Source: Pelagibacterium flavum (GTDB taxonomy: Bacteria; Pseudomonadota; Alphaproteobacteria; Rhizobiales; Devosiaceae). From it: a stretch of 64,000 nt of DNA. The stretch is taken from assembly GCF_025854335.1 (NCBI RefSeq), contig NZ_CP107716.1:1233001-1297000 (forward strand). The letters are read 5' to 3'. Numbering within the stretch: position 1 is the stretch's first letter; each line of letters begins with the position of its first letter. The notes beneath the pieces were generated by a model, which saw only the letters and a list, made by a program, of their open reading frames with translations, ran no database searches and was not told where the DNA came from. The position numbers were made by a program, and so were the translations under genes. Shown here in pieces: positions 1-64,000 of the stretch.

Positions 1-1
1 G

Positions 2-63
2 ATGAACGGCGAAGCAAGCTTCTTCCGATTGTGATAGTAAGCGAAGCCAGCTTCGCCGTTCAT
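2..63 (+). terminator. Long imperfect inverted repeat, terminator-like
   Basis: Arms 2-22 and 43-63 pair at 19 of 21 positions around a 20-base loop, and the right arm is followed within about 10 bases by a T-run (GGGGTTTTT, 67-75). This fits a transcription terminator for a plus-strand gene lying left of the window. It could instead be a copy of a dispersed palindrome. No second copy was noticed here. Confidence 0.45.
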
Positions 64-335
64 GACCGGGGTTTTTGGCTTAGTCGCCCTTCAGAAGGCT
101 AGGGTCAATCCCCTCTCCCTTTCGGGAGTACGACGGCGTTAGCAAAATCGCGCCAGCCTCAAAAGAGATCAGGCGGCCGGTTCACGCCGTCCGGCGCTTG
201 TGACGTTTGGGCCTTCCCCGCAGCGACCCGCGAGGAACCCGGACCAGGCTTGCCGAAAGCTCGTATGCATCCGCGCCCGATGCAAGCCCATGACGAGGAG
301 CCTAATGCGGGCGGGATGCGCGGGGATAAGTTTTA
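64..335. other. Gene-free stretch at the left edge
   Basis: I see no convincing gene here. Short ORFs on both strands lack ribosome binding sites and read as arginine- and proline-rich shadows. Together with the preceding hairpin it separates whatever lies left of the window from the minus-strand gene ending at 336. Confidence 0.5.
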
Positions 336-815
336 TCACCGGGCCGACGTGATCCATGGCTTTGTCCAGGCGGCCGGTTGCTGCGGCGGTTCGGTGGGCG
401 ATCGCCCGGCGCGCCGCCGGCTCATATTGGCCACGGTGGCGACGAGCATGGCGGCCATATCGCCGTTGGCGGCATCGAGCCGGCCCTTGAGGCTGCGGGG
501 ATCGGACTGGGGGAAGTCGTGTTCGAGCCCGAGGGTTTCAAAGCGGGCAGCGGCTTCGCCCAGAACCAGCAGAATGGTTGAAAACCTGACCGTCCCGTTC
601 GGCAGGGAAGGGACGGCGCGCTTGTGGCCGAGGCCGGTCGCAAAGCGCCGCAGATCGGTCAACAGGGCCCGGACCAGACGGGCGGTCTCGTCAGGCGCTT
701 CAAGGGTGGGGCGCGACCTGCCCTGCGCGGCCATGGCGCCCTGAACCGCCGTCAGCCGCGCCATCAACGCGGCAAAGGCTTCGGGGGCGGGTGTGGATGT
801 CTTGCGGCGGGGCAT
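336..815 (-). CDS. Hypothetical protein, 159 aa
   Basis: I do not recognise this protein. It starts at ATG 815 behind GGAGA with a 9-10 base gap, which supports real translation. The product is rich in alanine, leucine and arginine, and its middle part (about residues 35-125) looks helical, with a basic, proline-rich tail. No catalytic motif or membrane segment is visible. It is transcribed away from the retron-like cassette and shares the roughly 120-bp upstream region with that cassette's promoter side, so it may be a bystander or a passenger of the same accessory region. It is GC-rich, unlike the AT-richer genes at 1200-1880. Confidence 0.55.
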   Translation of the reverse strand: MPRRKTSTPAPEAFAALMARLTAVQGAMAAQGRSRPTLEAPDETARLVRALLTDLRRFATGLGHKRAVPSLPNGTVRFSTILLVLGEAAARFETLGLEHDFPQSDPRSLKGRLDAANGDMAAMLVATVANMSRRRAGRSPTEPPQQPAAWTKPWITSAR

Positions 816-937
816 GGGCTGGTCTCCGTGTCAGGTCTGGCTCCGGCGGGGCGGAGGGTGACAGGAGAGGATAGGGGAGGTGCGGGCGGCGGGGATAAAG
901 GACCAGGAATTAAAATCGCTAAGAGCGAACTTTAATC

Positions 938-966
938 TTGAAAAAACAAATTTTGCTCGCTATATG
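938..966 (+). promoter_or_regulatory. Sigma-70-type promoter of the retron-like cassette
   Basis: TTGAAA (938-943) and TATATG (961-966) are spaced by exactly 17 bases in an AT-rich island within GC-rich flanks. A transcript would begin near 972-975, just before the hairpin-rich leader. Both hexamers match the vegetative consensus well; function is inferred. Confidence 0.6.
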
Positions 967-969
967 TAT

Positions 970-1202
970 TCTCCGTCTAACGGAAGAACGTCGTTATCTG
1001 AAGGTCGGGCTCTATTATCCCGACCGTGGAGGGGTGACCCTCTATCACTTCCCCCAAGAGGCCCCGGTGGGACGGGGACCGACACGGGCGAAGCAGCCGC
1101 GATCAACGACTGATCGCGGCTAGAATGAAGGTGAAGTTGCTGTTTCCGACCTCTGTTTGAGACGACCCTAGAGGACTTCCCCTCTAGGCAAACAGAAGGA
1201 GA
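970..1202 (+). ncRNA. Hairpin-rich leader, candidate retron msr-msd RNA
   Basis: This non-coding stretch between a good promoter and the first ORF is packed with perfect stems: 1003-1009 with 1019-1025 (7 bp), 1029-1033 with 1038-1042 (5 bp), 1095-1105 with 1111-1121 (11 bp, 5-base loop), and a long final stem made of 1167-1174 with 1181-1188 (8 bp) extended by 1153-1159 with 1189-1195 (7 bp, one-sided bulge). The ends TCTCCGTCT (970-978) and AGAAGGAGA (1194-1202) can pair at 8 of 9 positions, like retron a1/a2 repeats, and this pairing would hide the ribosome binding site of the following ORF. Retrons encode msr-msd upstream of the reverse transcriptase, often before an accessory gene. I could not place the branching guanosine with confidence. 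It might instead be a structured leader that controls translation. Confidence 0.45.
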
Positions 1203-1207
1203 ACACC

Positions 1208-1369
1208 ATGAGTGTTTCTGAAGACCAACAGCAACGGCGGCGGTGGACGCGATGGTGCATCTGGCAACGGATGCGCAACCCCAAGGTCCTGACGACGATT
1301 ATCAGGGCAGCATACGCGCTCTATCGGCTTATTCGCTTTATCTTTGAGTGCTTCTGCACTGGGGGATAA
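1208..1369 (+). CDS. Small basic/hydrophobic protein, 53 aa, first gene of the retron-like cassette
   Basis: Starts at ATG 1208 behind a strong AAGGAG, 9 bases upstream. The N-terminal part is highly charged (three glutamines followed by RRR and several Trp/Arg), and residues 28-50 alternate hydrophobic and basic residues with three cysteines near the end, resembling a short amphipathic or membrane-active helix. I do not recognise a family. Its position between the structured leader and the HTH gene, in the same orientation, suggests it is a cassette component, possibly an effector or regulator peptide. This is inference from context. Base composition is AT-richer than the housekeeping genes. 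Confidence 0.55.
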   Translation: MSVSEDQQQRRRWTRWCIWQRMRNPKVLTTIIRAAYALYRLIRFIFECFCTGG

Positions 1370-1404
1370 ACCGCCAACCCAAATTCTATGAAAGGAAAGA
1401 GAAC

Positions 1405-1707
1405 ATGCTGCAGGAAGCATTACGGCTTATTCGAGTTTTTCACGATCTCAAACAGTTTGAGGTTGCCGAAAAGATCGGAGTATCTAAGTCTTATATTTCT
1501 GAACTCGAAAATGGATCGAAGGCGCCTAGCTTGGAGGTGCTCCAAAGGTATTCATCCGAGTTTGGCATTCCAGTGTCATCGCTAATGTTTTTCTCAGAGC
1601 AAATAGACGCTGCCAAGAGTGGTGAAAAGGTGCGAACAACTATTGCTTCTAAGGTGATAGACATCCTAAAATTCATCGAAAACAAGTCTAAGGCGGATGC
1701 TGCCTGA
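1405..1707 (+). CDS. XRE/Cro-C1-type HTH protein of the retron-like cassette
   Basis: A 100-residue protein; the start is ATG 1405 behind GGAAAG, 19 codons inside the longest open frame. A helix-turn-helix of the XRE type spans about residues 5-60, with the typical run KIGVSKSYISELENG, followed by PSLEVLQRYSSEFGIPVSSLMFF, which is usual for XRE regulators. The C-terminal 30 residues are helical and charged. The stop TGA (1705-1707) overlaps the next ATG by one base, so it is translationally coupled to the reverse-transcriptase fragment. Retrons with a small HTH partner form a recognised class (type VI in one published scheme, from memory). It may be the operon repressor, the effector, or both. 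AT-rich compared with the window, suggesting transfer. Confidence 0.8.
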   Translation: MLQEALRLIRVFHDLKQFEVAEKIGVSKSYISELENGSKAPSLEVLQRYSSEFGIPVSSLMFFSEQIDAAKSGEKVRTTIASKVIDILKFIENKSKADAA

Positions 1708-1877
1708 TGAGGCCTGGCCATCGGATTGTCGATAGCGCCCTGTACAAGGTGCGAACCCGCCGGCGGCTTGCTGAGTTACTTTTCACCGAAGTTGGATTTC
1801 TTGAAAGCCTTGAGAAAAACCAGCCTAAGTATGTGGTGAAGTACAAACCTAGGGTCCATACCCAATCAGTTTGTTGA
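1707..1877 (+). pseudogene. Reverse transcriptase N-terminal fragment (retron-like), interrupted by IS
   Basis: The ATG at 1707 overlaps the stop of the HTH gene. The first 49 codons (to 1852) read as the N-terminus of a small retron-type reverse transcriptase: 'DSALYKVRTRRRLAELL' corresponds to the '(S)PLY-(K/R)-RSKRKLAELL' opening of that family, followed by a 'NQPKYVVKYK' stretch that normally precedes the first RT block. The frame then enters the IS at 1853 and stops at 1875-1877. Removing the IS and one CTAG gives only about a dozen further codons before a stop in repeat DNA, so fingers, palm and the catalytic YADD motif are all missing. The gene is therefore dead, and not merely split. 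Identification rests on a short N-terminus only. Confidence 0.55.
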
Positions 1878-1928
1878 ATAGACGCTGCAAATCAGATTCT
1901 CTGGCTTTAGATGAGTTCGGAGGTATCG

Positions 1929-2354
1929 ATGAGCAGACTATTTTGGTTGAGTGATGCAGCTTGGGCGGCCATTGAGCCACATCTCCCCAAGAACCAGCCT
2001 GGAGCACGTCGAGTGGATGACCGGCGGGTAATTTCGGGGATCGTTCATATGCTCAAGTGCGGCGGACGCTGGGCTGATTGCCCTGCCGAGTATGGCCCCT
2101 CGACAACAGTCTACAATCGCTGGAACCGCTGGAGTCGCCGCGGCGTATGGGCACGCATTCTCGCGGCTCTGACCGAACAAGGCTGGATTGCGGAAACCGC
2201 CCAGATCGACAGCAGCTATATCAAAGCCCATCGCTGTGCAGGCGGGGGAAAAGGGGGGCGCGAACCAATGCCATTGGCATCTCGCGTGGTGGCCGGACCA
2301 CCAAGATCCATGCGCTCGTCGACGTTATCGGCAGACCGATCCGCCTCATCCTGA
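1929..2354 (+). CDS. IS5-family transposase, OrfA frame
   Basis: Encodes the N-terminal part of the transposase: a DUF4096-like helical region (LSDAAWAAIEPHLP near the start) and the first catalytic aspartate in 'QIDSSYIKAHR' (about residue 95). The start is ATG 1929 rather than the upstream ATG 1911. After about residue 107 the frame reads out of the family sequence, and the rest of the enzyme continues in the -1 frame. The slippery run AAAAGGGGGG at 2249-2258 is where ribosomes would shift. On its own OrfA is probably a DNA-binding inhibitor or half-enzyme, as in related elements. Confidence 0.85.
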   Translation: MSRLFWLSDAAWAAIEPHLPKNQPGARRVDDRRVISGIVHMLKCGGRWADCPAEYGPSTTVYNRWNRWSRRGVWARILAALTEQGWIAETAQIDSSYIKAHRCAGGGKGGREPMPLASRVVAGPPRSMRSSTLSADRSASS

Positions 2355-2683
2355 CGCCCGGCAATGCCTCGGACATGAAGGGGGCCGATCTGCTCATCGC
2401 CCACACGATGGGCATGAAGAGAGTTATTGCTGACCGCGGCTATGATGCCAACCGCCTTCGTTCCACTCTGCGCAACCAGAAGACAATCCCGGTCATCCCT
2501 GGCCGCAAGAACCGGAAGCGCAAAATCAAATACGACGAGAAACGCTACAAAGACCGCTGGCGTGTCGAGGCCATGTTCTGCCGGCTCAAGGATTTCCGCC
2601 GCGTTGCCACCCGATACGACAAGCTTGCCCGAAACTATCTATCTGCCGTCATGCTCGCAGCGGCAGTCGCATACTGGCTATGA
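2252..2683 (+). CDS. IS5-family transposase, OrfB frame (DDE domain)
   Basis: This -1 frame continues the transposase after the slippery run at 2249-2258. It carries the catalytic core: the second aspartate in 'ADRGYD', and the glutamate in 'RVEAMFCRLKDFRRVATRYD', with the conserved lysine/tyrosine spacing of the IS5 DDE signature (YREK-like). The frame is open from about 2078, but the part before 2252 does not match the family, so the functional product is the fusion OrfA-OrfB of about 250 residues. It ends 13 bases before the right end of the IS. Confidence 0.85.
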   Translation, partial: RGARTNAIGISRGGRTTKIHALVDVIGRPIRLILTPGNASDMKGADLLIAHTMGMKRVIADRGYDANRLRSTLRNQKTIPVIPGRKNRKRKIKYDEKRYKDRWRVEAMFCRLKDFRRVATRYDKLARNYLSAVMLAAAVAYWL

Positions 2684-2711
2684 ACGAGTCTCGACCCTAG
2701 TGAAAACCAAG

Positions 2712-2790
2712 GTGTATGTGCGGATGCCATTGGCTAGAGCGGCTGGGAGAAGCCGCTGGGTCCCGTGTCGAGCACGGGACAGCGATGGTG
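2712..2790. repeat. REP-like composite repeat, copy A (5' truncated)
   Basis: Matches the right two thirds of copies B and C: 'TGTGCGGATGCC' followed by the palindromic block GGGTCCCGTGTCGAGCACGG and AGCGATGG. The left hairpin seen in the other copies is missing; in its place is the junction with the IS target site. A deletion between repeats could have removed the rest of the reverse transcriptase gene. Confidence 0.7.
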
Positions 2791-2814
2791 GGGGACGAGA
2801 GGGTCGATACAATC

Positions 2815-2918
2815 GCCTTCGCTTCCCCGGCGAAAGCCGGGGTCCATGAGCGGATGCCGCGGGCGACGGGGGTTTTGGGAGGCTGCTGGGTCCCGTGTCG
2901 GGCACGGGACAGCGATGG
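2815..2918. repeat. REP-like composite repeat, copy B
   Basis: Full unit: a first hairpin (CCCCGGCGAAAGCCGGGG, 2825-2842), about 45 variable bases, then a second hairpin (TCCCGTG...CACGGGA, from 2891) and AGCGATGG. About 85 percent like copy C by eye. It lies just downstream of the GIY-YIG gene. Confidence 0.75.
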
Positions 2919-2956
2919 CGGGGTTGGCGCGGCGTGGGCGATGATTTTGAGCGGGG

Positions 2957-3253
2957 CTAGATCAGGGTTTCGGTGAGGTCGCGCCAGGTGGGGTTGGCGG
3001 TTTCGATCAACTGGATTTTCCAGGCGCGCTTCCACGCCTTGATGCGCTTTTCGCGGAGGTAGGCGCTGTCGAGGGTGGGGTGGGTTTCGTACCAGACCAG
3101 ACGGGCAATATCGTATTTGCGGGTGTGGCCGGGGACGGCTTTTGAGCGGTGGTCGTGGATGCGGCGGGCGAGGTCGTTGGTCATGCCGGTGTAGAGGGCG
3201 CCGTTCTGGTGCTTGGCGAGGATGTAGACGTAGTACTGGCGTTGTTCGTACAT
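2957..3253 (-). CDS. Stand-alone GIY-YIG nuclease-domain protein, 98 aa
   Basis: A single GIY-YIG fold covers nearly the whole protein: 'YYVYILAKHQNGALYTGMTN' supplies the GIY-equivalent (YVY) and YIG-equivalent (YTG) motifs, the arginines in 'DLARRIHDHR' include the catalytic arginine, and 'YLREKRIKAWKRAWKIQLIE' is the usual C-terminal helix. The family (UPF0213/YhbQ-like) is widespread; structure-specific DNA cleavage is assumed, and the physiological role is mostly unknown. The start is ATG 3253, where the domain begins; the open frame upstream runs through repeat DNA. It is bracketed by REP-like repeat copies B and C, an arrangement that suggests co-mobility or co-amplification with the repeats. 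Confidence 0.85.
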   Translation of the reverse strand: MYEQRQYYVYILAKHQNGALYTGMTNDLARRIHDHRSKAVPGHTRKYDIARLVWYETHPTLDSAYLREKRIKAWKRAWKIQLIETANPTWRDLTETLI

Positions 3254-3325
3254 CGCGTGTTTTCCCCCAAAGCGGAGTTGAGTTTGGGGCGGGGGCGCGG
3301 GGAGTGCAAGAGGGGCGGGTACGCT

Positions 3326-3427
3326 CCTTCGCTTCCCCGGTGAAAGCCGGGGTCCATGTGCGGTGCCGCTGGCGACAGGGGCTTGGGGAGGCTGCTGGGT
3401 CCCGTGTCGGAGCACGGGACAGCGATG
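3326..3427. repeat. REP-like composite repeat, copy C
   Basis: Same two-hairpin layout as copy B: CCCCGGTGAAAGCCGGGG at about 3335-3352 and TCCCGTG...CACGGGA from about 3399, then AGCGATGG. It lies upstream of the GIY-YIG gene and just beyond the 3' end of uvrB, where such repeats often sit. Confidence 0.75.
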
Positions 3428-3479
3428 GGGGTGGGGAGAGGCGGAGGTTCGCCGTAAATGACGGGAGCGGGCGCCGGGA

Positions 3480-6017
3480 TCAGCCGCCGGGGCCTTCGAG
3501 GGTATCCAACTCCATCTGCCGCAGCTTCTTGATTTCATCGCGGAGCTTGGCGGCTTTTTCGAATTCCAGATTGGTGGCGGCTTCGCGCATCTGGTGTTCG
3601 AGGTCCTTGATGACAGCGGCGAGATTGGCGCCCACCGGAACCGTGTCCTTGCCGTCCTTGCCCGGGCGGATTTTGACCGAGACGTGGTCGCGTTCGTAGA
3701 CGGAATCCACGATATCGTTGATGCGGGCCTTGACCGATTGCGGGGTGATGCCGTGTTCGGCGTTGTAGGCGAGCTGTTTTTCGCGGCGGCGGTTGGTTTC
3801 GGCGAGCGCGCGTTCCATGGAGCCGGTTTCGCGGTCGGCGTAGAGGATCACCTTGCCATCGACGTTGCGCGCGGCGCGGCCGATGGTCTGGATGAGTGAG
3901 GTTTCCGAGCGCAGGAAGCCTTCCTTGTCGGCATCGAGGATGGCGACGAGGCCGCATTCGGGGATGTCGAGGCCTTCGCGCAAGAGGTTGATGCCGACCA
4001 GCACGTCGAAATTGCCGAGGCGCAGATCGCGGATGATCTCGATGCGCTCGATGGTGTCGATGTCCGAATGCATGTAGCGCACGCGAATGCCCTGCTCGTG
4101 CAGGTATTCGGTGAGATCCTCGGCCATCTTCTTGGTGAGGACGGTGAGCAGGGTGCGGTAGCCCTTTTCGGTGGTCTTGCGGATTTCATCGACAACGTCG
4201 TCCACCTGAGTGGTGGCGGGGCGGGTTTCGACGACAGGGTCGATCAGGCCGGTGGGGCGGATGACCTGTTCGGCAAACACGCCGCCGGTCTGTTCGAGCT
4301 CCCACGCGCCGGGGGTGGCCGAGACATAGACCGTCTGCGGGCGCATGGCGTTCCATTCCTCAAACCGCAGGGGGCGGTTGTCCATGCAGGAGGGGAGGCG
4401 GAAGCCGTATTCGGCGAGGGTGGCCTTGCGGCGCAGATCGCCGCGATACATGGCGCCGAGCTGGCCGATGGTGACGTGGGATTCGTCGACGAAGACCAGG
4501 GCGTTGTCGGGGAGATATTCGAACAGCGTGGGGGGCGGCTCGCCGGGCTTGCGGCCCGAGAAGTAGCGCGAATAGTTCTCGATCCCCGCGCAGGAGCCGG
4601 TGGCCTCCATCATTTCGAGATCGAACAGGGTGCGCTGTTCGAGGCGCTGGGCCTCGAGGAACCGGCCCATGCCGTTGAGCTCCTGCAGGCGGGCGTTGAG
4701 CTCGCGCTTGATCTCCTTGATGGCCGCATTCATCGTGGTGCGGGTGGTGACGTGGTGGGAATTGGCGAAGACGCGCACGGCGGTCAATTCGGCCGATTTC
4801 TTGCCGGTCAGGGGATCGAATTCGGCGATGGATTCGATTTCGTCGCCGAACAGGGTGATGCGCCAGGCGGCGTCGTCATAGTGGGCTGGGAACACTTCGA
4901 TGGTGTCGCCGCGCACCCGGAAGGTGCCGCGCACGAAGCCGATGTCGCCGCGCTTGTATTGCAGGGCGACGAGTTCGTTGAGTAACGCGCGCTGGTCGAT
5001 CTTCTGGCCCTTTTCGAGCCAGATGGTCATGGTGGTGTAGTCTTCCACCGAGCCGATGCCGTAGATGCAGGAGACCGAGGCGACGATGATGACGTCGTCG
5101 CGCTCGAGGATCGCGCGGGTGGCCGAGTGGCGCATCCGGTCGATCTGCTCGTTGATGGTGGATTCCTTTTCGATATAGGTATCGGTGCGCGGGACGTAGG
5201 CCTCGGGCTGGTAGTAGTCGTAATAGGAAACGAAGTATTCGACCGCGTTGTCGGGGAAGAAGTTCTTGAACTCGCCATAGAGCTGGGCGGCCAGGGTCTT
5301 GTTGGGCGCGAGGATGAGGGCCGGGCGTCCGGTCTGGGCGATCACCTGGGCGGCGGTAAACGTCTTGCCCGAGCCGGTGACGCCGAGCAGGACCTGATCG
5401 GTCTCGCCATTGGTGATGCCGTCGATGAGTTCGGCGATCGCGGTGGGCTGGTCGCCGGCGGGGACGTAATCGGTCTGCAGGCGGAAGGGGATGCCGCCCT
5501 TGTCCTTTTTGAGCGCAGCCGGGCGGTGGGGCCGCCAGGCATTGGTGCCCTCGACCTCCTTGCGGCCCTCGGCGATGATCTTTTCGAGCGCGGCGACGGT
5601 GGCCGAAACGCCGGCCGAGGAATTGGTCACATCGGTGGGCGCGTGGAAACCGGCCTGCGGGGCTTCGGCGAAGCCATCGAGATTGGTGGGGCGCTCGACG
5701 GAGTTGGCCTTGGATTTTGGGGCCTTGAGCGACATGCCCGTGGCTTCACTGCGTTTGCCCTTGGCGGCACTGGCCTTGCGGGCGTTGGCTTTCGCGTTGT
5801 CCTTGCCCTTGCCGGCGAGGCGCTCGGTTTCCTGGGCTTCGGCGGCTGCTTTTTGGTCCGCGCGGTCCAGCGCGCGCTTGTTGCGCATGCGCTCGGCGTA
5901 AAGCGGCTTTGAGGCCTGAGCGTCCTCGGCCTTTTCGATTTCCTTGATGAAATCGTCGATGGAAAAGTCGGCTTTACCGGGGCGACCGGCGGACGGGGAT
6001 TTTTTATCGGAGGTCAT
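3480..6017 (-). CDS. uvrB: Excinuclease ABC subunit UvrB
   Basis: UvrB verifies DNA damage handed over by UvrA and recruits UvrC for dual incision in nucleotide excision repair. Visible marks are Walker A GVTGSGKT (about residue 208), the beta-hairpin '[16 protein letters not shown]' that inserts between strands, the helicase box 'FVDESH', motif V/VI '[10 protein letters not shown]' and 'TIGRAARN', and a C-terminal UVR motif ('[13 protein letters not shown]'). I take ATG 6017, giving 845 residues; the conserved core starts only near residue 178, so the protein has a long lysine/alanine-rich N-terminal extension compared with the ~670-residue enterobacterial enzyme. Such extensions are common in Rhizobiales. 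The SD before 6017 is weak. Confidence 0.97.
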
Positions 6018-6072
6018 GGAGCACCATATCGGGCCGCAGGTGGACTGAATCAATAGATTGGGGTCGCGCAGT

Positions 6073-6110
6073 CGAACCGAAAAAGTCTGCAACTTTTTCT
6101 GACTGCACTC
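6073..6110. repeat. Dispersed palindromic intergenic repeat (copy 1)
   Basis: CGAACCGAAAAAGT...ACTTTTTCTGACTGCACTC: the AAAAAGT and ACTTTTT arms flank a few bases and the unit ends in GCACTC. The same layout recurs near 34956, 31752, 50083 and 54945. It lies upstream of uvrB. Confidence 0.6.
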
Positions 6111-6179
6111 TTAGCACCAACGGAACGGAGTGTGAACGGTTCCTGCTGACAGGATGTGTCAGGAGGACGTGTTTTCGGT

Positions 6180-7769
6180 TCACGACAGCGCGGGCAGATC
6201 CTCTTCGAGCATTTGCCGCAGGCGGGCGGCGGCGTGGTCGATCTCGGCGGAGAGCGATCGGAGGGCGAAGCGGGCCGGAGCGGCAAGGCGGGGGTGGTCG
6301 GGGTGACGGGCGGCAAGGTGCGCCAGGGCTGCGGCGTGGTGGAGCAGGCCGGTGAAATGAGCCACGGGCTCGGCCGCCTGCGGGGCGCGGGGATGGGCGG
6401 CCAGTGCCTGGGCGCAATCGGCCCATTGGGCAAGGCCGGTTCCGATTCCGGCTTCGAATGGCGTCTCCCGAGCCAGCGTGGCGATGGCGTCGACGAAGGC
6501 GGCGCGCGCCGGCGGGTCGGCCAATTCGCGTTTGACGAAGGCTGCGGCGAGGGCGCCATTGGCGCCTTCATAGAGGCGGGCGACGCGGCTGTCGCGCCAG
6601 ATGCGCTCAATGTCGTATTCGGCAAGGTAGCCGTAGCCGCCGAGCACCTGAATGCCCAGATCGGCGGCGCGGGAGCCCATATCGGTGCAGAAGGTCTTGA
6701 CGATTGGTGTGAGGAAGGTCGCGAGGCGCGGATTTGACGTGAGCAGGCCGGCGGTGTGGGCCACCATGGCGCGACCGCCAAGGGCGAGACTGTCCATGGT
6801 CAACAGCATGCGGCGGATATCGGGGAGGTCGAGCAGGCTGGCCGGAGCGCCCGAGGCGGTGCGGCCCTGCATTCGGGTGCGGGCGTAGGCGAGGGCCTTT
6901 TCATGGGCGGCGGAGGCCGCGGCCACGCCCTGGGCGGCGACATCGAGGCGGGCGTGATTCATCATGATGAACATGCCGGCCAGCCCCTTTCCGGCTTCGC
7001 CGAGCAGGTAGGCCTCGGCACCGTCGAACCGCATCTGGCAGGTGGGAGAGGCGTGGAGCCCCATCTTCTCCTCGATGCGGGTGACGGCTAGGGCGTTAGC
7101 GGTTCCGTCGTCGCGCCGGGCCGGGCAGAGGAAGAGGGAAAGGCCGCGTGTGCCCGGCGTATCGTGGGTGCGCGCGAGGACGAAATGCAGGATCGTTTCG
7201 CTCATGTCCTGATCGCCGCCAGAGATGAAGATCTTTTCGCCCGAAATCCGCCAGGTGCCGTCCGGTTGCTTTTCGGCGCGGGTGCGGATGGCGCCCAGAT
7301 CGGTTCCGGCGCCGGGCTCGGTGAGAGCCATGGTGACAAGGGCCGAGCCATCGGTCAGCAGGGGCAGATAGCGGGGGGCAAGCTCGGGGGCGAGGTGAAC
7401 CAGCGCATCGGCGCCGCCGCGCACCAATCCGGTGAGCATCTGGAAGGAAGCGTTGGCCGCCGCCAGCAATTGGGTGGCCATGAGGGAAACGGCGTCGGGT
7501 GCGCCAAAGCCGCCAGCGGCTTGGGACAGGTGAAGCTGGTTCCAGCCAAGATCGACGTAGGAGCGATAGGCCGCGACCATCGAAGATGGAAGATGAACGC
7601 GGCCGTCGGTGAAACGGGCGCCTTCCCTGTCGCATTCGCCCGCCGCCGGAGCGATCACCTCGCTCACGAACTGGCTGAAGGGTTCGAGCACCTGGGCCGT
7701 TTCGGACTCCTCCCATCCGGGTTGGGGGAAGGCCGCAAGGGTGAGCAAAACGTCTTCAAGCTGCGTCAT
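6180..7769 (-). CDS. Acyl-CoA dehydrogenase family protein
   Basis: A 529-residue FAD-dependent dehydrogenase that forms trans-2-enoyl-CoA from acyl-CoA, most like the long (about 590 residue) FadE/DmdC-like branch. Seen are the substrate and flavin region 'MALTEPGAGTDLGAIRTRA' with 'GEKIFISGGD', the 'GIQVLGGYGYLAEYDIER' helix, and the catalytic glutamate context 'RLYEGANGALAA' (about residue 400). The C-terminal alpha-helical extension after residue 420 is typical of this branch. The start ATG 7769 follows GGGAGG. It stands alone between uvrB and the MAPEG gene. Exact substrate length cannot be told; methylmercaptopropionyl-CoA is possible but no dmd partners are near. Confidence 0.88.
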   Translation of the reverse strand: MTQLEDVLLTLAAFPQPGWEESETAQVLEPFSQFVSEVIAPAAGECDREGARFTDGRVHLPSSMVAAYRSYVDLGWNQLHLSQAAGGFGAPDAVSLMATQLLAAANASFQMLTGLVRGGADALVHLAPELAPRYLPLLTDGSALVTMALTEPGAGTDLGAIRTRAEKQPDGTWRISGEKIFISGGDQDMSETILHFVLARTHDTPGTRGLSLFLCPARRDDGTANALAVTRIEEKMGLHASPTCQMRFDGAEAYLLGEAGKGLAGMFIMMNHARLDVAAQGVAAASAAHEKALAYARTRMQGRTASGAPASLLDLPDIRRMLLTMDSLALGGRAMVAHTAGLLTSNPRLATFLTPIVKTFCTDMGSRAADLGIQVLGGYGYLAEYDIERIWRDSRVARLYEGANGALAAAFVKRELADPPARAAFVDAIATLARETPFEAGIGTGLAQWADCAQALAAHPRAPQAAEPVAHFTGLLHHAAALAHLAARHPDHPRLAAPARFALRSLSAEIDHAAARLRQMLEEDLPALS

Positions 7770-7958
7770 CGGGCCTCCCTGTCATCCGGCTAAATGATAT
7801 GCGCCATAACCATATCGATTTCCGTGTCCGGTGCAATTGGCTCTTGCGAGCATTGTCGGGCGGTGCGGACGGTGTGGTAATGGGAGGCGGTGTCGGCGCT
7901 CTTTTGACCGCCGCTTATGCCGCCAATGGAATGGACTGTGAGCAGACCTTGCTGATGC

Positions 7959-8357
7959 TCATGTCAGTATGGATTGCGCCGAGAGGGCAGCGGTTACTGC
8001 AATCGAGGCCATGCCCAAACCCCAGAAGAAAGAGCGCAGGCGGTTGCGACCGGTCCAGTAAGCGAGCGTGAAGGAGATGCGGGTGGCGATGTAGGCGCCG
8101 GCGGCCGTTGTGGCGAGCGGGGGTTCGGAGCCATTGCTGAACAGCAGAATGGCTGGCGGGACGAACATGGCAGCGGATTCAAGATTGTTCTGGAGCGTCC
8201 GCGCAGCGCGTCCGGCAAAGCCTTCACGCGAAAGCGGCGTGCTGCGGTCGGTAAAGGCGAAGGCGATGCCATTGGCGGTGACCGTATTGAGATGCTGGAT
8301 GGCGGCCGAGAAAAACACAAGCGCGCCAGCAGTGAGAATGGCGAAGGGAAGGAGCAT
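7959..8357 (-). CDS. MAPEG family membrane protein
   Basis: A protein of 132 residues with four predicted membrane helices (about 3-23, 50-75, 80-100 and 108-128) and the MAPEG signature region 'RAARTLQNNLESAAMF', the glutathione-binding loop of membrane-associated eicosanoid/glutathione metabolism proteins. The bacterial members are of uncertain function; membrane glutathione transferase or peroxidase activity is likely. The start is ATG 8357, where the first helix begins. It is divergent from the LysR gene at 8465, with a palindromic site between them, so that regulator is the natural candidate for its control. Confidence 0.8.
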   Translation of the reverse strand: MLLPFAILTAGALVFFSAAIQHLNTVTANGIAFAFTDRSTPLSREGFAGRAARTLQNNLESAAMFVPPAILLFSNGSEPPLATTAAGAYIATRISFTLAYWTGRNRLRSFFWGLGMASIAVTAALSAQSILT

Positions 8358-8420
8358 GTCGGGGTCCGGCTGGTGAAGGAAAGCTGGAAGATTGCTGTTC
8401 GTTCGTGTACAGACAACGCG

Positions 8421-8453
8421 CAATTGTTGAACTCAATTGTGCGAAATTGCACA
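8421..8453. promoter_or_regulatory. Palindromic operator candidate between MAPEG and LysR genes
   Basis: Two CAATTG palindromes (8421-8426 and 8434-8439) overlap an inverted repeat TGTGC-GAAATT-GCACA (8438-8453). It lies 12 bases before the GTG start of the LysR gene and about 64 bases before the MAPEG start, the expected place for an autoregulatory LysR site. Confidence 0.5.
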
Positions 8454-8464
8454 GGGATGCAAAT

Positions 8465-9286
8465 GTGAACACTTCCGATTTTGTGTTGGTGAAGGCCGTG
8501 GCCGCGGGCGGCAGCTTTTCGGCGGCGGCACGCATGTTGGGCATGGCGCACACGACGGTGGCGCGGCGGCTGCGGCAGCTCGAAGCCTATTACCAGACGC
8601 GGCTGTTCGATACGCGCGCCGGGCAGATGGTGCCGACGGCGGCGGGGGAACGGGTGCTAGAAAGTGCCGGGCGGATCGCAGTGGAGATGGCGGAACTCGA
8701 AAGCGGCATCAAGGGTGAGGACCAGCGGCTGACCGGAGCGGTGCGGCTGACGACGGTCGATATTCTCGCCTGGCACTACATGGACAGGATCGCTGCGTTT
8801 CGGGCGGCCTATCCCGGAATCGAGCTTACCATTGAAACGGGAACCGAACTGCGCAGCCTATCCCGGCGCGAGGCCGAAATGGCGCTGAGGCTGACCAACC
8901 GGCCGGACGAGTTTTTGTTCGGGCGCAAGGTGGGCCGGTTCGATTTCTATCCCTACTGCCGCAACGGGGCGGCGCAAGGCGAGGTCGGCACCATGGCGTG
9001 GATCGACTACAGTGGCCGCGAGTGCGGCGGGCCGGCTGGACGTTGGCTGAAACAGACCTTGCCCGATGTGCAGCCGGTGATGAGCGTATCGACACCTTTG
9101 ATCATGCTGCGCGCCGTGGCGGCGGGCATGGGAACCGGTCTGCTTCCCAGCACTGTAGCGGATGGGTATGGCGGCCTGACGCGCATCGTCGATGAAATCG
9201 CCTTCTCGGTCGACATCTGGCTGCTGGCGCCGGAGGCGCTAAGGCATACGGCGCGAATCCGCGCGGTGTTCGGGGCGCTCGGGTGA
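8465..9286 (+). CDS. LysR family transcriptional regulator
   Basis: A LysR-type DNA-binding protein of 273 residues. The winged HTH spans about residues 1-60 ('AVAAGGSFSAAARMLGMAHTTVARRLRQLE'); the rest is a shortened substrate-binding domain with few acidic anchoring residues. The start is taken as GTG 8465, because the family begins a few residues before 'FVLVKAVAAGGSF'; the ATG at 8405 would add 20 unrelated residues and would lie across the palindromic site. Likely target: the divergent MAPEG gene and itself. The inducer is unknown. Confidence 0.85.
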   Translation: MNTSDFVLVKAVAAGGSFSAAARMLGMAHTTVARRLRQLEAYYQTRLFDTRAGQMVPTAAGERVLESAGRIAVEMAELESGIKGEDQRLTGAVRLTTVDILAWHYMDRIAAFRAAYPGIELTIETGTELRSLSRREAEMALRLTNRPDEFLFGRKVGRFDFYPYCRNGAAQGEVGTMAWIDYSGRECGGPAGRWLKQTLPDVQPVMSVSTPLIMLRAVAAGMGTGLLPSTVADGYGGLTRIVDEIAFSVDIWLLAPEALRHTARIRAVFGALG

Positions 9287-9422
9287 GGGGGATTTTCTGC
9301 CGGGTCACCGGCGGATCGGGAGCGGGCGGTGAGGGCCGATTTTGACCGGGCGTGTGAGCTTCCGGTGCTGACGCGCTGGAGACCTGGTTCGGCCCGCGTT
9401 AACCCAGCTTTGGGTCCTGTGG

Positions 9423-9454
9423 CCTACCATCGGGAAAATTCCCGATGGGTAGGG
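9423..9454 (+). promoter_or_regulatory. Near-perfect palindrome just upstream of the HD-GYP gene
   Basis: CCATCGGG (9427-9434), AAAATT, CCCGATGG (9441-9448) form a perfect 8-bp stem, extended outward by CCTA/TAGG with one bulged base. It ends about 7 bases before the ATG at 9461, so it either occludes initiation as an mRNA hairpin or serves as an operator. There is no T-run, so termination is unlikely. Confidence 0.5.
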
Positions 9455-9460
9455 CGCGAA

Positions 9461-10807
9461 ATGAGTGGATCTATACGGTTGGCCGAGGTGTTGGGGGCAC
9501 TGAGCCGGGCGCTCGACATGACCGAGGGGCAACCGCCCGGTCACTGCATGCGCTGTTGCTGGATCGGGGTGCAGGTGGGCCGGTCCATGGGCATGGACGA
9601 GGCGGCGCTGCGCGATCTCTATTATGCGCTGCTGCTCAAGGATCTGGGGTGTTCGTCCAATGCGGCGCGTATCTGTGAATTATATCTGGCCGACGATCTG
9701 ACCTTCAAGCGCGACTTCAAGCATCTCGACGGCAGCCTGCCGCAGGTGCTGCGGTTCGTCCTGTCGCACACCGGGGCCGAGGCGGGGCTGGCCGAGCGGT
9801 TCCGCTCGGTGGTCAACATCATGCGCAATGGCGGTGAGATCGTCACCGATCTGATCGAAACGCGGTGCCAGCGCGGGGCGGAGATTGCCCGCCAGATGCG
9901 GTTTTCCGAAAATGTGGCGCAGGCCATCCTTGATCTCGATGAGCAGTGGAATGGCGCTGGCAAGCCGGTTGGCAAGGCCGGCGCGGATATTTCGCTGTTT
10001 TCGCGTATCGCGCTTCTGGCGCAGGTGGTGGACGTGTTCTTCATGTCCGGGGGGCCGGAGGCCGCGATGACCGAAATCACCTCGCGCTCGGGGACGTGGT
10101 TCGACCCAGCGGTGGTTTTCGCCTTTTGCGACGTGGCCGCCGACGAGACGTTCTGGGCAATGCTGGGGCGAGAAGACATCGAGCAGGTGGTGCTCGACCT
10201 CGAACCGGGGCAGGAGGTTCAGCGGGCCGATGAGGGGTATCTCGACGATATCGCGCAGGCTTTTGCGCGGGTGATCGACGCCAAGAGCCCGTTCACCTCC
10301 GGCCACAGCGAACGGGTGGCGGTGTTTTCCGACCTGATCGCCGAGGAGATGGGATACACACGGGCGCGGCGGCGCTGGCTCAAACGCGCCGCGCTGCTGC
10401 ACGATATCGGCAAGCTGGGCGTATCCAACAGCGTGCTCGACAAGCCCGGCAAGCTCAATGATGACGAATGGGTTGCCATGCGCGACCACGCCCGGCTGTC
10501 CGAAGACATTTTATCGCGCATCGGCGCGTTTTCCGATCTTGCCGTGGTGGCGGGCGCGCATCACGAGCGGCTGGACGGCAAGGGCTATCCCAACGGCAAG
10601 ACGGCCGACGAACTCGACCTCGACACGCGGATCATTTCGACCGCGGACGTATTCGACGCGCTGACGGCGGACCGGCCCTATCGCGCGGCGATGCCGGTTT
10701 CCAAGGCGATGGGGATATTGTGGGAAGGGGCGGGAGCATCGCATGACCCGGCATGCATCGAAGCGCTGGAGCGGGCGCTGGCGCGGTCGGAGCAGGCGGT
10801 GGCTTAG
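9461..10807 (+). CDS. HD-GYP domain protein with a degenerate second HD region
   Basis: Predicted cyclic-di-GMP phosphodiesterase of 448 residues. The C-terminal HD-GYP domain (about 255-440) keeps 'HSERVAVFSDLIA', 'LLHDIGKLGVSN' (about 310) and 'HHERLDGKGYP' (about 367), all hallmark metal-binding and GYP motifs. The N-terminal half contains a decayed counterpart: 'GHCMRCCWIGVQVGRSMG' and 'LLLKDLGCSSNA' (about 57-66) align with 'GHSERVAVFSDLIAEEMG' and 'LLHDIGKLGVSN' but the HD pair is replaced by KD. So this is an internal duplication with one dead copy. The start is ATG 9461. No sensor or receiver domain is attached; regulation may act through the palindrome before the start. Confidence 0.9.
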   Translation: MSGSIRLAEVLGALSRALDMTEGQPPGHCMRCCWIGVQVGRSMGMDEAALRDLYYALLLKDLGCSSNAARICELYLADDLTFKRDFKHLDGSLPQVLRFVLSHTGAEAGLAERFRSVVNIMRNGGEIVTDLIETRCQRGAEIARQMRFSENVAQAILDLDEQWNGAGKPVGKAGADISLFSRIALLAQVVDVFFMSGGPEAAMTEITSRSGTWFDPAVVFAFCDVAADETFWAMLGREDIEQVVLDLEPGQEVQRADEGYLDDIAQAFARVIDAKSPFTSGHSERVAVFSDLIAEEMGYTRARRRWLKRAALLHDIGKLGVSNSVLDKPGKLNDDEWVAMRDHARLSEDILSRIGAFSDLAVVAGAHHERLDGKGYPNGKTADELDLDTRIISTADVFDALTADRPYRAAMPVSKAMGILWEGAGASHDPACIEALERALARSEQAVA

Positions 10808-10863
10808 GCTGGGTGGACAGCCAGGTGATGGTGGGACATTGTCGAATGATGCGATAGGGGAGA

Positions 10864-11766
10864 GTGAATTTGGGTTTTGGCGTTTTTATTCATCGCGCAG
10901 ACTCGATCTATGACGACAGCCCTGCCACGCAATACCAGTTTCCACATCAGTATTATTCCCGCGTGAAATCCTGTGTTGGAGACTGGATCGTTTATTACGA
11001 GCCAACCAAAGTGAAAAATTCACGCGGCTATTTTGCCGTGGCAAAGGTTGCCGACGTTACCCTCGATCCAACACGGTCCGACATGTTTTTGGCTTTGATC
11101 GAGCCAGGAAGCTATCTGCCCTTTGCGCGCCCAGTTCCGTTCGTTCTTGACAATGAGGTGGTCGAGGCTGGCCTTCTCAACGCCGTCGGGCGGATATCGG
11201 GCAGGGCGCAAGCGGCAGTGCGATCGCTTGCGCCTGCAGATTTCAACCGGATCATCGATCTGGGCCTCGTTGGGCAGGACGATCTGCTTCCGCGAAGTGA
11301 TGCAATTGCCTCTGTTCCGCCTGGTTTGGCGGAAGAGCAAGCGCCGTTTGAAGTCGAAAGAGAGCGGGTGCGTGTGCTTACGTCCCGCATTCTGCGTGAC
11401 AGCGTGTTTCGGCGAGTTGTCCTGAACGCATACGACTCGCGTTGTGGAATTACGGGCCTCAAGCTCATCAATGGCGGGGGGCGGGCCGAAGTGGAGGCCG
11501 CGCATATTCGGCCGGTTGAGGCCAACGGACCCGACATAATAAACAATGGCCTACCGCTTTCGGGCACAGTCCATTGGATGTTCGATCGGGGACTCATTGC
11601 GCTGGCGGATGATCTGGAGATCGTTATTTCGCGTCAGGTCAATGACCGTCAGGGACTGGAAAGCCTGATTAACAAGTCCGGGCGGCTGATTGGACCGGCC
11701 GAACTGCGGGATCGACCGCACCCTGCATTCCTGTCGTGGCATCGAGAAAATGTCTTCAAGCATTGA
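10864..11766 (+). CDS. Solitary HNH endonuclease, restriction-like
   Basis: A protein of 300 residues starting at GTG 10864 behind GGGGAG. The C-terminal HNH domain (PF13391-like, about residues 180-265) shows CGITGLKL, 'AAHIRPVEANGPDIINNGL' and 'VHWMFDRGLIAL', giving the His-Asn-His triad. The N-terminal half ('GFGVFIHRADSIYDD', 'GDWIVYYEPTKV', 'GYFAVAKVADV') resembles an EVE/PUA-like or SRA-like base-recognition fold. That domain order is known from enzymes that cut modified DNA. No methyltransferase or partner lies near, so a type IV-like restriction role is plausible but unproven. The two flanks are a c-di-GMP gene and an exporter, not a defence island. Confidence 0.75.
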   Translation: MNLGFGVFIHRADSIYDDSPATQYQFPHQYYSRVKSCVGDWIVYYEPTKVKNSRGYFAVAKVADVTLDPTRSDMFLALIEPGSYLPFARPVPFVLDNEVVEAGLLNAVGRISGRAQAAVRSLAPADFNRIIDLGLVGQDDLLPRSDAIASVPPGLAEEQAPFEVERERVRVLTSRILRDSVFRRVVLNAYDSRCGITGLKLINGGGRAEVEAAHIRPVEANGPDIINNGLPLSGTVHWMFDRGLIALADDLEIVISRQVNDRQGLESLINKSGRLIGPAELRDRPHPAFLSWHRENVFKH

Positions 11767-11784
11767 AGGACTTGAGGCCCGCCC

Positions 11785-13686
11785 TCACGTCGTTCCGTCG
11801 CCCGCCGTGGCGGCGTTGACGATGTCGTCGGGGATGTCGTCGAAGCTTGAGTAGTTCATGGTGTAGAGGCGGGCGTAGAGGCCGTTTTTGGCCATGAGCT
11901 GATCGTGGTTGCCCTGTTCGATCAACTCGCCGTTCTGCAGCACGATGATGCGGTCGGCGCCGCGGATGGTGGCGAGGCGGTGGGCGATGACGAGGCCGGT
12001 GCGGCCTTCGAGCAGGGTTTCCAGCGCCTTTTGAATCTGACGTTCTGTGTAGCTGTCGATATTGGCGGTGGCCTCGTCGAGGACGAGGATCTTTGCGTCG
12101 GCGACAAGGGCGCGGGCGAAGCTGAGCAATTGGCGCTGGCCGAGCGAGAAGTTGGAGCCGCGCTGTTCGAGGACAGTATCGTAGCCATCGGGCAGGCGGG
12201 TGATGAACTCGTGGGCACCGACGGCCTTTGAAGCCGCGATGACGTCATCGATTGTGGCGGAGGCCTTGTTGTAGCGGATGTTTTCAAACACCGTGCCGGT
12301 GAACAGGAACGGTTCCTGGAGCACCATGGCGACCTGTTCGCCCAGGCTTTCCTGGGTCACGTCGCGCACGTCATGGCCGCCGACGCGGACGGCGCCGGAC
12401 TGGACTTCGTAAAAGCGATGGACGAGGGCCATGGCGCTGGTCTTGCCCGAGCCGGTGGGGCCGACAAGGGCGACGGTTTCACCGGGATTGACGTGGAAGG
12501 AGACGTGTTTGAGGACCGGGCGTTTGGGATCGTAGCCGAAGACGACGTTGTCGAAATCGACCGAGCCGTCCATGTCGCGGGTGAGGGTTGTCGCGTCGGG
12601 CTTGTCGGCGATGGAGACGGGGACGTCGAGCACTTCGGTGATGCGGCGGCCCGAGGTCATGGCGCGCTGCATGATGGAATATTGCATGGTCAGCGAGCGG
12701 ATGGGATCGAAGAAGCGCTGGATGTAGAACAGGAAGGCTACGATGATGCCGACCTGCATGGAGCCGTTGAGGACCAGCGAACCGCCGACCACGATGACCG
12801 TGGCCATGGCGATGCCGGTCAAGCTGTCGACGATGGGCACCATGACCTGGGCGTAGCGCGAGCCGGTCAATTGGGTTTTCAGGTTCGACCAGGCCTTGTC
12901 GTCATAGAGGTCGAAATTGACCTTCTGGCGGTCGAGATTCTGGATGGTGCGCACCCCGTTAATGCCTTCGGCCATGGCGCCATTGGTGGCCGAGTTGGTC
13001 TCATGGGCAGCCCAGAAGGCGCGTTTGGCCGGCGGCAGCCAGAAGATGCGGACGATGAACAGGGCGGGCATGGTGGCAAGGGTCAGAAGCCCCAGACCCC
13101 AATCGAGGCTCAAAAGCACAACGACAATGCCGCACAGCAGGACCAGATCGCCGATGGAGACGATCGAGGTTTCGAGGAATTCCTGCATGGAATTGACGTC
13201 GCCCTGCAGCCGGCTCATCAGGCGCCCGACTTCGGTCTTGTCCATGAAGCTCAGCGCAACGATCTGCAGGCGCGCGAACATGGCGCGGCGCATGTCGAAC
13301 AGCACGTTTTCGGCGACGTTGCCGACCTGTTTTTCCTGCACCCAGGAGGCGGCAAAGTTGAGGGAAATTACTGCGGCGAAGGCGAGGATGGCCCAGAGCA
13401 GGTTCGTGGTGTCGCCGCCTTCGGTCATGCCCGAGTCGATGGCAAAACCAATGATGAGCGGGATGGCGAGCTGGGTGGCGGTGAACAAAAGCACGGCGCC
13501 GACCGAGAGATAGATGCGGTGGCGATAGGGGTGAACGAAGGCCCAGATGCGCCGGATGGTGCGCGGGTCATAGGCCTTGCCGAACACTTCCTCCTCGATA
13601 TGGGCGCTGCCCACGGTAGCGCGCGGCGGGCGCTGGCCGGGGAAGGTGGCGGCGTCGTGTTCGTCGTCGAGATCGGTCGCGGTCAT
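11785..13686 (-). CDS. ABC exporter half-transporter (heterodimer subunit B)
   Basis: A fused membrane domain plus ATPase of 633 residues: six helices over about residues 55-340, then Walker A GPTGSGKT (about 408), an altered signature 'FSLGQRQ' in place of LSGGQ (about 512), Walker B 'ILVLDEATANID' with the catalytic glutamate (about 530), and H-loop 'IAHRL'. Its ATG overlaps the stop of the upstream exporter gene (ATGA, 13683-13686), so the two subunits are translationally coupled. Together they form a TM287/288- or BmrCD-like multidrug or lipid exporter. The non-canonical signature here complements the non-canonical Walker B of the partner, predicting one degenerate ATP site. Confidence 0.9.
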   Translation of the reverse strand: MTATDLDDEHDAATFPGQRPPRATVGSAHIEEEVFGKAYDPRTIRRIWAFVHPYRHRIYLSVGAVLLFTATQLAIPLIIGFAIDSGMTEGGDTTNLLWAILAFAAVISLNFAASWVQEKQVGNVAENVLFDMRRAMFARLQIVALSFMDKTEVGRLMSRLQGDVNSMQEFLETSIVSIGDLVLLCGIVVVLLSLDWGLGLLTLATMPALFIVRIFWLPPAKRAFWAAHETNSATNGAMAEGINGVRTIQNLDRQKVNFDLYDDKAWSNLKTQLTGSRYAQVMVPIVDSLTGIAMATVIVVGGSLVLNGSMQVGIIVAFLFYIQRFFDPIRSLTMQYSIMQRAMTSGRRITEVLDVPVSIADKPDATTLTRDMDGSVDFDNVVFGYDPKRPVLKHVSFHVNPGETVALVGPTGSGKTSAMALVHRFYEVQSGAVRVGGHDVRDVTQESLGEQVAMVLQEPFLFTGTVFENIRYNKASATIDDVIAASKAVGAHEFITRLPDGYDTVLEQRGSNFSLGQRQLLSFARALVADAKILVLDEATANIDSYTERQIQKALETLLEGRTGLVIAHRLATIRGADRIIVLQNGELIEQGNHDQLMAKNGLYARLYTMNYSSFDDIPDDIVNAATAGDGTT

Positions 13687-15539
13687 TGTCCGGCCTCTTG
13701 TTGTTCGATGTCTTCGGTGGGCCGGGTCTGGAGGTCGTAGAGGGCGCGGTAGCGGCCGCCCAGGGCGAGCAGTTCGTCATGGGTGCCGCGTTCGGCGATG
13801 GCGCCGTCCTCGAGGAAGAAGATGGTATCGGCGTCCATGAGCGAGGAGAGGCGGTGGGCTATGATGATGGTGATGCGGTCCTTGGCAAAGCGGCGGATGG
13901 CCGAGCGAATGCGGTGTTCGGTGCCGGCATCGATGGCGGCGGTGGAATCGTCGAACACCATCACGGCGGGCTTGAGGACCAAGCTGCGGGCGATGGAAAG
14001 GCGCTGGCGCTGGCCGCCCGAGAGCGAGACGCCGCGTTCGCCGACGACCGTGTCGTAATCGGCGGGCAGGCCCATGATGTAATTGTGGAGCTGGGCGCTT
14101 TCGGCAGCCTTTTCGATGCGGGTTTCCTTGGCCCAGGGGTTGCCGTAGGCGATGTTGTTTTCGATCGTGGTGGTGAACAGGAACGTATCCTGCTGCACCA
14201 CGGCGACGCTGGTGCGCAGGGATTTCAGCGTCACGTCGCGGACGTCCTGGCCATCGATCTTTATGCTGCCTTCGGACACGTCATAGAAGCGGGCGATCAG
14301 GTGCGCGAGCGTGGATTTGCCGCTGCCGGGGGCGCCGACGATGCCGATGGTCTGGCCCTTGCGGGCGACAAAGCTGACGTCCTTGAGGGTCGGATGGGCG
14401 GCGCCGTCATATGTAAAGCCGACATGGTCAAAGCTGAGCGTGCCGTCGGTGACGGTGAGATCGGTGGCGCCGGGTTTGTCCCTGATCGCGACGGGGGCAT
14501 CGATGAAGGCAAAGAAGCGATTGCCGCAGGTCGAGGCGCGGGCAAAGGAATTGACCATCAGGCCGAGCTGGCGCACGGGCATCTGCAGGATGGTCATGAA
14601 GGTGAGAAAGCTCGCCAGGGTGCCGACGCTGATTTCGCCGGCGATGACCTTGTTGCCGCCCACCCAGAGCACCAGCCCCATGGCGGCGAAAAAGGAAAAG
14701 GTCATCATCGAGGTGTTTTTCACCCGGATGTTGGTGCGCTGGTGGGCAAGGCCGAGAGCATCGTCGGAGGCGGTGTCGAACTTTTTGAGTTCGTGCTTCT
14801 GGCCGGAAAACGCGCGAACGACGCGGATGCCGCCGAGGTTTTCTTCCATGATGCGGGTGAGAACCGAGAGCTTTTCCTGCAGGGTCAGCCAGGTCTTGCG
14901 CAGGGTCAACTGGGCGACCGAGGAGCGCCAGGCGACGAAGGGCACGAAGCTGAGCGCCAGAAGGCCGAGCACGATATCGGTCGAAATCAGCATCCAGGCG
15001 CCGACGCCGATCAGGATGGTGAGCAGGACGACGCGGATCAGGCCGGTCGAAAAGAACATGCGGATGCCGTCGAGATCGAGCAGGCCGATGGTGATGAGAT
15101 CGCCCGAATGAACCTTGTCGTGATAGGCGTAAGGCAGGCGCTGGACCTTGTCGTAAAAGGCCAGCCGCAGTTCGTAGCCAACGTGGTGGCCCACCGATTC
15201 CGCGAAATAGTTCTGGAGCAGGGTGAACAGCCCGCGCAGGATGGAGACGACGAGCAGGGTGATGGCGCTGACCCAAAGGGCCTGTTCGGCCTCTGCTCCG
15301 GTGACGGAAAGAATGTTCTGGGCCTGATCGATGGCCTGTCCAAGCAGCCGTGGAATGGCAAGCTGGAGCAGGGCGGCGACGATGGTCGCAACCACGGCGA
15401 TGGCCACCTGCCAGTGGTGACGGAGGGATAGAAGGGCAATCCGCAACAGGGGGCTGCGATCTTTGCCCGAATGGGCGGCGGCAACATGGGCCCTGGCGTC
15501 GCCACGCGAACGCTCCCGGCCAGCCGTGAGGGTGGTCAC
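13683..15539 (-). CDS. ABC exporter half-transporter (heterodimer subunit A)
   Basis: A protein of 618 residues with six membrane helices (about 45-330) and an ATPase with Walker A GAPGSGKST (about 400), a canonical 'LSGGQRQR' signature (about 506), but Walker B 'VMVFDDSTAAID' with aspartate where the catalytic glutamate should be. The H-loop 'IAHRLSSL' is intact. In heterodimeric exporters this pattern marks the degenerate nucleotide site. The start is GTG 15539; there is only a weak SD. It is first in a two-gene operon with the gene ending at 11785. The substrate is unknown; an overlapping drug/lipid range is usual. Confidence 0.9.
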   Translation of the reverse strand: MTTLTAGRERSRGDARAHVAAAHSGKDRSPLLRIALLSLRHHWQVAIAVVATIVAALLQLAIPRLLGQAIDQAQNILSVTGAEAEQALWVSAITLLVVSILRGLFTLLQNYFAESVGHHVGYELRLAFYDKVQRLPYAYHDKVHSGDLITIGLLDLDGIRMFFSTGLIRVVLLTILIGVGAWMLISTDIVLGLLALSFVPFVAWRSSVAQLTLRKTWLTLQEKLSVLTRIMEENLGGIRVVRAFSGQKHELKKFDTASDDALGLAHQRTNIRVKNTSMMTFSFFAAMGLVLWVGGNKVIAGEISVGTLASFLTFMTILQMPVRQLGLMVNSFARASTCGNRFFAFIDAPVAIRDKPGATDLTVTDGTLSFDHVGFTYDGAAHPTLKDVSFVARKGQTIGIVGAPGSGKSTLAHLIARFYDVSEGSIKIDGQDVRDVTLKSLRTSVAVVQQDTFLFTTTIENNIAYGNPWAKETRIEKAAESAQLHNYIMGLPADYDTVVGERGVSLSGGQRQRLSIARSLVLKPAVMVFDDSTAAIDAGTEHRIRSAIRRFAKDRITIIIAHRLSSLMDADTIFFLEDGAIAERGTHDELLALGGRYRALYDLQTRPTEDIEQQEAGQ

Positions 15540-15733
15540 TTCAGTATCCAGACATCAAAAAACGCCCGAAGGAGACGCGGGAATCGGTCTTGAAGAAAAT
15601 CGGGCAAATCACTCGCCCGTGTATTCAAGGACGATTTGTAACATGTTGCAAGATGTTCCCTGCCTTCAGGGGACAATTTGCCCGACCGGTTCGTGAATGC
15701 CGACAGAGACGTGCAGTGCGGAGGCCCGACCAC

Positions 15734-15768
15734 GAAAAAGCCCTCGCCGGGGAGGGTCGGCAAGGGCC
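15734..15768 (-). terminator. Intrinsic terminator of the small membrane protein gene
   Basis: On the minus strand GCCCTTGCCG (15767-15758) pairs with CGGCGAGGGC (15749-15740) and is followed by TTTTTC. It lies 35 bases past the stop at 15803. Confidence 0.75.
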
Positions 15769-15802
15769 TTGGTGCATGGGATTGAAATGAATGACTTGCC
15801 GG

Positions 15803-15904
15803 TCAGGCGAAGGCGCCGGTGAAGGCCATAACCGTAACCATCATGGTGACCATGACGGCGCCGGCGGCGGTTCCGATGCTCATCTGAATAAGGGTGCGGG
15901 CCAT
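15803..15904 (-). CDS. Small membrane protein, 33 aa
   Basis: ATG 15904 has a strong GGAGG 7 bases upstream, and a good terminator follows the stop, so this very short gene is likely real. The product is a single hydrophobic helix ('GTAAGAVMVTMMVTVMAFTG') ending in FTGAFA. No family is recognised. A second small protein at 23640-23759 has a similar end (VTGALAA) and the same one-helix layout; both stand alone on the minus strand with their own terminator. The longer open frame to 16009 has no SD and was not used. Confidence 0.6.
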   Translation of the reverse strand: MARTLIQMSIGTAAGAVMVTMMVTVMAFTGAFA

Positions 15905-16190
15905 TTTCAGCCTCCAGTGTTTTATGCCTCTGTACCGCATTAAACGGGGCAGAACCGGATTTGGTTTCATCCGATGACGGCTTCGTGTGCGGTGAGGCGA
16001 TAAGGCCATTTTCCGGCTGAACAGGGACTGAACGAGCGGTTCAGGCTTTCGGAAGCGGGAAACAAAGCGCCTAAATTATGGGCGCAGGCTGCGCATTTTC
16101 GGCGCAGATCGCATTGCGCCAGAAGTTCTCCCCGAAAAACATTCAATAAAATCAACAGGCTCTGCTTTGGCATGATGATTGCATCCAATT

Positions 16191-16203
16191 TTGCATGCAA
16201 ACT
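16191..16203. promoter_or_regulatory. Operator candidate shared with the GntR gene
   Basis: TTGCATGCAAACT, containing the palindrome TTGCATGCAA, lies 17 bases before the ATPase start. The identical 13 bases occur, inverted, at 20170-20182 in front of the GntR regulator gene that closes this locus. Short palindromes are typical FCD-type GntR sites. Confidence 0.65.
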
Positions 16204-16219
16204 GATTGAGGTGAAAAGC

Positions 16220-16984
16220 ATGATGGATGGACTGATCGCGGGGACGGATCTGACCAAGATCTATGCAACGGCGACGGGGCCGCTGGTTGCGCTCGACGGG
16301 GTTTCCTTTTCCATCGAGGAAGGTGAGTTCATTTCGCTGGTCGGCCCGAGCGGGTGCGGGAAATCGACGTTGCTTTCCATTCTGGGAGGGCTCGAGGAGC
16401 GTTCTGACGGCGACCTGATCCTGGCGGGACAGCGGCTCGATCAGCCCCGGGCCGATATCGGCATGATGTTTCAGACCTCGGTGCTGTTTCCATGGCGGAC
16501 AGTGCGCCAGAACGTGGAACTGCCCGGCGTCATCCTCAATCTGGATCGGAAACAGCAGGCCGAGCGGTGCGACGAACTGCTGGACCTTGTGGGATTGAAC
16601 GGGTTCGGGGAACGCTATCCCAAGGAGCTTTCTGGCGGCATGCGGCAGCGCGTAGCGCTGGCCCGGCTGCTGGCGCACGATCCGCGTGTGTTGCTGATGG
16701 ACGAGCCGTTCGGCGCGCTGGACGAATTTACCCGAGAGACGATGAATCTCGAACTGCTCAAGGTCTGGGAGAAGACCGGTAAGACCGTGATTTTCGTCAC
16801 CCACAACATCGGCGAGGCGGTGTTTCTGTCGGACCGGATTTTCGTCATGACACCGCGACCGGGGCGACTCGAGGGCGTCGTCGAGGTGGACCTGCCGCGA
16901 CCGCGGAGGACCGAGATGATGCGCGACCAGCGCTATTCCGACCATGTTTTCGAGATCCGCCGCATGCTCGGTGTGGATCATTGA
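16220..16984 (+). CDS. ABC importer ATPase (nitrate/sulfonate/taurine-type)
   Basis: Energises uptake with the permease and binding protein that follow. The 254-residue protein has Walker A 'GPSGCGKST' (about residue 43), Q-loop 'MMFQTSVLFPW', signature 'LSGGMRQR' (about 140), Walker B 'VLLMDEPFGALDE' and H-loop 'VTHNIGEA', the pattern of the TauB/SsuB/ThiZ group. The start is ATG 16220 behind GAGGTG; the ORF continues further upstream across the operator. It is first gene of the operon, probably repressed or activated by the GntR protein through the motif at 16191. Confidence 0.92.
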   Translation: MMDGLIAGTDLTKIYATATGPLVALDGVSFSIEEGEFISLVGPSGCGKSTLLSILGGLEERSDGDLILAGQRLDQPRADIGMMFQTSVLFPWRTVRQNVELPGVILNLDRKQQAERCDELLDLVGLNGFGERYPKELSGGMRQRVALARLLAHDPRVLLMDEPFGALDEFTRETMNLELLKVWEKTGKTVIFVTHNIGEAVFLSDRIFVMTPRPGRLEGVVEVDLPRPRRTEMMRDQRYSDHVFEIRRMLGVDH

Positions 16985-17010
16985 GCCTCAGCACGGAAAG
17001 GAGAGAGACG

Positions 17011-17871
17011 ATGACATCTGCCGGGCAAGCCATGATCACTGAGCAGACACCGATACATGCAGACGATGCAAGCGCGACCGAAGCCTTCGTGGCACGCGAA
17101 CGGGCCAAGGCTCGGCGCACCGTGCTCAACAACAGGCTGATGGCGGCGGGCTTCGGGCTCTTTGTCCTCGCTCTCTGGGCGTTCGTCACGGAAGCCGGGA
17201 TCGTGCATGCGCTGATCATTCCCTCGCCAGTCGATACGTTCTGGGCGACCGGGCGGGTAATGAGCGCGGGCTATTTCTGGCCGAACGTGCTGGTCACGCT
17301 TTCCGAAATTGCCTGGGGGTTTTTCTGGGGATTGAGCAGTGGCGTGCTGTTCGGAGTCGGGGTTGCCATGTTCCCCTTCGTTCGGGCCACCATCTATCCC
17401 TACCTGGTGGCGCTGCAGGCCCCGCCCAAGATCGTTCTGGCGCCGATCTTCATCACATGGTTCGGGTTCGATCAGGCCTCAAAGATCGCCATTGCGGCGG
17501 TGATGAGCTTTTTTCCGATGTTTCTCAACACGCTGACCGGGCTGGCCTCGGTCGATCCCAATGCTGTGCGGCTTATGAAGTCGCTGACGGCGGGCCGCTG
17601 GAAAACCTTTCGCTACCTGCTGCTGCCCAACGCACTGCCGATCATGATGGCCGGGGTCAAGCTGTGCTGGACGCTGGCGGTGCTCGGGGTGATCGTCGGC
17701 GAGTTTGTGGGCGCGTCGGCGGGGATCGGATATCTCATCTACGCCATGAATTTCCAGCTCGATATCGCTGGCGTCTTCTCGCTCATCATCCTGCTCTCGG
17801 TGTTCACGCTGGCTGTCTATCAGTTCATCGAGTGGCTCGAGAGCCGCATCGTATTCTGGCAGCAGGTGTAG
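17011..17871 (+). CDS. ABC importer permease (TauC/SsuC-like)
   Basis: Membrane subunit of 286 residues with about six helices and the 'EAA' cytoplasmic loop ('LKSLTAGRWKTFRYLLLPNALPIMMAG', around residues 185-215) that docks onto the ATPase. The start is ATG 17011, preceded by AAGGAGAG, 26 bases after the ATPase stop. The first 50 residues are a charged cytoplasmic leader. It belongs to the nitrate/sulfonate/hydroxymethylpyrimidine permease group. Confidence 0.9.
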   Translation: MTSAGQAMITEQTPIHADDASATEAFVARERAKARRTVLNNRLMAAGFGLFVLALWAFVTEAGIVHALIIPSPVDTFWATGRVMSAGYFWPNVLVTLSEIAWGFFWGLSSGVLFGVGVAMFPFVRATIYPYLVALQAPPKIVLAPIFITWFGFDQASKIAIAAVMSFFPMFLNTLTGLASVDPNAVRLMKSLTAGRWKTFRYLLLPNALPIMMAGVKLCWTLAVLGVIVGEFVGASAGIGYLIYAMNFQLDIAGVFSLIILLSVFTLAVYQFIEWLESRIVFWQQV

Positions 17872-17949
17872 CTGCCGGCCCCTTTTTACAAGACTTCGAA
17901 CGAGATCGGACATCCCCCCGGGATAGTCCGGCGCGGAGGGACATTTCAA

Positions 17950-19017
17950 ATGGAGAACAAAGAAATGACTGGTGCAAATATCCTCGCCAAGGCGGGAGCC
18001 GCGGCCCTTTCGACGAGCCTTTTGGCGCTGCTTACCGCCGGGGCTGCCTTCGGGCAGGACCTTACGCCCTTTAACGGGGTTACGGCGCAGGGCGGTCCGA
18101 CCGCCCAGATGTTCCCGATCTTCATGGCCCAGGAAATGGGTTATTATGAAGACGAGGGCCTGGACGTTACGCTCAACTATTCAAAGGGGTCCTCAGACGC
18201 TGCGCGGCAGTTGGCTGCCGGCAATGTGGACTGGGGAATCTTTTCCTCGGCTGCAACGATGCAGACCGTCCAGCGCGGGTTCCCGCTCAAGGCGATCATG
18301 CAGGTCTATTATCCCGACACGTTCGATATCGTTGTGCCCGAAGAGAGCGAGGTGCAATCGATGGCGGACATGGCCGGGCTGACGATCGGGCTGTCCGATC
18401 TGGCCGGCGGTGAAGTGCCGATGACGCGGGCCTCGATCGTCTCGTCGGGACTGGTCGAAGGATCGGACGTGCGGCTGGTGGTTGCAGGGGAAGGCGATCC
18501 CACGACGGTGCGCTCCTTTGAAGAAGGGCGCATCCAGGCCTATGCCGGCGCCAAGCGTGATCTGCTTTTGCTTCCCGCACAAGGTCTCGCCATTCGCTCG
18601 ATCACCCCCGACGTCATTGCCCAGTTTCCAGGCGATGCGCTGGCCGTGCGGCTGGAAACCTATGAAGCCGATCCCGAGCTGCTCGCCAAATTCGTTCGGG
18701 CGACGCTCAAGGGCTGGTCATACGGGATGACCAATCCAGACGAGGCGTTCGAGCTGCTCAAGACCGAGTATGCTTCAGCTTCGCTCGGCGACAACCCGGT
18801 CGCCGCGGAGTTCTGGGCACTCGTTCAGACCTATTACACAGCGCCCGAGGCCGTCGAACTGCATGGCGAGTTCGTTCCCGAGGCGTGGGAAATCTACATG
18901 GAATATTTACAACTGGGCGAGGGCGAACAGAAGGCGTTGGCTGGACCGGTCGATCTGTCGGAGGTTCTGACCGACGACATCGTTGAAGCTGCGTGGGATG
19001 GGCTCGAACTGCCCTGA
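17950..19017 (+). CDS. NMT1/THI5-like substrate-binding protein
   Basis: Periplasmic binding protein of 355 residues with a Sec signal (about 1-36, cleaving after 'AAFG'). 'MFPIFMAQEMGYYEDEGLDVTLNY' is the classic opening of NMT1/THI5-like and nitrate/sulfonate/pyrimidine receptors, and 'AAGNVDWGIFSSAATMQTVQRG' follows as expected. It starts at ATG 17950 behind GCGGAGGG. The neighbouring allophanate-hydrolase C-terminal-like gene hints at a nitrogen-rich ligand such as a pyrimidine or ureido compound; this is an inference. Confidence 0.88.
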   Translation: MENKEMTGANILAKAGAAALSTSLLALLTAGAAFGQDLTPFNGVTAQGGPTAQMFPIFMAQEMGYYEDEGLDVTLNYSKGSSDAARQLAAGNVDWGIFSSAATMQTVQRGFPLKAIMQVYYPDTFDIVVPEESEVQSMADMAGLTIGLSDLAGGEVPMTRASIVSSGLVEGSDVRLVVAGEGDPTTVRSFEEGRIQAYAGAKRDLLLLPAQGLAIRSITPDVIAQFPGDALAVRLETYEADPELLAKFVRATLKGWSYGMTNPDEAFELLKTEYASASLGDNPVAAEFWALVQTYYTAPEAVELHGEFVPEAWEIYMEYLQLGEGEQKALAGPVDLSEVLTDDIVEAAWDGLELP

Positions 19018-19073
19018 CATCATTTCCGGGGGGCAATGCCTCCCGGCTCCGCACTCCTCTCATATTGGTTCCC

Positions 19074-19499
19074 ATGATCCCCAACAGTTCCCACACCGTC
19101 GATCTGGCCGTTGTCGGCGCGCATCTGCGTGGTATGCCGCTCAATCACGAGTTGACCGAGCGCGGCGCGGTTTTCCTGCGCGAGTGTCAGACCGCGCCTT
19201 GCTACAAGCTTTTCGCATTGCCCGGCACCACTCCGCCCAAGCCAGGGCTGCTACGGGTGCACGATGGCGAGGGAAGCGCCATCGTTGTGGAAGTATGGCG
19301 CCTGGAGGTCTCGGCCTTCGGATCGTTCGTTGCGGCGATCCCCGCGCCCATGGGGATCGGTGTGGCGCGGCTCGATGATGGGACAGAGGTCAAGGGCTTC
19401 ATTGCCGAACCGCTGGCCCTGGACGGCGCGCTCGATATCACTGCGTTCGGTGGATGGCGCAGCTACCTGGCCAGTCTCGCCGCGGCGCAGGACGCCTGA
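19074..19499 (+). CDS. Stand-alone allophanate hydrolase C-terminal-like protein
   Basis: All 141 residues match the C-terminal domain of AtzF-type allophanate hydrolases: 'VVGAHLRGMPLNHELTERGA', 'TAPCYKLFALPGTTPPKPGL', 'SFVAAIPAPMGIG', 'VKGFIAEP', and 'DITAFGGWRSYL'. The amidase domain normally fused in front is absent. The fold is gamma-glutamylcyclotransferase-like, and in AtzF it completes the conversion of the N-carboxycarbamate intermediate. The start is ATG 19074. It lies 56 bases after the binding-protein gene and probably in the same operon, converging on the GntR gene with only two bases between stops. The natural reaction of the free domain is not settled. Confidence 0.8.
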   Translation: MIPNSSHTVDLAVVGAHLRGMPLNHELTERGAVFLRECQTAPCYKLFALPGTTPPKPGLLRVHDGEGSAIVVEVWRLEVSAFGSFVAAIPAPMGIGVARLDDGTEVKGFIAEPLALDGALDITAFGGWRSYLASLAAAQDA

Positions 19500-19501
19500 T
19501 T

Positions 19502-20152
19502 TCAAGACTTCAGCGTTGGCGAGACCTCGCCGACCGAGGCGCGCACCACAAGCATGTGATCGCGCATCGCGTCGGCCGTGGCATCAGGGTTGCGGGCGAC
19601 GATGGCGTCGACCACCCGCTGGTGTTCTTCGACCGATTTGAGCAGGCGCCCGAGGGAGCGGAACTGCGCTTTGCGGAACGGAGCGACACGATTGCGCACG
19701 CCGATGGTCACCTCGGCGAGGAAACTGTTGCCGCCGACCGCATAAACCGTCTCGTGAAAGAGGAGATTGGTCTGGTAATAGGCATCGATATCGCCGAGCC
19801 TTGCGGCATCGGCGCAATCGGCGTGGACACGGTCGAGCGCCTCGAGATCTGATGGCGTGGCGCGTTCTGCTGCGGATCGGGCGCACAGGGCTTCAAGTTC
19901 GGCCATTACCCCAAACATTTCGGTGAGCCGCTCGGGCGTGAAATTGGGAACGACGGCGCCGCGATGGGGTCTGGCCTCTGCGAAACCGATCGCTTCGAGC
20001 TGGCGTATGGCTTCGCGCACAGGGGTTCGGGAAACCGAAAACCGTTCGGCCAGCGATGCCTCGTCAAGAACGACGCCGGGTCCCATCTCACCGCGCACGA
20101 TGGCATCGGCGAGGGCGGAGCGGATACGATCGGTGGCTGTCTGCTTTTTCAC
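19502..20152 (-). CDS. GntR family regulator, FCD (FadR) subgroup
   Basis: The winged HTH covers about residues 1-70 ('[44 protein letters not shown]' region, the canonical GntR signature) and an FCD ligand domain follows (about 80-205), with metal-binding histidines near '[12 protein letters not shown]' and 'RDHMLVV'. I take GTG 20152 (216 residues) behind AGGA; a TTG at 20182 would put the operator motif inside the coding region. The 13-bp palindromic motif at 20170-20182 is shared with the ABC operon promoter, so it likely controls both itself and that operon. Confidence 0.88.
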
Positions 20153-20169
20153 AGGCGATCCTGAATGCG

Positions 20170-20182
20170 AGTTTGCATGCAA
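20170..20182. promoter_or_regulatory. Operator candidate upstream of the GntR gene
   Basis: AGTTTGCATGCAA, the exact reverse complement of 16191-16203, sits 18-30 bases before the GTG at 20152. Position and identity point to autoregulation. Confidence 0.6.
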
Positions 20183-20183
20183 T

Positions 20184-20490
20184 CTTTAGGCAAGCGAGAG
20201 CGCCGTGTAAATCGGGGCGGGGTGAAAGTCTGGGGGGAAAGCCGGCAGGAACAATGATGGCGGAAAAAGACACCGCGGGGGCGGGAGGTGCTGAAAATTT
20301 TAAGCATTTCTGCATAGGGTCTCGACGCGCTCCGACTGTGGCAGGGGACGGCATCGGCCGGAGCTGTGGGCGGATTGCGCACATGGCCGGCGGCTTTGTC
20401 CCTGGCGTTCAATCCTCCCGCGCAATGTCGGCCTCCCGTCCAGAAAGGGCGGAAGGGCTCTCGGGCTCGAATTACGGATTGAAAGACAGA
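20184..20490. other. Intergenic region between GntR and chemoreceptor genes
   Basis: About 300 bases without a supportable gene. It must hold the divergent promoters. An open frame runs through it in phase with the chemoreceptor but lacks a start with SD. I see no clear sigma-54 or flagellar-class promoter. Confidence 0.4.
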
Positions 20491-22488
20491 ATGTTTTCGA
20501 AACTCAGTGTTAAATTCAGGGTTTATGGCGCCTTTGGCGTTCTCATGGTGTGTCTGCTTCTTGTCGGTCTGGCCGGCCAGTTCGGCGTGCAGGCGATGAA
20601 TGGCCTCCTCGACGGATACCAAAAGAGTGCCGCCAAGACCCAGGAAATCAACGATTACGTCCGCGACCTCGAAGCAGCGCGGCGGCTCAATTACGAATTC
20701 CGGCTCAACCCGTCCGAAGAAACTGCCGAAGCACTGGTGCTCATGATCGAGGACGTCGCAACCAACGACGCCGATGGTCTTGCCCACTTTGCCAGCGATC
20801 CTGAGGCCCTGGCCACGATTGGCGAAGTTGAAGTGCTTGCCCAGCAATATCTGACCGCTGCCAAGGAGATGATTGCCGGGCAGCAGGCGATGAATGTCAC
20901 GGCACAGGTGGCCGCATCACGTACGCTTGATGAACTGGGTCCGCAGATGCAGTCGCTGTACGACGATCTGTCCGATCAGATCACCGATCAGCAGAATGCG
21001 CTGGGCGCCCGGATCGACGGTGAGCAAAACTATTACATGACGATCCTGATCGCCGAGATCGTTGCGGCGCTGCTGATCGGAGCGGTTTGCGCGTTTGCGA
21101 TGGGCCGCTGGCTGTCGGGCGCGATTTCGGGCATGACGACAATGATGCGGCGGCTGGCCGATGGCGACTTCAACACCGATATCTCGGGAAGCGAGCGCGA
21201 GCACGAATTGGGCCAGATGGCCAAGGCGCTGCAGGTGTTCCGCTCCAACGGGCAGGCCATGGAAGCGGCCGAGGCCGAGCGGTTGCTCAACGCCAAGACC
21301 GCTGCGGAGCGGGCCGAAATGATGGACCGGTTCCAGACAGCGTTCGACGCGGTGATCGAGGCCTGTGTTGCGGGCAATTTCACAACGCGGATCACCGAAA
21401 CCTTCGGCGATGAGGACATCGACCGGGTGGCGGCGAATTTCAACTCCATGCTCGATACGGTCAATGCCGGACTGGGCGAAGCCGGGCATGTGCTCTCGGC
21501 TCTGGCACGCACCGATCTGACCCAGCGCATGGAGGGCCAGTACCAGGGCGCCTTTGCGGCATTGCGTGATGATACCAATTCGGTGGCGGAAAAGCTGACC
21601 GAGATCGTTGCACAGCTCAAGACCACCTCGCGCGGCCTCAAGACGGCCACCGGCGAAATTCTGGCCGGGGCCAACGATCTGTCGGAACGCACGACGCGTC
21701 AGGCCGCGGCGATCGAGGAAACCTCGGCGGCCATCGAGCAAATGACCTCCACGGTCAAGGGCAATGCCGACAAGGCCGAGATCGCCTATGGCAAGAGCCA
21801 GGCCGCAGCCGAACTGGCCAATGCCGGCGGGGAGGTGATGGTCAAGGCAACGACCGCGATGGAACGCATCACGACGTCTTCAGGCAAGATTTCCAACATC
21901 ATCGGCATGATCGACGATATCGCTTTCCAAACCAACCTTTTGGCGCTGAACGCTTCGGTGGAAGCGGCACGGGCCGGGGATGCGGGTAAGGGCTTTGCCG
22001 TGGTGGCTGTGGAAGTGCGGCGCCTGGCGCAGTCCGCGGCTTCGGCCTCGTCCGAGGTCAAGGCGCTGATCGAGCAGTCGTCCAATGAGGTCGACGGCGG
22101 GTCGAAACTGGTGGCAGAGGCTGCCTCCAAGCTGAGCGATATCCTGGCCGCGGTTCGGGAAAATTCCGAACTGATGCAGGGGATTTCCGAGGCCAATCGC
22201 GAGCAGACCACGGCGATTGGCGAAGTGCGCACCGCCGTGCAGCAGATGGACGAGATGACCCAGCACAACGCCGCGCTGGTCGAGGAAACCAACGCCGCGA
22301 TCGAGCAGACCGAGGCGCAGGCTTCCGAGCTCGACCGGGTGGTGGCGATCTTTACCATCGACAAGAACACGGCCATTGCCGGCGAACCGGCCGCGCCCCA
22401 AACGCGCAAGCCGGAAGTGGCCAAGGCGGCGCGCTCATATCTGACACAGGGCAATGCCGCGCTGAAGGATGACTGGTCGGAGTTCTAA
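20491..22488 (+). CDS. Methyl-accepting chemotaxis protein
   Basis: Transmembrane chemoreceptor of 665 residues from ATG 20491. TM1 is about residues 12-32, a helical periplasmic sensor follows (33-182), TM2 is about 183-204, then HAMP (about 205-260), a second HAMP-like segment (about 285-370), and the MCP signalling domain with the hairpin tip '[33 protein letters not shown]' region (about 470-500). The last residues 'DDWSEF' resemble the W-x-x-F tether of CheR/CheB (NWETF type). No other chemotaxis gene is near, so it works with an array encoded elsewhere. The ligand is unknown. Confidence 0.95.
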
Positions 22489-22513
22489 GACCACATCCGC
22501 CGTTACAGGATCG

Positions 22514-22550
22514 AAAAGCCCGCGCAGTATTCTGCGCGGGCTTTTGTTTT
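22514..22550. terminator. Bidirectional intrinsic terminator after the chemoreceptor
   Basis: AGCCCGCGCAG (22517-22527) and CTGCGCGGGCT (22532-22542) form a perfect 11-bp stem with a 4-base loop, flanked by AAAA on the left and TTTTGTTTT on the right. Confidence 0.92.
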
Positions 22551-22582
22551 GGGTGGCTTGCGCGGGATCGGCTTTCTAAATA

Positions 22583-22597
22583 TGAGTTCTGAAATCA
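22583..22597 (+). promoter_or_regulatory. RirA-type iron-responsive operator (IRO)
   Basis: TGA-N9-TCA (TGAGTTCTGAAATCA) matches the IRO consensus bound by RirA in Rhizobiales. It lies 35 bases upstream of an iron-siderophore binding protein gene, so iron repression is expected. Confidence 0.7.
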
Positions 22598-22631
22598 TGT
22601 TATAGCCGTCGCAGTCAAAAGGAGTTTTGCG

Positions 22632-23603
22632 ATGACGATTGGGATCAGGGCAGCATTGATCGCAGCCATCTCCGGTATGCTGGCGGGGCCGGCGCTGGCG
22701 CAAGACTTTCCGGTTACCATCGAGCATGTCTATGGACAGACCACGATTGAAACGCAGCCTGAGCGTGTCGCGACTTGGGCTTGGGGCAACACCGATGCGG
22801 TCTTGTCGCTGGGCGTCAAGCCCGTGGCCATTCCGTTCATTTCCTATGGCGGTGGCGACAACGGCATTCACCCCTGGACGGAAGAGGCGCTCGAGGCAAT
22901 GGGCGGCGAGCTTCCGGCCATTCTGGCCGAGGGCAACGAGCCTCCCTATGAGCAGATCCTTGCCGCCGATCCCGATGTCATCATCGCCGTTTATTCGGGG
23001 ATCACGGAGGAACAATACGAGCGGCTAAGCCAGATCGCGCCGACAATCGCCTATCAGGGCGCCGCCTGGAGCGCGCCATGGCAGGAGGTGACCCGCGCGG
23101 TGGGGCGGGCACTGGGACTTGCCGAGGAGGCCGAGACGCTGGTGGCCGAAACCGAGCAGTTCGTGGCCGGTACCGTCGCGCAGCATGACGGGCTGGAAGG
23201 CACGACATTTATCGGGCTCAACGATTACGACGGTTCGCTGGCGATTTATGCGGGGCTCGACTCGCGCGTGAAGTTCCTGACCGATCTTGGGCTGGTCTAT
23301 GCGCCGAGCCTGGACGCGTTGGGCGGGGACGACGAGAATTTCTATTTCTCGGTCAGCTATGAAAATGCCGACCAACTGGTCTCCGATATCCTGGTTTCCT
23401 ATTACGAGAACCAGGCGGATTCCGATGCGTTCTTCTCCGAGCCGTATATCGCGCGCCTGCCCCAGACACAGGCGGGTGCCTATGCGTCCATCGTGGGGAT
23501 CGAACAGGTGGCCGCTGTCTCACCACCTTCGGCGCTTTCCCTGCGCTGGGGACTTGAGGACTATGTGGCACAGCTGGCCGCAGCGGCTGAAAAGGCCGAG
23601 TAA
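22632..23603 (+). CDS. Iron-siderophore ABC transporter substrate-binding protein
   Basis: Periplasmic FecB/FepB-type receptor of 323 residues. A Sec signal ends after 'GPALA' (about residue 23), with no lipobox cysteine. 'QPERVATWAWGNTDAVLSLGVKPVAIP' and 'PPYEQILAADPDVIIAVYSGITEEQYERLSQIAPTIAY' are typical of the class III (helical backbone) binding fold. The start ATG 22632 follows AAAGGAG. It is a single gene between two terminators: no permease, ATPase or TonB receptor is adjacent, so it must partner with proteins encoded elsewhere. The IRO site upstream supports iron control. Confidence 0.9.
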   Translation: MTIGIRAALIAAISGMLAGPALAQDFPVTIEHVYGQTTIETQPERVATWAWGNTDAVLSLGVKPVAIPFISYGGGDNGIHPWTEEALEAMGGELPAILAEGNEPPYEQILAADPDVIIAVYSGITEEQYERLSQIAPTIAYQGAAWSAPWQEVTRAVGRALGLAEEAETLVAETEQFVAGTVAQHDGLEGTTFIGLNDYDGSLAIYAGLDSRVKFLTDLGLVYAPSLDALGGDDENFYFSVSYENADQLVSDILVSYYENQADSDAFFSEPYIARLPQTQAGAYASIVGIEQVAAVSPPSALSLRWGLEDYVAQLAAAAEKAE

Positions 23604-23611
23604 GAAACGAT

Positions 23612-23640
23612 AAAAGGGGCCGGGAACTGGCCCCCTTTTT
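23612..23640. terminator. Intrinsic terminator shared by convergent genes
   Basis: AAAGGGGCC and GGCCCCCTTT pair around GGGAACT, followed by a T-run on the plus strand and preceded by A's. It sits between the binding-protein gene and the stop of the small gene at 23640. Confidence 0.85.
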
Positions 23641-23759
23641 TATGCCGCCAAAGCGCCGGTGACGAACAGGACCACGGTGAACAGGGCACACAGCGTTGCA
23701 CCGGTCAGCGCGGCCACGGACATCGATACCAGTTTTTGCGTCGTCAGTTTGTAGGACAT
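23640..23759 (-). CDS. Small membrane protein, 39 aa
   Basis: Reads from ATG 23759 as a charged N-terminus (MSYKLTTQKL) followed by one hydrophobic helix to the end, finishing in VTGALAA. The SD is weak (TTGAGAG). The stop overlaps the terminator. It resembles the 33-residue protein at 15803 in layout and in its C-terminal TGA-x-A ending. Function is unknown; too short for automatic ORF cut-offs. Confidence 0.5.
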   Translation of the reverse strand: MSYKLTTQKLVSMSVAALTGATLCALFTVVLFVTGALAA

Positions 23760-24071
23760 GGACAACTCTCAAGGCGACCGGGTTGGCTGCCCGGCCAAGG
23801 ACGTAAGCCGTAGTGCCGGAGCGCGTTTCGCGCGCAGACACCATCTTCGATACAGCCCCCAAACCGGCGTGTGCGCATGTCGCCAAACATCCCGCACAAC
23901 GCCGGCGGCATTTCTGCCGCGGCCGCAGGGACACCTCAGGAAGTGCCTTGCGACACCCAGACTATGCGCGGTTAACGGACCGCTTTGGAGAAAACTCAAA
24001 TTGTCGGTAAATTTTTGGTTTCGGTCTGCGGCGCGCTGTGGAGAACCGGCGGTCACAATCTGAAAAGACCA
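23760..24071. other. Gene-free stretch between small membrane protein and rlpA-like gene
   Basis: Short ORFs here are arginine-rich shadows without ribosome binding sites. It should hold the promoter of the small minus-strand gene. I see no repeats or strong hairpins. Confidence 0.4.
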
Positions 24072-24109
24072 TAAAAAACAGGGCGCTCCGGTAATACGGA
24101 ACGCCCTGT
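24072..24109 (-). terminator. Terminator of the RlpA-like gene
   Basis: On the minus strand ACAGGGCGTTCCG and CGGAGCGCCCTGT form a 13-bp stem with one G-T pair, followed by TTTTTTAT. It starts 27 bases after the stop at 24136. Confidence 0.9.
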
Positions 24110-24135
24110 GGGAATAGGCCTTAGAGGCTGAACGA

Positions 24136-24528
24136 TCAGCCGATGACTTCGACGGTCACCCGTGCGGTGCCCGAGTTGATCATGCCGATCTGGCTGGCCG
24201 CTTCGCGGGAGAGATCGATGATGCGCCCACCAGTGAAGGGGCCGCGATCATTGATCCGGACGACAACGCTCTCGCCATTGTTGCTGTTGGTGACGACCAC
24301 TTCGGTGCCGAAGGGCAGATAGCGGTGGGCAGCGGTCAACGCATTCTGGTTGTAGGTTTCGCCGTTGGCGGTTTTTCTGCCGTGGAACTTGCCGCCATAC
24401 CATGATGCGGTGCCTGACAGGGTTTGTACGATGGAAATCGTGTCCTGTGCGTTGATGGCTGAGGTGGCGAGGGGGAAAGCTCCAAGAGTGAGTGCTGCAA
24501 CCAGCACTGCAGGCTTGATGAATTTCAT
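24136..24528 (-). CDS. RlpA-like double-psi beta-barrel lipoprotein/secreted protein
   Basis: A 130-residue secreted protein with a Sec signal (about 1-27, ending 'SAINA'). The rest is a double-psi beta-barrel: '[23 protein letters not shown]', '[10 protein letters not shown]', '[22 protein letters not shown]'. RlpA proteins bind or cleave denuded peptidoglycan at septa; the C-terminal SPOR domain of the E. coli protein is absent here, and there is no lipobox. The start is ATG 24528; the upstream extension lacks SD. It is followed by its own terminator. Confidence 0.88.
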
Positions 24529-24694
24529 GAGGGTCCTGACCCGTATTGTTTGGCGACGGGACAGGGTTCTACACGAAGTTGTGACGAGAACGAGGGCCGA
24601 ATCGGTCAAAAAATGGGCAAAGCGCTCCCTGCGTCAATTGGCCGGGAACCGTGGCTTTTGGGCAACGCCCTTCAAATGCCGATTGGATCGGCTG

Positions 24695-24723
24695 CAAAAA
24701 ACCCGCCCGGAGCGCCGGGCGGG
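24695..24723 (-). terminator. Terminator of the SH3/crystallin gene
   Basis: CCCGCCCGG (24702-24710) pairs perfectly with CCGGGCGGG (24715-24723); read on the minus strand it is followed by TTTTTTG. It lies 27 bases beyond the stop at 24750. Confidence 0.9.
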
Positions 24724-24749
24724 CCAGGATTGCGCGGCGGCAGTTGCGG

Positions 24750-25397
24750 TCAGCGGCCGCTCAGATAGTAGGACGAGATGTCGTCCGAGAGCATGCCGAG
24801 ATTGCGTACTGAGCGGTCGATAACCGCACAGCGGCCATTGAAGTTGGAACTGGTGCAAACCGTGGCGCTGACATTGCCTTCGACGCGGGCCGAACGAATG
24901 CGATCGTTCCAGAAATTACCCAGGAAGCGCTCGTTGTCGTTGTCGGCGGCACAGAAGCTGCGGCCGGCATAATCGTATTCTTCATAAAAGCATACGCGGC
25001 CCGAAGGAGCAGGCGTGCCGGGCCGATTACTGCCGATGCTCAGGTTGAAATTGGGCGTGTTGATCGAAAATCCGATATCGGGCTGGTTGGGCGAGGGGGT
25101 CGGTGCGGGCGCAGGCGAGGGGCGACCGTCATTGATCGGGCGAAGATACCGTGCCGAGGCCCAGCCACGAATGTTGGTGGCGGTGACCTGGCACCAGGTA
25201 TTGGAATTGTTACAGCCGGAAACCTCGACAACCTGATTGGTCGAGAGGGCGGCGATGACCGGATAATTGGTTCCCGGACCGGTGCGCACGTTGAGGGCTG
25301 TGGTGGCAAACGCCTGATAGGCCTGAGCGCCGGTCACCGTCGCCAGCACACCCGTTACCGCAATGATCGCGGCGGCCGCAATTTTCCTGAAGTTCAT
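24750..25397 (-). CDS. Secreted SH3-domain plus beta/gamma-crystallin-like protein
   Basis: A protein of 215 residues with a Sec signal (about 1-26, 'GAQA'). Residues 28-87 form a bacterial SH3 domain ('ALNVRTGPGTNYPVIAAL...GWASARYL'), often used to bind cell wall peptides. A proline-rich linker (about 92-105) leads to a beta/gamma-crystallin-like domain (about 133-213: 'VCFYEEYDYAGRSFCAADND', 'CAVIDRSVRNLGMLSDDISSYYL'), which may bind calcium. It starts at ATG 25397 with GGGAG upstream. Probably an envelope-stabilising or stress protein; a precise role cannot be given. Confidence 0.85.
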   Translation of the reverse strand: MNFRKIAAAAIIAVTGVLATVTGAQAYQAFATTALNVRTGPGTNYPVIAALSTNQVVEVSGCNNSNTWCQVTATNIRGWASARYLRPINDGRPSPAPAPTPSPNQPDIGFSINTPNFNLSIGSNRPGTPAPSGRVCFYEEYDYAGRSFCAADNDNERFLGNFWNDRIRSARVEGNVSATVCTSSNFNGRCAVIDRSVRNLGMLSDDISSYYLSGR

Positions 25398-25566
25398 GTG
25401 GCTCTCCCTTCGAGAGATTTAGGGCTTGGTGGCAAAAATCTGCAAACTGCCCCTTTGGTTCCATTTGTCCTTTCCGCTGCGCGGTTTACCGCAGGGGGAC
25501 GCTCGGTTACAGAGACTATAGATCCCACCTTGAACCCCCAATGAACGGGGCTGCATGGAAAGCGTC

Positions 25567-26217
25567 ATGCCTCAAATGCTCCTTGAAAGCGTCAATGTCG
25601 GCCAGCCCGTCGTTCTCGACCGGGACAAGCCGGACAAGACCACCGGAATCTGCAAGCGGCCCATGGTGGGGCCGGTGAGGGTGCACCGACTGGGGGCGGA
25701 AGGTGACGCGGTGGTGGATACAAGGCATCATGGCGGCCCGGGGCAAGCGCTCTATCTTTATTCGCGCGAGGATTATGCGTTCTGGTCGGCGCGCGGTTTT
25801 GAGACCGGACCGGGGATGTTTGGAGAAAACCTGACGGTATCGGGTGTCGAAAGCGCAAATCTGTGCATCGGGGACCGGCTGGCGATTGGGGAGGTCGTGC
25901 TTGAGGTCACAGCGTCGCGCATCCCGTGTGCAACCTTCGCCAAGCGAATGGGCGACCCGGGTTTCGTCAAGAAGTTCCGCGATGCGGGTCGGCCCGGGGC
26001 CTATCTGCGGGTGATCGCAGAGGGGCATATCGAGGCGGGACAGGCGGTTGAGCTGATCCCGTTCGCGGGGGACAGGATTTCGCTAGGCGAGCATTTTGCC
26101 CTGGTGTTCACGGCGATGAAGAAGCCGCTGTCACGCGAGATGATAGAGCGGCTGCTGGCACTGCCGCTCGCAGAGCGCGATCGGGTCGACAACCTCGAGC
26201 GTCTTGCGGCGCTTTAG
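25567..26217 (+). CDS. MOSC domain protein (YiiM-like)
   Basis: The MOSC domain (about residues 10-165) carries 'DTRHHGGPGQALYLYSREDY', 'FGENLTVSGV' and the conserved cysteine in 'SRIPCATFAKRM'; a C-terminal 3-alpha domain (about 170-210, 'KPLSREMIERLLALP') marks the YiiM/YflK group. These proteins detoxify N-hydroxylated purines or handle molybdenum cofactor in some species; the YiiM branch reduces hydroxylaminopurine. I use ATG 25567; ATG 25555, four codons earlier, is equally possible. It stands alone, convergent with the thioesterase gene. Confidence 0.85.
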   Translation: MPQMLLESVNVGQPVVLDRDKPDKTTGICKRPMVGPVRVHRLGAEGDAVVDTRHHGGPGQALYLYSREDYAFWSARGFETGPGMFGENLTVSGVESANLCIGDRLAIGEVVLEVTASRIPCATFAKRMGDPGFVKKFRDAGRPGAYLRVIAEGHIEAGQAVELIPFAGDRISLGEHFALVFTAMKKPLSREMIERLLALPLAERDRVDNLERLAAL

Positions 26218-26219
26218 GG

Positions 26220-26624
26220 TCAGGCGATTGCGGTTTTGTCGATCACACGCTTCTGGCCATCGTCGGTGAGCGCGACGTAGATGAAATGGCCCTCTGTTAC
26301 CTTGGTGCGCAAGGGCAAGTCGCGGGATTTGGTCCAGGCTTCCATTCCGACCTTGATCGAGGTCGTCCCGATCCTGTCGATCCAGGCATAGACGCAGAAC
26401 ACGTCGCCGACCCTGACCGGGGCGATAAAGCTCATGGCTTCGACGGCAACAGTGGCGACCCGTCCGCCTACGTTTTCGACGGCGCAGATCGCCCCGGCGA
26501 TATCCATCTGGCTCATCACCCAGCCGCCGAAAATGTCGCCGGCACCGTTGGTATCGGCGGGCATGGGCATGGTGCGGATGGTCATGGCACCGCGAGGTTG
26601 GGGTGTATCTTCTTGCATGGTCAT
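26220..26624 (-). CDS. Acyl-CoA thioesterase, YciA-like hot-dog protein
   Basis: A 134-residue single hot-dog domain: 'PADTNGAGDIFGGWVMSQMDIAGAI' holds the asparagine/aspartate catalytic region of YciA/BACH enzymes, followed by 'VATVAVEAMSFIAPVRVGDV'. It hydrolyses acyl-CoAs, keeping CoA pools free. The start ATG 26624 (SD AAAGGA) overlaps the TGA of tdk by the ATGA tetranucleotide, so the two genes are translationally coupled, though no metabolic link is obvious. Confidence 0.9.
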   Translation of the reverse strand: MTMQEDTPQPRGAMTIRTMPMPADTNGAGDIFGGWVMSQMDIAGAICAVENVGGRVATVAVEAMSFIAPVRVGDVFCVYAWIDRIGTTSIKVGMEAWTKSRDLPLRTKVTEGHFIYVALTDDGQKRVIDKTAIA

Positions 26625-27214
26625 GGTCCTTTCACCGGCCAGCGGCCGACAGCTTCTTCCCAATGTTTGCGGCAGAGCGAAAGGTACACCGATTTTTCGA
26701 TGGAAACCTGATCGCCGTCGGTCAGCACGCGTCCATTGATATCCTGACGCACGACCATTGTCGCCTTGGCGCCGCATGTGCAGATGGTGCGGATTTCGCG
26801 CAGGGTATCGGCGATCGCCAGCAATTCGCGCGAGCCGGGGAACAGTTCGCCCTGAAAGTCAGTGCGCAGTCCGTAGCACATGACGGGAATGGCGAGCCGA
26901 TCTGTGACGCGGGCGAGTTGCCAGACCTGATCGCGTGTCAGGAACTGGGCTTCATCGACGAGCACGCAATCGACCTTGGATTCCTCCTCGTTGTCGCGAA
27001 CCGAGTGATAGAGGTCATCGCCCTGTTCGTAGAGAAGAGCCGTCTCGGCGATGCCGATCCGCGAGCGTATCAGCCCGACGCCATCCTCGGCGTACAGGGC
27101 GGAGGTATAGAGCAGGGGGCGCATGCCGCGCTCGCGATAATTGTGGGCGGCTTGCAGCAGCAAGGTGGATTTGCCCGCGTTCATTGCGGCATAGGAGAAA
27201 TAGAGCTTGGCCAC
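26621..27214 (-). CDS. tdk: Thymidine kinase (type II)
   Basis: Phosphorylates thymidine in pyrimidine salvage. The 197-residue protein shows the P-loop 'YAAMNAGKST' (about residues 8-17), 'LVDEAQFL' (Walker B/catalytic Glu, about 88), the lasso-loop zinc ligands 'CTCGAKA' and 'CRKHW', and 'YGLRTDF'. This is the homotetrameric TK1-like class. It is the first gene of a coupled pair with the thioesterase. A minus-strand terminator-like hairpin lies about 90 bases before its start (27300-27332). Confidence 0.95.
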   Translation of the reverse strand: MAKLYFSYAAMNAGKSTLLLQAAHNYRERGMRPLLYTSALYAEDGVGLIRSRIGIAETALLYEQGDDLYHSVRDNEEESKVDCVLVDEAQFLTRDQVWQLARVTDRLAIPVMCYGLRTDFQGELFPGSRELLAIADTLREIRTICTCGAKATMVVRQDINGRVLTDGDQVSIEKSVYLSLCRKHWEEAVGRWPVKGP

Positions 27215-27299
27215 TGGGCCGTCCCGAAACTGTGAGTGACACGATGTTTGTAACCCGAGCCGACACCGATGGCGGGCGTGTCGGCAGCCTCTTCCACAA

Positions 27300-27332
27300 G
27301 AAAAGAAAACGGTCGCCGGGGTGGGCGACCGA
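27300..27332 (-). terminator. Unassigned minus-strand terminator upstream of tdk
   Basis: CGGTCGCC and GGCGACCG (around 27309-27329) form a perfect 8-bp stem, and on the minus strand it is followed by GTTTTCTTTTCTT. No minus-strand gene ends here; the hairpin lies between 27330 and the tdk start. It could end a small RNA transcribed from about 27420 or act as an attenuator in the tdk leader. Confidence 0.5.
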
Positions 27333-27526
27333 AAAGGTGGTGCCGAATGGGGTATCGGCGTCGGGCTGACCGGCGGGGTATGCCGGTTGCGGAAACGACC
27401 CTATTGTTGTCTCATGACGTTGATATGACGGCCAGAGGCAACATTTGCGGTTCATCCGCAGTTCAGTTGACATCGCGCAAAAGAGCAGGCTTTGACATAT
27501 CGCAATCCCCCCGGAGTTCATTCCCA

Positions 27527-27937
27527 ATGGCGTGTCGTTTTCGCTCGTTTTTGAAACTGGTCGCGTTTGTCATGGCGATGGCTATGACCGCTCCAACTTT
27601 GGCGCAGGAACAGTTCAACCCCATCGGCTTGTGGGAGCCCGACAACAAGGAGTCGCGCTACGAATTTTCCTATTGCGGGGAAAATGGCGACCGGCTGTGC
27701 GCGGAGCTGATCTGGATCCAGGAGGACAAGCAGGACGCGCGCAACACCAAATATCTCAACACCTACATGTTCAAAAATGCGCGGCACGTCCGGCTCAACC
27801 AGTGGCAGGGAACGGTGACGCTGGAGGGGTTCAATATCGGGGGTACTGTGACCCAGACCAACAACAACACCATGCGGCTCGAAGCCTGCGCGTTGTTTGT
27901 GATCTGCGAGAACATACGGCTCAGGCGGGTTCAGTAG
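27527..27937 (+). CDS. DUF2147-like secreted protein
   Basis: A protein of 136 residues with a Sec signal ('FVMAMAMTAPTLA', cleaving about residue 26) and a DUF2147-type beta domain beginning 'NPIGLWEPDNKESRYEFSYCG', with three to four cysteines likely disulphide-bonded ('EACALFVICENIRLRRV'). The family removes nothing known; it is a lipocalin-like periplasmic protein of unknown function. The start is ATG 27527 behind GGAG. Its last 17 bases overlap the convergent EamA gene. Confidence 0.75.
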   Translation: MACRFRSFLKLVAFVMAMAMTAPTLAQEQFNPIGLWEPDNKESRYEFSYCGENGDRLCAELIWIQEDKQDARNTKYLNTYMFKNARHVRLNQWQGTVTLEGFNIGGTVTQTNNNTMRLEACALFVICENIRLRRVQ

Positions 27938-28814
27938 CCGACCGTCGCCTGAGGTTGGGCAGCAGTTCGACCAGCAGCACGGCCGCAAAGATCATGGCGA
28001 CGCCGAAATAGCCGATGATTTCCAGTCGTTCGCCCAGGATGATCGCGCCGCCCAGCGCTGCGAACAGGCTTTCGGCCGAGAGGATGATGGCGGCATTGGC
28101 CGGCGGAACATGCTGCTGGCCGACGGCCTGAAGGGTGAAGCCCACGGCTGTGGAAAGAGCCCCCGCGTAGAGGATTTCGATCCAGCTGGCAGAAAGCGCA
28201 GAGAGTGTCGGAGCCTCGAAGGCGAGGGCACCCACGCTGCCCAGCAAGCCGGCAATCACAAAGCTCATGGACGATATGAAAATGGGTCGGGCCGTTTCGC
28301 GCGCCAGATAGCCCAGCAGCAAGACGTGCAGCGCCCAGAAGACGGCGCTGCCAATGACGAGTCCGTCGCCGGTGTTGAGACGGTCGAGCCGGGCGCCGTT
28401 GAGAAGAAACAGGCCGATCAGGGCAACGGGCACGCCGAGCCAGATGACCTTGTGGGGTGGCTGGCGGAAAACGAAAAGGAGGATGACCGGTACGAAGAGC
28501 ACATAGAGCCCGGTCAGGAAGCCTGAATTGGTGACCGTTGTGAACAGCAGGCCATATTGCTGGAGGATGGCGCCGCCAAAGAAGTTGAGGCTCATAAAGA
28601 CAATGAGCGCCCACTGCCGTCCCGTCAGCCGTTGCGGCTGGCGAGCGTCTTCGCGCAGGGCAAGCGGCAGGATCAACAGACCGCCAAGCAGGAACCGCGC
28701 GCCGGTGAAGGTGAGTGGTCCCATGGCCTCCATTGCCGATTTCTGGGCGATAAAGGCAAAGCCCCAGATGGCGGTGGCCAGAAGCAGGCAGAAAAGCGCA
28801 AGCGAGCGGGACAT
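27921..28814 (-). CDS. EamA/DMT family transporter
   Basis: A 297-residue inner-membrane protein with ten predicted helices in two EamA repeats; 'AIWGFAFIAQKSAMEAMGPLTFTGARFLLGGLL' opens the first and 'GFTLQAVGQQHVPPANAAIILSAESLFAALGGAIILGE' is the hallmark of the second. DMT proteins export or exchange small metabolites such as amino acids or nucleotides; the substrate is not predictable. It is probably monocistronic. Confidence 0.9.
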   Translation of the reverse strand: MSRSLALFCLLLATAIWGFAFIAQKSAMEAMGPLTFTGARFLLGGLLILPLALREDARQPQRLTGRQWALIVFMSLNFFGGAILQQYGLLFTTVTNSGFLTGLYVLFVPVILLFVFRQPPHKVIWLGVPVALIGLFLLNGARLDRLNTGDGLVIGSAVFWALHVLLLGYLARETARPIFISSMSFVIAGLLGSVGALAFEAPTLSALSASWIEILYAGALSTAVGFTLQAVGQQHVPPANAAIILSAESLFAALGGAIILGERLEIIGYFGVAMIFAAVLLVELLPNLRRRSATEPA

Positions 28815-28890
28815 GGATTGGCTCAGGGTTCGGCGGTCAGGTGAGTCGCCGACTGGTACTCCGTCCGCTCGTTTCGCTCAAGCGCGGGCG

Positions 28891-29316
28891 TCAGCTCGCT
28901 ATATATTCGCGCAGCGCGCCGGCTTCCTGCTCGGCCTCCTCGATCTTGCGCTTGACCACGTCGCCAATCGAGATGATGCCGATAAGCCGACCGTCTTCAA
29001 CGACAGGCAAGTGGCGGAAACGGCCCTGGGACATGATGTTCATGGCATGATCGACAGTGTCGGAGCGCGAGCAGGTCTTGGGTGCGCGGGTCATCAGGGT
29101 AGAGACGGGCTTGGCGCGGAAACCCTCGGCGCTGCCGGCAAGATGGCGGACAATGTCGCGCTCTGAAATGATGCCTTCGACCTTGTCATTGTCGACCACG
29201 ACGACGGCACCGATATTGTGGCGGGCCAGAGTGGCGATCAAATCGCCAATGGTGGAGTCGGACGGGACCGTCACGACGTCGCTACCCTTGATGGTCAGGA
29301 TCGATTCAACAAACAT
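28891..29316 (-). CDS. CBS-pair domain protein
   Basis: All 141 residues are two CBS motifs in tandem: 'LARHNIGAVVVVDNDKVEGIISERDIVRHLA' (about 30-60) and 'MSQGRFRHLPVVEDGRLIGIISIGDVVK' (about 95-123). CBS pairs bind adenosyl compounds (AMP, ATP, SAM, NADH) as energy or redox sensors. No effector domain is fused. ATG 29316 follows GAGG. The CBS gene is divergent from aatA with 165 bases between. Confidence 0.92.
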   Translation of the reverse strand: MFVESILTIKGSDVVTVPSDSTIGDLIATLARHNIGAVVVVDNDKVEGIISERDIVRHLAGSAEGFRAKPVSTLMTRAPKTCSRSDTVDHAMNIMSQGRFRHLPVVEDGRLIGIISIGDVVKRKIEEAEQEAGALREYIAS

Positions 29317-29472
29317 GGCCTCTATCTCCTCATCACGGACGTTCAGCTTGCCTTGTGGTGCCTAAACGCGCAAGGGCGCGAAAAGCTCAAATTGGCGGTC
29401 GGCGGCGAAGGCACCATGGCAAGGCGTGCAGTCACCCGCTATAGAATGCCTTGGATGGCCATATTCACATAG

Positions 29473-30684
<1,212 letters not shown>

Positions 30685-30686
30685 AC

Positions 30687-30880
30687 AAAAAAGAGGCTCC
30701 GTCCGAAGACGGAGCCTTGATCGAGGGCCGAAGCCCTAATCTCTCAGTTTACGACCCTGCCGAGGGAGGAGGAGACGGCGCAGGTCGGTTGAGCGAAGGA
30801 TGTGGGAGGAGGATACATCGTTCGCTCGGTTGCCGGAAGCGAGGGGCCCAGGGAGGAGGAAAGGGCGCGTCGCTCATCGA
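30687..30880 (-). ncRNA. CCUCCUCCC-motif small RNA, module 3
   Basis: On the minus strand three CCTCCTCCC motifs (complement at 30851-30859, 30804-30812 and 30764-30772) lie in hairpin loops; the clearest stem pairs GAGCGAA/GATGT with ACATC/TTCGCTC. The module ends in a strong terminator, GGCTCCGTC-TTCG-GACGGAGCC then TCTTTTTT (30716-30687). Upstream, GCATATTCG (30886-30894) looks like a -10 region and ATGCATGGCAGGTAT (about 30930-30944) repeats an element before the other modules. The motif is complementary to the ribosome binding site, like AbcR/alpha-r15 or CcsR (cuckoo) RNAs. Which family is not decided. Confidence 0.7.
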
Positions 30881-30993
30881 CAAGACGAATATGCGCTGTG
30901 CCGTGGCCCGCAACAATAAGCAATAGCGCATACCTGCCATGCATTAGGCACGTCATTCCGGTTGATGAAATATTGAGCAGCTTGCCGAGGCGG

Positions 30994-31180
30994 AAACAAA
31001 AAGGCCCCACCGGGGAGGATCGGTGGGGCCCTTGAACTGTCGGCCGCATTCGAGGGAGGAGGATTCGAATTACGGCCTTAGGAGCGTTCAGGGAGGGAGG
31101 AGGAGGAACCCATCCCGCTCTTGTCGTCACGATGCAGGGGGCTTTGGGAGGAGGAGAAAAGCGCGCCGCGTCAGTGACGG
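30994..31180 (-). ncRNA. CCUCCUCCC-motif small RNA, module 2
   Basis: CCTCCTCCC occurs at complements 31146-31154, 31095-31103 and 31054-31062. Two are cleanly looped: GCTTT...AAAGC around the first, and a 12-bp stem (31042-31053 with about 31064-31077) around the third. The terminator GGCCCCACCG/CGGTGGGGCC (31030-31003), itself with CCTCCC in its loop, is followed by TTTTTG. GCATATACG (31183-31191) is a -10 candidate and ATGCATGGCTGCCAT (31225-31239) is the shared upstream element. Confidence 0.72.
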
Positions 31181-31298
31181 TTCGTATATGCCATTCTAAT
31201 CACGACTTGAGAAGTCGTCTAATGGCATGGCAGCCATGCATTTTGTGCAGAGCCTTGCGAGAGGTATGCATAAAGCGTGGGCAAACAAGCAATGGCAG

Positions 31299-31420
31299 AA
31301 AAAAAGAAGCCCCGCTCGAGGGGAGAGCGGGGCCAGGACGAGAAGCAAGCTTCTCGTTAGGAGGGAACATCAAACGCGCCCAAAGGGAGGAGGAAAGACG
31401 CGCAATGTCTGGCGGGTAGG
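31299..31420 (-). ncRNA. CCUCCUCCC-motif small RNA, module 1
   Basis: One CCTCCTCCC (complement 31385-31393) is held in a loop between GCGCGTC and GGGCGCG. A 9-bp hairpin ACGAGAAGC/GCTTCTCGT (31357-31338) with a CCCTCC before it follows, then the terminator GCCCCGCT/AGCGGGGC (31332-31310) with TTCTTTTTTT. The shared upstream element appears as CCGCATGGCTGACAT at about 31457-31471, though no clear -10 is seen. This is the module nearest lsrB. Confidence 0.68.
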
Positions 31421-31751
31421 TAGAGATTAGACGCCACTCCGACAACCCCGATCTGGTTATGTCAGCCATGCGGAAAACGCATGTCTATGCCCATTAAACG
31501 GGCAATGCGCCTGTTTTCCTTACACTATTTTGTATGCAGACGCCGGCGCGCCTGCACAAAATTTTCTGCGGGTGGGGTGTTTTTTTGCGTGTGGGCAGGC
31601 GGTGTGCGCCAAGTGCGTTCCAGCACTGGTGAATGTACGTCCACTTTTCGTGGAATCGCGCCCAGTTTCACTTTCGAGCGGAGCAATGCCTGGAGCGCTT
31701 GCGCTTTTCGCTTACGCGGCGCTGGGGCCTGGAAGCGCGAAGATCCAAGGC

Positions 31752-31799
31752 TTTGTTTGTTGCGCGCTCGAACCGCTGAAGTGGGTGCCCACTTTAGTA
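31752..31799. repeat. Dispersed palindromic intergenic repeat (copy 2)
   Basis: TCGAACCGCTGAAGTGGGTG followed by CCCACTTTAGTA; the AAGTGGG/CCCACTT arms match copies at 50083 and 54945. It supplies the stop codon of the LysR gene at 31794. The 330 bases to its left, down to the sRNA array, hold no supportable gene. Confidence 0.6.
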
Positions 31800-32687
31800 C
31801 TGCCAGTCGCGGGCCTTTTCGACGAGGAAGTCGCGGAACACGCCAACGCGCTTAGAGCTTTTCAAGGCAGGGGGATAGACGAAATAGGTCTCGAATTCAG
31901 GCAGGTCGACGTCATCGAGGATCCGTTTGAGGCTGGGTTCCTCTTCGGTGATGTAATCGGGAAGCATGGCGATGCCGATTCCCTGCCGGCAGGCCTGCAT
32001 CATGCCGTAGATCGCGTTGACCTTGAGTGTGGTACGGCGCGGGGAGTTGTCGGGGCGCCCGATGCGCTCGAGAAAATTCACATCGCCCAAATAGGAGGGG
32101 GACGGTTCACCGAAGGTGATGATCTTGTGGCCGTCGAGGTCTTCGATCGAGTTTGGGGTGCCGTTCTCGGCGAGATAGCTTTCGGCGGCGTAGATATGGA
32201 AGTGGACGGTGAACAGCTTGCGCTGGATCATTTCCGACTGGTTGGGCCGGTGCAGGCGGATGGCAACGTCAGCCTCGCGCATGGCCAGATCGAGTTCGGC
32301 GTCGTTGAGCTTGATCTCAAGCTGGATGGTGGGATAGAGCGTCACGAATTCGTGGATGCGCTTGGTCAGCCAGGTAGAGCCGAACCCTACGGTGGTGGTC
32401 ACCAGAAGCGGCCCGGTGGGCACGTCCTGGCTTTCGGTCATCTGGGCCTGCACCGATTGCAGTTCCCAGGCCATGCGATGTGCCGTGCGGAAAAGCTGTT
32501 CGCCCACTTCGGTCAGAACGAGGCCGCGGGCGTGGCGGATGAAAAGCTTGAGGCCAAGGTCTTCTTCAAGCGCGGAAATCTGCCTCGAGACGGCTGATTG
32601 GGACATTCCGAGCTTTTCGGCCGAATGGGTGAAGCTTCCCGATTCGGCGGCGACATGGAATATGCGCAGCTTGTCCCAGTCGAGCAT
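31794..32687 (-). CDS. lsrB: LysR family regulator, LsrB/VtlR type
   Basis: A 297-residue regulator whose opening 'MLDWDKLRIFHVAAESGSFTHSAEKLGMSQSAVSRQISALEEDLG' closely resembles LsrB of Sinorhizobium and VtlR of Brucella/Agrobacterium, and its position next to trxB also fits. The HTH is residues 1-65; the effector domain keeps a cysteine ('MMQACRQGIG') that in LsrB is redox-relevant. Those proteins control lipopolysaccharide, redox and small-RNA (abcR) genes. The start ATG 32687 has GAGGGG upstream. The sRNA array lies directly downstream, in the same orientation. Confidence 0.85.
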   Translation of the reverse strand: MLDWDKLRIFHVAAESGSFTHSAEKLGMSQSAVSRQISALEEDLGLKLFIRHARGLVLTEVGEQLFRTAHRMAWELQSVQAQMTESQDVPTGPLLVTTTVGFGSTWLTKRIHEFVTLYPTIQLEIKLNDAELDLAMREADVAIRLHRPNQSEMIQRKLFTVHFHIYAAESYLAENGTPNSIEDLDGHKIITFGEPSPSYLGDVNFLERIGRPDNSPRRTTLKVNAIYGMMQACRQGIGIAMLPDYITEEEPSLKRILDDVDLPEFETYFVYPPALKSSKRVGVFRDFLVEKARDWQY

Positions 32688-32709
32688 CCCCATGTCCCCT
32701 CTTTGTGGC

Positions 32710-32736
32710 GCCATTCGCGGGGGATCCGCGAATGGC
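32710..32736. other. Perfect 11-bp hairpin between trxB and lsrB
   Basis: GCCATTCGCGG (32710-32720) and CCGCGAATGGC (32726-32736) enclose GGGAT. There is no T-run on either side, so it is either an RNA processing or stability element between the two genes or an operator, not a classical terminator. Confidence 0.55.
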
Positions 32737-32764
32737 GATCAGTCATTGTCGTTTGCCGCCAGCG

Positions 32765-33715
32765 TTATTCGGCGGCTTCAGCCATTTCATGGGCCGCGAG
32801 ATAACGCTCGGCTTCGAGCGCGGCCATGCAGCCCATGCCGGCGGCCGTTACCGCCTGACGATAGACGTCATCGGTCACATCGCCCGCAGCGAAAACACCG
32901 GGCACCGAAGTTGTGGTGCTGTCGGGCGCGGTGACGATATAGCCGCCATGCTTCATTTCGAGCTTACCGTTGAAGATTTCGGTGGCGGGAGCGTGGCCGA
33001 TAGCGACGAAAATGCCGTCGACTTCAATTTCATGGGTCTGATCAGTCGTAACATCACGCAACACGGCGCTGCGCACCGAGGGGGGCATGTTGTCGCCCTT
33101 GACCTCGTCGAGCACCGTGTTCCAGCGCACCTCGATCTTGGGGTGCTTGAACAGGCGCTGCTGCATGATTTTTTCGGCCGTAAACTGGTCGCGCCGGTGG
33201 GCGATGATGACCTTGGAGGCGAAATTGGTCAGAAACAGTGCTTCTTCGACCGCAGTATTGCCACCACCGATCACCAGAACCGTCTTGTCGCGATAGAAAA
33301 AGCCGTCGCAGGTGGCGCAGGCGGAAACGCCGAACCCCTTGAACTTTTCCTCTGTCGGCAGTCCGAGCCATTTGGCCTGGGCGCCAGTAGCGATGACGAC
33401 GCTGTCGGCAGTATAGATCTTGCCGCTATCGCCGGTCAGGCGGAAGGGGCGGGTGTTGAAATCGACATCGACGATCAGGTCGTTTTCGATTTTCGTGCCC
33501 ATATGCTCAGCCTGGGCGCGCATCTGCTCGACCAGCCACGGCCCCTGGATGGGGTCGGCAAAGCCAGGATAGTTTTCAACGTCGGTCGTGATGGTGAGCT
33601 GACCGCCCGGCTGCATGCCGGCGATCATGAGCGGTTCGAGCATGGCGCGGGCGGCGTAGATGGCGGCTGTATATCCGGCCGGGCCCGAGCCGATGATTAT
33701 GGTCTTGGCGTGCAT
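32765..33715 (-). CDS. trxB: Thioredoxin reductase
   Basis: FAD/NADPH enzyme that reduces thioredoxin. A 316-residue protein with the FAD-binding 'IIGSGPAGYTAAIYAARA' (about 6-23), the redox motif CATC in 'SACATCDGFFY' (about 135), the NADPH site 'VIGGGNTAVEEALFL' and 'GVFAAGDVTDDVYRQAV'. The start is ATG 33715; a 14-codon extension upstream has no family match. It precedes lsrB with 77 bases and a hairpin between, possibly one transcript. Confidence 0.96.
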   Translation of the reverse strand: MHAKTIIIGSGPAGYTAAIYAARAMLEPLMIAGMQPGGQLTITTDVENYPGFADPIQGPWLVEQMRAQAEHMGTKIENDLIVDVDFNTRPFRLTGDSGKIYTADSVVIATGAQAKWLGLPTEEKFKGFGVSACATCDGFFYRDKTVLVIGGGNTAVEEALFLTNFASKVIIAHRRDQFTAEKIMQQRLFKHPKIEVRWNTVLDEVKGDNMPPSVRSAVLRDVTTDQTHEIEVDGIFVAIGHAPATEIFNGKLEMKHGGYIVTAPDSTTTSVPGVFAAGDVTDDVYRQAVTAAGMGCMAALEAERYLAAHEMAEAAE

Positions 33716-33830
33716 TTTATCGTGCCGATCAATTTGCGTTGGAAACAAATATGGCACGGTGCCCCGAGGTTACAAGCGCGCGTGCCACTTGGCAGGGGAA
33801 AACCCGGTATGCTGAGGCGAAATTGCATCA

Positions 33831-33868
33831 AGGAACGGGCGGACCTGCGACCAGATCCGCCCGTTCCT
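33831..33868 (-). terminator. Strong hairpin downstream of greA
   Basis: AGGAACGGGCGGA (33831-33843) pairs with TCCGCCCGTTCCT (33856-33868), a perfect 13-bp stem beginning at the greA stop. The minus-strand T-run is poor, so termination efficiency is uncertain, but no other element explains it. Confidence 0.6.
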
Positions 33869-33869
33869 G

Positions 33870-34343
33870 TCAGATGAAGGCAATCTTGAGGATTTCGTAG
33901 CCGCGCGCCCCGCCAGGAGCGGTCACTTCGATCGAATCGCCGACCGACTTGCCGATCAGGGCACGGGCGATTGGCGAGGAAATCGAGATGCGGCCGGCCG
34001 AGGCATCGGCCTCGGCATCGCCCACGATCTGGTAGGTCTTTTCCTCGTCGGTATCCTCGTCGACCATCGTCACGGTCGCGCCGAACTTGACCGTCGAGCC
34101 CGAAAGCTTGGAAACGTCGACGATCTCGGCCATGGCCAGCATGGATTCAATTTCCATGATACGGCCCTCGTTATGGCTCTGCTGCTCTTTGGCCGCGTGG
34201 TACTCGGCGTTTTCGGAAAGGTCGCCGTGGGCGCGCGCTTCGGAAATCGCTTCAATGATCGCGCGGCGTTCGACGCCGGCGCGGCGTTCAAGTTCAGCTA
34301 CGAGTGCGGCGTGTCCCGCCACTGTCATGGGGACCTTGTCCAT
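33870..34343 (-). CDS. greA: Transcription elongation factor GreA
   Basis: Rescues backtracked RNA polymerase by stimulating transcript cleavage. The 157-residue protein has the coiled-coil N-domain with the acidic tip '[18 protein letters not shown]' (about 38-55) and the C-terminal FKBP-like domain ending '[15 protein letters not shown]'. The start is ATG 34343, with GGAGG 11 bases upstream; a TTG three codons earlier is too close to the SD. Confidence 0.96.
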
Positions 34344-34352
34344 ATCGGCCAA

Positions 34353-34580
34353 TCCCTCCTATCAATTACAAAATACGTTGAAGCGCATATCGGTATCCTC
34401 GCTGACTTCACGTCAGCGGATGCGATCTGCGCTTTCGGGAAACTTACCTGCCAGAGGTTGCCCTTACCGGCCAAGTTGGTCAAGGCCAATCGATGGGCAT
34501 TCCCCAGCGCCTCCGTGGTGCACCGGCACATATGGGGCTTTGCGCGGCGGCTGCAAGTATCCCTGGGATCGTTCCTGCCC
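34353..34580. other. Gene-free stretch between greA and the cold-shock terminator
   Basis: About 230 bases with no supportable gene. It must hold the greA promoter on the minus strand. I considered 6S or other structured RNA but saw no convincing closed stem with a central bubble. Confidence 0.4.
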
Positions 34581-34613
34581 AAAAAGAAAGAGCGCAAACC
34601 GTTGTGGTTTACG
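34581..34613 (-). terminator. Terminator of the cold-shock gene
   Basis: On the minus strand GCGTAAACC and GGTTTGCGC form a 9-bp stem around ACAAC, followed by TCTTTCTTTTTG. A second GC-rich hairpin (34627-34646) lies between it and the stop at 34671. Confidence 0.85.
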
Positions 34614-34670
34614 CCCTATCCTTGTTGCCCGGCCAATGAGCCGGGCTGAGCTCATTTGGCGGATGCCGAA

Positions 34671-34883
34671 CTAGTCGGCAGCGACCAGGTTGCCGGCGGC
34701 CGATTTGCCGGTGCGCTTGTCCTTGACGATTTCGTAGGAAATCTTCTGACCTTCATCGAGACCGGTCATGCCGGAATTCTGAACGGCAGAGATGTGGACG
34801 AAAACGTCCGCTCCACCCTCGTCGGGCTGGATAAAACCGTAGCCCTTCTGGGTGTTGAACCATTTGACAGTGCCGGTTGCCAT
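34671..34883 (-). CDS. cspA: Cold-shock domain protein
   Basis: A 70-residue single cold-shock domain with RNP1 'KGYGFIQPD' and RNP2 'VFVHISAV', which binds single-stranded RNA/DNA as a chaperone. It starts '[18 protein letters not shown]' at ATG 34883 behind AAAGGA. The long upstream non-coding region could include a cold-responsive 5' leader, as in other csp genes. Rhizobial genomes have several paralogues, so the symbol is generic. Confidence 0.95.
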
Positions 34884-35391
34884 GGCTTTGTCCTTTCACG
34901 TCGTGCTGTCTGGAACGCGATCCGGCCCGACTGGACCGGCGCTCCAAGTCCTTAGTTTTGTCGCGCGGCCGAAGCGAAAAAGCTGCCACTTTTTCAGACC
35001 GCACTCTGATGGGGGTTTGCCGCCCCCGGGTATATCGAAGTCTTGGTTCAGGACGTCAGCAGGCGTAAAAGACGCACGGCTAGATCAGTCGGCCGCAATT
35101 TCGATCCCGTTTTTTTAGAAGAAATAGCCGAAATATTCAAGCACTTGTAAAAAACCGGCGGAGTAAAAAATTTTCGATGGCGGTAACACTGTTGTTAATG
35201 CCGCAAAGCTGCGCCGCCAGCCTGACATGTCAGTATTGCATACCTTTATGGTAGAGAATGTGGCCCGCCCGGCAAGTATATCGACCGGCGCCGAGCCGTT
35301 TCAAGTTGACCCGGGGGACGGTTGGCGGAAGGCGAGGGACGCGATAAGCATCGGCGCGACGCTTCCTTCGACGGGTTCCCAGGGCAGAGAA
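34884..35391. other. 508-bp region between cold-shock and threonine aldolase genes
   Basis: No gene is supported. Contents: a dispersed palindromic repeat copy at 34956-35010 (GAAGCGAAAAAGCTGCCACT then TTTTTCAGACCGCACTC), an AT-rich patch at 35105-35200 likely carrying promoters, and a perfect 12-bp palindrome CTGACATGTCAG at 35222-35233, upstream of the aldolase gene, which could be an operator. The rest may be the cspA leader on the minus strand. Confidence 0.5.
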
Positions 35392-36414
35392 ATGACGACA
35401 AGGCGCTATGATTTTCGTTCCGACACCGTGACACGGCCCGATGCGGGCATGCGCGCGGCAATGGCTGCCGCGCCTGTGGGCGACGACGTCTATGGCGAAG
35501 ACGAGACTGTCATCGCGCTGGAAGCCAGAGTTGCCGAACTGACGGGTAAAGCAAGGGGAATGTTTGTGCCCTCGGGAACGCAATCGAACCTGATCGCGCT
35601 GATGAGCCATTGCGGGCGCGGGGATGAATTCATCGCCGGGCAGGACGCGCATGCCTATAAGTATGAGGCGGGCGGTGCGGCGGTTCTGGGCTCCATCCAA
35701 CCCCAGCCCATCGAGAATGCGCCAGACGGTTCGCTGCCGCTCGACAAGATCGAGGGGGCCATCAAGCCAGACGACATCCACTTTGCACGCACGCGTCTGC
35801 TGGCGCTCGAGAACACGATCGGTGGAAAGGTGCTGCCGCAAAGCTATGTGGCCGATGCTGTTGCGCTGGCCCGGCGGCATGGGCTGGGGACCCATCTCGA
35901 TGGCGCGCGGATCGTCAATGCGGCGGTGGCCTCGAACCGGAGCGTCAAGGAGTTGGCGGAGGGATTCGACAGTGTCTCGGTGTGCCTGTCCAAGGGCCTC
36001 GGGGCTCCGGTCGGCTCGGTGCTGGTGGGGGATGCGGATTTCATCGGCAAAGCCAGGCGGCTGCGCAAGATGGTGGGCGGCGGCATGCGGCAGGCGGGCA
36101 TCATCGCTGCGGCCGGGCTATACGCGCTCGAGCACAATGTTTCCCGGTTGGCGGACGATCACGCGCGGGCGCGGCGGCTGGCCGAGGGGTTGGCACGGCA
36201 TGACAGGCTGAATGTCGATATGCCGCAGACCAATATCATCTTTCTCAACGCCGATGAATCTGTAGCAAAGGAGTTTGCCGATCACATGGCGGCGCAGGGG
36301 ATACTGGTTTCGGGCCGCTATGGGCAGCAGCGCTGGGTGACGCACAAGGATATCGGCGACGAGGCGATAGAGGCAGCACTGGACGCGGCGGATAAATTCT
36401 TCGCCAGCCTTTGA
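35392..36414 (+). CDS. ltaE: Low-specificity L-threonine aldolase
   Basis: PLP enzyme cleaving threonine/allo-threonine to glycine and acetaldehyde. The 340 residues show 'DFRSDTVTRPD' at the N-terminus, 'GDDVYGEDETVIALE', 'FVPSGTQSNLIAL', and the PLP lysine in 'VSVCLSKGLGAPVGS' (about residue 200). The start is ATG 35392; 55 further open codons upstream have no family counterpart. It is probably monocistronic. Confidence 0.93.
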   Translation: MTTRRYDFRSDTVTRPDAGMRAAMAAAPVGDDVYGEDETVIALEARVAELTGKARGMFVPSGTQSNLIALMSHCGRGDEFIAGQDAHAYKYEAGGAAVLGSIQPQPIENAPDGSLPLDKIEGAIKPDDIHFARTRLLALENTIGGKVLPQSYVADAVALARRHGLGTHLDGARIVNAAVASNRSVKELAEGFDSVSVCLSKGLGAPVGSVLVGDADFIGKARRLRKMVGGGMRQAGIIAAAGLYALEHNVSRLADDHARARRLAEGLARHDRLNVDMPQTNIIFLNADESVAKEFADHMAAQGILVSGRYGQQRWVTHKDIGDEAIEAALDAADKFFASL

Positions 36415-36496
36415 TCTTATAGCTTGCTTTTTGTCGCGGGCGGGCGCATTTCCCCGCGCGCCGGCATTTGCCGGTCTTTGCGGATCGCAACACAAA

Positions 36497-37486
36497 TTGA
36501 CAACGACTTTTCTGTCTTCGGGCGACCTCATCGTCGATCGCCGGGCCCACTACGCCCAGATGCTGGCTGAGGCTGGCGAATTTTCATCGGCTGCCGATCT
36601 GATGGAGCAGGCGCTGGAGAGCGCGCCTGGTTGGGCAGCCGGCTGGATGATGGCGGGGGACTTTCATCTCAAGGCCGATGCATTGGGCAGTGCGATTGCC
36701 GCCTGGCAGCGGGCGGCCGAGCACGATCCCGCAGGTACGCTCGGGGCGCAGATGCATCTGGCGGCGCACGGGATTGGCGCAATTGAGCCGCAGGTGCAGG
36801 CGGCATATGTCGAAGCGCTGTTCGACCAGTATGCCGGACGCTTTGAAGAAGCGTTGCTGCAAAAGCTCGACTATGTCGTTCCGGGCCGATTGATGGCGTT
36901 GCTCGGAGAAACCATGAGCGAACTCGGCATTGACGGGTTCGCGCGCGGCGTTGATCTGGGTTGTGGCACGGGATTGATGGGCGAGCGGTTGCGCCATGTG
37001 GTGTCTCACCTGACCGGCGTGGACATTTCCGCGGCCATGGTGGCAGAGACTCGCGACAAGGCGATCTATGATGGCGTTGAGCGCGCCGAACTGCTCGATT
37101 TTCTGGGGGCTGAGGGATGCGTGGCTGATATCGTAACGGCAGCGGACGTTTTCATGTATTGCCCGGCGCTGCCGCCGATCTTTTCATTGGTGGGCAAGGT
37201 GTTGCGACCGGGCGGCGTCTTTGCGTTCTCGGTCGAGCGGCATGACGGAGAGGACAGCCAATGGCTGCAGGCGTCGCTGCGTTTTGCGCATAATGGCGAT
37301 GCCGTCGCGCGGGCTCTGGCCGATGCAGGGCTGGACGTCTTGCGCGTAAGTGAGGAAACGATCCGGCGCGATCGCGGCCAGCCGGTAGCGGGGCTCCTGT
37401 TCGTTGCGCGCAAGCCCGAAGCCGAGCAACTGGGCGTTGCCGACATCGATGCGGGCATCGAAGCGCCGGTTGAGTTGATAAACTGA
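36497..37486 (+). CDS. TPR-containing SAM-dependent methyltransferase
   Basis: Residues about 20-85 are TPR-like helices ('YAQMLAEAGEFSSAADLMEQALESAPGWAAGWMMAGDFHLKADALGSA'), and a class I methyltransferase follows with motif I 'GVDLGCGTGLMGERL' (about 155), 'LTGVDIS' and 'VLRPGGVFAFSVE'. Similar proteins are annotated as predicted TPR methyltransferases with unknown substrates. The start is uncertain: TTG 36497 is used; it lacks a clear SD, and ATG 36559 is an alternative within the first helix. The next gene converges from 37531. Confidence 0.78.
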   Translation: MTTTFLSSGDLIVDRRAHYAQMLAEAGEFSSAADLMEQALESAPGWAAGWMMAGDFHLKADALGSAIAAWQRAAEHDPAGTLGAQMHLAAHGIGAIEPQVQAAYVEALFDQYAGRFEEALLQKLDYVVPGRLMALLGETMSELGIDGFARGVDLGCGTGLMGERLRHVVSHLTGVDISAAMVAETRDKAIYDGVERAELLDFLGAEGCVADIVTAADVFMYCPALPPIFSLVGKVLRPGGVFAFSVERHDGEDSQWLQASLRFAHNGDAVARALADAGLDVLRVSEETIRRDRGQPVAGLLFVARKPEAEQLGVADIDAGIEAPVELIN

Positions 37487-37530
37487 GTGGATCCCCGGGG
37501 ATCGGTTGCGACCCCCGGGAAACGTTTGCG

Positions 37531-38328
37531 TCAGAACGTCAGGTTGCATGCCTTGCGAATGGCGATCTGAACCGGCGAGGGCGGCAGGGCCGGATCGAAG
37601 TCATGCGCGGGCATCAGTGGCGGCTGGGCCATGAACTTGACGCGGCTCCCCCTGTTGGGTTGCGCTGCGTGAACCAGGAACGGATGGCAGAGATAGACGG
37701 TGCCGGCGAGACCGGTCGCCAGCGCTTCGGGGCATTTTTCCGTGCCGGCGAAGCTGCCCGCCATCATCTGGTGCATTGTCGCGCCATCCTCACCAAAGGG
37801 GAGGAGGAAGCGTGCCATATCCATATGCGAGCCCACGCGGATGCGAGTGGGAGCATCGTCTTCTTGCACATCGGAGAACAGGAACAGCATCAGAAGGGCG
37901 CGGCCCCTCGATTTGATGTTGGCCCGGATCGAGAAGAAGTCGTTGGGATCGTCGGTGGGCAGCATGTAACTGGCATCGATATGCCAGCCATCGTCGCCCG
38001 GCGGTTGGTCCGAGGGGAAGCGGACGGGGAAGGTGCCCAGGCCCTGCGGCGCAAGCCATCGGCCTTCGCCCACCAACTGGTTGTAAGCGGAATGCAGGCG
38101 CGGGGTGTTGGCCGCTTCCCGGAAAGGCGCATCGGCATAGCCGCCGAGGCGGATCACCGGTTTTGTCCAGGTCGAGGGGTCATCGGGGTCGCAACCGGTG
38201 TTGCGCCAGAGAATGGCGCGTCCCTGGGCGGCAAGGTCTGCGGAAAAGGCATTGTCGATTCTGACGAAACCGTCGGTGACAAAGGCTTCGATCTGCGCTG
38301 GGGTCAGCGCGTCTTCTGTTCCAGGCAT
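37531..38328 (-). CDS. Phytanoyl-CoA dioxygenase (PhyH) family protein
   Basis: A 265-residue Fe(II)/2-oxoglutarate-dependent oxygenase. The facial triad is visible as HxD in 'DGWHIDASYM' (about residue 113) and a distal histidine in 'CHPFLVHAAQPNRGSR' (about 230), whose arginine would hold 2-oxoglutarate. The N-terminus 'LTPAQIEAFVTDGFVRIDNAF' is typical PhyH. The start is ATG 38328. Substrates in bacteria vary (ectoine, phosphonates, lipids), and nothing nearby identifies this one. Confidence 0.82.
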   Translation of the reverse strand: MPGTEDALTPAQIEAFVTDGFVRIDNAFSADLAAQGRAILWRNTGCDPDDPSTWTKPVIRLGGYADAPFREAANTPRLHSAYNQLVGEGRWLAPQGLGTFPVRFPSDQPPGDDGWHIDASYMLPTDDPNDFFSIRANIKSRGRALLMLFLFSDVQEDDAPTRIRVGSHMDMARFLLPFGEDGATMHQMMAGSFAGTEKCPEALATGLAGTVYLCHPFLVHAAQPNRGSRVKFMAQPPLMPAHDFDPALPPSPVQIAIRKACNLTF

Positions 38329-38495
38329 TGGAAAAGTCCATGAGTTCGCATTGCTGCACAAGGCAGCGTGCGGGCCGCCAAGCGGCCCGGCTCAAATGCT
38401 TCCGGAAAGGAAGCGCCGATCAGGCGCTCAGGAAGACTGCGAACTTGTTGGACACCATCATCATGCGCGCAACACTATCGAATTTGTGATTTCCG

Positions 38496-39413
38496 TCAAC
38501 GCTCGACGCCGGCCTGCATCAGATATACCTGGCCGGCAATTTCGAGGCGGCGGAACAGGATTTCGGAAAGGGCGTCGTCGTTGACCAGTGTTTCGCGCCA
38601 GACGCTGTCGATCATTGCTTCCTGGCCCAGATCGCGGTCAATGCCAATGAAGCGGTAGGGCTGGAAATTGCGGGCCGCTTCGGGGTGTTCGCCGCCCGTC
38701 CACTGATAGGTGCCGGATTCTGCGCTGGCCCAGAATCCCACGACGGCCAGTTCCGCGATCGTGTGCGCGGGCGTGGACAACCCATCCACCGCGTCAGGAT
38801 ATTGAGCCGGCCAGTCGGGCAGGGTGCCGCCCATCTCCTGCCAGTCGGCCATATCTTCAAATGAAGCGTAAGGATCAAGACAGGGTCGGCCGGTGCATTC
38901 GTCATCGGCTGCGTCGTCGGGCGAAATCGTGCGATTGGAGACGTCGCGTACCATCGCTGCATTGTTCATCAGGGGCATGAAGACGAAACGCCAGGCCATG
39001 TGATCGCCGGTGCCGAAGTCATCGGGCGTGCCGACATTTTCCGCACCATAGGCATCGATTGCATCATTGCGGATCTGCGGGCCGAGATTGTAGTGGCGCA
39101 GTTCGATGAAGCTGATGGGTCCGGCCTCCTCATCGACCATCTCGCCATAGGAAATGGCGGTGCGGGTTCGGGTCGAGGGAATGGCGCCGGTGGCCGTCAG
39201 CAGTGCCTTTTCGATCGGGCCAATCGGCCCGCCGGGGGAAATGGTTTCAAGATCGAGCCAAAAGGCGTTGAGGTCCTGTTCGGTGGTTACGGGATCAAGG
39301 CGCTCAAAGCCCGGGGCGCCAACAAACTTGGTGATGGCGTCGTTGACTTCGCTGGTCTGGGCGAAGGCCGGTGCGGCAAGAAGCAACAACAGAGTAGCCG
39401 AAATTCGTTTCAT
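38496..39413 (-). CDS. Secreted hypothetical protein, 305 aa
   Basis: I do not recognise the family. ATG 39413 opens a Sec signal ('ISATLLLLLAAPAFAQ', about residues 4-18). The mature protein is acidic, with 'FMPLMNNAAMVRDVSNRTISPDD', a cysteine pair 'DECTGRPCLDP', and many aromatic residues; no catalytic motif stands out. It sits between the PhyH gene and carB on the same strand but with more than 100 bases on either side. Confidence 0.7.
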   Translation of the reverse strand: MKRISATLLLLLAAPAFAQTSEVNDAITKFVGAPGFERLDPVTTEQDLNAFWLDLETISPGGPIGPIEKALLTATGAIPSTRTRTAISYGEMVDEEAGPISFIELRHYNLGPQIRNDAIDAYGAENVGTPDDFGTGDHMAWRFVFMPLMNNAAMVRDVSNRTISPDDAADDECTGRPCLDPYASFEDMADWQEMGGTLPDWPAQYPDAVDGLSTPAHTIAELAVVGFWASAESGTYQWTGGEHPEAARNFQPYRFIGIDRDLGQEAMIDSVWRETLVNDDALSEILFRRLEIAGQVYLMQAGVER

Positions 39414-39493
39414 CGCGCGTCCCTTGTGCATGAAAAGAGGGGCCGACTATTCAACCGGCCCCGGCATGCGGTCAAGGTCGCGCCCAAAAGCGC

Positions 39494-39520
39494 AACGAAA
39501 AGGGCGCCGGAGCGCCCTTT
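39494..39520 (-). terminator. Terminator of carB
   Basis: AAGGGCGC (39500-39507) pairs with GCGCCCTT (39512-39519); on the minus strand it is followed by TTTTCGTT. It lies 12 bases past the carB stop. Confidence 0.75.
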
Positions 39521-39531
39521 GGAAAGCCCGG

Positions 39532-42500
39532 TCAGGCTGCGAAATAGTCCTGCAGCGCTCGGACCGAGAAGTTGCCGCTGCGGTAGGCGAGGATGCCTTG
39601 CACGGCGGCGACGGCGCCGGGAATGGTCGTGTAGTAGGGCACCTTGCTCATCAACGCGGCCCGGCGGATGTCGCGGCTATCGGAAACCGCCTTGACGCCA
39701 TCGGTGGTGTTGATGACCAGCTGAACCTCGCCGTTCTTGATCGCGTCGACGATATGTGGACGGCCTTCGAGTACCTTGTTGATCTTGGTGCATTCGATGC
39801 CCTTTTCCGCCAGGAACCGCTGGGTGCCGCCGGTGGCGATGATTTTGAAGCCTGCGGTGGCAAGGTCACGGACCGATTCCACAAGGGCTGCCTTGTCTTC
39901 GTCACGGACGGAAACAAACACGGTGCCCTCGCGCGGTACCTTGGTGCCGCTGCCGAGCTGGGATTTGGCGAATGCGGTGGCGTAATCGGTATCGAGACCG
40001 ATCACTTCACCGGTCGATTTCATCTCCGGACCGAGAACCGTATCGACGCCGGGGAAGCGCGCGAAGGGGAAGACTGCCTCCTTGATGCCGATGTGCTTGA
40101 TCTCGCGTTCTTCGAGATTGAAGGATGCGAGTTTTTCGCCAGCCATGATACGCGCGGCGATCTTGGCGATCGGGTAGCCAATGACCTTGGCGACGAAGGG
40201 CACTGTACGCGAGGCGCGCGGGTTCACTTCGAGGACGTAGAGCGTGCCGTCCTTGAGAGCGAACTGCACGTTCATCAGGCCGCCCACATTGAGGGCGCGG
40301 GCCATTTCGGCGGCCTGGCGCTTGAGCTCGGCGATGATTTCGGGGCTCAGCGAATGGGGCGGGAGCGAACAGGCGCTGTCGCCCGAATGGATGCCCGCCT
40401 CCTCGATGTGTTCCATGATGCCGGCAATGAACACGTCCGTGCCATCGCACAGACAATCGACGTCAATTTCGGTGGCGCCCTGCAGATAGCTGTCGAACAA
40501 CAGCGGATTGGCGGCGAGGACCGAATTGATCTGGCCGGTCTTGTCGTTGGGATATTTGTGCCGGATTTCGGGCGGGACCAGTTCAGTCAGGGTGGACTGG
40601 ACGTAGCGCTCGAAATCGTCGGCCGAATGACAGATGACCATGGCACGGCCGCCCAGAACGTTGGACGGGCGAATGACCAGTGGGAAGCCCAGGCCCTCTG
40701 CGATGATACGGGACTGTTCGAGGGAATAGGCGATGCCGTTGCGCGGCTGGGTGAGATCGAGCCGGTTCAAGAGCTTCATGAACTGGTCGCGATCTTCGGC
40801 AAGATCGATCTTGTCGGGCTGGGTGCCCAGGATCGGGATGCCGGCGCGTTCGATGGCATTGGCGAGCTTCAATGGAGTCTGGCCGCCGAACTGGACGATG
40901 ACGCCGTGCAGGGTGCCCTTCTGCTGCTCGGTCTTTAGAATTTCGAGAACGTCTTCCTCGGTGAGCGGTTCGAAATAGAGCCGATCGGAGGTGTCGTAAT
41001 CGGTCGACACCGTTTCGGGATTGCAGTTGACCATGATGGTTTCATAGCCGGCATCGGACAGCGCGAAGGCGGCGTGGCAACAGCAATAGTCGAACTCGAT
41101 GCCCTGGCCGATCCGGTTGGGACCGCCGCCGAGGATAACGACCTTCTTCCTGTCGGACGGATTGGCTTCGTCAGCGACCGCGCCGGCAAACGGGGCTTCG
41201 TAGGTCGAATACATATAGGCCGTGGGGGAGGCGAATTCGGCGGCAGAAGTGTCTATGCGTTTATAGACGGGGCGCACATCGAGGGCGTGGCGCAAGGTGC
41301 GCACGTCCTTGGCAGTCTTGCCGGAGAGTTCGGCCAGGCGAGCGTCGGAAAAGCCCATCGCCTTGAGCCCGCGCATCTGGCCCTCGGTTTCGGGCAGGCC
41401 GTGCTCACGCACCTTTGCCTCTGTGTCGACGATGGCCTGGAGCTGCTCAAGGAACCACGGATCGATGCGGCACGCCTCATGGATCATCTGGTGGTCGTAG
41501 CCGCGCCGCATGGCTTCGGCGACCCAGAGCAGACGGTCGGGCGTTGGCGTGCCGAGCGCGGCGCGAACCGCGTTCTTGTCGTCGCCTTCACCAAGGCCGG
41601 GGATGCCGATTTCGTTGAGGCCGGTCAGGCCGGTTTCAAGCGAGCGCAGCGCCTTTTGCAGCGATTCGGGGAAGGTGCGGCCGATGGCCATGGCTTCGCC
41701 GACCGACTTCATCGATGTGGTCAGGCGATTGTCGGCGCCGGGGAATTTCTCGAAAGCAAAGCGCGGGATCTTGGTGACGACGTAGTCGATCGACGGCTCG
41801 AACGAAGCGGGGGTTGCGCCGCCGGTGATGTCGTTTTCGAGCTCATCAAGGGTGTAGCCGACGGCCAGCCGCGCGGCGACCTTGGCGATGGGGAAGCCGG
41901 TGGCTTTGGACGCAAGGGCCGAAGAGCGCGACACGCGCGGGTTCATCTCGATGACGATCATGCGGCCATCGGCGGGGTTGATGGCGAACTGGACGTTCGA
42001 GCCGCCGGTTTCCACCCCGATCTCGCGCAGGACGGCCAGCGAGGCGTCGCGCATGATCTGGTATTCCTTGTCGGTCAAGGTCAGGGCGGGGGCGACGGTG
42101 ATGGAGTCGCCTGTATGGACGCCCATGGGATCGATGTTTTCGATCGAGCACACGATGATGCAGTTGTCCTTTTTATCGCGGACGACTTCCATCTCGTATT
42201 CTTTCCAGCCGAGAACGGATTCCTCGATCAGGACTTCGTTGGTGGGCGAAGCGTCGATGCCACTCTCGCAGATGGCAAGGTATTCCTCGCGGTTGTAGGC
42301 GATGCCGCCGCCGGTGCCGCCGAGTGTGAAGCTGGGGCGGATGATGGCGGGCAGGCCGATATCTTCGAGGGCCTGGAGCGATTCGATGGTGTTGTGGGCA
42401 AGGCGGGATTTCGGAGTATCCAGCCCGATCTTGGTCATTGCGTCGCGGAACAGTTCGCGATCCTCGGCCTTGTCGATGGCTTCGGCGTTGGCACCGATCA

Positions 42501-42843
42501 TTTCCACGCCGAATTTTTCAAGCACGCCCATCTTGTTGAGCGAGAGGGCGCAGTTGAGCGCGGTCTGGCCGCCCATGGTGGGGAGCAGCGCGTCGGGGCG
42601 CTCCTTTTCGATGATCTTGGCGACGACCTCGGGGGTGATTGGCTCCATGTAGGTGGCGTCGGCAACGTCGGGATCGGTCATGATCGTCGCCGGATTGGAG
42701 TTCACCAAAATGATGCGATAGCCTTCTTCGCGCAGCGCCTTGCAAGCCTGAGTTCCTGAATAATCGAACTCGCAGGCCTGACCGATAATGATCGGTCCAG
42801 CCCCGATGATGAGGATGGATTTGATGTCTGTGCGTTTGGGCAT
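39532..42843 (-). CDS. carB: Carbamoyl-phosphate synthase large subunit
   Basis: Makes carbamoyl phosphate from glutamine-derived ammonia, bicarbonate and two ATP for arginine and pyrimidine synthesis. The 1103-residue protein starts '[30 protein letters not shown]' at ATG 42843 and shows two ATP-grasp halves ('[16 protein letters not shown]', '[13 protein letters not shown]'), the second pre-ATP-grasp '[21 protein letters not shown]', and a C-terminal MGS regulatory domain (about 960-1090). The length is normal. It is separated from carA (53717-54904) by nearly 11 kb, as in many Alphaproteobacteria. Confidence 0.98.
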
Positions 42844-43117
42844 GTGATACTTCTCGTACGGCAAGCGCGCGGCAGGAAAGCTGTCGCGCGTCGGACGGGG
42901 TATGGATTCTGTTGGCTAAGCGGTCTCCTTAGAGCAACCTTGTGGGGATTTCCAGCGTTAAGGAGCGGATTCTTTTGCTCCTGATTGTCGCGGGGCGATT
43001 TCCCGTCTTAATCGGGGTGGCGCAAAGCGGCGCCATCGCTACACTGTCTTTAACCCTCCCGACGCCGCGCGACCGGTTGCGGCGCATCATTTTCAAATCA
43101 AAGCAAGGAGCGCAGCC

Positions 43118-43957
43118 ATGACGCAGCAGAGCTTTATCGAACTGTCCGACGGCAACATGATTCCGCAGGTCGGGCTTGGGACCTGGAAGCTCGACAGCGC
43201 CAACATGCAGCGCGTGGTGGAAGCGGCCATCGAGGCGGGCTATCGGCATTTTGACACCGCCTATGCCTATCGCAACGAGGCGGCGCTGGGCGCGGCGCTC
43301 AAGGCATCGGGCCTTGGCGCGAATGAATTGTTTGTCACAAGCAAGCTGCCGAGCGGGCGGCACGGGTACGATTCGACACTCAAGACGTTCGACGAGACTA
43401 TGGCCAATCTGGGGGTAGATGTCCTCGATCTCTATCTCATTCACTGGCCTATGCCCAAGACGGGCAATTTCATCGACACCTTCAAGGCATTCATCAAGCT
43501 CAAGGAGGAGGGGCGGATCAAATCGATCGGGGTTTCAAATTTCCATGAGGCTCACATTGAAAAGCTGATCGCCGAGACAGGCGTGACGCCAGTGATCGAC
43601 CAGATCGAGCTTTCGCCAATGTTCCAGCAAAAGGAACTCCGGGGGTTCCTAGAGGGCAAGGCTATCAAGATCGAAAGCTGGAGCCCCCTGGGTACAGGCA
43701 ATGTTGTCGACAATGGTGTCCTCAAGGCGATCGGGGAAAAACACGGCAAGACGCCGGCGCAGGTGACGATCCGCTGGCACATCCAGAACGGGCTGATCGT
43801 TATTCCCAAATCATCAAATCCGGACCGCATCCGGCAGAATTTCGAGATTTTCGACTTCGCGCTCGACGCGGACGACATGGAAAAGATCGACGCTCTCGAC
43901 AGTGCGAACGGGCGGACGGGGGTCAATCCCGATGAGGCCGAATTCCTTCAGGTGTAG
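43118..43957 (+). CDS. Aldo/keto reductase
   Basis: NADPH-dependent reductase of 279 residues, close to the 2,5-diketo-D-gluconate reductase group (AKR5). Catalytic tetrad: Asp in 'FDTAYAYRNE' (about 46), Tyr in the same segment, Lys in 'FVTSKLP' and His in 'LYLIHWPMP' (about 108). The cofactor motif 'IVIPKSSNPDRIRQNFEIFDF' is near the C-terminus. ATG 43118 follows AAGGAG. The substrate is probably a small carbonyl or sugar-derived aldehyde. Confidence 0.92.
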   Translation: MTQQSFIELSDGNMIPQVGLGTWKLDSANMQRVVEAAIEAGYRHFDTAYAYRNEAALGAALKASGLGANELFVTSKLPSGRHGYDSTLKTFDETMANLGVDVLDLYLIHWPMPKTGNFIDTFKAFIKLKEEGRIKSIGVSNFHEAHIEKLIAETGVTPVIDQIELSPMFQQKELRGFLEGKAIKIESWSPLGTGNVVDNGVLKAIGEKHGKTPAQVTIRWHIQNGLIVIPKSSNPDRIRQNFEIFDFALDADDMEKIDALDSANGRTGVNPDEAEFLQV

Positions 43958-44029
43958 GCTGGACGAAGTCCTGCCGCGGGTGCGATTTTGTGGTAAGGTT
44001 GCCGGCCGTTTGCGCAAGGGAGGTGCGTG

Positions 44030-44392
44030 ATGAACCGGAGCGAAACCGTCGACGCATGGATGGCCAGTTACGACAACCCGATGAAGCCGGTTGTCGAAGC
44101 TGTGCGGACCGTGGTGCTGTCGGCTGACCCGCGAGTGGAAGAAACCATAAAATGGCAGGCGCCGACCTTCGTTTACAAGGGCAATATCGCGAGCTTTTTC
44201 CCCAAGTCCAGAAAGCACGCGAGCTTGATGTTTCATCAGGGCGCCTCCATCCCCGGTGATTTTGCCAGCCTTGAGGGGGACGCCAAGGATGGGCGCACGA
44301 TGAAGTTCGCCGATCTCGATGACGTCGCCTCCAAGGCCGATGACCTGACGCGCGTGGTCATCGCCTGGTGCGACATGCAGGATCACAAATAG
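44030..44392 (+). CDS. DUF1801 domain protein
   Basis: A 120-residue protein of the DUF1801 (YdhG-like) fold: 'VEAVRTVVLSADPRVEETIKWQAPTFVYKGNIASFF' and a C-terminal 'VIAWCDMQ'. Function is unknown; the fold is similar to frataxin/SMI-like small proteins. ATG 44030 follows GGGAGG 6 bases upstream. Its last 10 bases overlap the convergent acetyltransferase gene. Confidence 0.85.
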   Translation: MNRSETVDAWMASYDNPMKPVVEAVRTVVLSADPRVEETIKWQAPTFVYKGNIASFFPKSRKHASLMFHQGASIPGDFASLEGDAKDGRTMKFADLDDVASKADDLTRVVIAWCDMQDHK

Positions 44393-44841
44393 AGCTTGAA
44401 GCCCTCGTGGCTTTTGGAAAAACCGAGGCGCTCGTAGAAGCGATGCGCGTCGGTTCTCTTCTTGTTGGACGTCAGTTGCACCATGGCACAGCGACGCTCC
44501 CCTGCCTTTTCAACGGCCCAAACCATCATCTTTTCCCCGATCCGCTTGTTGCGGTGCTCGGGCGAGGCATGAACGCCTTCGATGGTGCAGCGCCAGCCAC
44601 CCTGGCGAGCGATGCCGGGGGTGAAGGTCAACTGGAACGTGCCGACAGATGCCCCTTCCAGCTCGGCAATCAGCAGCATCTGGTTGGGGTCGGAAGCGAT
44701 GGCCTCGAAGGCGGCCATGTAGCCCGGTCCTTTTGGGTTTTCCGTATCCTCGGTTGAACCAATCATCCCGTCGGATTCGATCAGCCCGACAATGAAGGGC
44801 AGGTCATCGGGTGTGGCGCTGCGGATGGTGAGATCGGACAT
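44383..44841 (-). CDS. GNAT family N-acetyltransferase
   Basis: A 152-residue GNAT fold. The acetyl-CoA loop is 'VHASPEHRNKRIGEKMMVWAVEKA' (Q/RxxG/A variant RNKRIG, about 98-103), followed by 'VQLTSNKKRTDAHRFYERLGF', the classic motif B. It acetylates an amine substrate that cannot be predicted. It begins 'MSDLTIRSATPDDLPFIVGL'. Confidence 0.9.
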   Translation of the reverse strand: MSDLTIRSATPDDLPFIVGLIESDGMIGSTEDTENPKGPGYMAAFEAIASDPNQMLLIAELEGASVGTFQLTFTPGIARQGGWRCTIEGVHASPEHRNKRIGEKMMVWAVEKAGERRCAMVQLTSNKKRTDAHRFYERLGFSKSHEGFKLYL

Positions 44842-44988
44842 GAGGCATCTCCAAGACTATCCCGACATGTTTCATGATTCGGCGCGGAGCGGCAGCGGCG
44901 GCCGATGCGTTGAACGCCATGTTAACCCTAATGGATGATTACTGCGGGCCGTACAGGGCGTTGTTGTTCTGCGTTTTTGGGGGTTCTC

Positions 44989-45522
44989 ATGAAAAAGACA
45001 GTTTCCATACTCACGATGGCCGGCGCGATGCTGCTGGCCGGCACCGTTCAAGCGGCCGATGTGATCTATCCCGCCTACGAAGTGCCGGTAGCGCCGGTTG
45101 CGGACGGGTTCGATTGGGACGGCTTTTATGCCGGCGTCGGGGTTTCCGGTTCGCTATGGGGCGGCGGCGCGCGGAGCGTCGGCGGTTCGCTGTCGGTTGG
45201 CGGCAATGCGACATTCGACAACTTCCTGGTCGGTATCGAAGGCTCGGCCCATTACGGCTATTCGAACGCCACCAACGATTGGGGCTATGTGCTGGGTCTT
45301 GAAGGCCGGGCAGGTTATCTGGTTGCGCCAGAGGTTCTGGTTTACCTCTCGGGCGGTGCTGCCTATCTCGATCCCGCTCCTTCGGACTGGTACGCGACGG
45401 CCGGCGCCGGGGTGGAGTTTGCCGTTACAGACCAGATGTCGGTCGATGTGCAGTACCGCTATCTCTGGGCCAGCACGTCTTCGGCCAATTCGATCGGTGT
45501 TTCCGCTCTCTGGCACTTTTAG
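44989..45522 (+). CDS. Outer membrane beta-barrel protein, Omp25/Omp31-like
   Basis: A 177-residue protein with a Sec signal (about 1-22, 'GTVQA') and an eight-stranded barrel pattern: 'DWDGFYAGVGVSGSLWGG', 'GYVLGLEGRAGYLVAPEVLVYLSGGAAYLD', ending in 'GVSALWHF' with the terminal phenylalanine recognised by the BAM machinery. The 'WDGFYAG' motif is the mark of the alphaproteobacterial porin family PF13505. The start is ATG 44989; a weak SD precedes it. It overlaps the convergent aidB gene by 4 bases. Confidence 0.9.
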   Translation: MKKTVSILTMAGAMLLAGTVQAADVIYPAYEVPVAPVADGFDWDGFYAGVGVSGSLWGGGARSVGGSLSVGGNATFDNFLVGIEGSAHYGYSNATNDWGYVLGLEGRAGYLVAPEVLVYLSGGAAYLDPAPSDWYATAGAGVEFAVTDQMSVDVQYRYLWASTSSANSIGVSALWHF

Positions 45523-47126
45523 GCCGACTGGTCCGACGCCAAGGCGATGATCGCTGCGGCGTCGGCGCCTGAAGGGAGCGTTCCCAACGTGTGGCCCCAA
45601 TCGTCTCCAAGGCGGGTTGCGGCGAAGATTTCGCCAGCAATGGATGTGGGGCCGCGCAGCAGCAGGCTGGCCTGGAGCAACAGTGCCATGGTTTCGGTGA
45701 CGCGGCGGGCCTGCGATTCATCGAATGGATGGGCGAGGGTGGTTTTCAGGCTGGCGAGCGCGCTATCGAAAGCGGTGTGCATCCCGCGAGCGCCGTTCAA
45801 TTCGGCCATCAGCGCCTTGATGGCGCCGGGCGAGCGGGCGATGGTGCGCATGACATCGAGGGCGATGATGTTGCCCGAACCTTCCCAGATCGCATTGAGC
45901 GGGGCTTCGCGATAGAGCCAGGGCATGGGCGTGTCTTCGATATATCCCATGCCGCCAAGCGCTTCCATGGCTTCGGCGGTGACCAGCGGGCAGCGCTTGT
46001 TGTTCCAATATTTGGCGAGCGCGACGGCGAGGCGGGCAAATTCGGTTTCCTGATCATCAAAGGCGGTGGCGACGCGCATGGCCAGGGTCAGCGCTCCGAG
46101 CCATTCGAGGGTCAGATCGGCAAGAACCGAAGCCATGAGCGGCTGATCGATCAGCGTTTTTCCGAAGGTCTTGCGGTGTCTGGTCCAGTAGAGGGCTCCG
46201 ATCAACGCGCGGCGCATCAGGCCCGCCGGAGCGACGGCGGTGTCCAGGCGGGTGTGGTGGACCATTTCCAGAATTGTGCGGACCCCATCGCCGGGCGCGC
46301 CGAGCGGTTCGGCATAGGCGCCATGATACTCGATCTCGGCGGAGGCGTTGGCGCGGTTGCCGAGCTTGGCCTTCAACCGCATCAGGTGGATGGCGTTGAG
46401 CGTACCATCGGGCAGGCGGCGCGGCACGAGAAAGCAGGAAAGGCCCTCCGGCCCTTGCGCGAGGGTGAGGAAGGCATCGGACATGGGCGCCGAACAGAAC
46501 CATTTGTGTCCGGTCAACCGGTAAACGCCGTTGGCCGGTTCGGCGATGGTCCGGTTGGCGCGAACGTCCGAGCCGCCCTGCTTTTCCGTCATCGCCATTC
46601 CCACAGTGGCTGCGGATTTCTGTCCGAAGGGAACATCGGCAGGATCATATGCCGGGATGCTCGCGAGGCGCGTGAGCTCGGCCGCCAACCCGTCATGCCG
46701 GCGCAGGACCGGAAGGGCGGCATAGGTCATGGTCATGGGGCAGCAGGTGCCCGGCTCGATCTGGCTGGCCAGATAGACCATGGCGGCGTGGGCCGCGTGA
46801 CTTCCCGGCCGGGCCTCCGTCCAGGGCAGAGCGGCGTAGCCGGCCTCAAGGCCCAGTGTCATCAGACGATGATAGGCTTCGGGATAGATTATGGTGTCGA
46901 TGCGCCGCCCGCCGGTGTCGAAGCGCTCTAGCACCGGGCCGGATCCGGTGGCCAGACGCTGCCCGTCGGTGACCGTGTCGGACCGGCCCAGTTGCTCAGC
47001 CAGGTGGCGCGGGGCCGGGTGATCGGTCGGGACGAGCGAGCGCAGTAGCGGATCGTCGTCCCACAAGGGCAGGGCGCCGCGTGGGGGCGGCTGGTTGGTT
47101 ACCGCGAAGGGATCGACAGGGCTCAT
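45519..47126 (-). CDS. aidB: AidB-like acyl-CoA dehydrogenase
   Basis: A 535-residue flavoprotein of the AidB branch, induced by alkylation stress in E. coli. N-terminal 'NQPPPRGALPLWDDDPLLRSLV' is the typical AidB opening; 'GMAMTEKQGGSDVRANRT' binds flavin, 'GHKWFCSAPMSDAFLTLAQ' follows, and 'LNAIWEGSGNIIALDVMRTI' carries the glutamate/arginine equivalent region. Tetramer-type with DNA-binding C-terminal helices in the family. Its role is probably protection against alkylated bases or isovaleryl-CoA-like oxidation; the physiological substrate is unsettled. Confidence 0.92.
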   Translation of the reverse strand: MSPVDPFAVTNQPPPRGALPLWDDDPLLRSLVPTDHPAPRHLAEQLGRSDTVTDGQRLATGSGPVLERFDTGGRRIDTIIYPEAYHRLMTLGLEAGYAALPWTEARPGSHAAHAAMVYLASQIEPGTCCPMTMTYAALPVLRRHDGLAAELTRLASIPAYDPADVPFGQKSAATVGMAMTEKQGGSDVRANRTIAEPANGVYRLTGHKWFCSAPMSDAFLTLAQGPEGLSCFLVPRRLPDGTLNAIHLMRLKAKLGNRANASAEIEYHGAYAEPLGAPGDGVRTILEMVHHTRLDTAVAPAGLMRRALIGALYWTRHRKTFGKTLIDQPLMASVLADLTLEWLGALTLAMRVATAFDDQETEFARLAVALAKYWNNKRCPLVTAEAMEALGGMGYIEDTPMPWLYREAPLNAIWEGSGNIIALDVMRTIARSPGAIKALMAELNGARGMHTAFDSALASLKTTLAHPFDESQARRVTETMALLLQASLLLRGPTSIAGEIFAATRLGDDWGHTLGTLPSGADAAAIIALASDQSA

Positions 47127-47245
47127 ATATCCTCTCCACCGGCAATTGGACCTCTGGCGGGGCTTGGCGTCAATCGGGCAGAGGAACCTTTCGTTCGCAA
47201 TGCCCGTTTTCGAAAGGCGGGGTAGCTGGAGAAAGGACTGGAAAA

Positions 47246-47434
47246 ATGGATGAACGGGATCGGGAAACGGTAGTGGTCACCGATGGCGGCAGTGGAGGGG
47301 CCGGAGGGTTGATTTTTGCCGTGATCATCGCGCTGGTGGCGATTATTGGTGTCATCTACTTCGTCAACATCAATTCCGGTGGCGAGGGCGGGACGGTTTC
47401 CGTCGATGTCCCGGCGGTGGACGTGACGCAATAG
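47246..47434 (+). CDS. Small single-helix membrane protein, 62 aa
   Basis: ATG 47246 follows GAAAGGA. The N-terminus is charged (MDERDRETVVVTDGG), a glycine-rich hinge follows, then one membrane helix 'LIFAVIIALVAIIGVIYFV' (about 23-42) and a short acidic, valine-rich outside tail ending VDVTQ. The stop TAG shares its G with the GTG of the cupin gene, so it is the first member of a coupled trio. The family is unknown. Confidence 0.72.
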   Translation: MDERDRETVVVTDGGSGGAGGLIFAVIIALVAIIGVIYFVNINSGGEGGTVSVDVPAVDVTQ

Positions 47435-47946
47435 TGGCGCAAATGGAAGCTGTCGAACGACTGGTGCTCGATGACGACGGCCGTTTTCCCAATAGCGCGC
47501 TGGCCGTTCTGGTCTATCGCACCGCGGTTTCGGGAGGTGCATCGGTCGAAGCCTTCGAGACCCTGTTTTCAACACATGGCTGGCCGGCCCGGTGGGCCGG
47601 CTCGATTTTTCAGTACCATCATTATCATTCAACCGCTCACGAGGCGCTTGGCGTCGCCAGCGGCAACGCGCAAATCACCTTGGGCGGTCCACAGGGGCGC
47701 ACTGTGGCGGTCCATAAGGGCGATGCAATCGTGATCCCGGCAGGCGTCGCCCACAAGCTCGAAAACGCCAGTGGCGATTTCGAAGTCGTTGGCGCTTACC
47801 CGCCGGGCCAGGATTGGGATATCCTTACGGGCAAAGACGGTGAGCGCGAGGCTGCGCTTGCCAATATCGGGCGTGTTCCGCTGCCTCAGTCCGATCCGGT
47901 ACAGGGCAAAGGGGGAACGCTGCCTGGGGCCTGGAGCGAGAGATAA
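47434..47946 (+). CDS. Cupin-domain protein
   Basis: A 170-residue cupin. The metal-binding motif 1 is 'QYHHYHSTAHEALGVASGNA' (about 62-81; histidines at HYHSTAHE) and motif 2 is 'GDAIVIPAGVAHKLENA' (about 98-114). It resembles YjlB-like cupins of unknown reaction. The GTG at 47434 overlaps the upstream stop; ATG 47443 is an alternative three codons in. Three bases separate its stop from the zinc peptidase start, so the three genes are coupled. Confidence 0.85.
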   Translation: MAQMEAVERLVLDDDGRFPNSALAVLVYRTAVSGGASVEAFETLFSTHGWPARWAGSIFQYHHYHSTAHEALGVASGNAQITLGGPQGRTVAVHKGDAIVIPAGVAHKLENASGDFEVVGAYPPGQDWDILTGKDGEREAALANIGRVPLPQSDPVQGKGGTLPGAWSER

Positions 47947-47949
47947 ATC

Positions 47950-48861
47950 ATGAAGTGGCGGGGGCGAAAAAGATCGTCCAATATCGAGGACAGACGCGCT
48001 TCGAGTGGCGGAATGTTCCGTCGGTCCTCGGGTACGGGAAGATCAGGGTTTCGCATTCCCACCGGCGGGCGATCCGGCGGTGGACTGGGGATCGGGGTGG
48101 TCATTGTTGTCCTGATTATCGGGGTGGCGCTGGGGATCAATCCCATGTCGCTGCTCGATGGCAGTCTGGGCACGGGAACCAGTGGTCCGGGCTCGGTCTC
48201 GCGGCCGCTGCCCGAAGCCGGGGAGGACGAACTTGCCGATTTCGTTGCGGTGGTTGTTCAGGACACCGAGGATCTGTGGACCGAGGTGTTTTTCGAGAAC
48301 GGCATGACCTATGAACCGGCCACCGTGGTGTTATTCACCGACACTGACCGGTCGGCCTGCGGGCTGGCCGATGCACGCACAGGACCTTTCTACTGTCCGG
48401 GTGACCGGAATGTTTATATCGACCTCTCTTTCTATGAAACGCTGCGCAGCCAGTTCGGTGCGCCCGGCGACTTCGCCCAGGCCTATGTGATTGCCCATGA
48501 GATCGGGCATCACGTCCAGAACCTGGTCGGCGTGCTGCCCGAATATTCGCGCGCCATACAATCGATGAGCGAAGAGGAGGCCAACGCCTATTCAGTGCGG
48601 ATCGAGCTTCAGGCCGATTGCTATGCCGGCATCTGGGCAAGCTATGTCGGGGAAGAAAACCTGCTTGAAAAAGGCGACATTGAGGAGGCCATTAATGCCG
48701 CCGAGCAGATCGGGGACGACGCCATCCAGCGCAGGACACAGGGCATGGTCATTCCCAAAACCTTCACGCACGGCACGTCCGAGCAGCGCCAGGACTGGTT
48801 CGAGAGCGGATATTCGTCGGGCAATGTGGGGCAGTGCGACACGTTTTCCAATGAGTTTTAG
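47950..48861 (+). CDS. Neutral zinc metallopeptidase (YpfJ family)
   Basis: A 303-residue membrane-anchored peptidase. The basic N-terminus is followed by a helix (about 45-65, 'GLGIGVVIVVLIIGVALGI') and a periplasmic domain with 'PFYCPGDRNVYIDLSFY', the zinc site 'VIAHEIGHHVQNLVG' (about residue 180), and 'RIELQADCYAGIWASY', where the third ligand lies. This is the PF04228 family. Substrates are unknown. It starts at ATG 47950, 3 bases after the cupin stop. A stem-loop with no T-run (48868-48892) follows the stop. Confidence 0.9.
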   Translation: MKWRGRKRSSNIEDRRASSGGMFRRSSGTGRSGFRIPTGGRSGGGLGIGVVIVVLIIGVALGINPMSLLDGSLGTGTSGPGSVSRPLPEAGEDELADFVAVVVQDTEDLWTEVFFENGMTYEPATVVLFTDTDRSACGLADARTGPFYCPGDRNVYIDLSFYETLRSQFGAPGDFAQAYVIAHEIGHHVQNLVGVLPEYSRAIQSMSEEEANAYSVRIELQADCYAGIWASYVGEENLLEKGDIEEAINAAEQIGDDAIQRRTQGMVIPKTFTHGTSEQRQDWFESGYSSGNVGQCDTFSNEF

Positions 48862-49048
48862 ATCAACCTCATCCTAAGATTCAGGATGAGGCAGGTCGCT
48901 GAATCTGATTCCGGTCCAGGCGGTAACCTGCTGCGATATAAGCGGATTTCACCTGGTCCCGTCTGGGGAGCGGGCCATGATGACAAGTGGCTTGACCATA
49001 ACTAATTGATTATATATCTTCATGGTTAAGTTCACGGAGATAACGATC

Positions 49049-49933
49049 ATGTTCAAGTCTTTTCTTGCCGCCCTTTTCGCTGCTGCGGCGCTATCCACAC
49101 CATCTATCGCCCAGACCGAAGGAGCATCAGCTGTGAGCACATCCATCTATTCTGACCGAGTCGCGGTCAATGGTGTCGAGCTCTATTACGAAGTCCACGG
49201 AGAAGGGGAGCCGCTGGTCATGCTCCATGGCGGAGTCAACCCATCCGACATGTTCGGCGCTCCGCTGGCGCGCATGGCCGAAACGCACAAGGTTTACGCC
49301 ATTCATCTTCGCGGTCACGGGTTCAGCACCGATAGCGACGCACCGTGGAGCTATGAGCAGATGGCCGACGATCTTGCGGCGCTGCTGGATGAATTGGAGA
49401 TTGAAACTGTCGATATTATGGGGTGGTCGATGGGTGGCGGTGTCGCGCTGCAAACGGCCATTCGTCACCCCGACCGGGTGGGCAAGCTGGTCGTGATTTC
49501 CATGAGCATAAACAATGAAGGTAAATTCCCGGAAATCCAGGATCAGTTTGAAGCGATGCCTGCGATGGCACCGCAGTTCGCGCAACAGCTTTCGCAGTCG
49601 CCTCTGGCGACGCTCTACCCCGACGTCGACTGGGAAGCGATGTTTCGCAAGACCGGCGAGATGAACCAGAGCGGATATGACTGGACTGAGGATTTTGCCC
49701 AGATCACATCGCCGACCCTACTGATCTTTGCCGACGCCGACATGATGTATCCCGAGCACATGGTGGAGATGTACAGGTTGCTGGGCGGCGGTACGCGCGA
49801 CGCGGGAATCGACGGATCCCTGCGCCCGACGCCAAACCAGTTGGCCATCATTCCTGACACGACCCATTACGATCTGATGCTCAAGGGAGCCGACGTCGCT
49901 ACGGATTTCGCCAAAGCATTTCTGGCGAAATAA
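49049..49933 (+). CDS. Secreted alpha/beta hydrolase
   Basis: A 294-residue hydrolase with a Sec signal ('FKSFLAALFAAAALSTPSIA'). The core has 'VMLHGGVNPSDMFG' (oxyanion loop), the nucleophile elbow 'IMGWSMGGGVAL' (Ser, about 128), Asp in 'LLIFADADMMYPEH' and His in 'IPDTTHYDLML'. Start ATG 49049 is chosen for its SD GGAGAT; ATG 49022 would add nine codons. The substrate is an ester or lactone of unknown type. An AT-rich patch (48999-49016) upstream is probably the promoter. Confidence 0.88.
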   Translation: MFKSFLAALFAAAALSTPSIAQTEGASAVSTSIYSDRVAVNGVELYYEVHGEGEPLVMLHGGVNPSDMFGAPLARMAETHKVYAIHLRGHGFSTDSDAPWSYEQMADDLAALLDELEIETVDIMGWSMGGGVALQTAIRHPDRVGKLVVISMSINNEGKFPEIQDQFEAMPAMAPQFAQQLSQSPLATLYPDVDWEAMFRKTGEMNQSGYDWTEDFAQITSPTLLIFADADMMYPEHMVEMYRLLGGGTRDAGIDGSLRPTPNQLAIIPDTTHYDLMLKGADVATDFAKAFLAK

Positions 49934-49947
49934 CAGTGCCAAAAGTG

Positions 49948-49990
49948 CGGGCCCCTGGTTGTCAATCAACCCGGGGCCCGTTTTCGTTTC
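49948..49990 (+). terminator. Terminator of the alpha/beta hydrolase gene
   Basis: CGGGCCCC (49948-49955) and GGGGCCCG (49973-49980) pair around TGGTTGTCAATCAACCC, whose own ends also pair, followed by TTTTCGTTTC. Confidence 0.9.
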
Positions 49991-50037
49991 GATTCCGCAA
50001 CCCCGTTCAAGCCATTGTTCCGGATCGATTTTTTCTA

Positions 50038-50140
50038 GAGGATTTCCGCGCTCCTTCGAATCGTGGAAATCCTCCGGTTTTTGTTTTTTCGTGCGTCCGA
50101 ACCGATAAAGTGGTGCCCACTTTATCTGGACACGCTCTAT
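50038..50140. repeat. Hairpin plus dispersed palindromic repeat (copy 3)
   Basis: GAGGATTTCC (50038-50047) pairs with GGAAATCCTC (50065-50074), followed by GGTTTTTGTTTTTT, a second plus-strand terminator-like hairpin. Directly after it comes the repeat unit CGAACCGATAAAGTGGTGCC-CACTTTATCTGGACACGCTC. It ends at the cpdB stop. Confidence 0.65.
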
Positions 50141-52125
50141 AGCGTGATGCGGTAGATGCCGAAGCCCGCTTCACTGGTTTCGCCGGTCGGCTCAATGGAG
50201 ACCGCGGTGACGTCGGCCAAGTGCTGCTCGGCTGCGGGGCCGGTTTCAAACAACACTGTGGTATCGCCAATTTCGGCCAGAGACCAGTTGCTGTCGGCCG
50301 CCGGATTGATGGTGCCCTGCTCGACGATGTAGCGAACGATCAGGTCGCGGTTGGTGTCGGGACCCATGAAGATGACCTTGTCGGGGCCGATGCCGGGGAA
50401 GCCGCCGCCGCCGCCAGCGCGGTAGTTGTTGGTGGCAACCACGAACTGAGCCTCGGGGTCGATGGGCTGGCCTTCATACATCAGGTCAACAATACGCTGG
50501 GCATCGGGGTTCTCCAACGCACCGCCGTCAGCGGCGTATTTCGAGGGCTGTGTCACGTCGATCTTATAGGTCACCCCGTCAATCACATCGAAATTATAAG
50601 ACGGAAAGGAGGGGTTGATGAGCGGGGCATCGCTGGAACCGGGCTCGACCTGATTGAAGATGCCGGCCGAACGTTCGAGCCATTCCTTGACGTCGGCGCC
50701 GGTGAGCAGCACCGCCTGGATGGTGTTGGGGTAGAGATAGAGATCGGCAACGTTGCGGATGGCGACGGGGCCGACGGGAACGTCGGTATAATATTCCGGG
50801 CCGCCGCGACCACCGGCCTTGAAGGGAGCAGCGGCCGAGATGATCGGGATGCCTTCCCATTCGGTGCCGGCCATCATCTGTTCGAGATAAGCCTTCTGGG
50901 CGATGTTGACGATCTGCACGGACGGATCGTCGGCCACCAGCGCGAAATAGGAGTGCAGTGCAGCGGCGGTTTCACCAACCGGGCGGCGGACGTAGTCGAG
51001 GGTTGCCTGGTGCTCCTCGTCGACCGCTTGAGTGACGGTGTCTTCGGATTCAACGGTCGGGGTAACGGCGCCATCGACGCGCTCGTAGATGGGGCGCGCT
51101 TCGGAGGTGTGGGAAAGGATCGACCAGGTGCCGGAATCGTCGACTTCGAGCAGCAGGTCGACAAGGCCCATATGGCTGCCCCAGAAGCCGGCCATAACGG
51201 CAGGTTTCCCGTTCAGCGTACCGGCTTCGACATCGACGCCTTCGATGCCCTCATAGTCAGGGCCGGGGAAGACGAGATGCTGGTGGCCCGCCAGGATCAC
51301 ATCGATGCCCTCGATGGCGCCGAGCTGGAGGGAAACGTTTTCCATCATCGGAGACGCTTGCCCGCCCTCGATGCCGCCATGGTTCATGGCGACGATGATG
51401 TCGGCGCCTTCTTCGCGCATGATGGGCACATAATACCGGGCGGTTTCGATGATGTCGCGCGGGGCGACCTTGCCGGTCAGATGGGCGGAATCCCAGGTCA
51501 TGATCTGGGGCGGGACGAAGCCGATCAGGCCGATGCGGATGGTCTTGGTTTCGCCAGCGCCATCGGTCAGTTCCTTTTCGACGATCACGTAGGGTTCAAA
51601 CAGCGTGTCATCATCGGCGATGTTGTCGGGCAGGGTTTCGCCGCGCACGACATTGGCCAGGACGACCGGATACTGGGCTCCGGCCATCGCCGTTTCGAGG
51701 AATTCGAGGCCATAGTTGAATTCGTGGTTGCCGATGGTGCCCGCATCGTAGCCGAGTGCGTTCATGGCTGCGATGGTTGGGTGGATATCCTCAGCGTCAA
51801 CGCCGCGCTCGTAAGCGACATAGTCGCCCATCGGGCTACCCTGGAGCATGTCGCCATTGTCGAGCAGGATCGCATTGCCCGCTTCGGCACGAATGTTCTC
51901 GATGATCGAGGCGGTGCGCGCCATGCCCAGCGTGTTGTCTTCACGATCGGCGTAATAGTCGTAAGGCAGCAGGTTGACGTGGATGTCGGTGGTTTCAAGG
52001 ATACGCAAATGGGCCTGATTGATCTGCGCCATGGCCGCAAAAGGATGCATGACGATGGCGGCGGCGCCGACCGAGGCCGTGCCCGCTAGAAAGGCGCGGC
52101 GGCTGATTGAGAGATTATGATGCAT
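50137..52125 (-). CDS. cpdB: 2',3'-cyclic-nucleotide phosphodiesterase/3'-nucleotidase
   Basis: Periplasmic enzyme that opens 2',3'-cyclic nucleotides and removes the 3'-phosphate, for nucleotide scavenging. The N-terminus carries a twin-arginine signal '[18 protein letters not shown]'. The metallophosphoesterase domain shows '[15 protein letters not shown]', '[16 protein letters not shown]', '[11 protein letters not shown]' and 'ILAGHQH'; the C-terminal nucleotidase domain follows (about 400-640; '[18 protein letters not shown]', '[17 protein letters not shown]'). It is 662 residues from ATG 52125, SD GGAGGG. Length and order match CpdB. Confidence 0.95.
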
Positions 52126-52269
52126 GATGTCCCTCCGAAAGGACGCTGGGGTTTGTTGAATCACCAAGAATGATGCGAGGCGCACGTCTCCCCATTGCCG
52201 CAGTTTTCTGACGGCCCGATGACGCGCGCGTGATTACCTTCCCGCTTTTTTATCTTTTGGTCAAATATT

Positions 52270-52462
52270 CGTTGTGACCTGATACGCGTCCTGCCGAAAT
52301 GCGCAGCGACGCCAAGCGGTCGATGTTCAGGACGCTTGTGGTCCATGCACGCTCGCAGAGGAGCTGCAGCCGATTTGCGAAGAGCCGACCGGAAGACTCA
52401 CCATCGGTGCGGTAAGTCTCAACCAGATCCGGCATCTCGGGTATGCCGGATCTGGTTTTTTG
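52270..52462 (+). ncRNA. Candidate plus-strand small RNA with strong terminator
   Basis: AACCAGATCCGGCAT (52421-52435) and ATGCCGGATCTGGTT (52443-52457) form a perfect 15-bp stem with the T-run TTTTTT on the plus strand only. No plus-strand gene precedes it: both neighbours are on the minus strand. The 150 bases before it can fold (for example AGACT/AGTCT around 52395-52418) and an AT-rich patch at 52235-52275 could be the promoter. The 5' end is a guess. An RNA gene is the simplest explanation. Confidence 0.4.
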
Positions 52463-52471
52463 GCGTTGCGC

Positions 52472-53593
52472 TTAGCGATTTTGCAGAGCAGCAAGCATTT
52501 GCTGGACCTGCGGCAAGGACCGCACGAAGCGGAAATAGTCATGGTCCGGCGCAACGGTCTGCATCAGATCAAGCCATACGCCCATGCCGTTGCCGCCATT
52601 GACAAAAACGACCCAGCCGTCGCGGCTGGTGACGTTGTAGACCACGATGGCATTTTCGCCCCAATCCGAGCCGGAGTGAAACACATAGCGTGACTCTTCG
52701 AAGTCGGCGACGCTCCAGCCGAGCGACTGGCCCGTTTCAATCGGGCACAGCGAAGTGTCATCCATGGTGCAGGGGGCGTGATCGGAACTGTCGAGCACCG
52801 AGGTCGTTCGGGCGTTGGCGGCTTCACCCGTCAGCGGGGTCTCTTCCATCATCGCAACGAACAACCGGGCATAGGCGGGTGCTGTAACAAACAGGTTGTC
52901 CGCCGCGCTGGGCGGCATTTCCGCATCTCCGATGGCGTCATAGACCGCCTCGCCGCGCTGCATCGGCGTAGCCAGACGATCCGCCGGCATACCGGCGGCA
53001 CCAAGACTCACGTCGTTTTCGACGCCAGCGGGCTGGAGCACCCATTCATGAACCAACTCGGCGAAGTCGGCATCCATACGCCGTGCAGCAAATTCTGCGA
53101 GAATTTCATACCCAGCGCCGGAATAGGTAAATCCTGTCCCTGGGTCCTGAATGAAGGCCAGGCGGCCGTCTTCATAGTTGTACGGCCAGTTTTTCAAACC
53201 CGCCTGATGGGAGAGCAAAATCGCTGGTGTCAGCAACTCGTAGCGTGGATCGTCAGCCAGATCGGGGTGAACATATTCATTTGAGACCGGCTCATGCAGC
53301 GAGAGTTTGCCGGCCTCGGCAAGACGCAGAACGAGTTCGGCCGTCACGGTCTTGGCGATGGAGGCAGTGTTGAAAAGGGTGGAGGCGCTGGCGGGAACAC
53401 CTGGCCCCTGCTCACCGGCATAGCCGCTCCAGGCCACTGCGCCATTCTCGATACGGACGACGGCAAGGCCAGCCGAGGGGTATGCCTGTAAGGCAGCGGA
53501 CGCAGCATCCGCGAAACCGGCCGGGGCATCCTGGGCTATGGCACCCGTGCTCAAAAAGGCAGCCAAAAGTGCCGTAACCAAACGAATTTTCAT
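52472..53593 (-). CDS. Beta-lactamase-family serine hydrolase, secreted
   Basis: A 373-residue protein with a Sec signal (about 1-20, 'STGAIAQ') and class C/esterase-type motifs: SxxK in 'NTASIAKTVTAELVL' (about 80), YxG/N in 'FTYSGAGYEILAEF' (about 162) and HxG in 'YVFHSGSDWGENAIVVY' (about 315). A cysteine pair lies in 'HAPCTMDDTSLCPIET'. Such proteins are esterases, D-amino-acid or peptidoglycan peptidases; true beta-lactamase activity is unlikely. The start is ATG 53593. Confidence 0.88.
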   Translation of the reverse strand: MKIRLVTALLAAFLSTGAIAQDAPAGFADAASAALQAYPSAGLAVVRIENGAVAWSGYAGEQGPGVPASASTLFNTASIAKTVTAELVLRLAEAGKLSLHEPVSNEYVHPDLADDPRYELLTPAILLSHQAGLKNWPYNYEDGRLAFIQDPGTGFTYSGAGYEILAEFAARRMDADFAELVHEWVLQPAGVENDVSLGAAGMPADRLATPMQRGEAVYDAIGDAEMPPSAADNLFVTAPAYARLFVAMMEETPLTGEAANARTTSVLDSSDHAPCTMDDTSLCPIETGQSLGWSVADFEESRYVFHSGSDWGENAIVVYNVTSRDGWVVFVNGGNGMGVWLDLMQTVAPDHDYFRFVRSLPQVQQMLAALQNR

Positions 53594-53716
53594 GCCGATG
53601 TCCCCGAGCTATTGTCTAGTCAGTGCCGGCCGGCCGCCAAGGCGGCGGGCGGCAATTTGCCGAAGGTTTTTCGGCTGCAGGCTCCGAGGTGTCAAGTCAC
53701 TCGGCGCGGGTGCCGC

Positions 53717-54904
53717 TTACTCGGCCACGACTTCCATGCCCTTCTGCTCGCGCACCAGATTGATGAAGCGCTTGAAGAGGTAATGGGCGTCGTGCGGGCC
53801 GGGGGAGGCCTCAGGGTGATACTGGACCGAAAAGATCGGCTTGCCTTCAACGGCAAGGCCGGCGTTAGAGCCATCGAACAGCGATGTGTGGGTTTCGACC
53901 ACGCCGGTGGGCAGGCTGTCGCTGTCGACAGCGAAGCCGTGGTTCATCGAGGTGATCTCGACCTTGCCGGTGGTGAGGTCCTTGACCGGATGGTTGGCGC
54001 CGTGATGGCCCTGATGCATCTTTGTGGTCTTGCCGCCGAGGGCGAGGCCCAAAAGCTGGTGGCCGAGGCAGATGCCGAACACGGGCTTGCCGGTTTCCAT
54101 GACCTTCCTGATGGTCGGTACAGCATATTCGCCAGTCGCCGCGGGATCGCCGGGGCCATTGGAGAGAAATATCCCGTCGGGATTGTGCGCCATGATGTCT
54201 TCGACCGTCGCGGTGGCCGGAACGACCGTTACGCGGGCACCCTGATCGGCGATACAACGCAGGATGTTGCGCTTGGCACCGTAATCGATGGCTACAATGT
54301 GAAAATCGGGGTTTTCGACGCGGCCATAGCCCTCTCCCAGCCGCCAGCGGGTCTCGTCCCATTTGTAGGTCTGGGTGGTCGAGACTTCTTTGGCGAGATC
54401 GAGACCTTCGAGACCGGGGAACTGGTCGAGTTCGACCTTGAGCGCGGCGTCGTTGAAATTGCCGTCCGGAGAATGGGCGATCACGGCGTCGGCCATGCCC
54501 TTTTCGCGGATCAGGGCGGTCAGCGCGCGGGTATCGAGCCCGGCGATGCCGATGATGCCGCGCTTTTTGAGCCAGGCGTCGAGCCGTTCGGCGGCGCGGT
54601 AGTTGGACGGACTGGTGACGTCGGCCTTGATGACGGCACCGCGGATGCCAGAGGCGGCCGCCATGTTAACGGTCTCGATGTCTTCGTCGTTGGCGCCGAC
54701 ATTGCCGATATGGGGGAAGGTGAAGGTGATGATCTGGCCGGCGTAGGAGGGATCGGTCAGGATTTCCTGATAACCGGTCATGGCGGTGTTGAAGCACACT
54801 TCGCCGACGGCCGTACCGATAGCGCCGATGCCTTGGCCCTCAAGGCGCGTCCCATCGCGCAGGATAAGGACTGCGGTGGGGGCGGATTCTTTCCAACCGG
54901 ACAC
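53717..54904 (-). CDS. carA: Carbamoyl-phosphate synthase small subunit
   Basis: Glutamine amidotransferase subunit that feeds ammonia to CarB. A 395-residue protein: N-terminal CarA domain ('RDGTRLEGQGIGAIGTAVGEVCFNTAMTGYQEILTDPSYAGQIITFTFPHIGN' region) and class I amidotransferase with the nucleophile cysteine in 'VFGICLGHQLLGLA' (about 271) and His/Glu in 'VQYHPEASPGPHD' (about 353). It is divergent from yqeY, the usual order in this group before dnaG and rpoD. Confidence 0.98.
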   Translation of the reverse strand: MSGWKESAPTAVLILRDGTRLEGQGIGAIGTAVGEVCFNTAMTGYQEILTDPSYAGQIITFTFPHIGNVGANDEDIETVNMAAASGIRGAVIKADVTSPSNYRAAERLDAWLKKRGIIGIAGLDTRALTALIREKGMADAVIAHSPDGNFNDAALKVELDQFPGLEGLDLAKEVSTTQTYKWDETRWRLGEGYGRVENPDFHIVAIDYGAKRNILRCIADQGARVTVVPATATVEDIMAHNPDGIFLSNGPGDPAATGEYAVPTIRKVMETGKPVFGICLGHQLLGLALGGKTTKMHQGHHGANHPVKDLTTGKVEITSMNHGFAVDSDSLPTGVVETHTSLFDGSNAGLAVEGKPIFSVQYHPEASPGPHDAHYLFKRFINLVREQKGMEVVAE

Positions 54905-55245
54905 GGGGCTTCTCCATTTTCATGCATCAGAGCCATGTGGCTCTACGACTTTGTTTTGTCGTGCTTCCGGACCGAATGAGTGGTGTCCACTTATTCTGGA
55001 AGCGCTCCAGTTCAGGCGCGCGGAACCTCCGGCGATGGTCGCCGTCTGGTGGTTCTGCTCCGCCCTATATTGAATTTGCGCGAACCTATTTGAAGGGCAC
55101 GGCGCGGTCAACCGAGTCGTTGGGAATTGAAAGTGTTCAAAATCAAAAGCTTAGCATGAATCGGGCAAGCGATTGGCTTTGCGGACACGCTTGGGCTATA
55201 GGAACGGCACCAAAACAGGACAACGAACCTCAAGGGAAACCGATC
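54905..55245. other. carA-yqeY intergenic region with dispersed repeat (copy 4)
   Basis: No gene is supported. It holds a palindrome AGAGCCATGTGGCTCT (54929-54944) followed by the repeat unit with GGACCGAATGAGTGGTGTCC and ACTTATTCTGGAAGCGCTCC (to about 55010), related to the copies at 50083 and 31752. Promoters of carA and yqeY must lie between 55010 and 55240. No arginine or pyrimidine attenuator is evident. Confidence 0.5.
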
Positions 55246-55698
55246 ATGCGCGATCAGATCAGTGCTGCCATGAAGGACGCCATGAAGGCGCGCGACGGCC
55301 GCCGGACGACGACGCTGCGACTCATCAATGCCGCCATCAAGGACCGTGAAATCGCGGCGCGGGGCGAGGGCAAGGATGGCATCGGAGATGAGGATATCCT
55401 TGCCATCCTGCAAAAGATGGTCAAGCAGCGCGAGGAGTCGGCGGCACTTTACGGCCAGAACGGGCGGCCCGAACTCGAAGCGCAGGAGCGCGAGGAAATC
55501 GAGATCATCAAGGAATTCCTGCCAAAACCCCTGACCGAGGCCGAGGTCGATGCGGCGATCAAGGCGGCCATTGCCGAAACCGGAGCCGAAGGGCTGCGCG
55601 ACATGGGCAAGGTCGTGGGCGTGCTCAAGGCCAAATACCCCGGACAGATCGATTTCGGCCAGGCCTCCAAGCAGGTCAAGGCACAGCTCGGCGCCTGA
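55246..55698 (+). CDS. GatB/YqeY domain protein
   Basis: A 150-residue YqeY protein: 'AMKDAMKARDGRRTTTLRLINAAIKDREI' and 'KQREESAALYGQNGRPELEAQEREEIEIIKEFLPKPLTEAEVD' are diagnostic; the fold is the tail domain of GatB, thought to bind tRNA. The exact role is unclear. The start is ATG 55246 with AAGGG upstream; the longer frame leftwards crosses repeats. It neighbours carA, dnaG and rpoD as in many Rhizobiales. Confidence 0.94.
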   Translation: MRDQISAAMKDAMKARDGRRTTTLRLINAAIKDREIAARGEGKDGIGDEDILAILQKMVKQREESAALYGQNGRPELEAQEREEIEIIKEFLPKPLTEAEVDAAIKAAIAETGAEGLRDMGKVVGVLKAKYPGQIDFGQASKQVKAQLGA

Positions 55699-55759
55699 TC
55701 TTTTCTCACGCAAATATCAGGCGTAAGGTTCCCGGGTTGTTGCGGCTTAGGGGACTATC

Positions 55760-56317
55760 ATGGCTGACGAAAACAAGTCGTCGCGCTTTCCATCCATTCT
55801 CACCGGGCTTCGCGGGGTGCTGATGCTGCTCGCGGGGATTTATGCCGTACTGTTTCCCGGAGCGGCCCTTCTCGTGCTAACGACCCTGGCGGCGGCGCTG
55901 TTCGTCATCGACGGGGTGCTGGGTTTGTGGGCCATCACATTCGGAGGCGGTAAAACCGGCAATTTTTGGTTCGACGTGGTGCGCAATGCCCTCTCGATCG
56001 TCGTGGGCATCCTGATTCTCATCTCGCCGCTGCTGGGTACGCTGATTACCGCGGCATTCCTCGTTTATCTGGTTGCCTTTCAGGCGATTTTTGTCGGGGC
56101 CATGGAGATTGTCGTTGTCGTGCGCGAACGCGAACTCTACGCCAAGATCTGGCCGGTGCTGCTCAGCGGCGTGCTTTACGTCCTGTTCGGGCTCTTGCTT
56201 GCCTTCTGGCCGCTCGAGGCCGCCGTGGCCCTGGTCATGGTTGGCGGCGTGCTGATGATGGTCTTTGCCTTCGGCCTGCTTGGCCTTGCCTGGCGGCTTT
56301 GGCAAGCGGGCCACTGA
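55760..56317 (+). CDS. DUF308/HdeD-family membrane protein
   Basis: A 185-residue inner-membrane protein with six hydrophobic helices in three DUF308 repeats, each with a 'GVLMLLAGIYAVLFP'-like or 'LSGVLYVLFGLLLAFWPLEA'-like unit. HdeD protects E. coli at high density under acid stress; function in this group is not known. It is inserted between yqeY and dnaG, in the same direction. Confidence 0.88.
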   Translation: MADENKSSRFPSILTGLRGVLMLLAGIYAVLFPGAALLVLTTLAAALFVIDGVLGLWAITFGGGKTGNFWFDVVRNALSIVVGILILISPLLGTLITAAFLVYLVAFQAIFVGAMEIVVVVRERELYAKIWPVLLSGVLYVLFGLLLAFWPLEAAVALVMVGGVLMMVFAFGLLGLAWRLWQAGH

Positions 56318-56385
56318 GGCTGTGAATAAGGAGGAAAAGCGCGGGAACAGGTGACAAAGCGCCGGCTAGCGCTTACCTAACGTCC

Positions 56386-58308
56386 ATGCGCTTTTCCGAT
56401 CATTTTCTGGACGAGATTCGAAATCGCCTGCCGATAACGCAGGTGGTGGGCGAGCATGTGGTTTGGGACAAGCGCAAATCCCAGCCCGGCAAAGGCGATA
56501 TGTGGGCCTGCTGCCCGTTCCACGGTGAAAAGAGCCCCAGCTTTCATGCCGACGACCGGCGGGGGCGCTACCACTGTTTCGGATGTGGGGCGAGCGGAGA
56601 CCATTTCCGCTTTCTGACCGACAAGACAGGAATGAGCTTTCCCGAAGCGGTGGAGCTGCTGGCGGGGCGAGCAGGTGTGCCAATGCCCGCGCGGGATGAA
56701 AAGGCGGAAAAACGCGCTGAGGCAAGACGGTCGCTCTACGACGTCATGGATCTGGCGACGGCGTATTTCGTAGAAGCGCTGGCTCACAATGTGGGCGCGC
56801 GGGCCCGGGGCTATCTGCTTGAGCGTGGTGTGTCGGGCGCCATGCAGCAGCGGTTCAAGATCGGATTTGCGCCCGATAGCCGCAACGGACTGAAGGAGTT
56901 TCTGGCGGCCAACGGTGTTTCGGCCAAGGAAATGATCGATACGGGGCTGGTCGTCCATGGCGACGAGATTCCCGTGCCCTATGACCGGTTTCGCAACCGA
57001 CTGATGTTTCCCATTACAGACTTCCGCGGGCGGGTGATCGCCTTCGGCGGCCGGGCGCTGAGCGCCGATGTCGCGGCCAAATATCTCAATTCCCCGGAAA
57101 CCGAGCTCTTTCACAAGCGCCAGACGCTCTACAACGGGCAAGCGGCGCGGCAGGCAGGATATGACGGCAAGCCGCTGATCGTTGTCGAAGGTTATCTAGA
57201 TGTTATCGCCGCGGTGGCCGCTGGCTTTGAAGGCGCGGTGGCGCCGCTCGGGACGGCGCTGACCGAAGATCATCTCAATCTTCTCTGGCGCATGACCGAT
57301 ATCCCGGTTTTGTGTTTCGATGGCGACAGCGCCGGGATGCGGGCCGCCGAGCGCTCTGTCGATATAGCGCTACCCATGCTCAAACCGGGCAAGAGCGTTT
57401 CGATCGTCACGCTGCCCGGCGGGCTCGATCCGGACGACCTCATCAAACAGCAGGGGCGGCAGGCCTTTGCCGAGCTGATCGCAGGTGGTCGGTCGCTGGC
57501 AGATGCGGTTTGGGCCATGGAGACGGCGGGGGGCATTCCCGAAGCGCCCGAGCAGCGCGCGGCGCTGGAGGCGCGGCTGCGTGAACGCGCTGCGCGGATC
57601 GCCGATGTTTCAGTGCGGCGCCATTACAGTCAGGCGTTCGACGAAAAAATCTCGTCGCTGTTTATCTCGACGCGGGGGCAGTACCGGCGCGAGGGGCGAA
57701 ATAATGGATATGATCAACGGCGCACCGGACAGCGCGGTAACCCCAAGATGCTGGTTTCCGATACCTTGCGCAATTCGCGGCTGTTGAAAGGCGCTGCGAC
57801 GCCGGGCGTCATTCCGCGGGAAGCCGTGATTTTGATGAGTCTCGTCAATCACCCAGAACTGGCGCAGGCCCGGCTGGAAGCGTTGGCGGAAATCGAATTC
57901 CAGTCATTGCCGGCGCGACAGGTGTTGGCGGCATTTCTCGATCTTGTGACCGTCCATCCCGATCTTGGACCCAACGGGATCGTCGAAGCGCTGATCGCGC
58001 GTGGGCACGGGCCCGTGCTGGACCAAATGCGCAGCCAATTGGCGCGGCAAGGGATATGGCAGGCCGATGCGGATACCGCGCAGTCGGACGCAGAAACAGG
58101 ATTAAAGCACTCGCTGGCCTTGCATTACAAATCCGTTCAACTAAATAGGGAACTCAAAGCAGCCGAACTGGCGCTAGGCGAAGACCTGAGCGAAAACGCA
58201 TTCGAGCGGCTGCGTGACATCCAGAATCAGATTTCCAGTGTCGACGGTACTGAGGCATTGATCGAGGGATTTGGTTCGCTATCCGGGCGTGCGACGCGGA
58301 GTCTTTGA
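56386..58308 (+). CDS. dnaG: DNA primase
   Basis: Makes RNA primers for replication. The 640 residues show the CHC2 zinc finger C43-x2-H46...C64-x2-C67 ('CPFHGEKSPSF', 'YHCFGCGASGDHF'), the catalytic TOPRIM core ('VVEGYLDVIAAVAAG', about 267, and 'LCFDGDSAGMRAAERS', about 308), and a C-terminal helicase-binding region (about 490-630) that contacts DnaB. It is followed by rpoD, as in the macromolecular synthesis operon but without rpsU. Confidence 0.97.
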   Translation: MRFSDHFLDEIRNRLPITQVVGEHVVWDKRKSQPGKGDMWACCPFHGEKSPSFHADDRRGRYHCFGCGASGDHFRFLTDKTGMSFPEAVELLAGRAGVPMPARDEKAEKRAEARRSLYDVMDLATAYFVEALAHNVGARARGYLLERGVSGAMQQRFKIGFAPDSRNGLKEFLAANGVSAKEMIDTGLVVHGDEIPVPYDRFRNRLMFPITDFRGRVIAFGGRALSADVAAKYLNSPETELFHKRQTLYNGQAARQAGYDGKPLIVVEGYLDVIAAVAAGFEGAVAPLGTALTEDHLNLLWRMTDIPVLCFDGDSAGMRAAERSVDIALPMLKPGKSVSIVTLPGGLDPDDLIKQQGRQAFAELIAGGRSLADAVWAMETAGGIPEAPEQRAALEARLRERAARIADVSVRRHYSQAFDEKISSLFISTRGQYRREGRNNGYDQRRTGQRGNPKMLVSDTLRNSRLLKGAATPGVIPREAVILMSLVNHPELAQARLEALAEIEFQSLPARQVLAAFLDLVTVHPDLGPNGIVEALIARGHGPVLDQMRSQLARQGIWQADADTAQSDAETGLKHSLALHYKSVQLNRELKAAELALGEDLSENAFERLRDIQNQISSVDGTEALIEGFGSLSGRATRSL

Positions 58309-58509
58309 AAAAAGATGATTCGTGTCTGTGCGCTTTTGCGTGTATGGAGCGCTCCTACAGCAAATGGATTCGAACCAGAATCAGGGTTGTTTCGCATCAA
58401 AGAAGCGATTTGTTAACCCTGTGATGTCTTTCAATCCCAGTTCATGTGCGATCATCGGGTGATGACACCAGTGCCGCAAACCATGGTGCGGCTCAGGAGA
58501 GCGAACTAT

Positions 58510-60582
<2,073 letters not shown>

Positions 60583-60652
60583 TCCAGCTGGCGTTAAGCT
60601 GGTGACAAATCGGGGCGGCCAATGGCCGCCTCGTGCATATGGAGGGTTTGCG

Positions 60653-60937
60653 ATGTCGTTTTGGAAAAATCTGTTCGGTGGTGGCGAAAAGCAGCCAGCA
60701 GCGCCCAGTGTCGACGCCCAGGAAGAGTTCGAGGGCTATCTCATCAAGGCGAGTTTGATGAAAGCGGGCGGTGAATATCAGATCGCCGGAACCATCGAGA
60801 AAGAGATCGATGGGGAGACCAAGACCTATTCCTTCATCCGGGCCGACAAATTTTCCAACAAGGATGACTGCGTCGCCGCGACCCTAGGCAAAGGCCGGCA
60901 AATCATCAAAGAGCAGGGCCGCTTCCTGTTCGACTAG
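60653..60937 (+). CDS. HlyU-family protein
   Basis: A 94-residue protein of PF10115 (HlyU-like): 'SFWKNLFGGGEK' at the N-terminus, 'EEFEGYLIKASLMKAGGEYQIAGTIEKEIDGE' and 'SFIRADKFSNKDDCVAATLGKGRQIIKEQG'. Vibrio HlyU-named members are described as activators, but this alphaproteobacterial branch has no established function. ATG 60653 has GGAGGG upstream. A partial copy of the dispersed repeat may lie just after the stop (60941-60972). Confidence 0.82.
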   Translation: MSFWKNLFGGGEKQPAAPSVDAQEEFEGYLIKASLMKAGGEYQIAGTIEKEIDGETKTYSFIRADKFSNKDDCVAATLGKGRQIIKEQGRFLFD

Positions 60938-61045
60938 AGAATTCCTACATTTTCCGGACGCGCTCCAGGTTTGTCGCTCTGCAAAAATCAAAGATGGGCT
61001 GTCGCGCTGGCGACAGCCCTGTTCAATTTCAAGATTGGAAACCCT

Positions 61046-61270
61046 ATGGCCAGAAAGCCAACCATGCGCACGGAGTTCGTGCTTTTCGACATCGTCTATG
61101 AGGATGGCAGCCAACGATCCAACCGCAAGGTGGATGCCGGGTTGCTTGGCGGGCTCGATGGCGATGAACCGGCGCTGACCGCGATTATGGATCAGGACCG
61201 GGCAATTTCGGAAAAATCGGGTGTGCCGCCGCTCAAGATCACGTCGATCAAGCGCAGCGGCAAGAAGTAG
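61046..61270 (+). CDS. Hypothetical protein, 74 aa
   Basis: I do not recognise it. ATG 61046 (weak SD GGAAA) opens a small soluble protein with a beta-strand start 'RTEFVLFDIVYEDGSQRSNRKV' and a Gly/Asp-rich middle, ending in basic residues 'SIKRSGKK'. The frame before the ATG is not supported. It converges with the small membrane protein gene at 61279. Confidence 0.6.
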   Translation: MARKPTMRTEFVLFDIVYEDGSQRSNRKVDAGLLGGLDGDEPALTAIMDQDRAISEKSGVPPLKITSIKRSGKK

Positions 61271-61278
61271 GGTGGACG

Positions 61279-61452
61279 TCAGGACGTGCTGACTGTCGGT
61301 TCGGGAACGATTTCGGGACGCCCCGTTGAGTTCTCGCTACCGACAGTGAGGGCAAACCAGGCAAAAGCCAGGACGGCGAGGATCGCGACAACTCGCAGGA
61401 CGATGTGGCCAAAGCCTGCATGGCGCGTCTGATCCGGGTCGAGATAGGTCAT
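61279..61452 (-). CDS. Small membrane protein, 57 aa
   Basis: ATG 61452 follows a strong GGGAGG with a 6-base gap. The protein is a charged leader ('MTYLDPDQTRHAGFGH') then one membrane helix 'VLRVVAILAVLAFAWFALTV' (about 18-37) and a Pro/Thr/Ser tail. No family is recognised. Its stop lies 9 bases from the convergent stop at 61270. Confidence 0.68.
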   Translation of the reverse strand: MTYLDPDQTRHAGFGHIVLRVVAILAVLAFAWFALTVGSENSTGRPEIVPEPTVSTS

Positions 61453-61518
61453 GCCAACCTCCCGCTTCCACGTTCGATCAATGTTAAGCGCAAAACCCGC
61501 GATTCGTTCCCGAAAATT

Positions 61519-62130
61519 CTAACGAGCCGCAGCCTTGTGAATTTCGGCCACCAGCGCGTCGGGCAGGCCGAGACGGCTGGCCAGGGCTTCAAGATAGGCG
61601 CGTTCGGTTGCCGTGTCGGCGTCGATAGCAACGAGTGAGGCCGCGTATATCTCGGCGGCGTGTTCGGGCGTATCGGCACCGCGCACCACCGCTTCGATAT
61701 CGAGCGGGGTCGAAAGCTCATCAAACACAAATGCCTTTTCCTGGGCAGACAGGCTCATGTCCTCGAGCCGTTGGAATATGCGCTCCTTTTCGTCCCCGTC
61801 GATACGCCCATCAGCCTTGGCGGCCGAAATCATGGCGCGCACCAATGCCTTACCCAGCGCCTCCTGTCCGATCTCGTCGGACGGCGCGGGCATGAACGGG
61901 CCCGGGGGAGGGGTTTCGACATCCGGGGCGGTGTTGTCCTGCCGGCTTTTCTGCCAGGCGTTGTAGGCGAGACCACCGATCGCAGCGAGGGCGCCATATT
62001 TGGCAATCTTCTTGATGCTTCCACCGCCCAGCAGCATGCCCGCAGCGAGGCCTGCGGCGCCTGCACCGGCTGTGCGCTGCATGTTTGGATCGGTCTTGAG
62101 GGCCGTTACGATCTTGTCGATGTCGAACAT
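61519..62130 (-). CDS. DUF533/TerB-like protein
   Basis: A 203-residue protein starting 'MFDIDKIVTALKTDPNMQRTAGAGAAG' at ATG 62130. A glycine/alanine-rich hydrophobic segment (about 20-60, 'GLAAGMLLGGGSIKKIAKYGALAAIGGLAY') may insert in a membrane; after a proline-rich linker, a TerB-like all-helical domain follows (about 95-200, 'LVRAMISAAKADGRIDGDEKERIFQRL'), with acidic metal-binding residues. This is the DUF533 (YebE) family, known as envelope-stress targets in enterobacteria; function is not settled. Confidence 0.85.
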   Translation of the reverse strand: MFDIDKIVTALKTDPNMQRTAGAGAAGLAAGMLLGGGSIKKIAKYGALAAIGGLAYNAWQKSRQDNTAPDVETPPPGPFMPAPSDEIGQEALGKALVRAMISAAKADGRIDGDEKERIFQRLEDMSLSAQEKAFVFDELSTPLDIEAVVRGADTPEHAAEIYAASLVAIDADTATERAYLEALASRLGLPDALVAEIHKAAAR

Positions 62131-62259
62131 TGCGTAAAAAGAATCTCCGATATTTTCCTGAAGCACACAAATGGGGATTGCGGGCAAACTGCGCAAGAAA
62201 TCTTTCCAATCTTTAAGGAGGCTCCTTATCCTTGCGTCCAAGCGGGTGGAGAATTGGTA

Positions 62260-62889
62260 TTGGAAAAGGTCGACTTCAAAAAGCAGCTCAAATCGCTATA
62301 CGGCCCGACAAAGTCGAAAGGTTTCCACGTCGTCGACGTGCCCACCATGCGGTTTCTGATGATCGACGGGCACGGGGATCCCAATGTCGAGCGGTCCTAT
62401 CGTGAGGCGGTCGAGACACTCTATGGCGTCGCCTATGCGCTAAAATTCGCCTCCAAGGCCCAATTGAACAGGGATTACACCGTCCCGCCGCTCGAAGGGC
62501 TGTGGTGGGCAAAGAATATGCGGAGTTTTGTTGCCCGTGAGAAGGACAAATGGGACTGGACGATGATGATCATGGTGCCAGACTGGATCGGTCCGGCGAT
62601 GATTGCGTCAACCATCGAGGCGGTCCGCAAAAAGAAGCAACCGCCGGCGTTGGATCTGTTGCGGGTCGAGGCGCTGGAGGAAGGCAGGGCCGTGCAGGTG
62701 CTTCACATCGGCTCGTATGATGAGGAAGGGCCCGTTCTGGCCCGGATGCACGATCACTATCTGCCCGAAAATGGATGGGTGCCCACCGGCAAACATCACG
62801 AAATCTATCTTGGCGATCCGCGCAAGACAGCGCCTGAAAAACTCAAAACGGTCTTGCGGCAACCGGTAAAGGAAAGGCCGGAGCGCTAG
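62260..62889 (+). CDS. GyrI-like small-molecule-binding protein
   Basis: A 209-residue stand-alone GyrI-like (SRPBCC-like/AraC effector-binding) domain: 'VDFKKQLKSLYGPTKSKGFHVVDVPTMRFLMIDGHGDPN' at the N-terminus and 'HHEIYLGDPRKTAPEKLKTVLRQPV' at the end are typical of its PF06445 subfamily. Some of these proteins hydrolyse or sequester xenobiotics. The start is probably TTG 62260, with GGTGGAG upstream; no ATG exists before residue 31. A terminator follows (62873-62900). Confidence 0.83.
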   Translation: MEKVDFKKQLKSLYGPTKSKGFHVVDVPTMRFLMIDGHGDPNVERSYREAVETLYGVAYALKFASKAQLNRDYTVPPLEGLWWAKNMRSFVAREKDKWDWTMMIMVPDWIGPAMIASTIEAVRKKKQPPALDLLRVEALEEGRAVQVLHIGSYDEEGPVLARMHDHYLPENGWVPTGKHHEIYLGDPRKTAPEKLKTVLRQPVKERPER

Positions 62890-62900
62890 CCCCGGCCTTT
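62873..62900. terminator. Bidirectional terminator between convergent genes
   Basis: AAAGGCCGG (62873-62881) pairs with CCGGCCTTT (62892-62900). It spans the stop of the GyrI-like gene and lies 27 bases from the stop of the OmpA-like gene, both converging here. Confidence 0.75.
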
Positions 62901-62926
62901 GGTCTTTGTGCGTTGTACGTCCGTAT

Positions 62927-64000
62927 TTATCCGGCGGCGCCGTTCATCGGGGTGATGAGCGGGGTGATGCGGCGGATCGTGACGCGGCGGTTGGTGCGTT
63001 CAGCGGCCTGCGTGTTGACCTTGAGATAGCGCTCGCCATAGCCCTGCGTCGCAAGGTTTTCGGCGGGGACGCCATAAACGCGGGTCAGTGCGTAGGCAAC
63101 AGCTTCGGCACGACGGTCGGACAGGGCCAGATTGGAGATGTCCGATCCCACGGCGTCAGTATGGCCCTCGATGAGGAAGGTCTCCGCCGGATTGTCCCGG
63201 ATCAGCGCAAGCATGGCGTTGGCCGTCGCCGAGAGCGTACCGATCTCGCTTTGCGAGATGTTGGCGCTGCCCGTTTCGAAGGTCAGGTCGGCGATCTCAA
63301 GACGGCGAACCATGTCGCGCAGACGGGACGAGCGTTTGACTTCGTCGATCGTGTAGTAGCGCTGAATGGTTTCCACCGGCGGCTGGTCCAGGAAGGTTGC
63401 GACCTGCTGTTCATTGGCGACCGACGCGTTAAGGACATATTCGCTGGGCGGAATATTGAGCACCAGCGGCGGGAGTTGGCGGCCCGGATCGATCCAGCGG
63501 CCCTGATCGTCATAGCGGCGATAGCTGGGATCGACGTAAACGAGCAGGATTTCACGCCCGTCCGGCTCGATCCGCGAGCGGCGGATAACGTCACCGTACC
63601 GATCGCGGATCGTCACGATGCGGCTGCCATCGGCGCGCAGGATGGTTTCGCGGGTGCGCCCATCCGACAGGTTCTCGACGTAATACTGCTGATCGTCGGG
63701 ATAGACGATACGTGGGGTATCGGGAGTGTTGATGAACTGGTTGGCGCCGATCGCAAAGATCGTGGCCAGGCCGATGGTGGCGATGATTTCTGCGTTGGAG
63801 GGACCTTCGCGGACCGGACCGACGAGAACGCCGCCCTGTTGGTTGGCTTGCTGCTGGCCCGAACGTTCCTGAAGGGTCGCCGCAGACGATGCCGATGCAG
63901 CCTCCTCGATCTCCTGGATCGAGACTTCCTGACGGTCCTGGCCCTCCTCGGTTTCAATCGACGGAATTTCGGTCACATCGATCTGTTCGGGGGCAGGGGC
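62927..64000 (-). CDS. OmpA-family protein, 5' end beyond the window
   Basis: The visible part (about 357 codons) has an acidic, Gln/Glu-rich leader, a hydrophobic helix ('AEIIATIGLATIFAIGANQF'), a beta-rich middle ('RIVTIRDRYGDVIRRSRIEPDGREILLVY'), and a C-terminal OmpA/Pal peptidoglycan-binding domain ('LTFETGSANISQSEIGTL', 'FLIEGHTDAVGSDISNLALSDRRAEAVAYAL', 'GYGERYLKVNT'). The conserved 'GHTDAVGSD...LSDRRA' contacts diaminopimelate. The frame stays open leftward of the GTG at 63976 to the window edge with proline-rich residues, so the true start is outside. It anchors the envelope to the cell wall. Confidence 0.9.
   Translation of the reverse strand, partial: APAPEQIDVTEIPSIETEEGQDRQEVSIQEIEEAASASSAATLQERSGQQQANQQGGVLVGPVREGPSNAEIIATIGLATIFAIGANQFINTPDTPRIVYPDDQQYYVENLSDGRTRETILRADGSRIVTIRDRYGDVIRRSRIEPDGREILLVYVDPSYRRYDDQGRWIDPGRQLPPLVLNIPPSEYVLNASVANEQQVATFLDQPPVETIQRYYTIDEVKRSSRLRDMVRRLEIADLTFETGSANISQSEIGTLSATANAMLALIRDNPAETFLIEGHTDAVGSDISNLALSDRRAEAVAYALTRVYGVPAENLATQGYGERYLKVNTQAAERTNRRVTIRRITPLITPMNGAAG

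Follow-up and report, generated by a model that had tools for sequence, protein, structure and literature searches.

The window that we analysed is a 64,000-nt stretch of the Pelagibacterium flavum genome (NZ_CP107716.1), and all coordinates are positions within it. Adjoining uvrB, at a site that is a defence hotspot, it carries a retron cassette whose present state spans 899..2700 on the forward strand, the strand of every stranded feature described below. The left bound is the end of DNA similarity to retron-free members of the genus: in blastn comparisons with eight of them, similarity stopped at 898-899 in seven, and the eighth had no match there. From left to right, the cassette holds a palindrome, a promoter, a structured leader, a small open reading frame (ORF), an HTH gene, the beginning of a reverse transcriptase (RT) gene, and an insertion sequence (IS).

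The HTH gene (1405..1707) is open and encodes a 100-residue XRE/Cro-type protein that matches the PADLOC model HTH_VI (PDLC02926, E 1.9e-35; alignment A4). It lies directly upstream of the RT gene, as in type VI retrons, sharing one base with the ORF at 1707-1877. An earlier note on this DNA had described an HTH-type retron with these two overlapping ORFs, a promoter with 17-bp spacing, a hairpin-dense leader and an open 53-codon ORF, and each of these elements was borne out. The RT remnant on its own matches RT_VI weakly (E 0.031), and its type VI identity follows from the open RT found in two other genomes, L001 from the same species and L002 from the same genus. In both of these IS-free relatives, which the earlier note had suggested comparing, the ORF continues into a 308-residue RT with QGSP and YADD motifs, not into a protein without RT motifs. 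RT_VI was the best model for each (E 2.7e-85 for L001 and 5.1e-87 for L002; next-best models 1.7e-36 and 8.8e-38), and for L002 its E-value lies 49 orders of magnitude below that of the runner-up among the PADLOC RT models. HTH_VI was useless as a marker at E 0.001, where it matched in 136/136 genomes and 14/14 controls, and later HTH searches used a threshold of E 1e-18. With the L002 RT alone as query, a search of viral contigs found no relative, and with the RT alignment as query it did; RT relatives occurred in 25 phage and 171 plasmid records, all at <60% identity.

In the window genome, RT codons 49-308 are missing, which leaves a remnant and no working retron. Comparison with L001 and L002 delimits this remnant at 1707..1851, that is, 48 whole codons (1707-1850) plus one base, whereas the earlier note, which correctly recognized the RT N-terminus, had counted 49 codons; the 49th is a hybrid with the IS, into which the open frame extends to 1877. 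The 846-bp IS (1852..2697) belongs to the IS5 family (NF033580, transpos_IS5_3) by its transposase match, its ends and its target duplication. The transposase occupies two overlapping frames, 1911-2354 and 2078-2683, with the NF033580 match spanning both; both ends of the element start with GGGTC; and the genome carries the element in seven copies of about 100% identity, each flanked by CTA on its left side and by TAG or TAA on its right side (CTA/IS/TAR). Comparison of these copies replaces the CTAG duplication proposed earlier with TA inside CTAR. In its match across both frames and its CTAR target with TA duplication, the element resembles other transpos_IS5_3 elements and is ordinary apart from its role in the loss of the RT gene.

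In L001 and L002, the TA of the left junction (1850..1851) is part of a CTAA within the RT gene. That of the right junction (2698..2699) belongs to a CTAG some 70 bp beyond the RT stop, and the distance between the two TAs in these relatives is 850 bp. The IS thus did interrupt the RT gene, but its flanks are two separate sites and not one split site. Relative to both genomes, 850 bp comprising RT codons 49-308 and some downstream bases gave way to the 846-bp IS between two CTAR sites, in agreement with the earlier proposal of an IS5-family interruption combined with a deletion. L001 otherwise matches window positions 1-1851 save one base. That no RT sequence resumes beyond the IS was also correct: a search of the genome gave no RT_VI match, and relocation of the missing part within it was rejected on that result. 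The loss may have occurred through two IS insertions with recombination, or through adjacent deletion. We regard it as practically certain that the locus is a type VI retron and that it was recently inactivated. Type VI retrons are an already known kind of anti-virus cassette, a class reportedly going back to Mestre et al. 2020.

The promoter (938..966) consists of TTGAAA (938-943) and TATATG (961-966), 17 bp apart, and its position is conserved relative to a palindrome, TAAAATCGCT-AAG-AGCGAACTTT, at 911..933 (alignment A3). This palindrome is the best match within its 7-kb stretch, and its outer left arm is off consensus in the window, L001/L031 and L002. Across 29 loci (the window, L002 and 27 RT-selected loci), 24 had 0-1 mismatches, three had 2 and two had 3, and it was the sole best match of its stretch in 27. 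Among 24 RT-bearing viral loci, which are more distant, 16 showed no such palindrome. Given its conserved place before the -35 element, the palindrome is likely the operator of the HTH protein in this clade. Autoregulation by that protein is probable, an estimate that we lowered because distant loci are without this palindrome. The putative binding is deduced from conserved place and palindromy, which do not amount to proof, and the outer left arm, degraded in this species, counts with the distant loci against our preferred explanation. A genome-wide regulon was rejected, as near-palindromes were as frequent in the genome as matches to a control pattern (11 vs 11), and recurrence of the operator in the msd stem was considered by eye and dropped.

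Downstream of the promoter, the leader is not only dense in hairpins but a conserved structured RNA (985..1172) with strong covariation, likely the msr-msd. An a1/a2-like outer helix pairs 989-995 with 1161-1166 and encloses hairpins at 1003-1025, 1030-1041 and 1095-1121, with a GC-rich stem in between; the covarying structure, outer helix included, was found in 24 leaders. Both-sided changes occurred in 30 of 34 pairs, a value reached by 0/500 shuffles, and 95.3% of cells were paired. The covariation score was 0.609, against 0.222 in shuffles (0/500) and 0.08-0.14 when the structure was slid. A further covarying hairpin (helix 5, 1167..1188; both-sided changes in 5/6 pairs) sits just upstream of the ribosome-binding site of the small ORF. 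An Rfam scan of window positions 1-6000 gave no retron family and one chance lncRNA match (E 0.86).

The small ORF (1208..1369) encodes a basic amphipathic peptide of 53 residues, with a helix predicted at residues 25-51. The earlier note had allowed that the HTH gene and this ORF might never occur beside RTs; apart from the window, the pair stands beside such RTs, with a peptide of this fast-diverging, basic, amphipathic family, in all 28 RT-selected loci that could be tested. The family comprises 52 database proteins, the window peptide among them, and the 27 aligned peptides (alignment A2) carry arginine runs and net charges of +5 to +16. Of 14 pairs, 12 gave a defined dN/dS, with values of 0.00-0.56. 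A profile built from 19 peptides was tested on 27 held-out loci with 2,485 frames in all: its 14 top-ranking hits were ORFs upstream of the HTH gene, and in 13 of the 27 loci, including L049 and L005, it missed the peptide. The short ORF of P2-like viral loci had little basic character (net charge 0 to +5 as read), and no such peptide was seen in the RT-bearing viral locus L173. The profile misses and these two viral cases count against the explanation preferred below. The ORF seems to be integral to the retron system, not a by-product of it.

How, then, might such a system work? In intact relatives, one promoter would drive a transcript of the structured RNA followed by the peptide, HTH and RT genes, and the HTH protein would keep this operon low by binding the palindrome. 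By extension from known retrons, the RT would copy part of the RNA into msDNA, and the RT-RNA-msDNA complex would act as a phage sensor controlling a toxic effector. That effector would be the peptide, its helix damaging the membrane and its arginine-rich N-terminus tethering it to the RNA or msDNA until infection. The window locus cannot make msDNA, and its defence is therefore lost; the HTH gene and peptide would persist there either through sufficient HTH repression or with the peptide inactive without the RT. As an explanation of the whole, an inactivated type VI retron with a peptide effector and an HTH repressor is highly probable in our judgement. Its layout, covarying RNA, clade palindrome and peptide family, and the exchange of RT codons 49-308 for an IS, are shown by sequence comparison; msDNA production is carried over from known retrons, and peptide toxicity is proposed. 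For the type VI effector, the peptide is our leading candidate, though we give it somewhat less than even odds in this role. The general form of the proposal is more tentative still: type VI retrons would have as their effector an amphipathic peptide, about 45-60 residues long and diverging fast, encoded between the RNA and the HTH gene, with the HTH protein repressing the operon through a clade-specific palindrome, so that strains could lose the RT unharmed. We lowered our estimate for it because the profile or the palindrome was not found in some loci. A peptide of this kind, arginine-rich in this clade, is easily overlooked by gene callers.

Alternatively, the HTH protein could be the effector or toxin-regulator, with the peptide in an accessory role, for instance as a nucleic-acid chaperone attached to the RNA or msDNA through its arginine-rich N-terminus. 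The PADLOC models matched for type VI are RT_VI and HTH_VI, the profile searches suggested in the earlier note gave no PADLOC match for the peptide, and its arginine runs and charge fit RNA or DNA binding. According to the available part of PMC13405049, the type IX retron Kva2 (HEPN + winged helix) also encodes a small DNA-binding protein together with an RT and an RNA, and its winged-helix protein binds msDNA within the retron complex. Kva2 differs in that its effector is the HEPN RNase, and in that a DNA operator is likely for the type VI HTH protein. Against the alternative, the HTH protein is a plain XRE-type domain without a catalytic domain match and has a fitting palindrome at its promoter, and the conserved amphipathic helix exceeds the needs of a basic tail. 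We consider this alternative unlikely, if the strongest competitor to a peptide effector.

The remaining alternatives turn on alleles in which the RT is broken and the HTH gene and peptide remain open. Counting the window, there are three such alleles among 11 evaluable HTH-selected genomes (two among 10 if it is left out); they come from three families (the window, L143 and L177) and are an argument against restraint of the peptide by the RT alone. A slightly less likely possibility is that the peptide acts only with RT and msDNA, for example if the complex delivers or folds it, and that RT loss disarms it. All three alleles are consistent with this, as are the window peptide and HTH protein, which are identical to those of L001; however, HTH repression explains these observations too, the window allele, with one change in 1,851 bp, is too recent to be informative, and the L143 break, a single frameshift, may be a sequencing error. 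It is improbable that the HTH gene and peptide were retained for a function of their own as a two-gene regulatory or toxin-antitoxin module: the peptide ORF is open in all three genomes, but all three alleles are possibly young, and no long-established RT-free pair with the palindrome was met among the HTH-selected and viral loci inspected. A non-retron RT defence system (Abi/DRT-type RT) with an HTH regulator, though compatible with an msDNA that is proposed and an RNA outside the Rfam retron families, is very improbable and was rejected on the RT model scores, the leader also having an msr-msd-like layout of hairpins and outer helix.

The locus shares with type VI retrons (RT_VI + HTH_VI, PADLOC) the RT and HTH families, an HTH gene overlapping or adjoining the RT gene, a small upstream ORF and a structured leader, and differs in having lost its RT; to this picture our analysis adds one peptide family with shared architecture, an operator and a covarying RNA. 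The available part of PMC8541194 describes a putative retroelement in Shewanella prophage MuM16-1, Klebsiella phage ST147-VIM1phi7.1 and Peduovirus P22H1, which its authors compared with type VI: there, too, the HTH gene overlaps the RT gene downstream of a short ORF, one short ORF has a predicted membrane segment, and that part describes no operator or RNA. The RTs of these elements have merely 31-35% identity to the L002 RT. The available parts of PMC8934634 and PMC12948488 hold nothing on type VI retrons, and no established effector of the class was found in the literature searched.

The conserved peptide, the likely operator and the covarying RNA give type VI retrons concrete, testable features, and naturally occurring alleles that combine a broken RT with an open peptide limit models of how a toxin is restrained. 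In P. flavum, the loss of a defence cassette has been caught within one species, with an IS-free genome on one side and an IS present in seven near-identical copies on the other. If type VI retrons are indeed armed with such peptides, HTH repression would let strains shed the RT and survive the peptide.

The cassette is a member of an already known kind, the type VI retrons. It comprises a −35 box (TTGAAA, 938-943) and a −10 box (TATATG, 961-966) separated by 17 bp, a hairpin-rich leader, a 53-codon ORF (1208-1369), a 100-codon HTH ORF (1405-1707), and an ORF that starts at 1707 and shares one base with the HTH gene, all of which are present in the sequence as the earlier note had described. 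Among the PADLOC models, the HTH protein matched HTH_VI (E 1.9e-35; second-best model in that library, 3.7e-9), and the ORF at 1707 matched RT_VI over profile positions 1-34 (E 0.031), the sole family up to E 1. The G+C content of the promoter stretch (32%) and the HTH gene (44%), compared with 61% for the whole window, would be in keeping with acquired DNA.

To place the truncated ORF, we rely on two relatives that carry the cassette without the IS. When 136 genomes of the family were searched with HTH_VI, the window, L001 (G119), from the same species, and L002 (G127), from the same genus, all scored 118.2 bits. L001 and L031 (DFMV01000079.1, Rhizobiales bacterium UBA3584) are very probably one and the same locus, their proteins being identical. 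In both relatives, an open 308-residue reverse transcriptase (RT) with QGSP and YADD starts at the counterpart of 1707, matching RT_VI at E 2.7e-85 in L001 (next model RT_III-A, 1.7e-36) and 5.1e-87 in L002 (RT_III-A, 8.8e-38). This comparison, which had been proposed as a check, and the RT_VI match bear out the reading of the 1707 ORF as a retron RT N-terminus. Residue 130 of the L001 RT, and of the database protein P0001, is L (FLPS), at the second F of FFPS in at least 90% of 24 aligned RTs. Elsewhere in the window's own genome, RT_VI had no match at E 0.001.

The RT is interrupted by an IS5-family element of 846 bp (1852-2697), one of seven copies in the genome, all about 100% identical. 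All seven have a CTA to their left and a TAG or TAA to their right, so that the duplicated sequence is a TA inside a CTAR target, not the CTAG originally proposed. In L001 and L002, the counterpart of the left junction is a CTAA within the RT gene and that of the right junction is a CTAG about 70 bp beyond its stop, the two junction TAs lying 850 bp apart in both relatives. The junctions are at two separate target sites, and RT codons 49-308, together with a little more, have therefore been lost from the window between them; the claim that the RT was cut by the IS and its remainder deleted thus holds, with 48 rather than 49 codons left whole. The arrangement fits either of two routes: the IS may have inserted twice, after which the copies recombined, or a deletion starting beside the IS may have run into a second target site. 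The loss is recent, as window positions 1-1851 differ from L001 by one change in 1,851 bp, at position 974 (C in the window; G in L001 and L002). This position follows the −10 box closely, near the expected start of transcription, and the C could possibly be a change that helps to tolerate RT loss.

The cassette is flanked by a small gene on the minus strand (336-815) and by uvrB (3480-6092, named from its translation). DNA similarity to retron-free relatives of the genus stops at 898/899 in seven of eight; in the six relatives whose intervals were compared, it restarts at 3477-3484, with other genes in between. These intervals gave matches to DzbA (E 4.9e-53) and DzbB (6.1e-7) in L207, PDC-S60 (1.5e-67) in L209, AriA (1.7e-31) in L210, NsnA (9.2e-23) and FRG-domain PDC-S15 (7e-8) in L212, and AAA ATPases (7.6e-10) in L208, while one scanned ORF of three in L211 had no match. 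Because a defence-type match occurs in five of the six relatives (including Dazbog in L207), the interval between the small gene and uvrB (899-3476) is a defence hotspot in the genus. Window positions 2744-2923 and 3324-3441 are diverged repeats of an element found at many sites in genus genomes.

The leaders of 24 of 30 loci were aligned (A3), omitting the near-duplicates L031, L112, and L114 as well as L046, L049, and L050. On this alignment, from which the tested structure itself came so that the statistics favour it, RNAalifold predicted 34 base pairs, of which 30 show a change of both partners in one or more sequences; pairing held in 95.3% of 790 cells (74.7% in shuffles), the covariation score was 0.609 (0.222 in shuffles), and none of 500 shuffles equalled the structure in any of five measures. 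When the partner was slid by 1-3 columns, the covariation score fell to 0.084-0.140. In the window, the outer helix joins 989-995 with 1161-1166, hairpins lie at 1003-1025, 1030-1041, and 1095-1121, and a further hairpin (1167-1188) lies shortly 5′ of the peptide's ribosome-binding site. An msr-msd has this appearance, with two short hairpins, a GC-rich stem, and an outer helix, and we infer the ncRNA to be one. The Rfam retron families gave no match to it.

An RT-based genome scan returned 79 loci, of which 26 at E 1e-38 or better (L031-L054, L072, and L109) were taken as the clade and 53 at 8e-24 or worse were not counted; five of 15 loci from an RT-based viral scan were added (L110-L114, E 1e-89 or better). 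Of these 31, L052, L054, and L110 are cut on the RT's 5′ side. In all 28 testable loci, near-duplicates such as L111/L112 and L040/L114 included, the HTH gene is preceded by a short ORF whose first half is basic, and the HTH/small-ORF pair thus does occur beside RTs, as the earlier note supposed. The aligned peptides (A2; 27 rows, with the window and L002 and without L031, L112, and L114) share an arginine-rich start, a W..LRNP-like turn, and an amphipathic helix with Y-R-x-x-R, at net charges of +5 to +16 and best hydrophobic moments of 0.47-0.77. AlphaFold2 predicted a helix at residues 25-51 (mean pLDDT of the peptide 69.9; 85-90 in the helix core), and dN/dS, defined for 12 of 14 pairs, was 0.00-0.56.

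In a held-out test, a profile of 19 peptides was run against 2,485 reading frames from 27 other loci. The ORF 5′ of the HTH gene took the first 14 places (E 2.4e-10 to 0.065), and the first wrong frame followed at 0.095; below that value nothing was found in 13 of the 27 loci (L005, L049, L115, L141, L143, L151, L154, L161, L162, L173, L175, L178, and L180). Most of these 13 have a similarly built short ORF visible by eye; therefore, either the family diverges past recognition or look-alikes replaced it. The protein database held 52 peptide matches at E 0.01 (the window's own counted) versus 705 RT matches at E 0.001, a ratio that is only a hint because annotation often misses short genes and a short query is less sensitive. 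None of the 52 has a function-stating name, one source labelling P0147 as uncharacterized protein YpuA, DUF1002 family. By eye, a distant type VI subclade (L004, L005, L006, and L161) also has an arginine-rich peptide, one of its own, and its RTs, which carry WVDD, are about 340-350 residues long (the start in L004 is uncertain). Viral L115 and L116 have an RT about 32% identical to the query RT and a short membrane-type ORF, with no HTH gene directly upstream.

Among the papers searched, PMC8541194 was the one found to use "type VI retron", which it applies to an element of a phage, and it also mentions auxiliary proteins of small size; one other contains the words "retron VI". A literature search by title and abstract start found no treatment of a type VI retron effector. 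The retron types are reportedly defined in Mestre et al. 2020, where the link of the small ORF with type VI retrons may already be made; no priority is claimed.

To avoid selection on the RT, loci were also sought with the HTH alignment (E 1e-18, up to 12 candidates scored per genome) in 397 genomes of the order and 385 of the class, giving 8 and 5 genomes, 12 different ones including the window's. The RT is full-length in eight (L136, L138, L139, L140, L141, L178, L179, and L180) and broken in 3 of 11, namely, the window (known beforehand), L143, and L177, or in 2 of 10 without the window; L142 ends inside the RT and was left out of this count. L143 has one frameshift, possibly a sequencing error, and L177, from a genome of one contig, has a frame-shifting duplication. 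The HTH gene and a peptide-like ORF are open in all three; L180 lay outside the peptide check. The same alignment found 33 viral loci. In 24 of them, many being near-duplicates, the HTH gene is followed by an RT, and in 23 of the 24 it is preceded by a short ORF, which in P2-like loci is hardly basic (net 0 to +5 using the upstream start); no peptide-like short ORF was seen in L173. Of the nine viral loci without a whole RT, L176 retains decayed RT pieces, and the other eight have neither RT nor the palindrome described below. The HTH proteins of viral L147-L150, L152, and L153 share the HTH_VI N-terminus, with no adjacent RT or palindrome, and short hydrophobic ORFs lie upstream of the HTH gene in some.

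Directly 5′ of the −35 box, A3 contains a palindrome with the consensus AAGTTCGCT-NNN-AGCGAACTT. Its 15-base core was scored in 31 loci: the window, L002, 27 RT-selected loci (without the near-duplicate L112), and viral L151 and L175, added since the site had already been seen there. In the 29 loci other than these two viral ones, it had no mismatch in 13, one in 11, two in 3, and three in 2, was matched as well by no other site of its stretch in 27, and lay 6-9 bases 5′ of a TTG in 28, counts that are a description and not an independent test because 23 of the 29, besides near-copies of L002 and the window, are also in the consensus-giving alignment; several of the 29 are near-duplicates. L049 and L151 carry the same exchange in both arms (GTCGCT/AGCGAC), as a dimer site would. 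Among the independently found, HTH-selected genomes, L136, L138, L139, and L140 have the palindrome with 0-1 mismatch, L136 and L138 resembling L034 and L045. It occurs within two mismatches in 8 of the 24 RT-bearing viral loci and was not found in the other 16 (L154-L161, L165-L171, and L173); the divergent L004, L005, and L161 have, by eye, another palindrome before a TTGAC- or TTGCG-like box. The outer left arm is degraded in the window species, likewise in L031 and L002. The HTH protein would be the obvious binder. Near-palindromic sites show no excess in the window genome (11 versus 11 for the control), and HTH control would therefore be local.

According to PMC12548924, PMC13405049, and PMC8867640, the RT, ncRNA, and msDNA of a retron together act as a sensor and keep a toxic effector in check until a phage infects the cell. 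Judged from sequence features, the peptide would be the best effector candidate in this clade: all testable loci have it, it evolves fast, and it is both basic and amphipathic. Expression is most likely kept low by the HTH protein via the palindrome. An open peptide beside a broken RT would argue against a toxin restrained by the RT alone, and tolerance of RT loss could be attributed to either HTH repression or a peptide that requires the RT.
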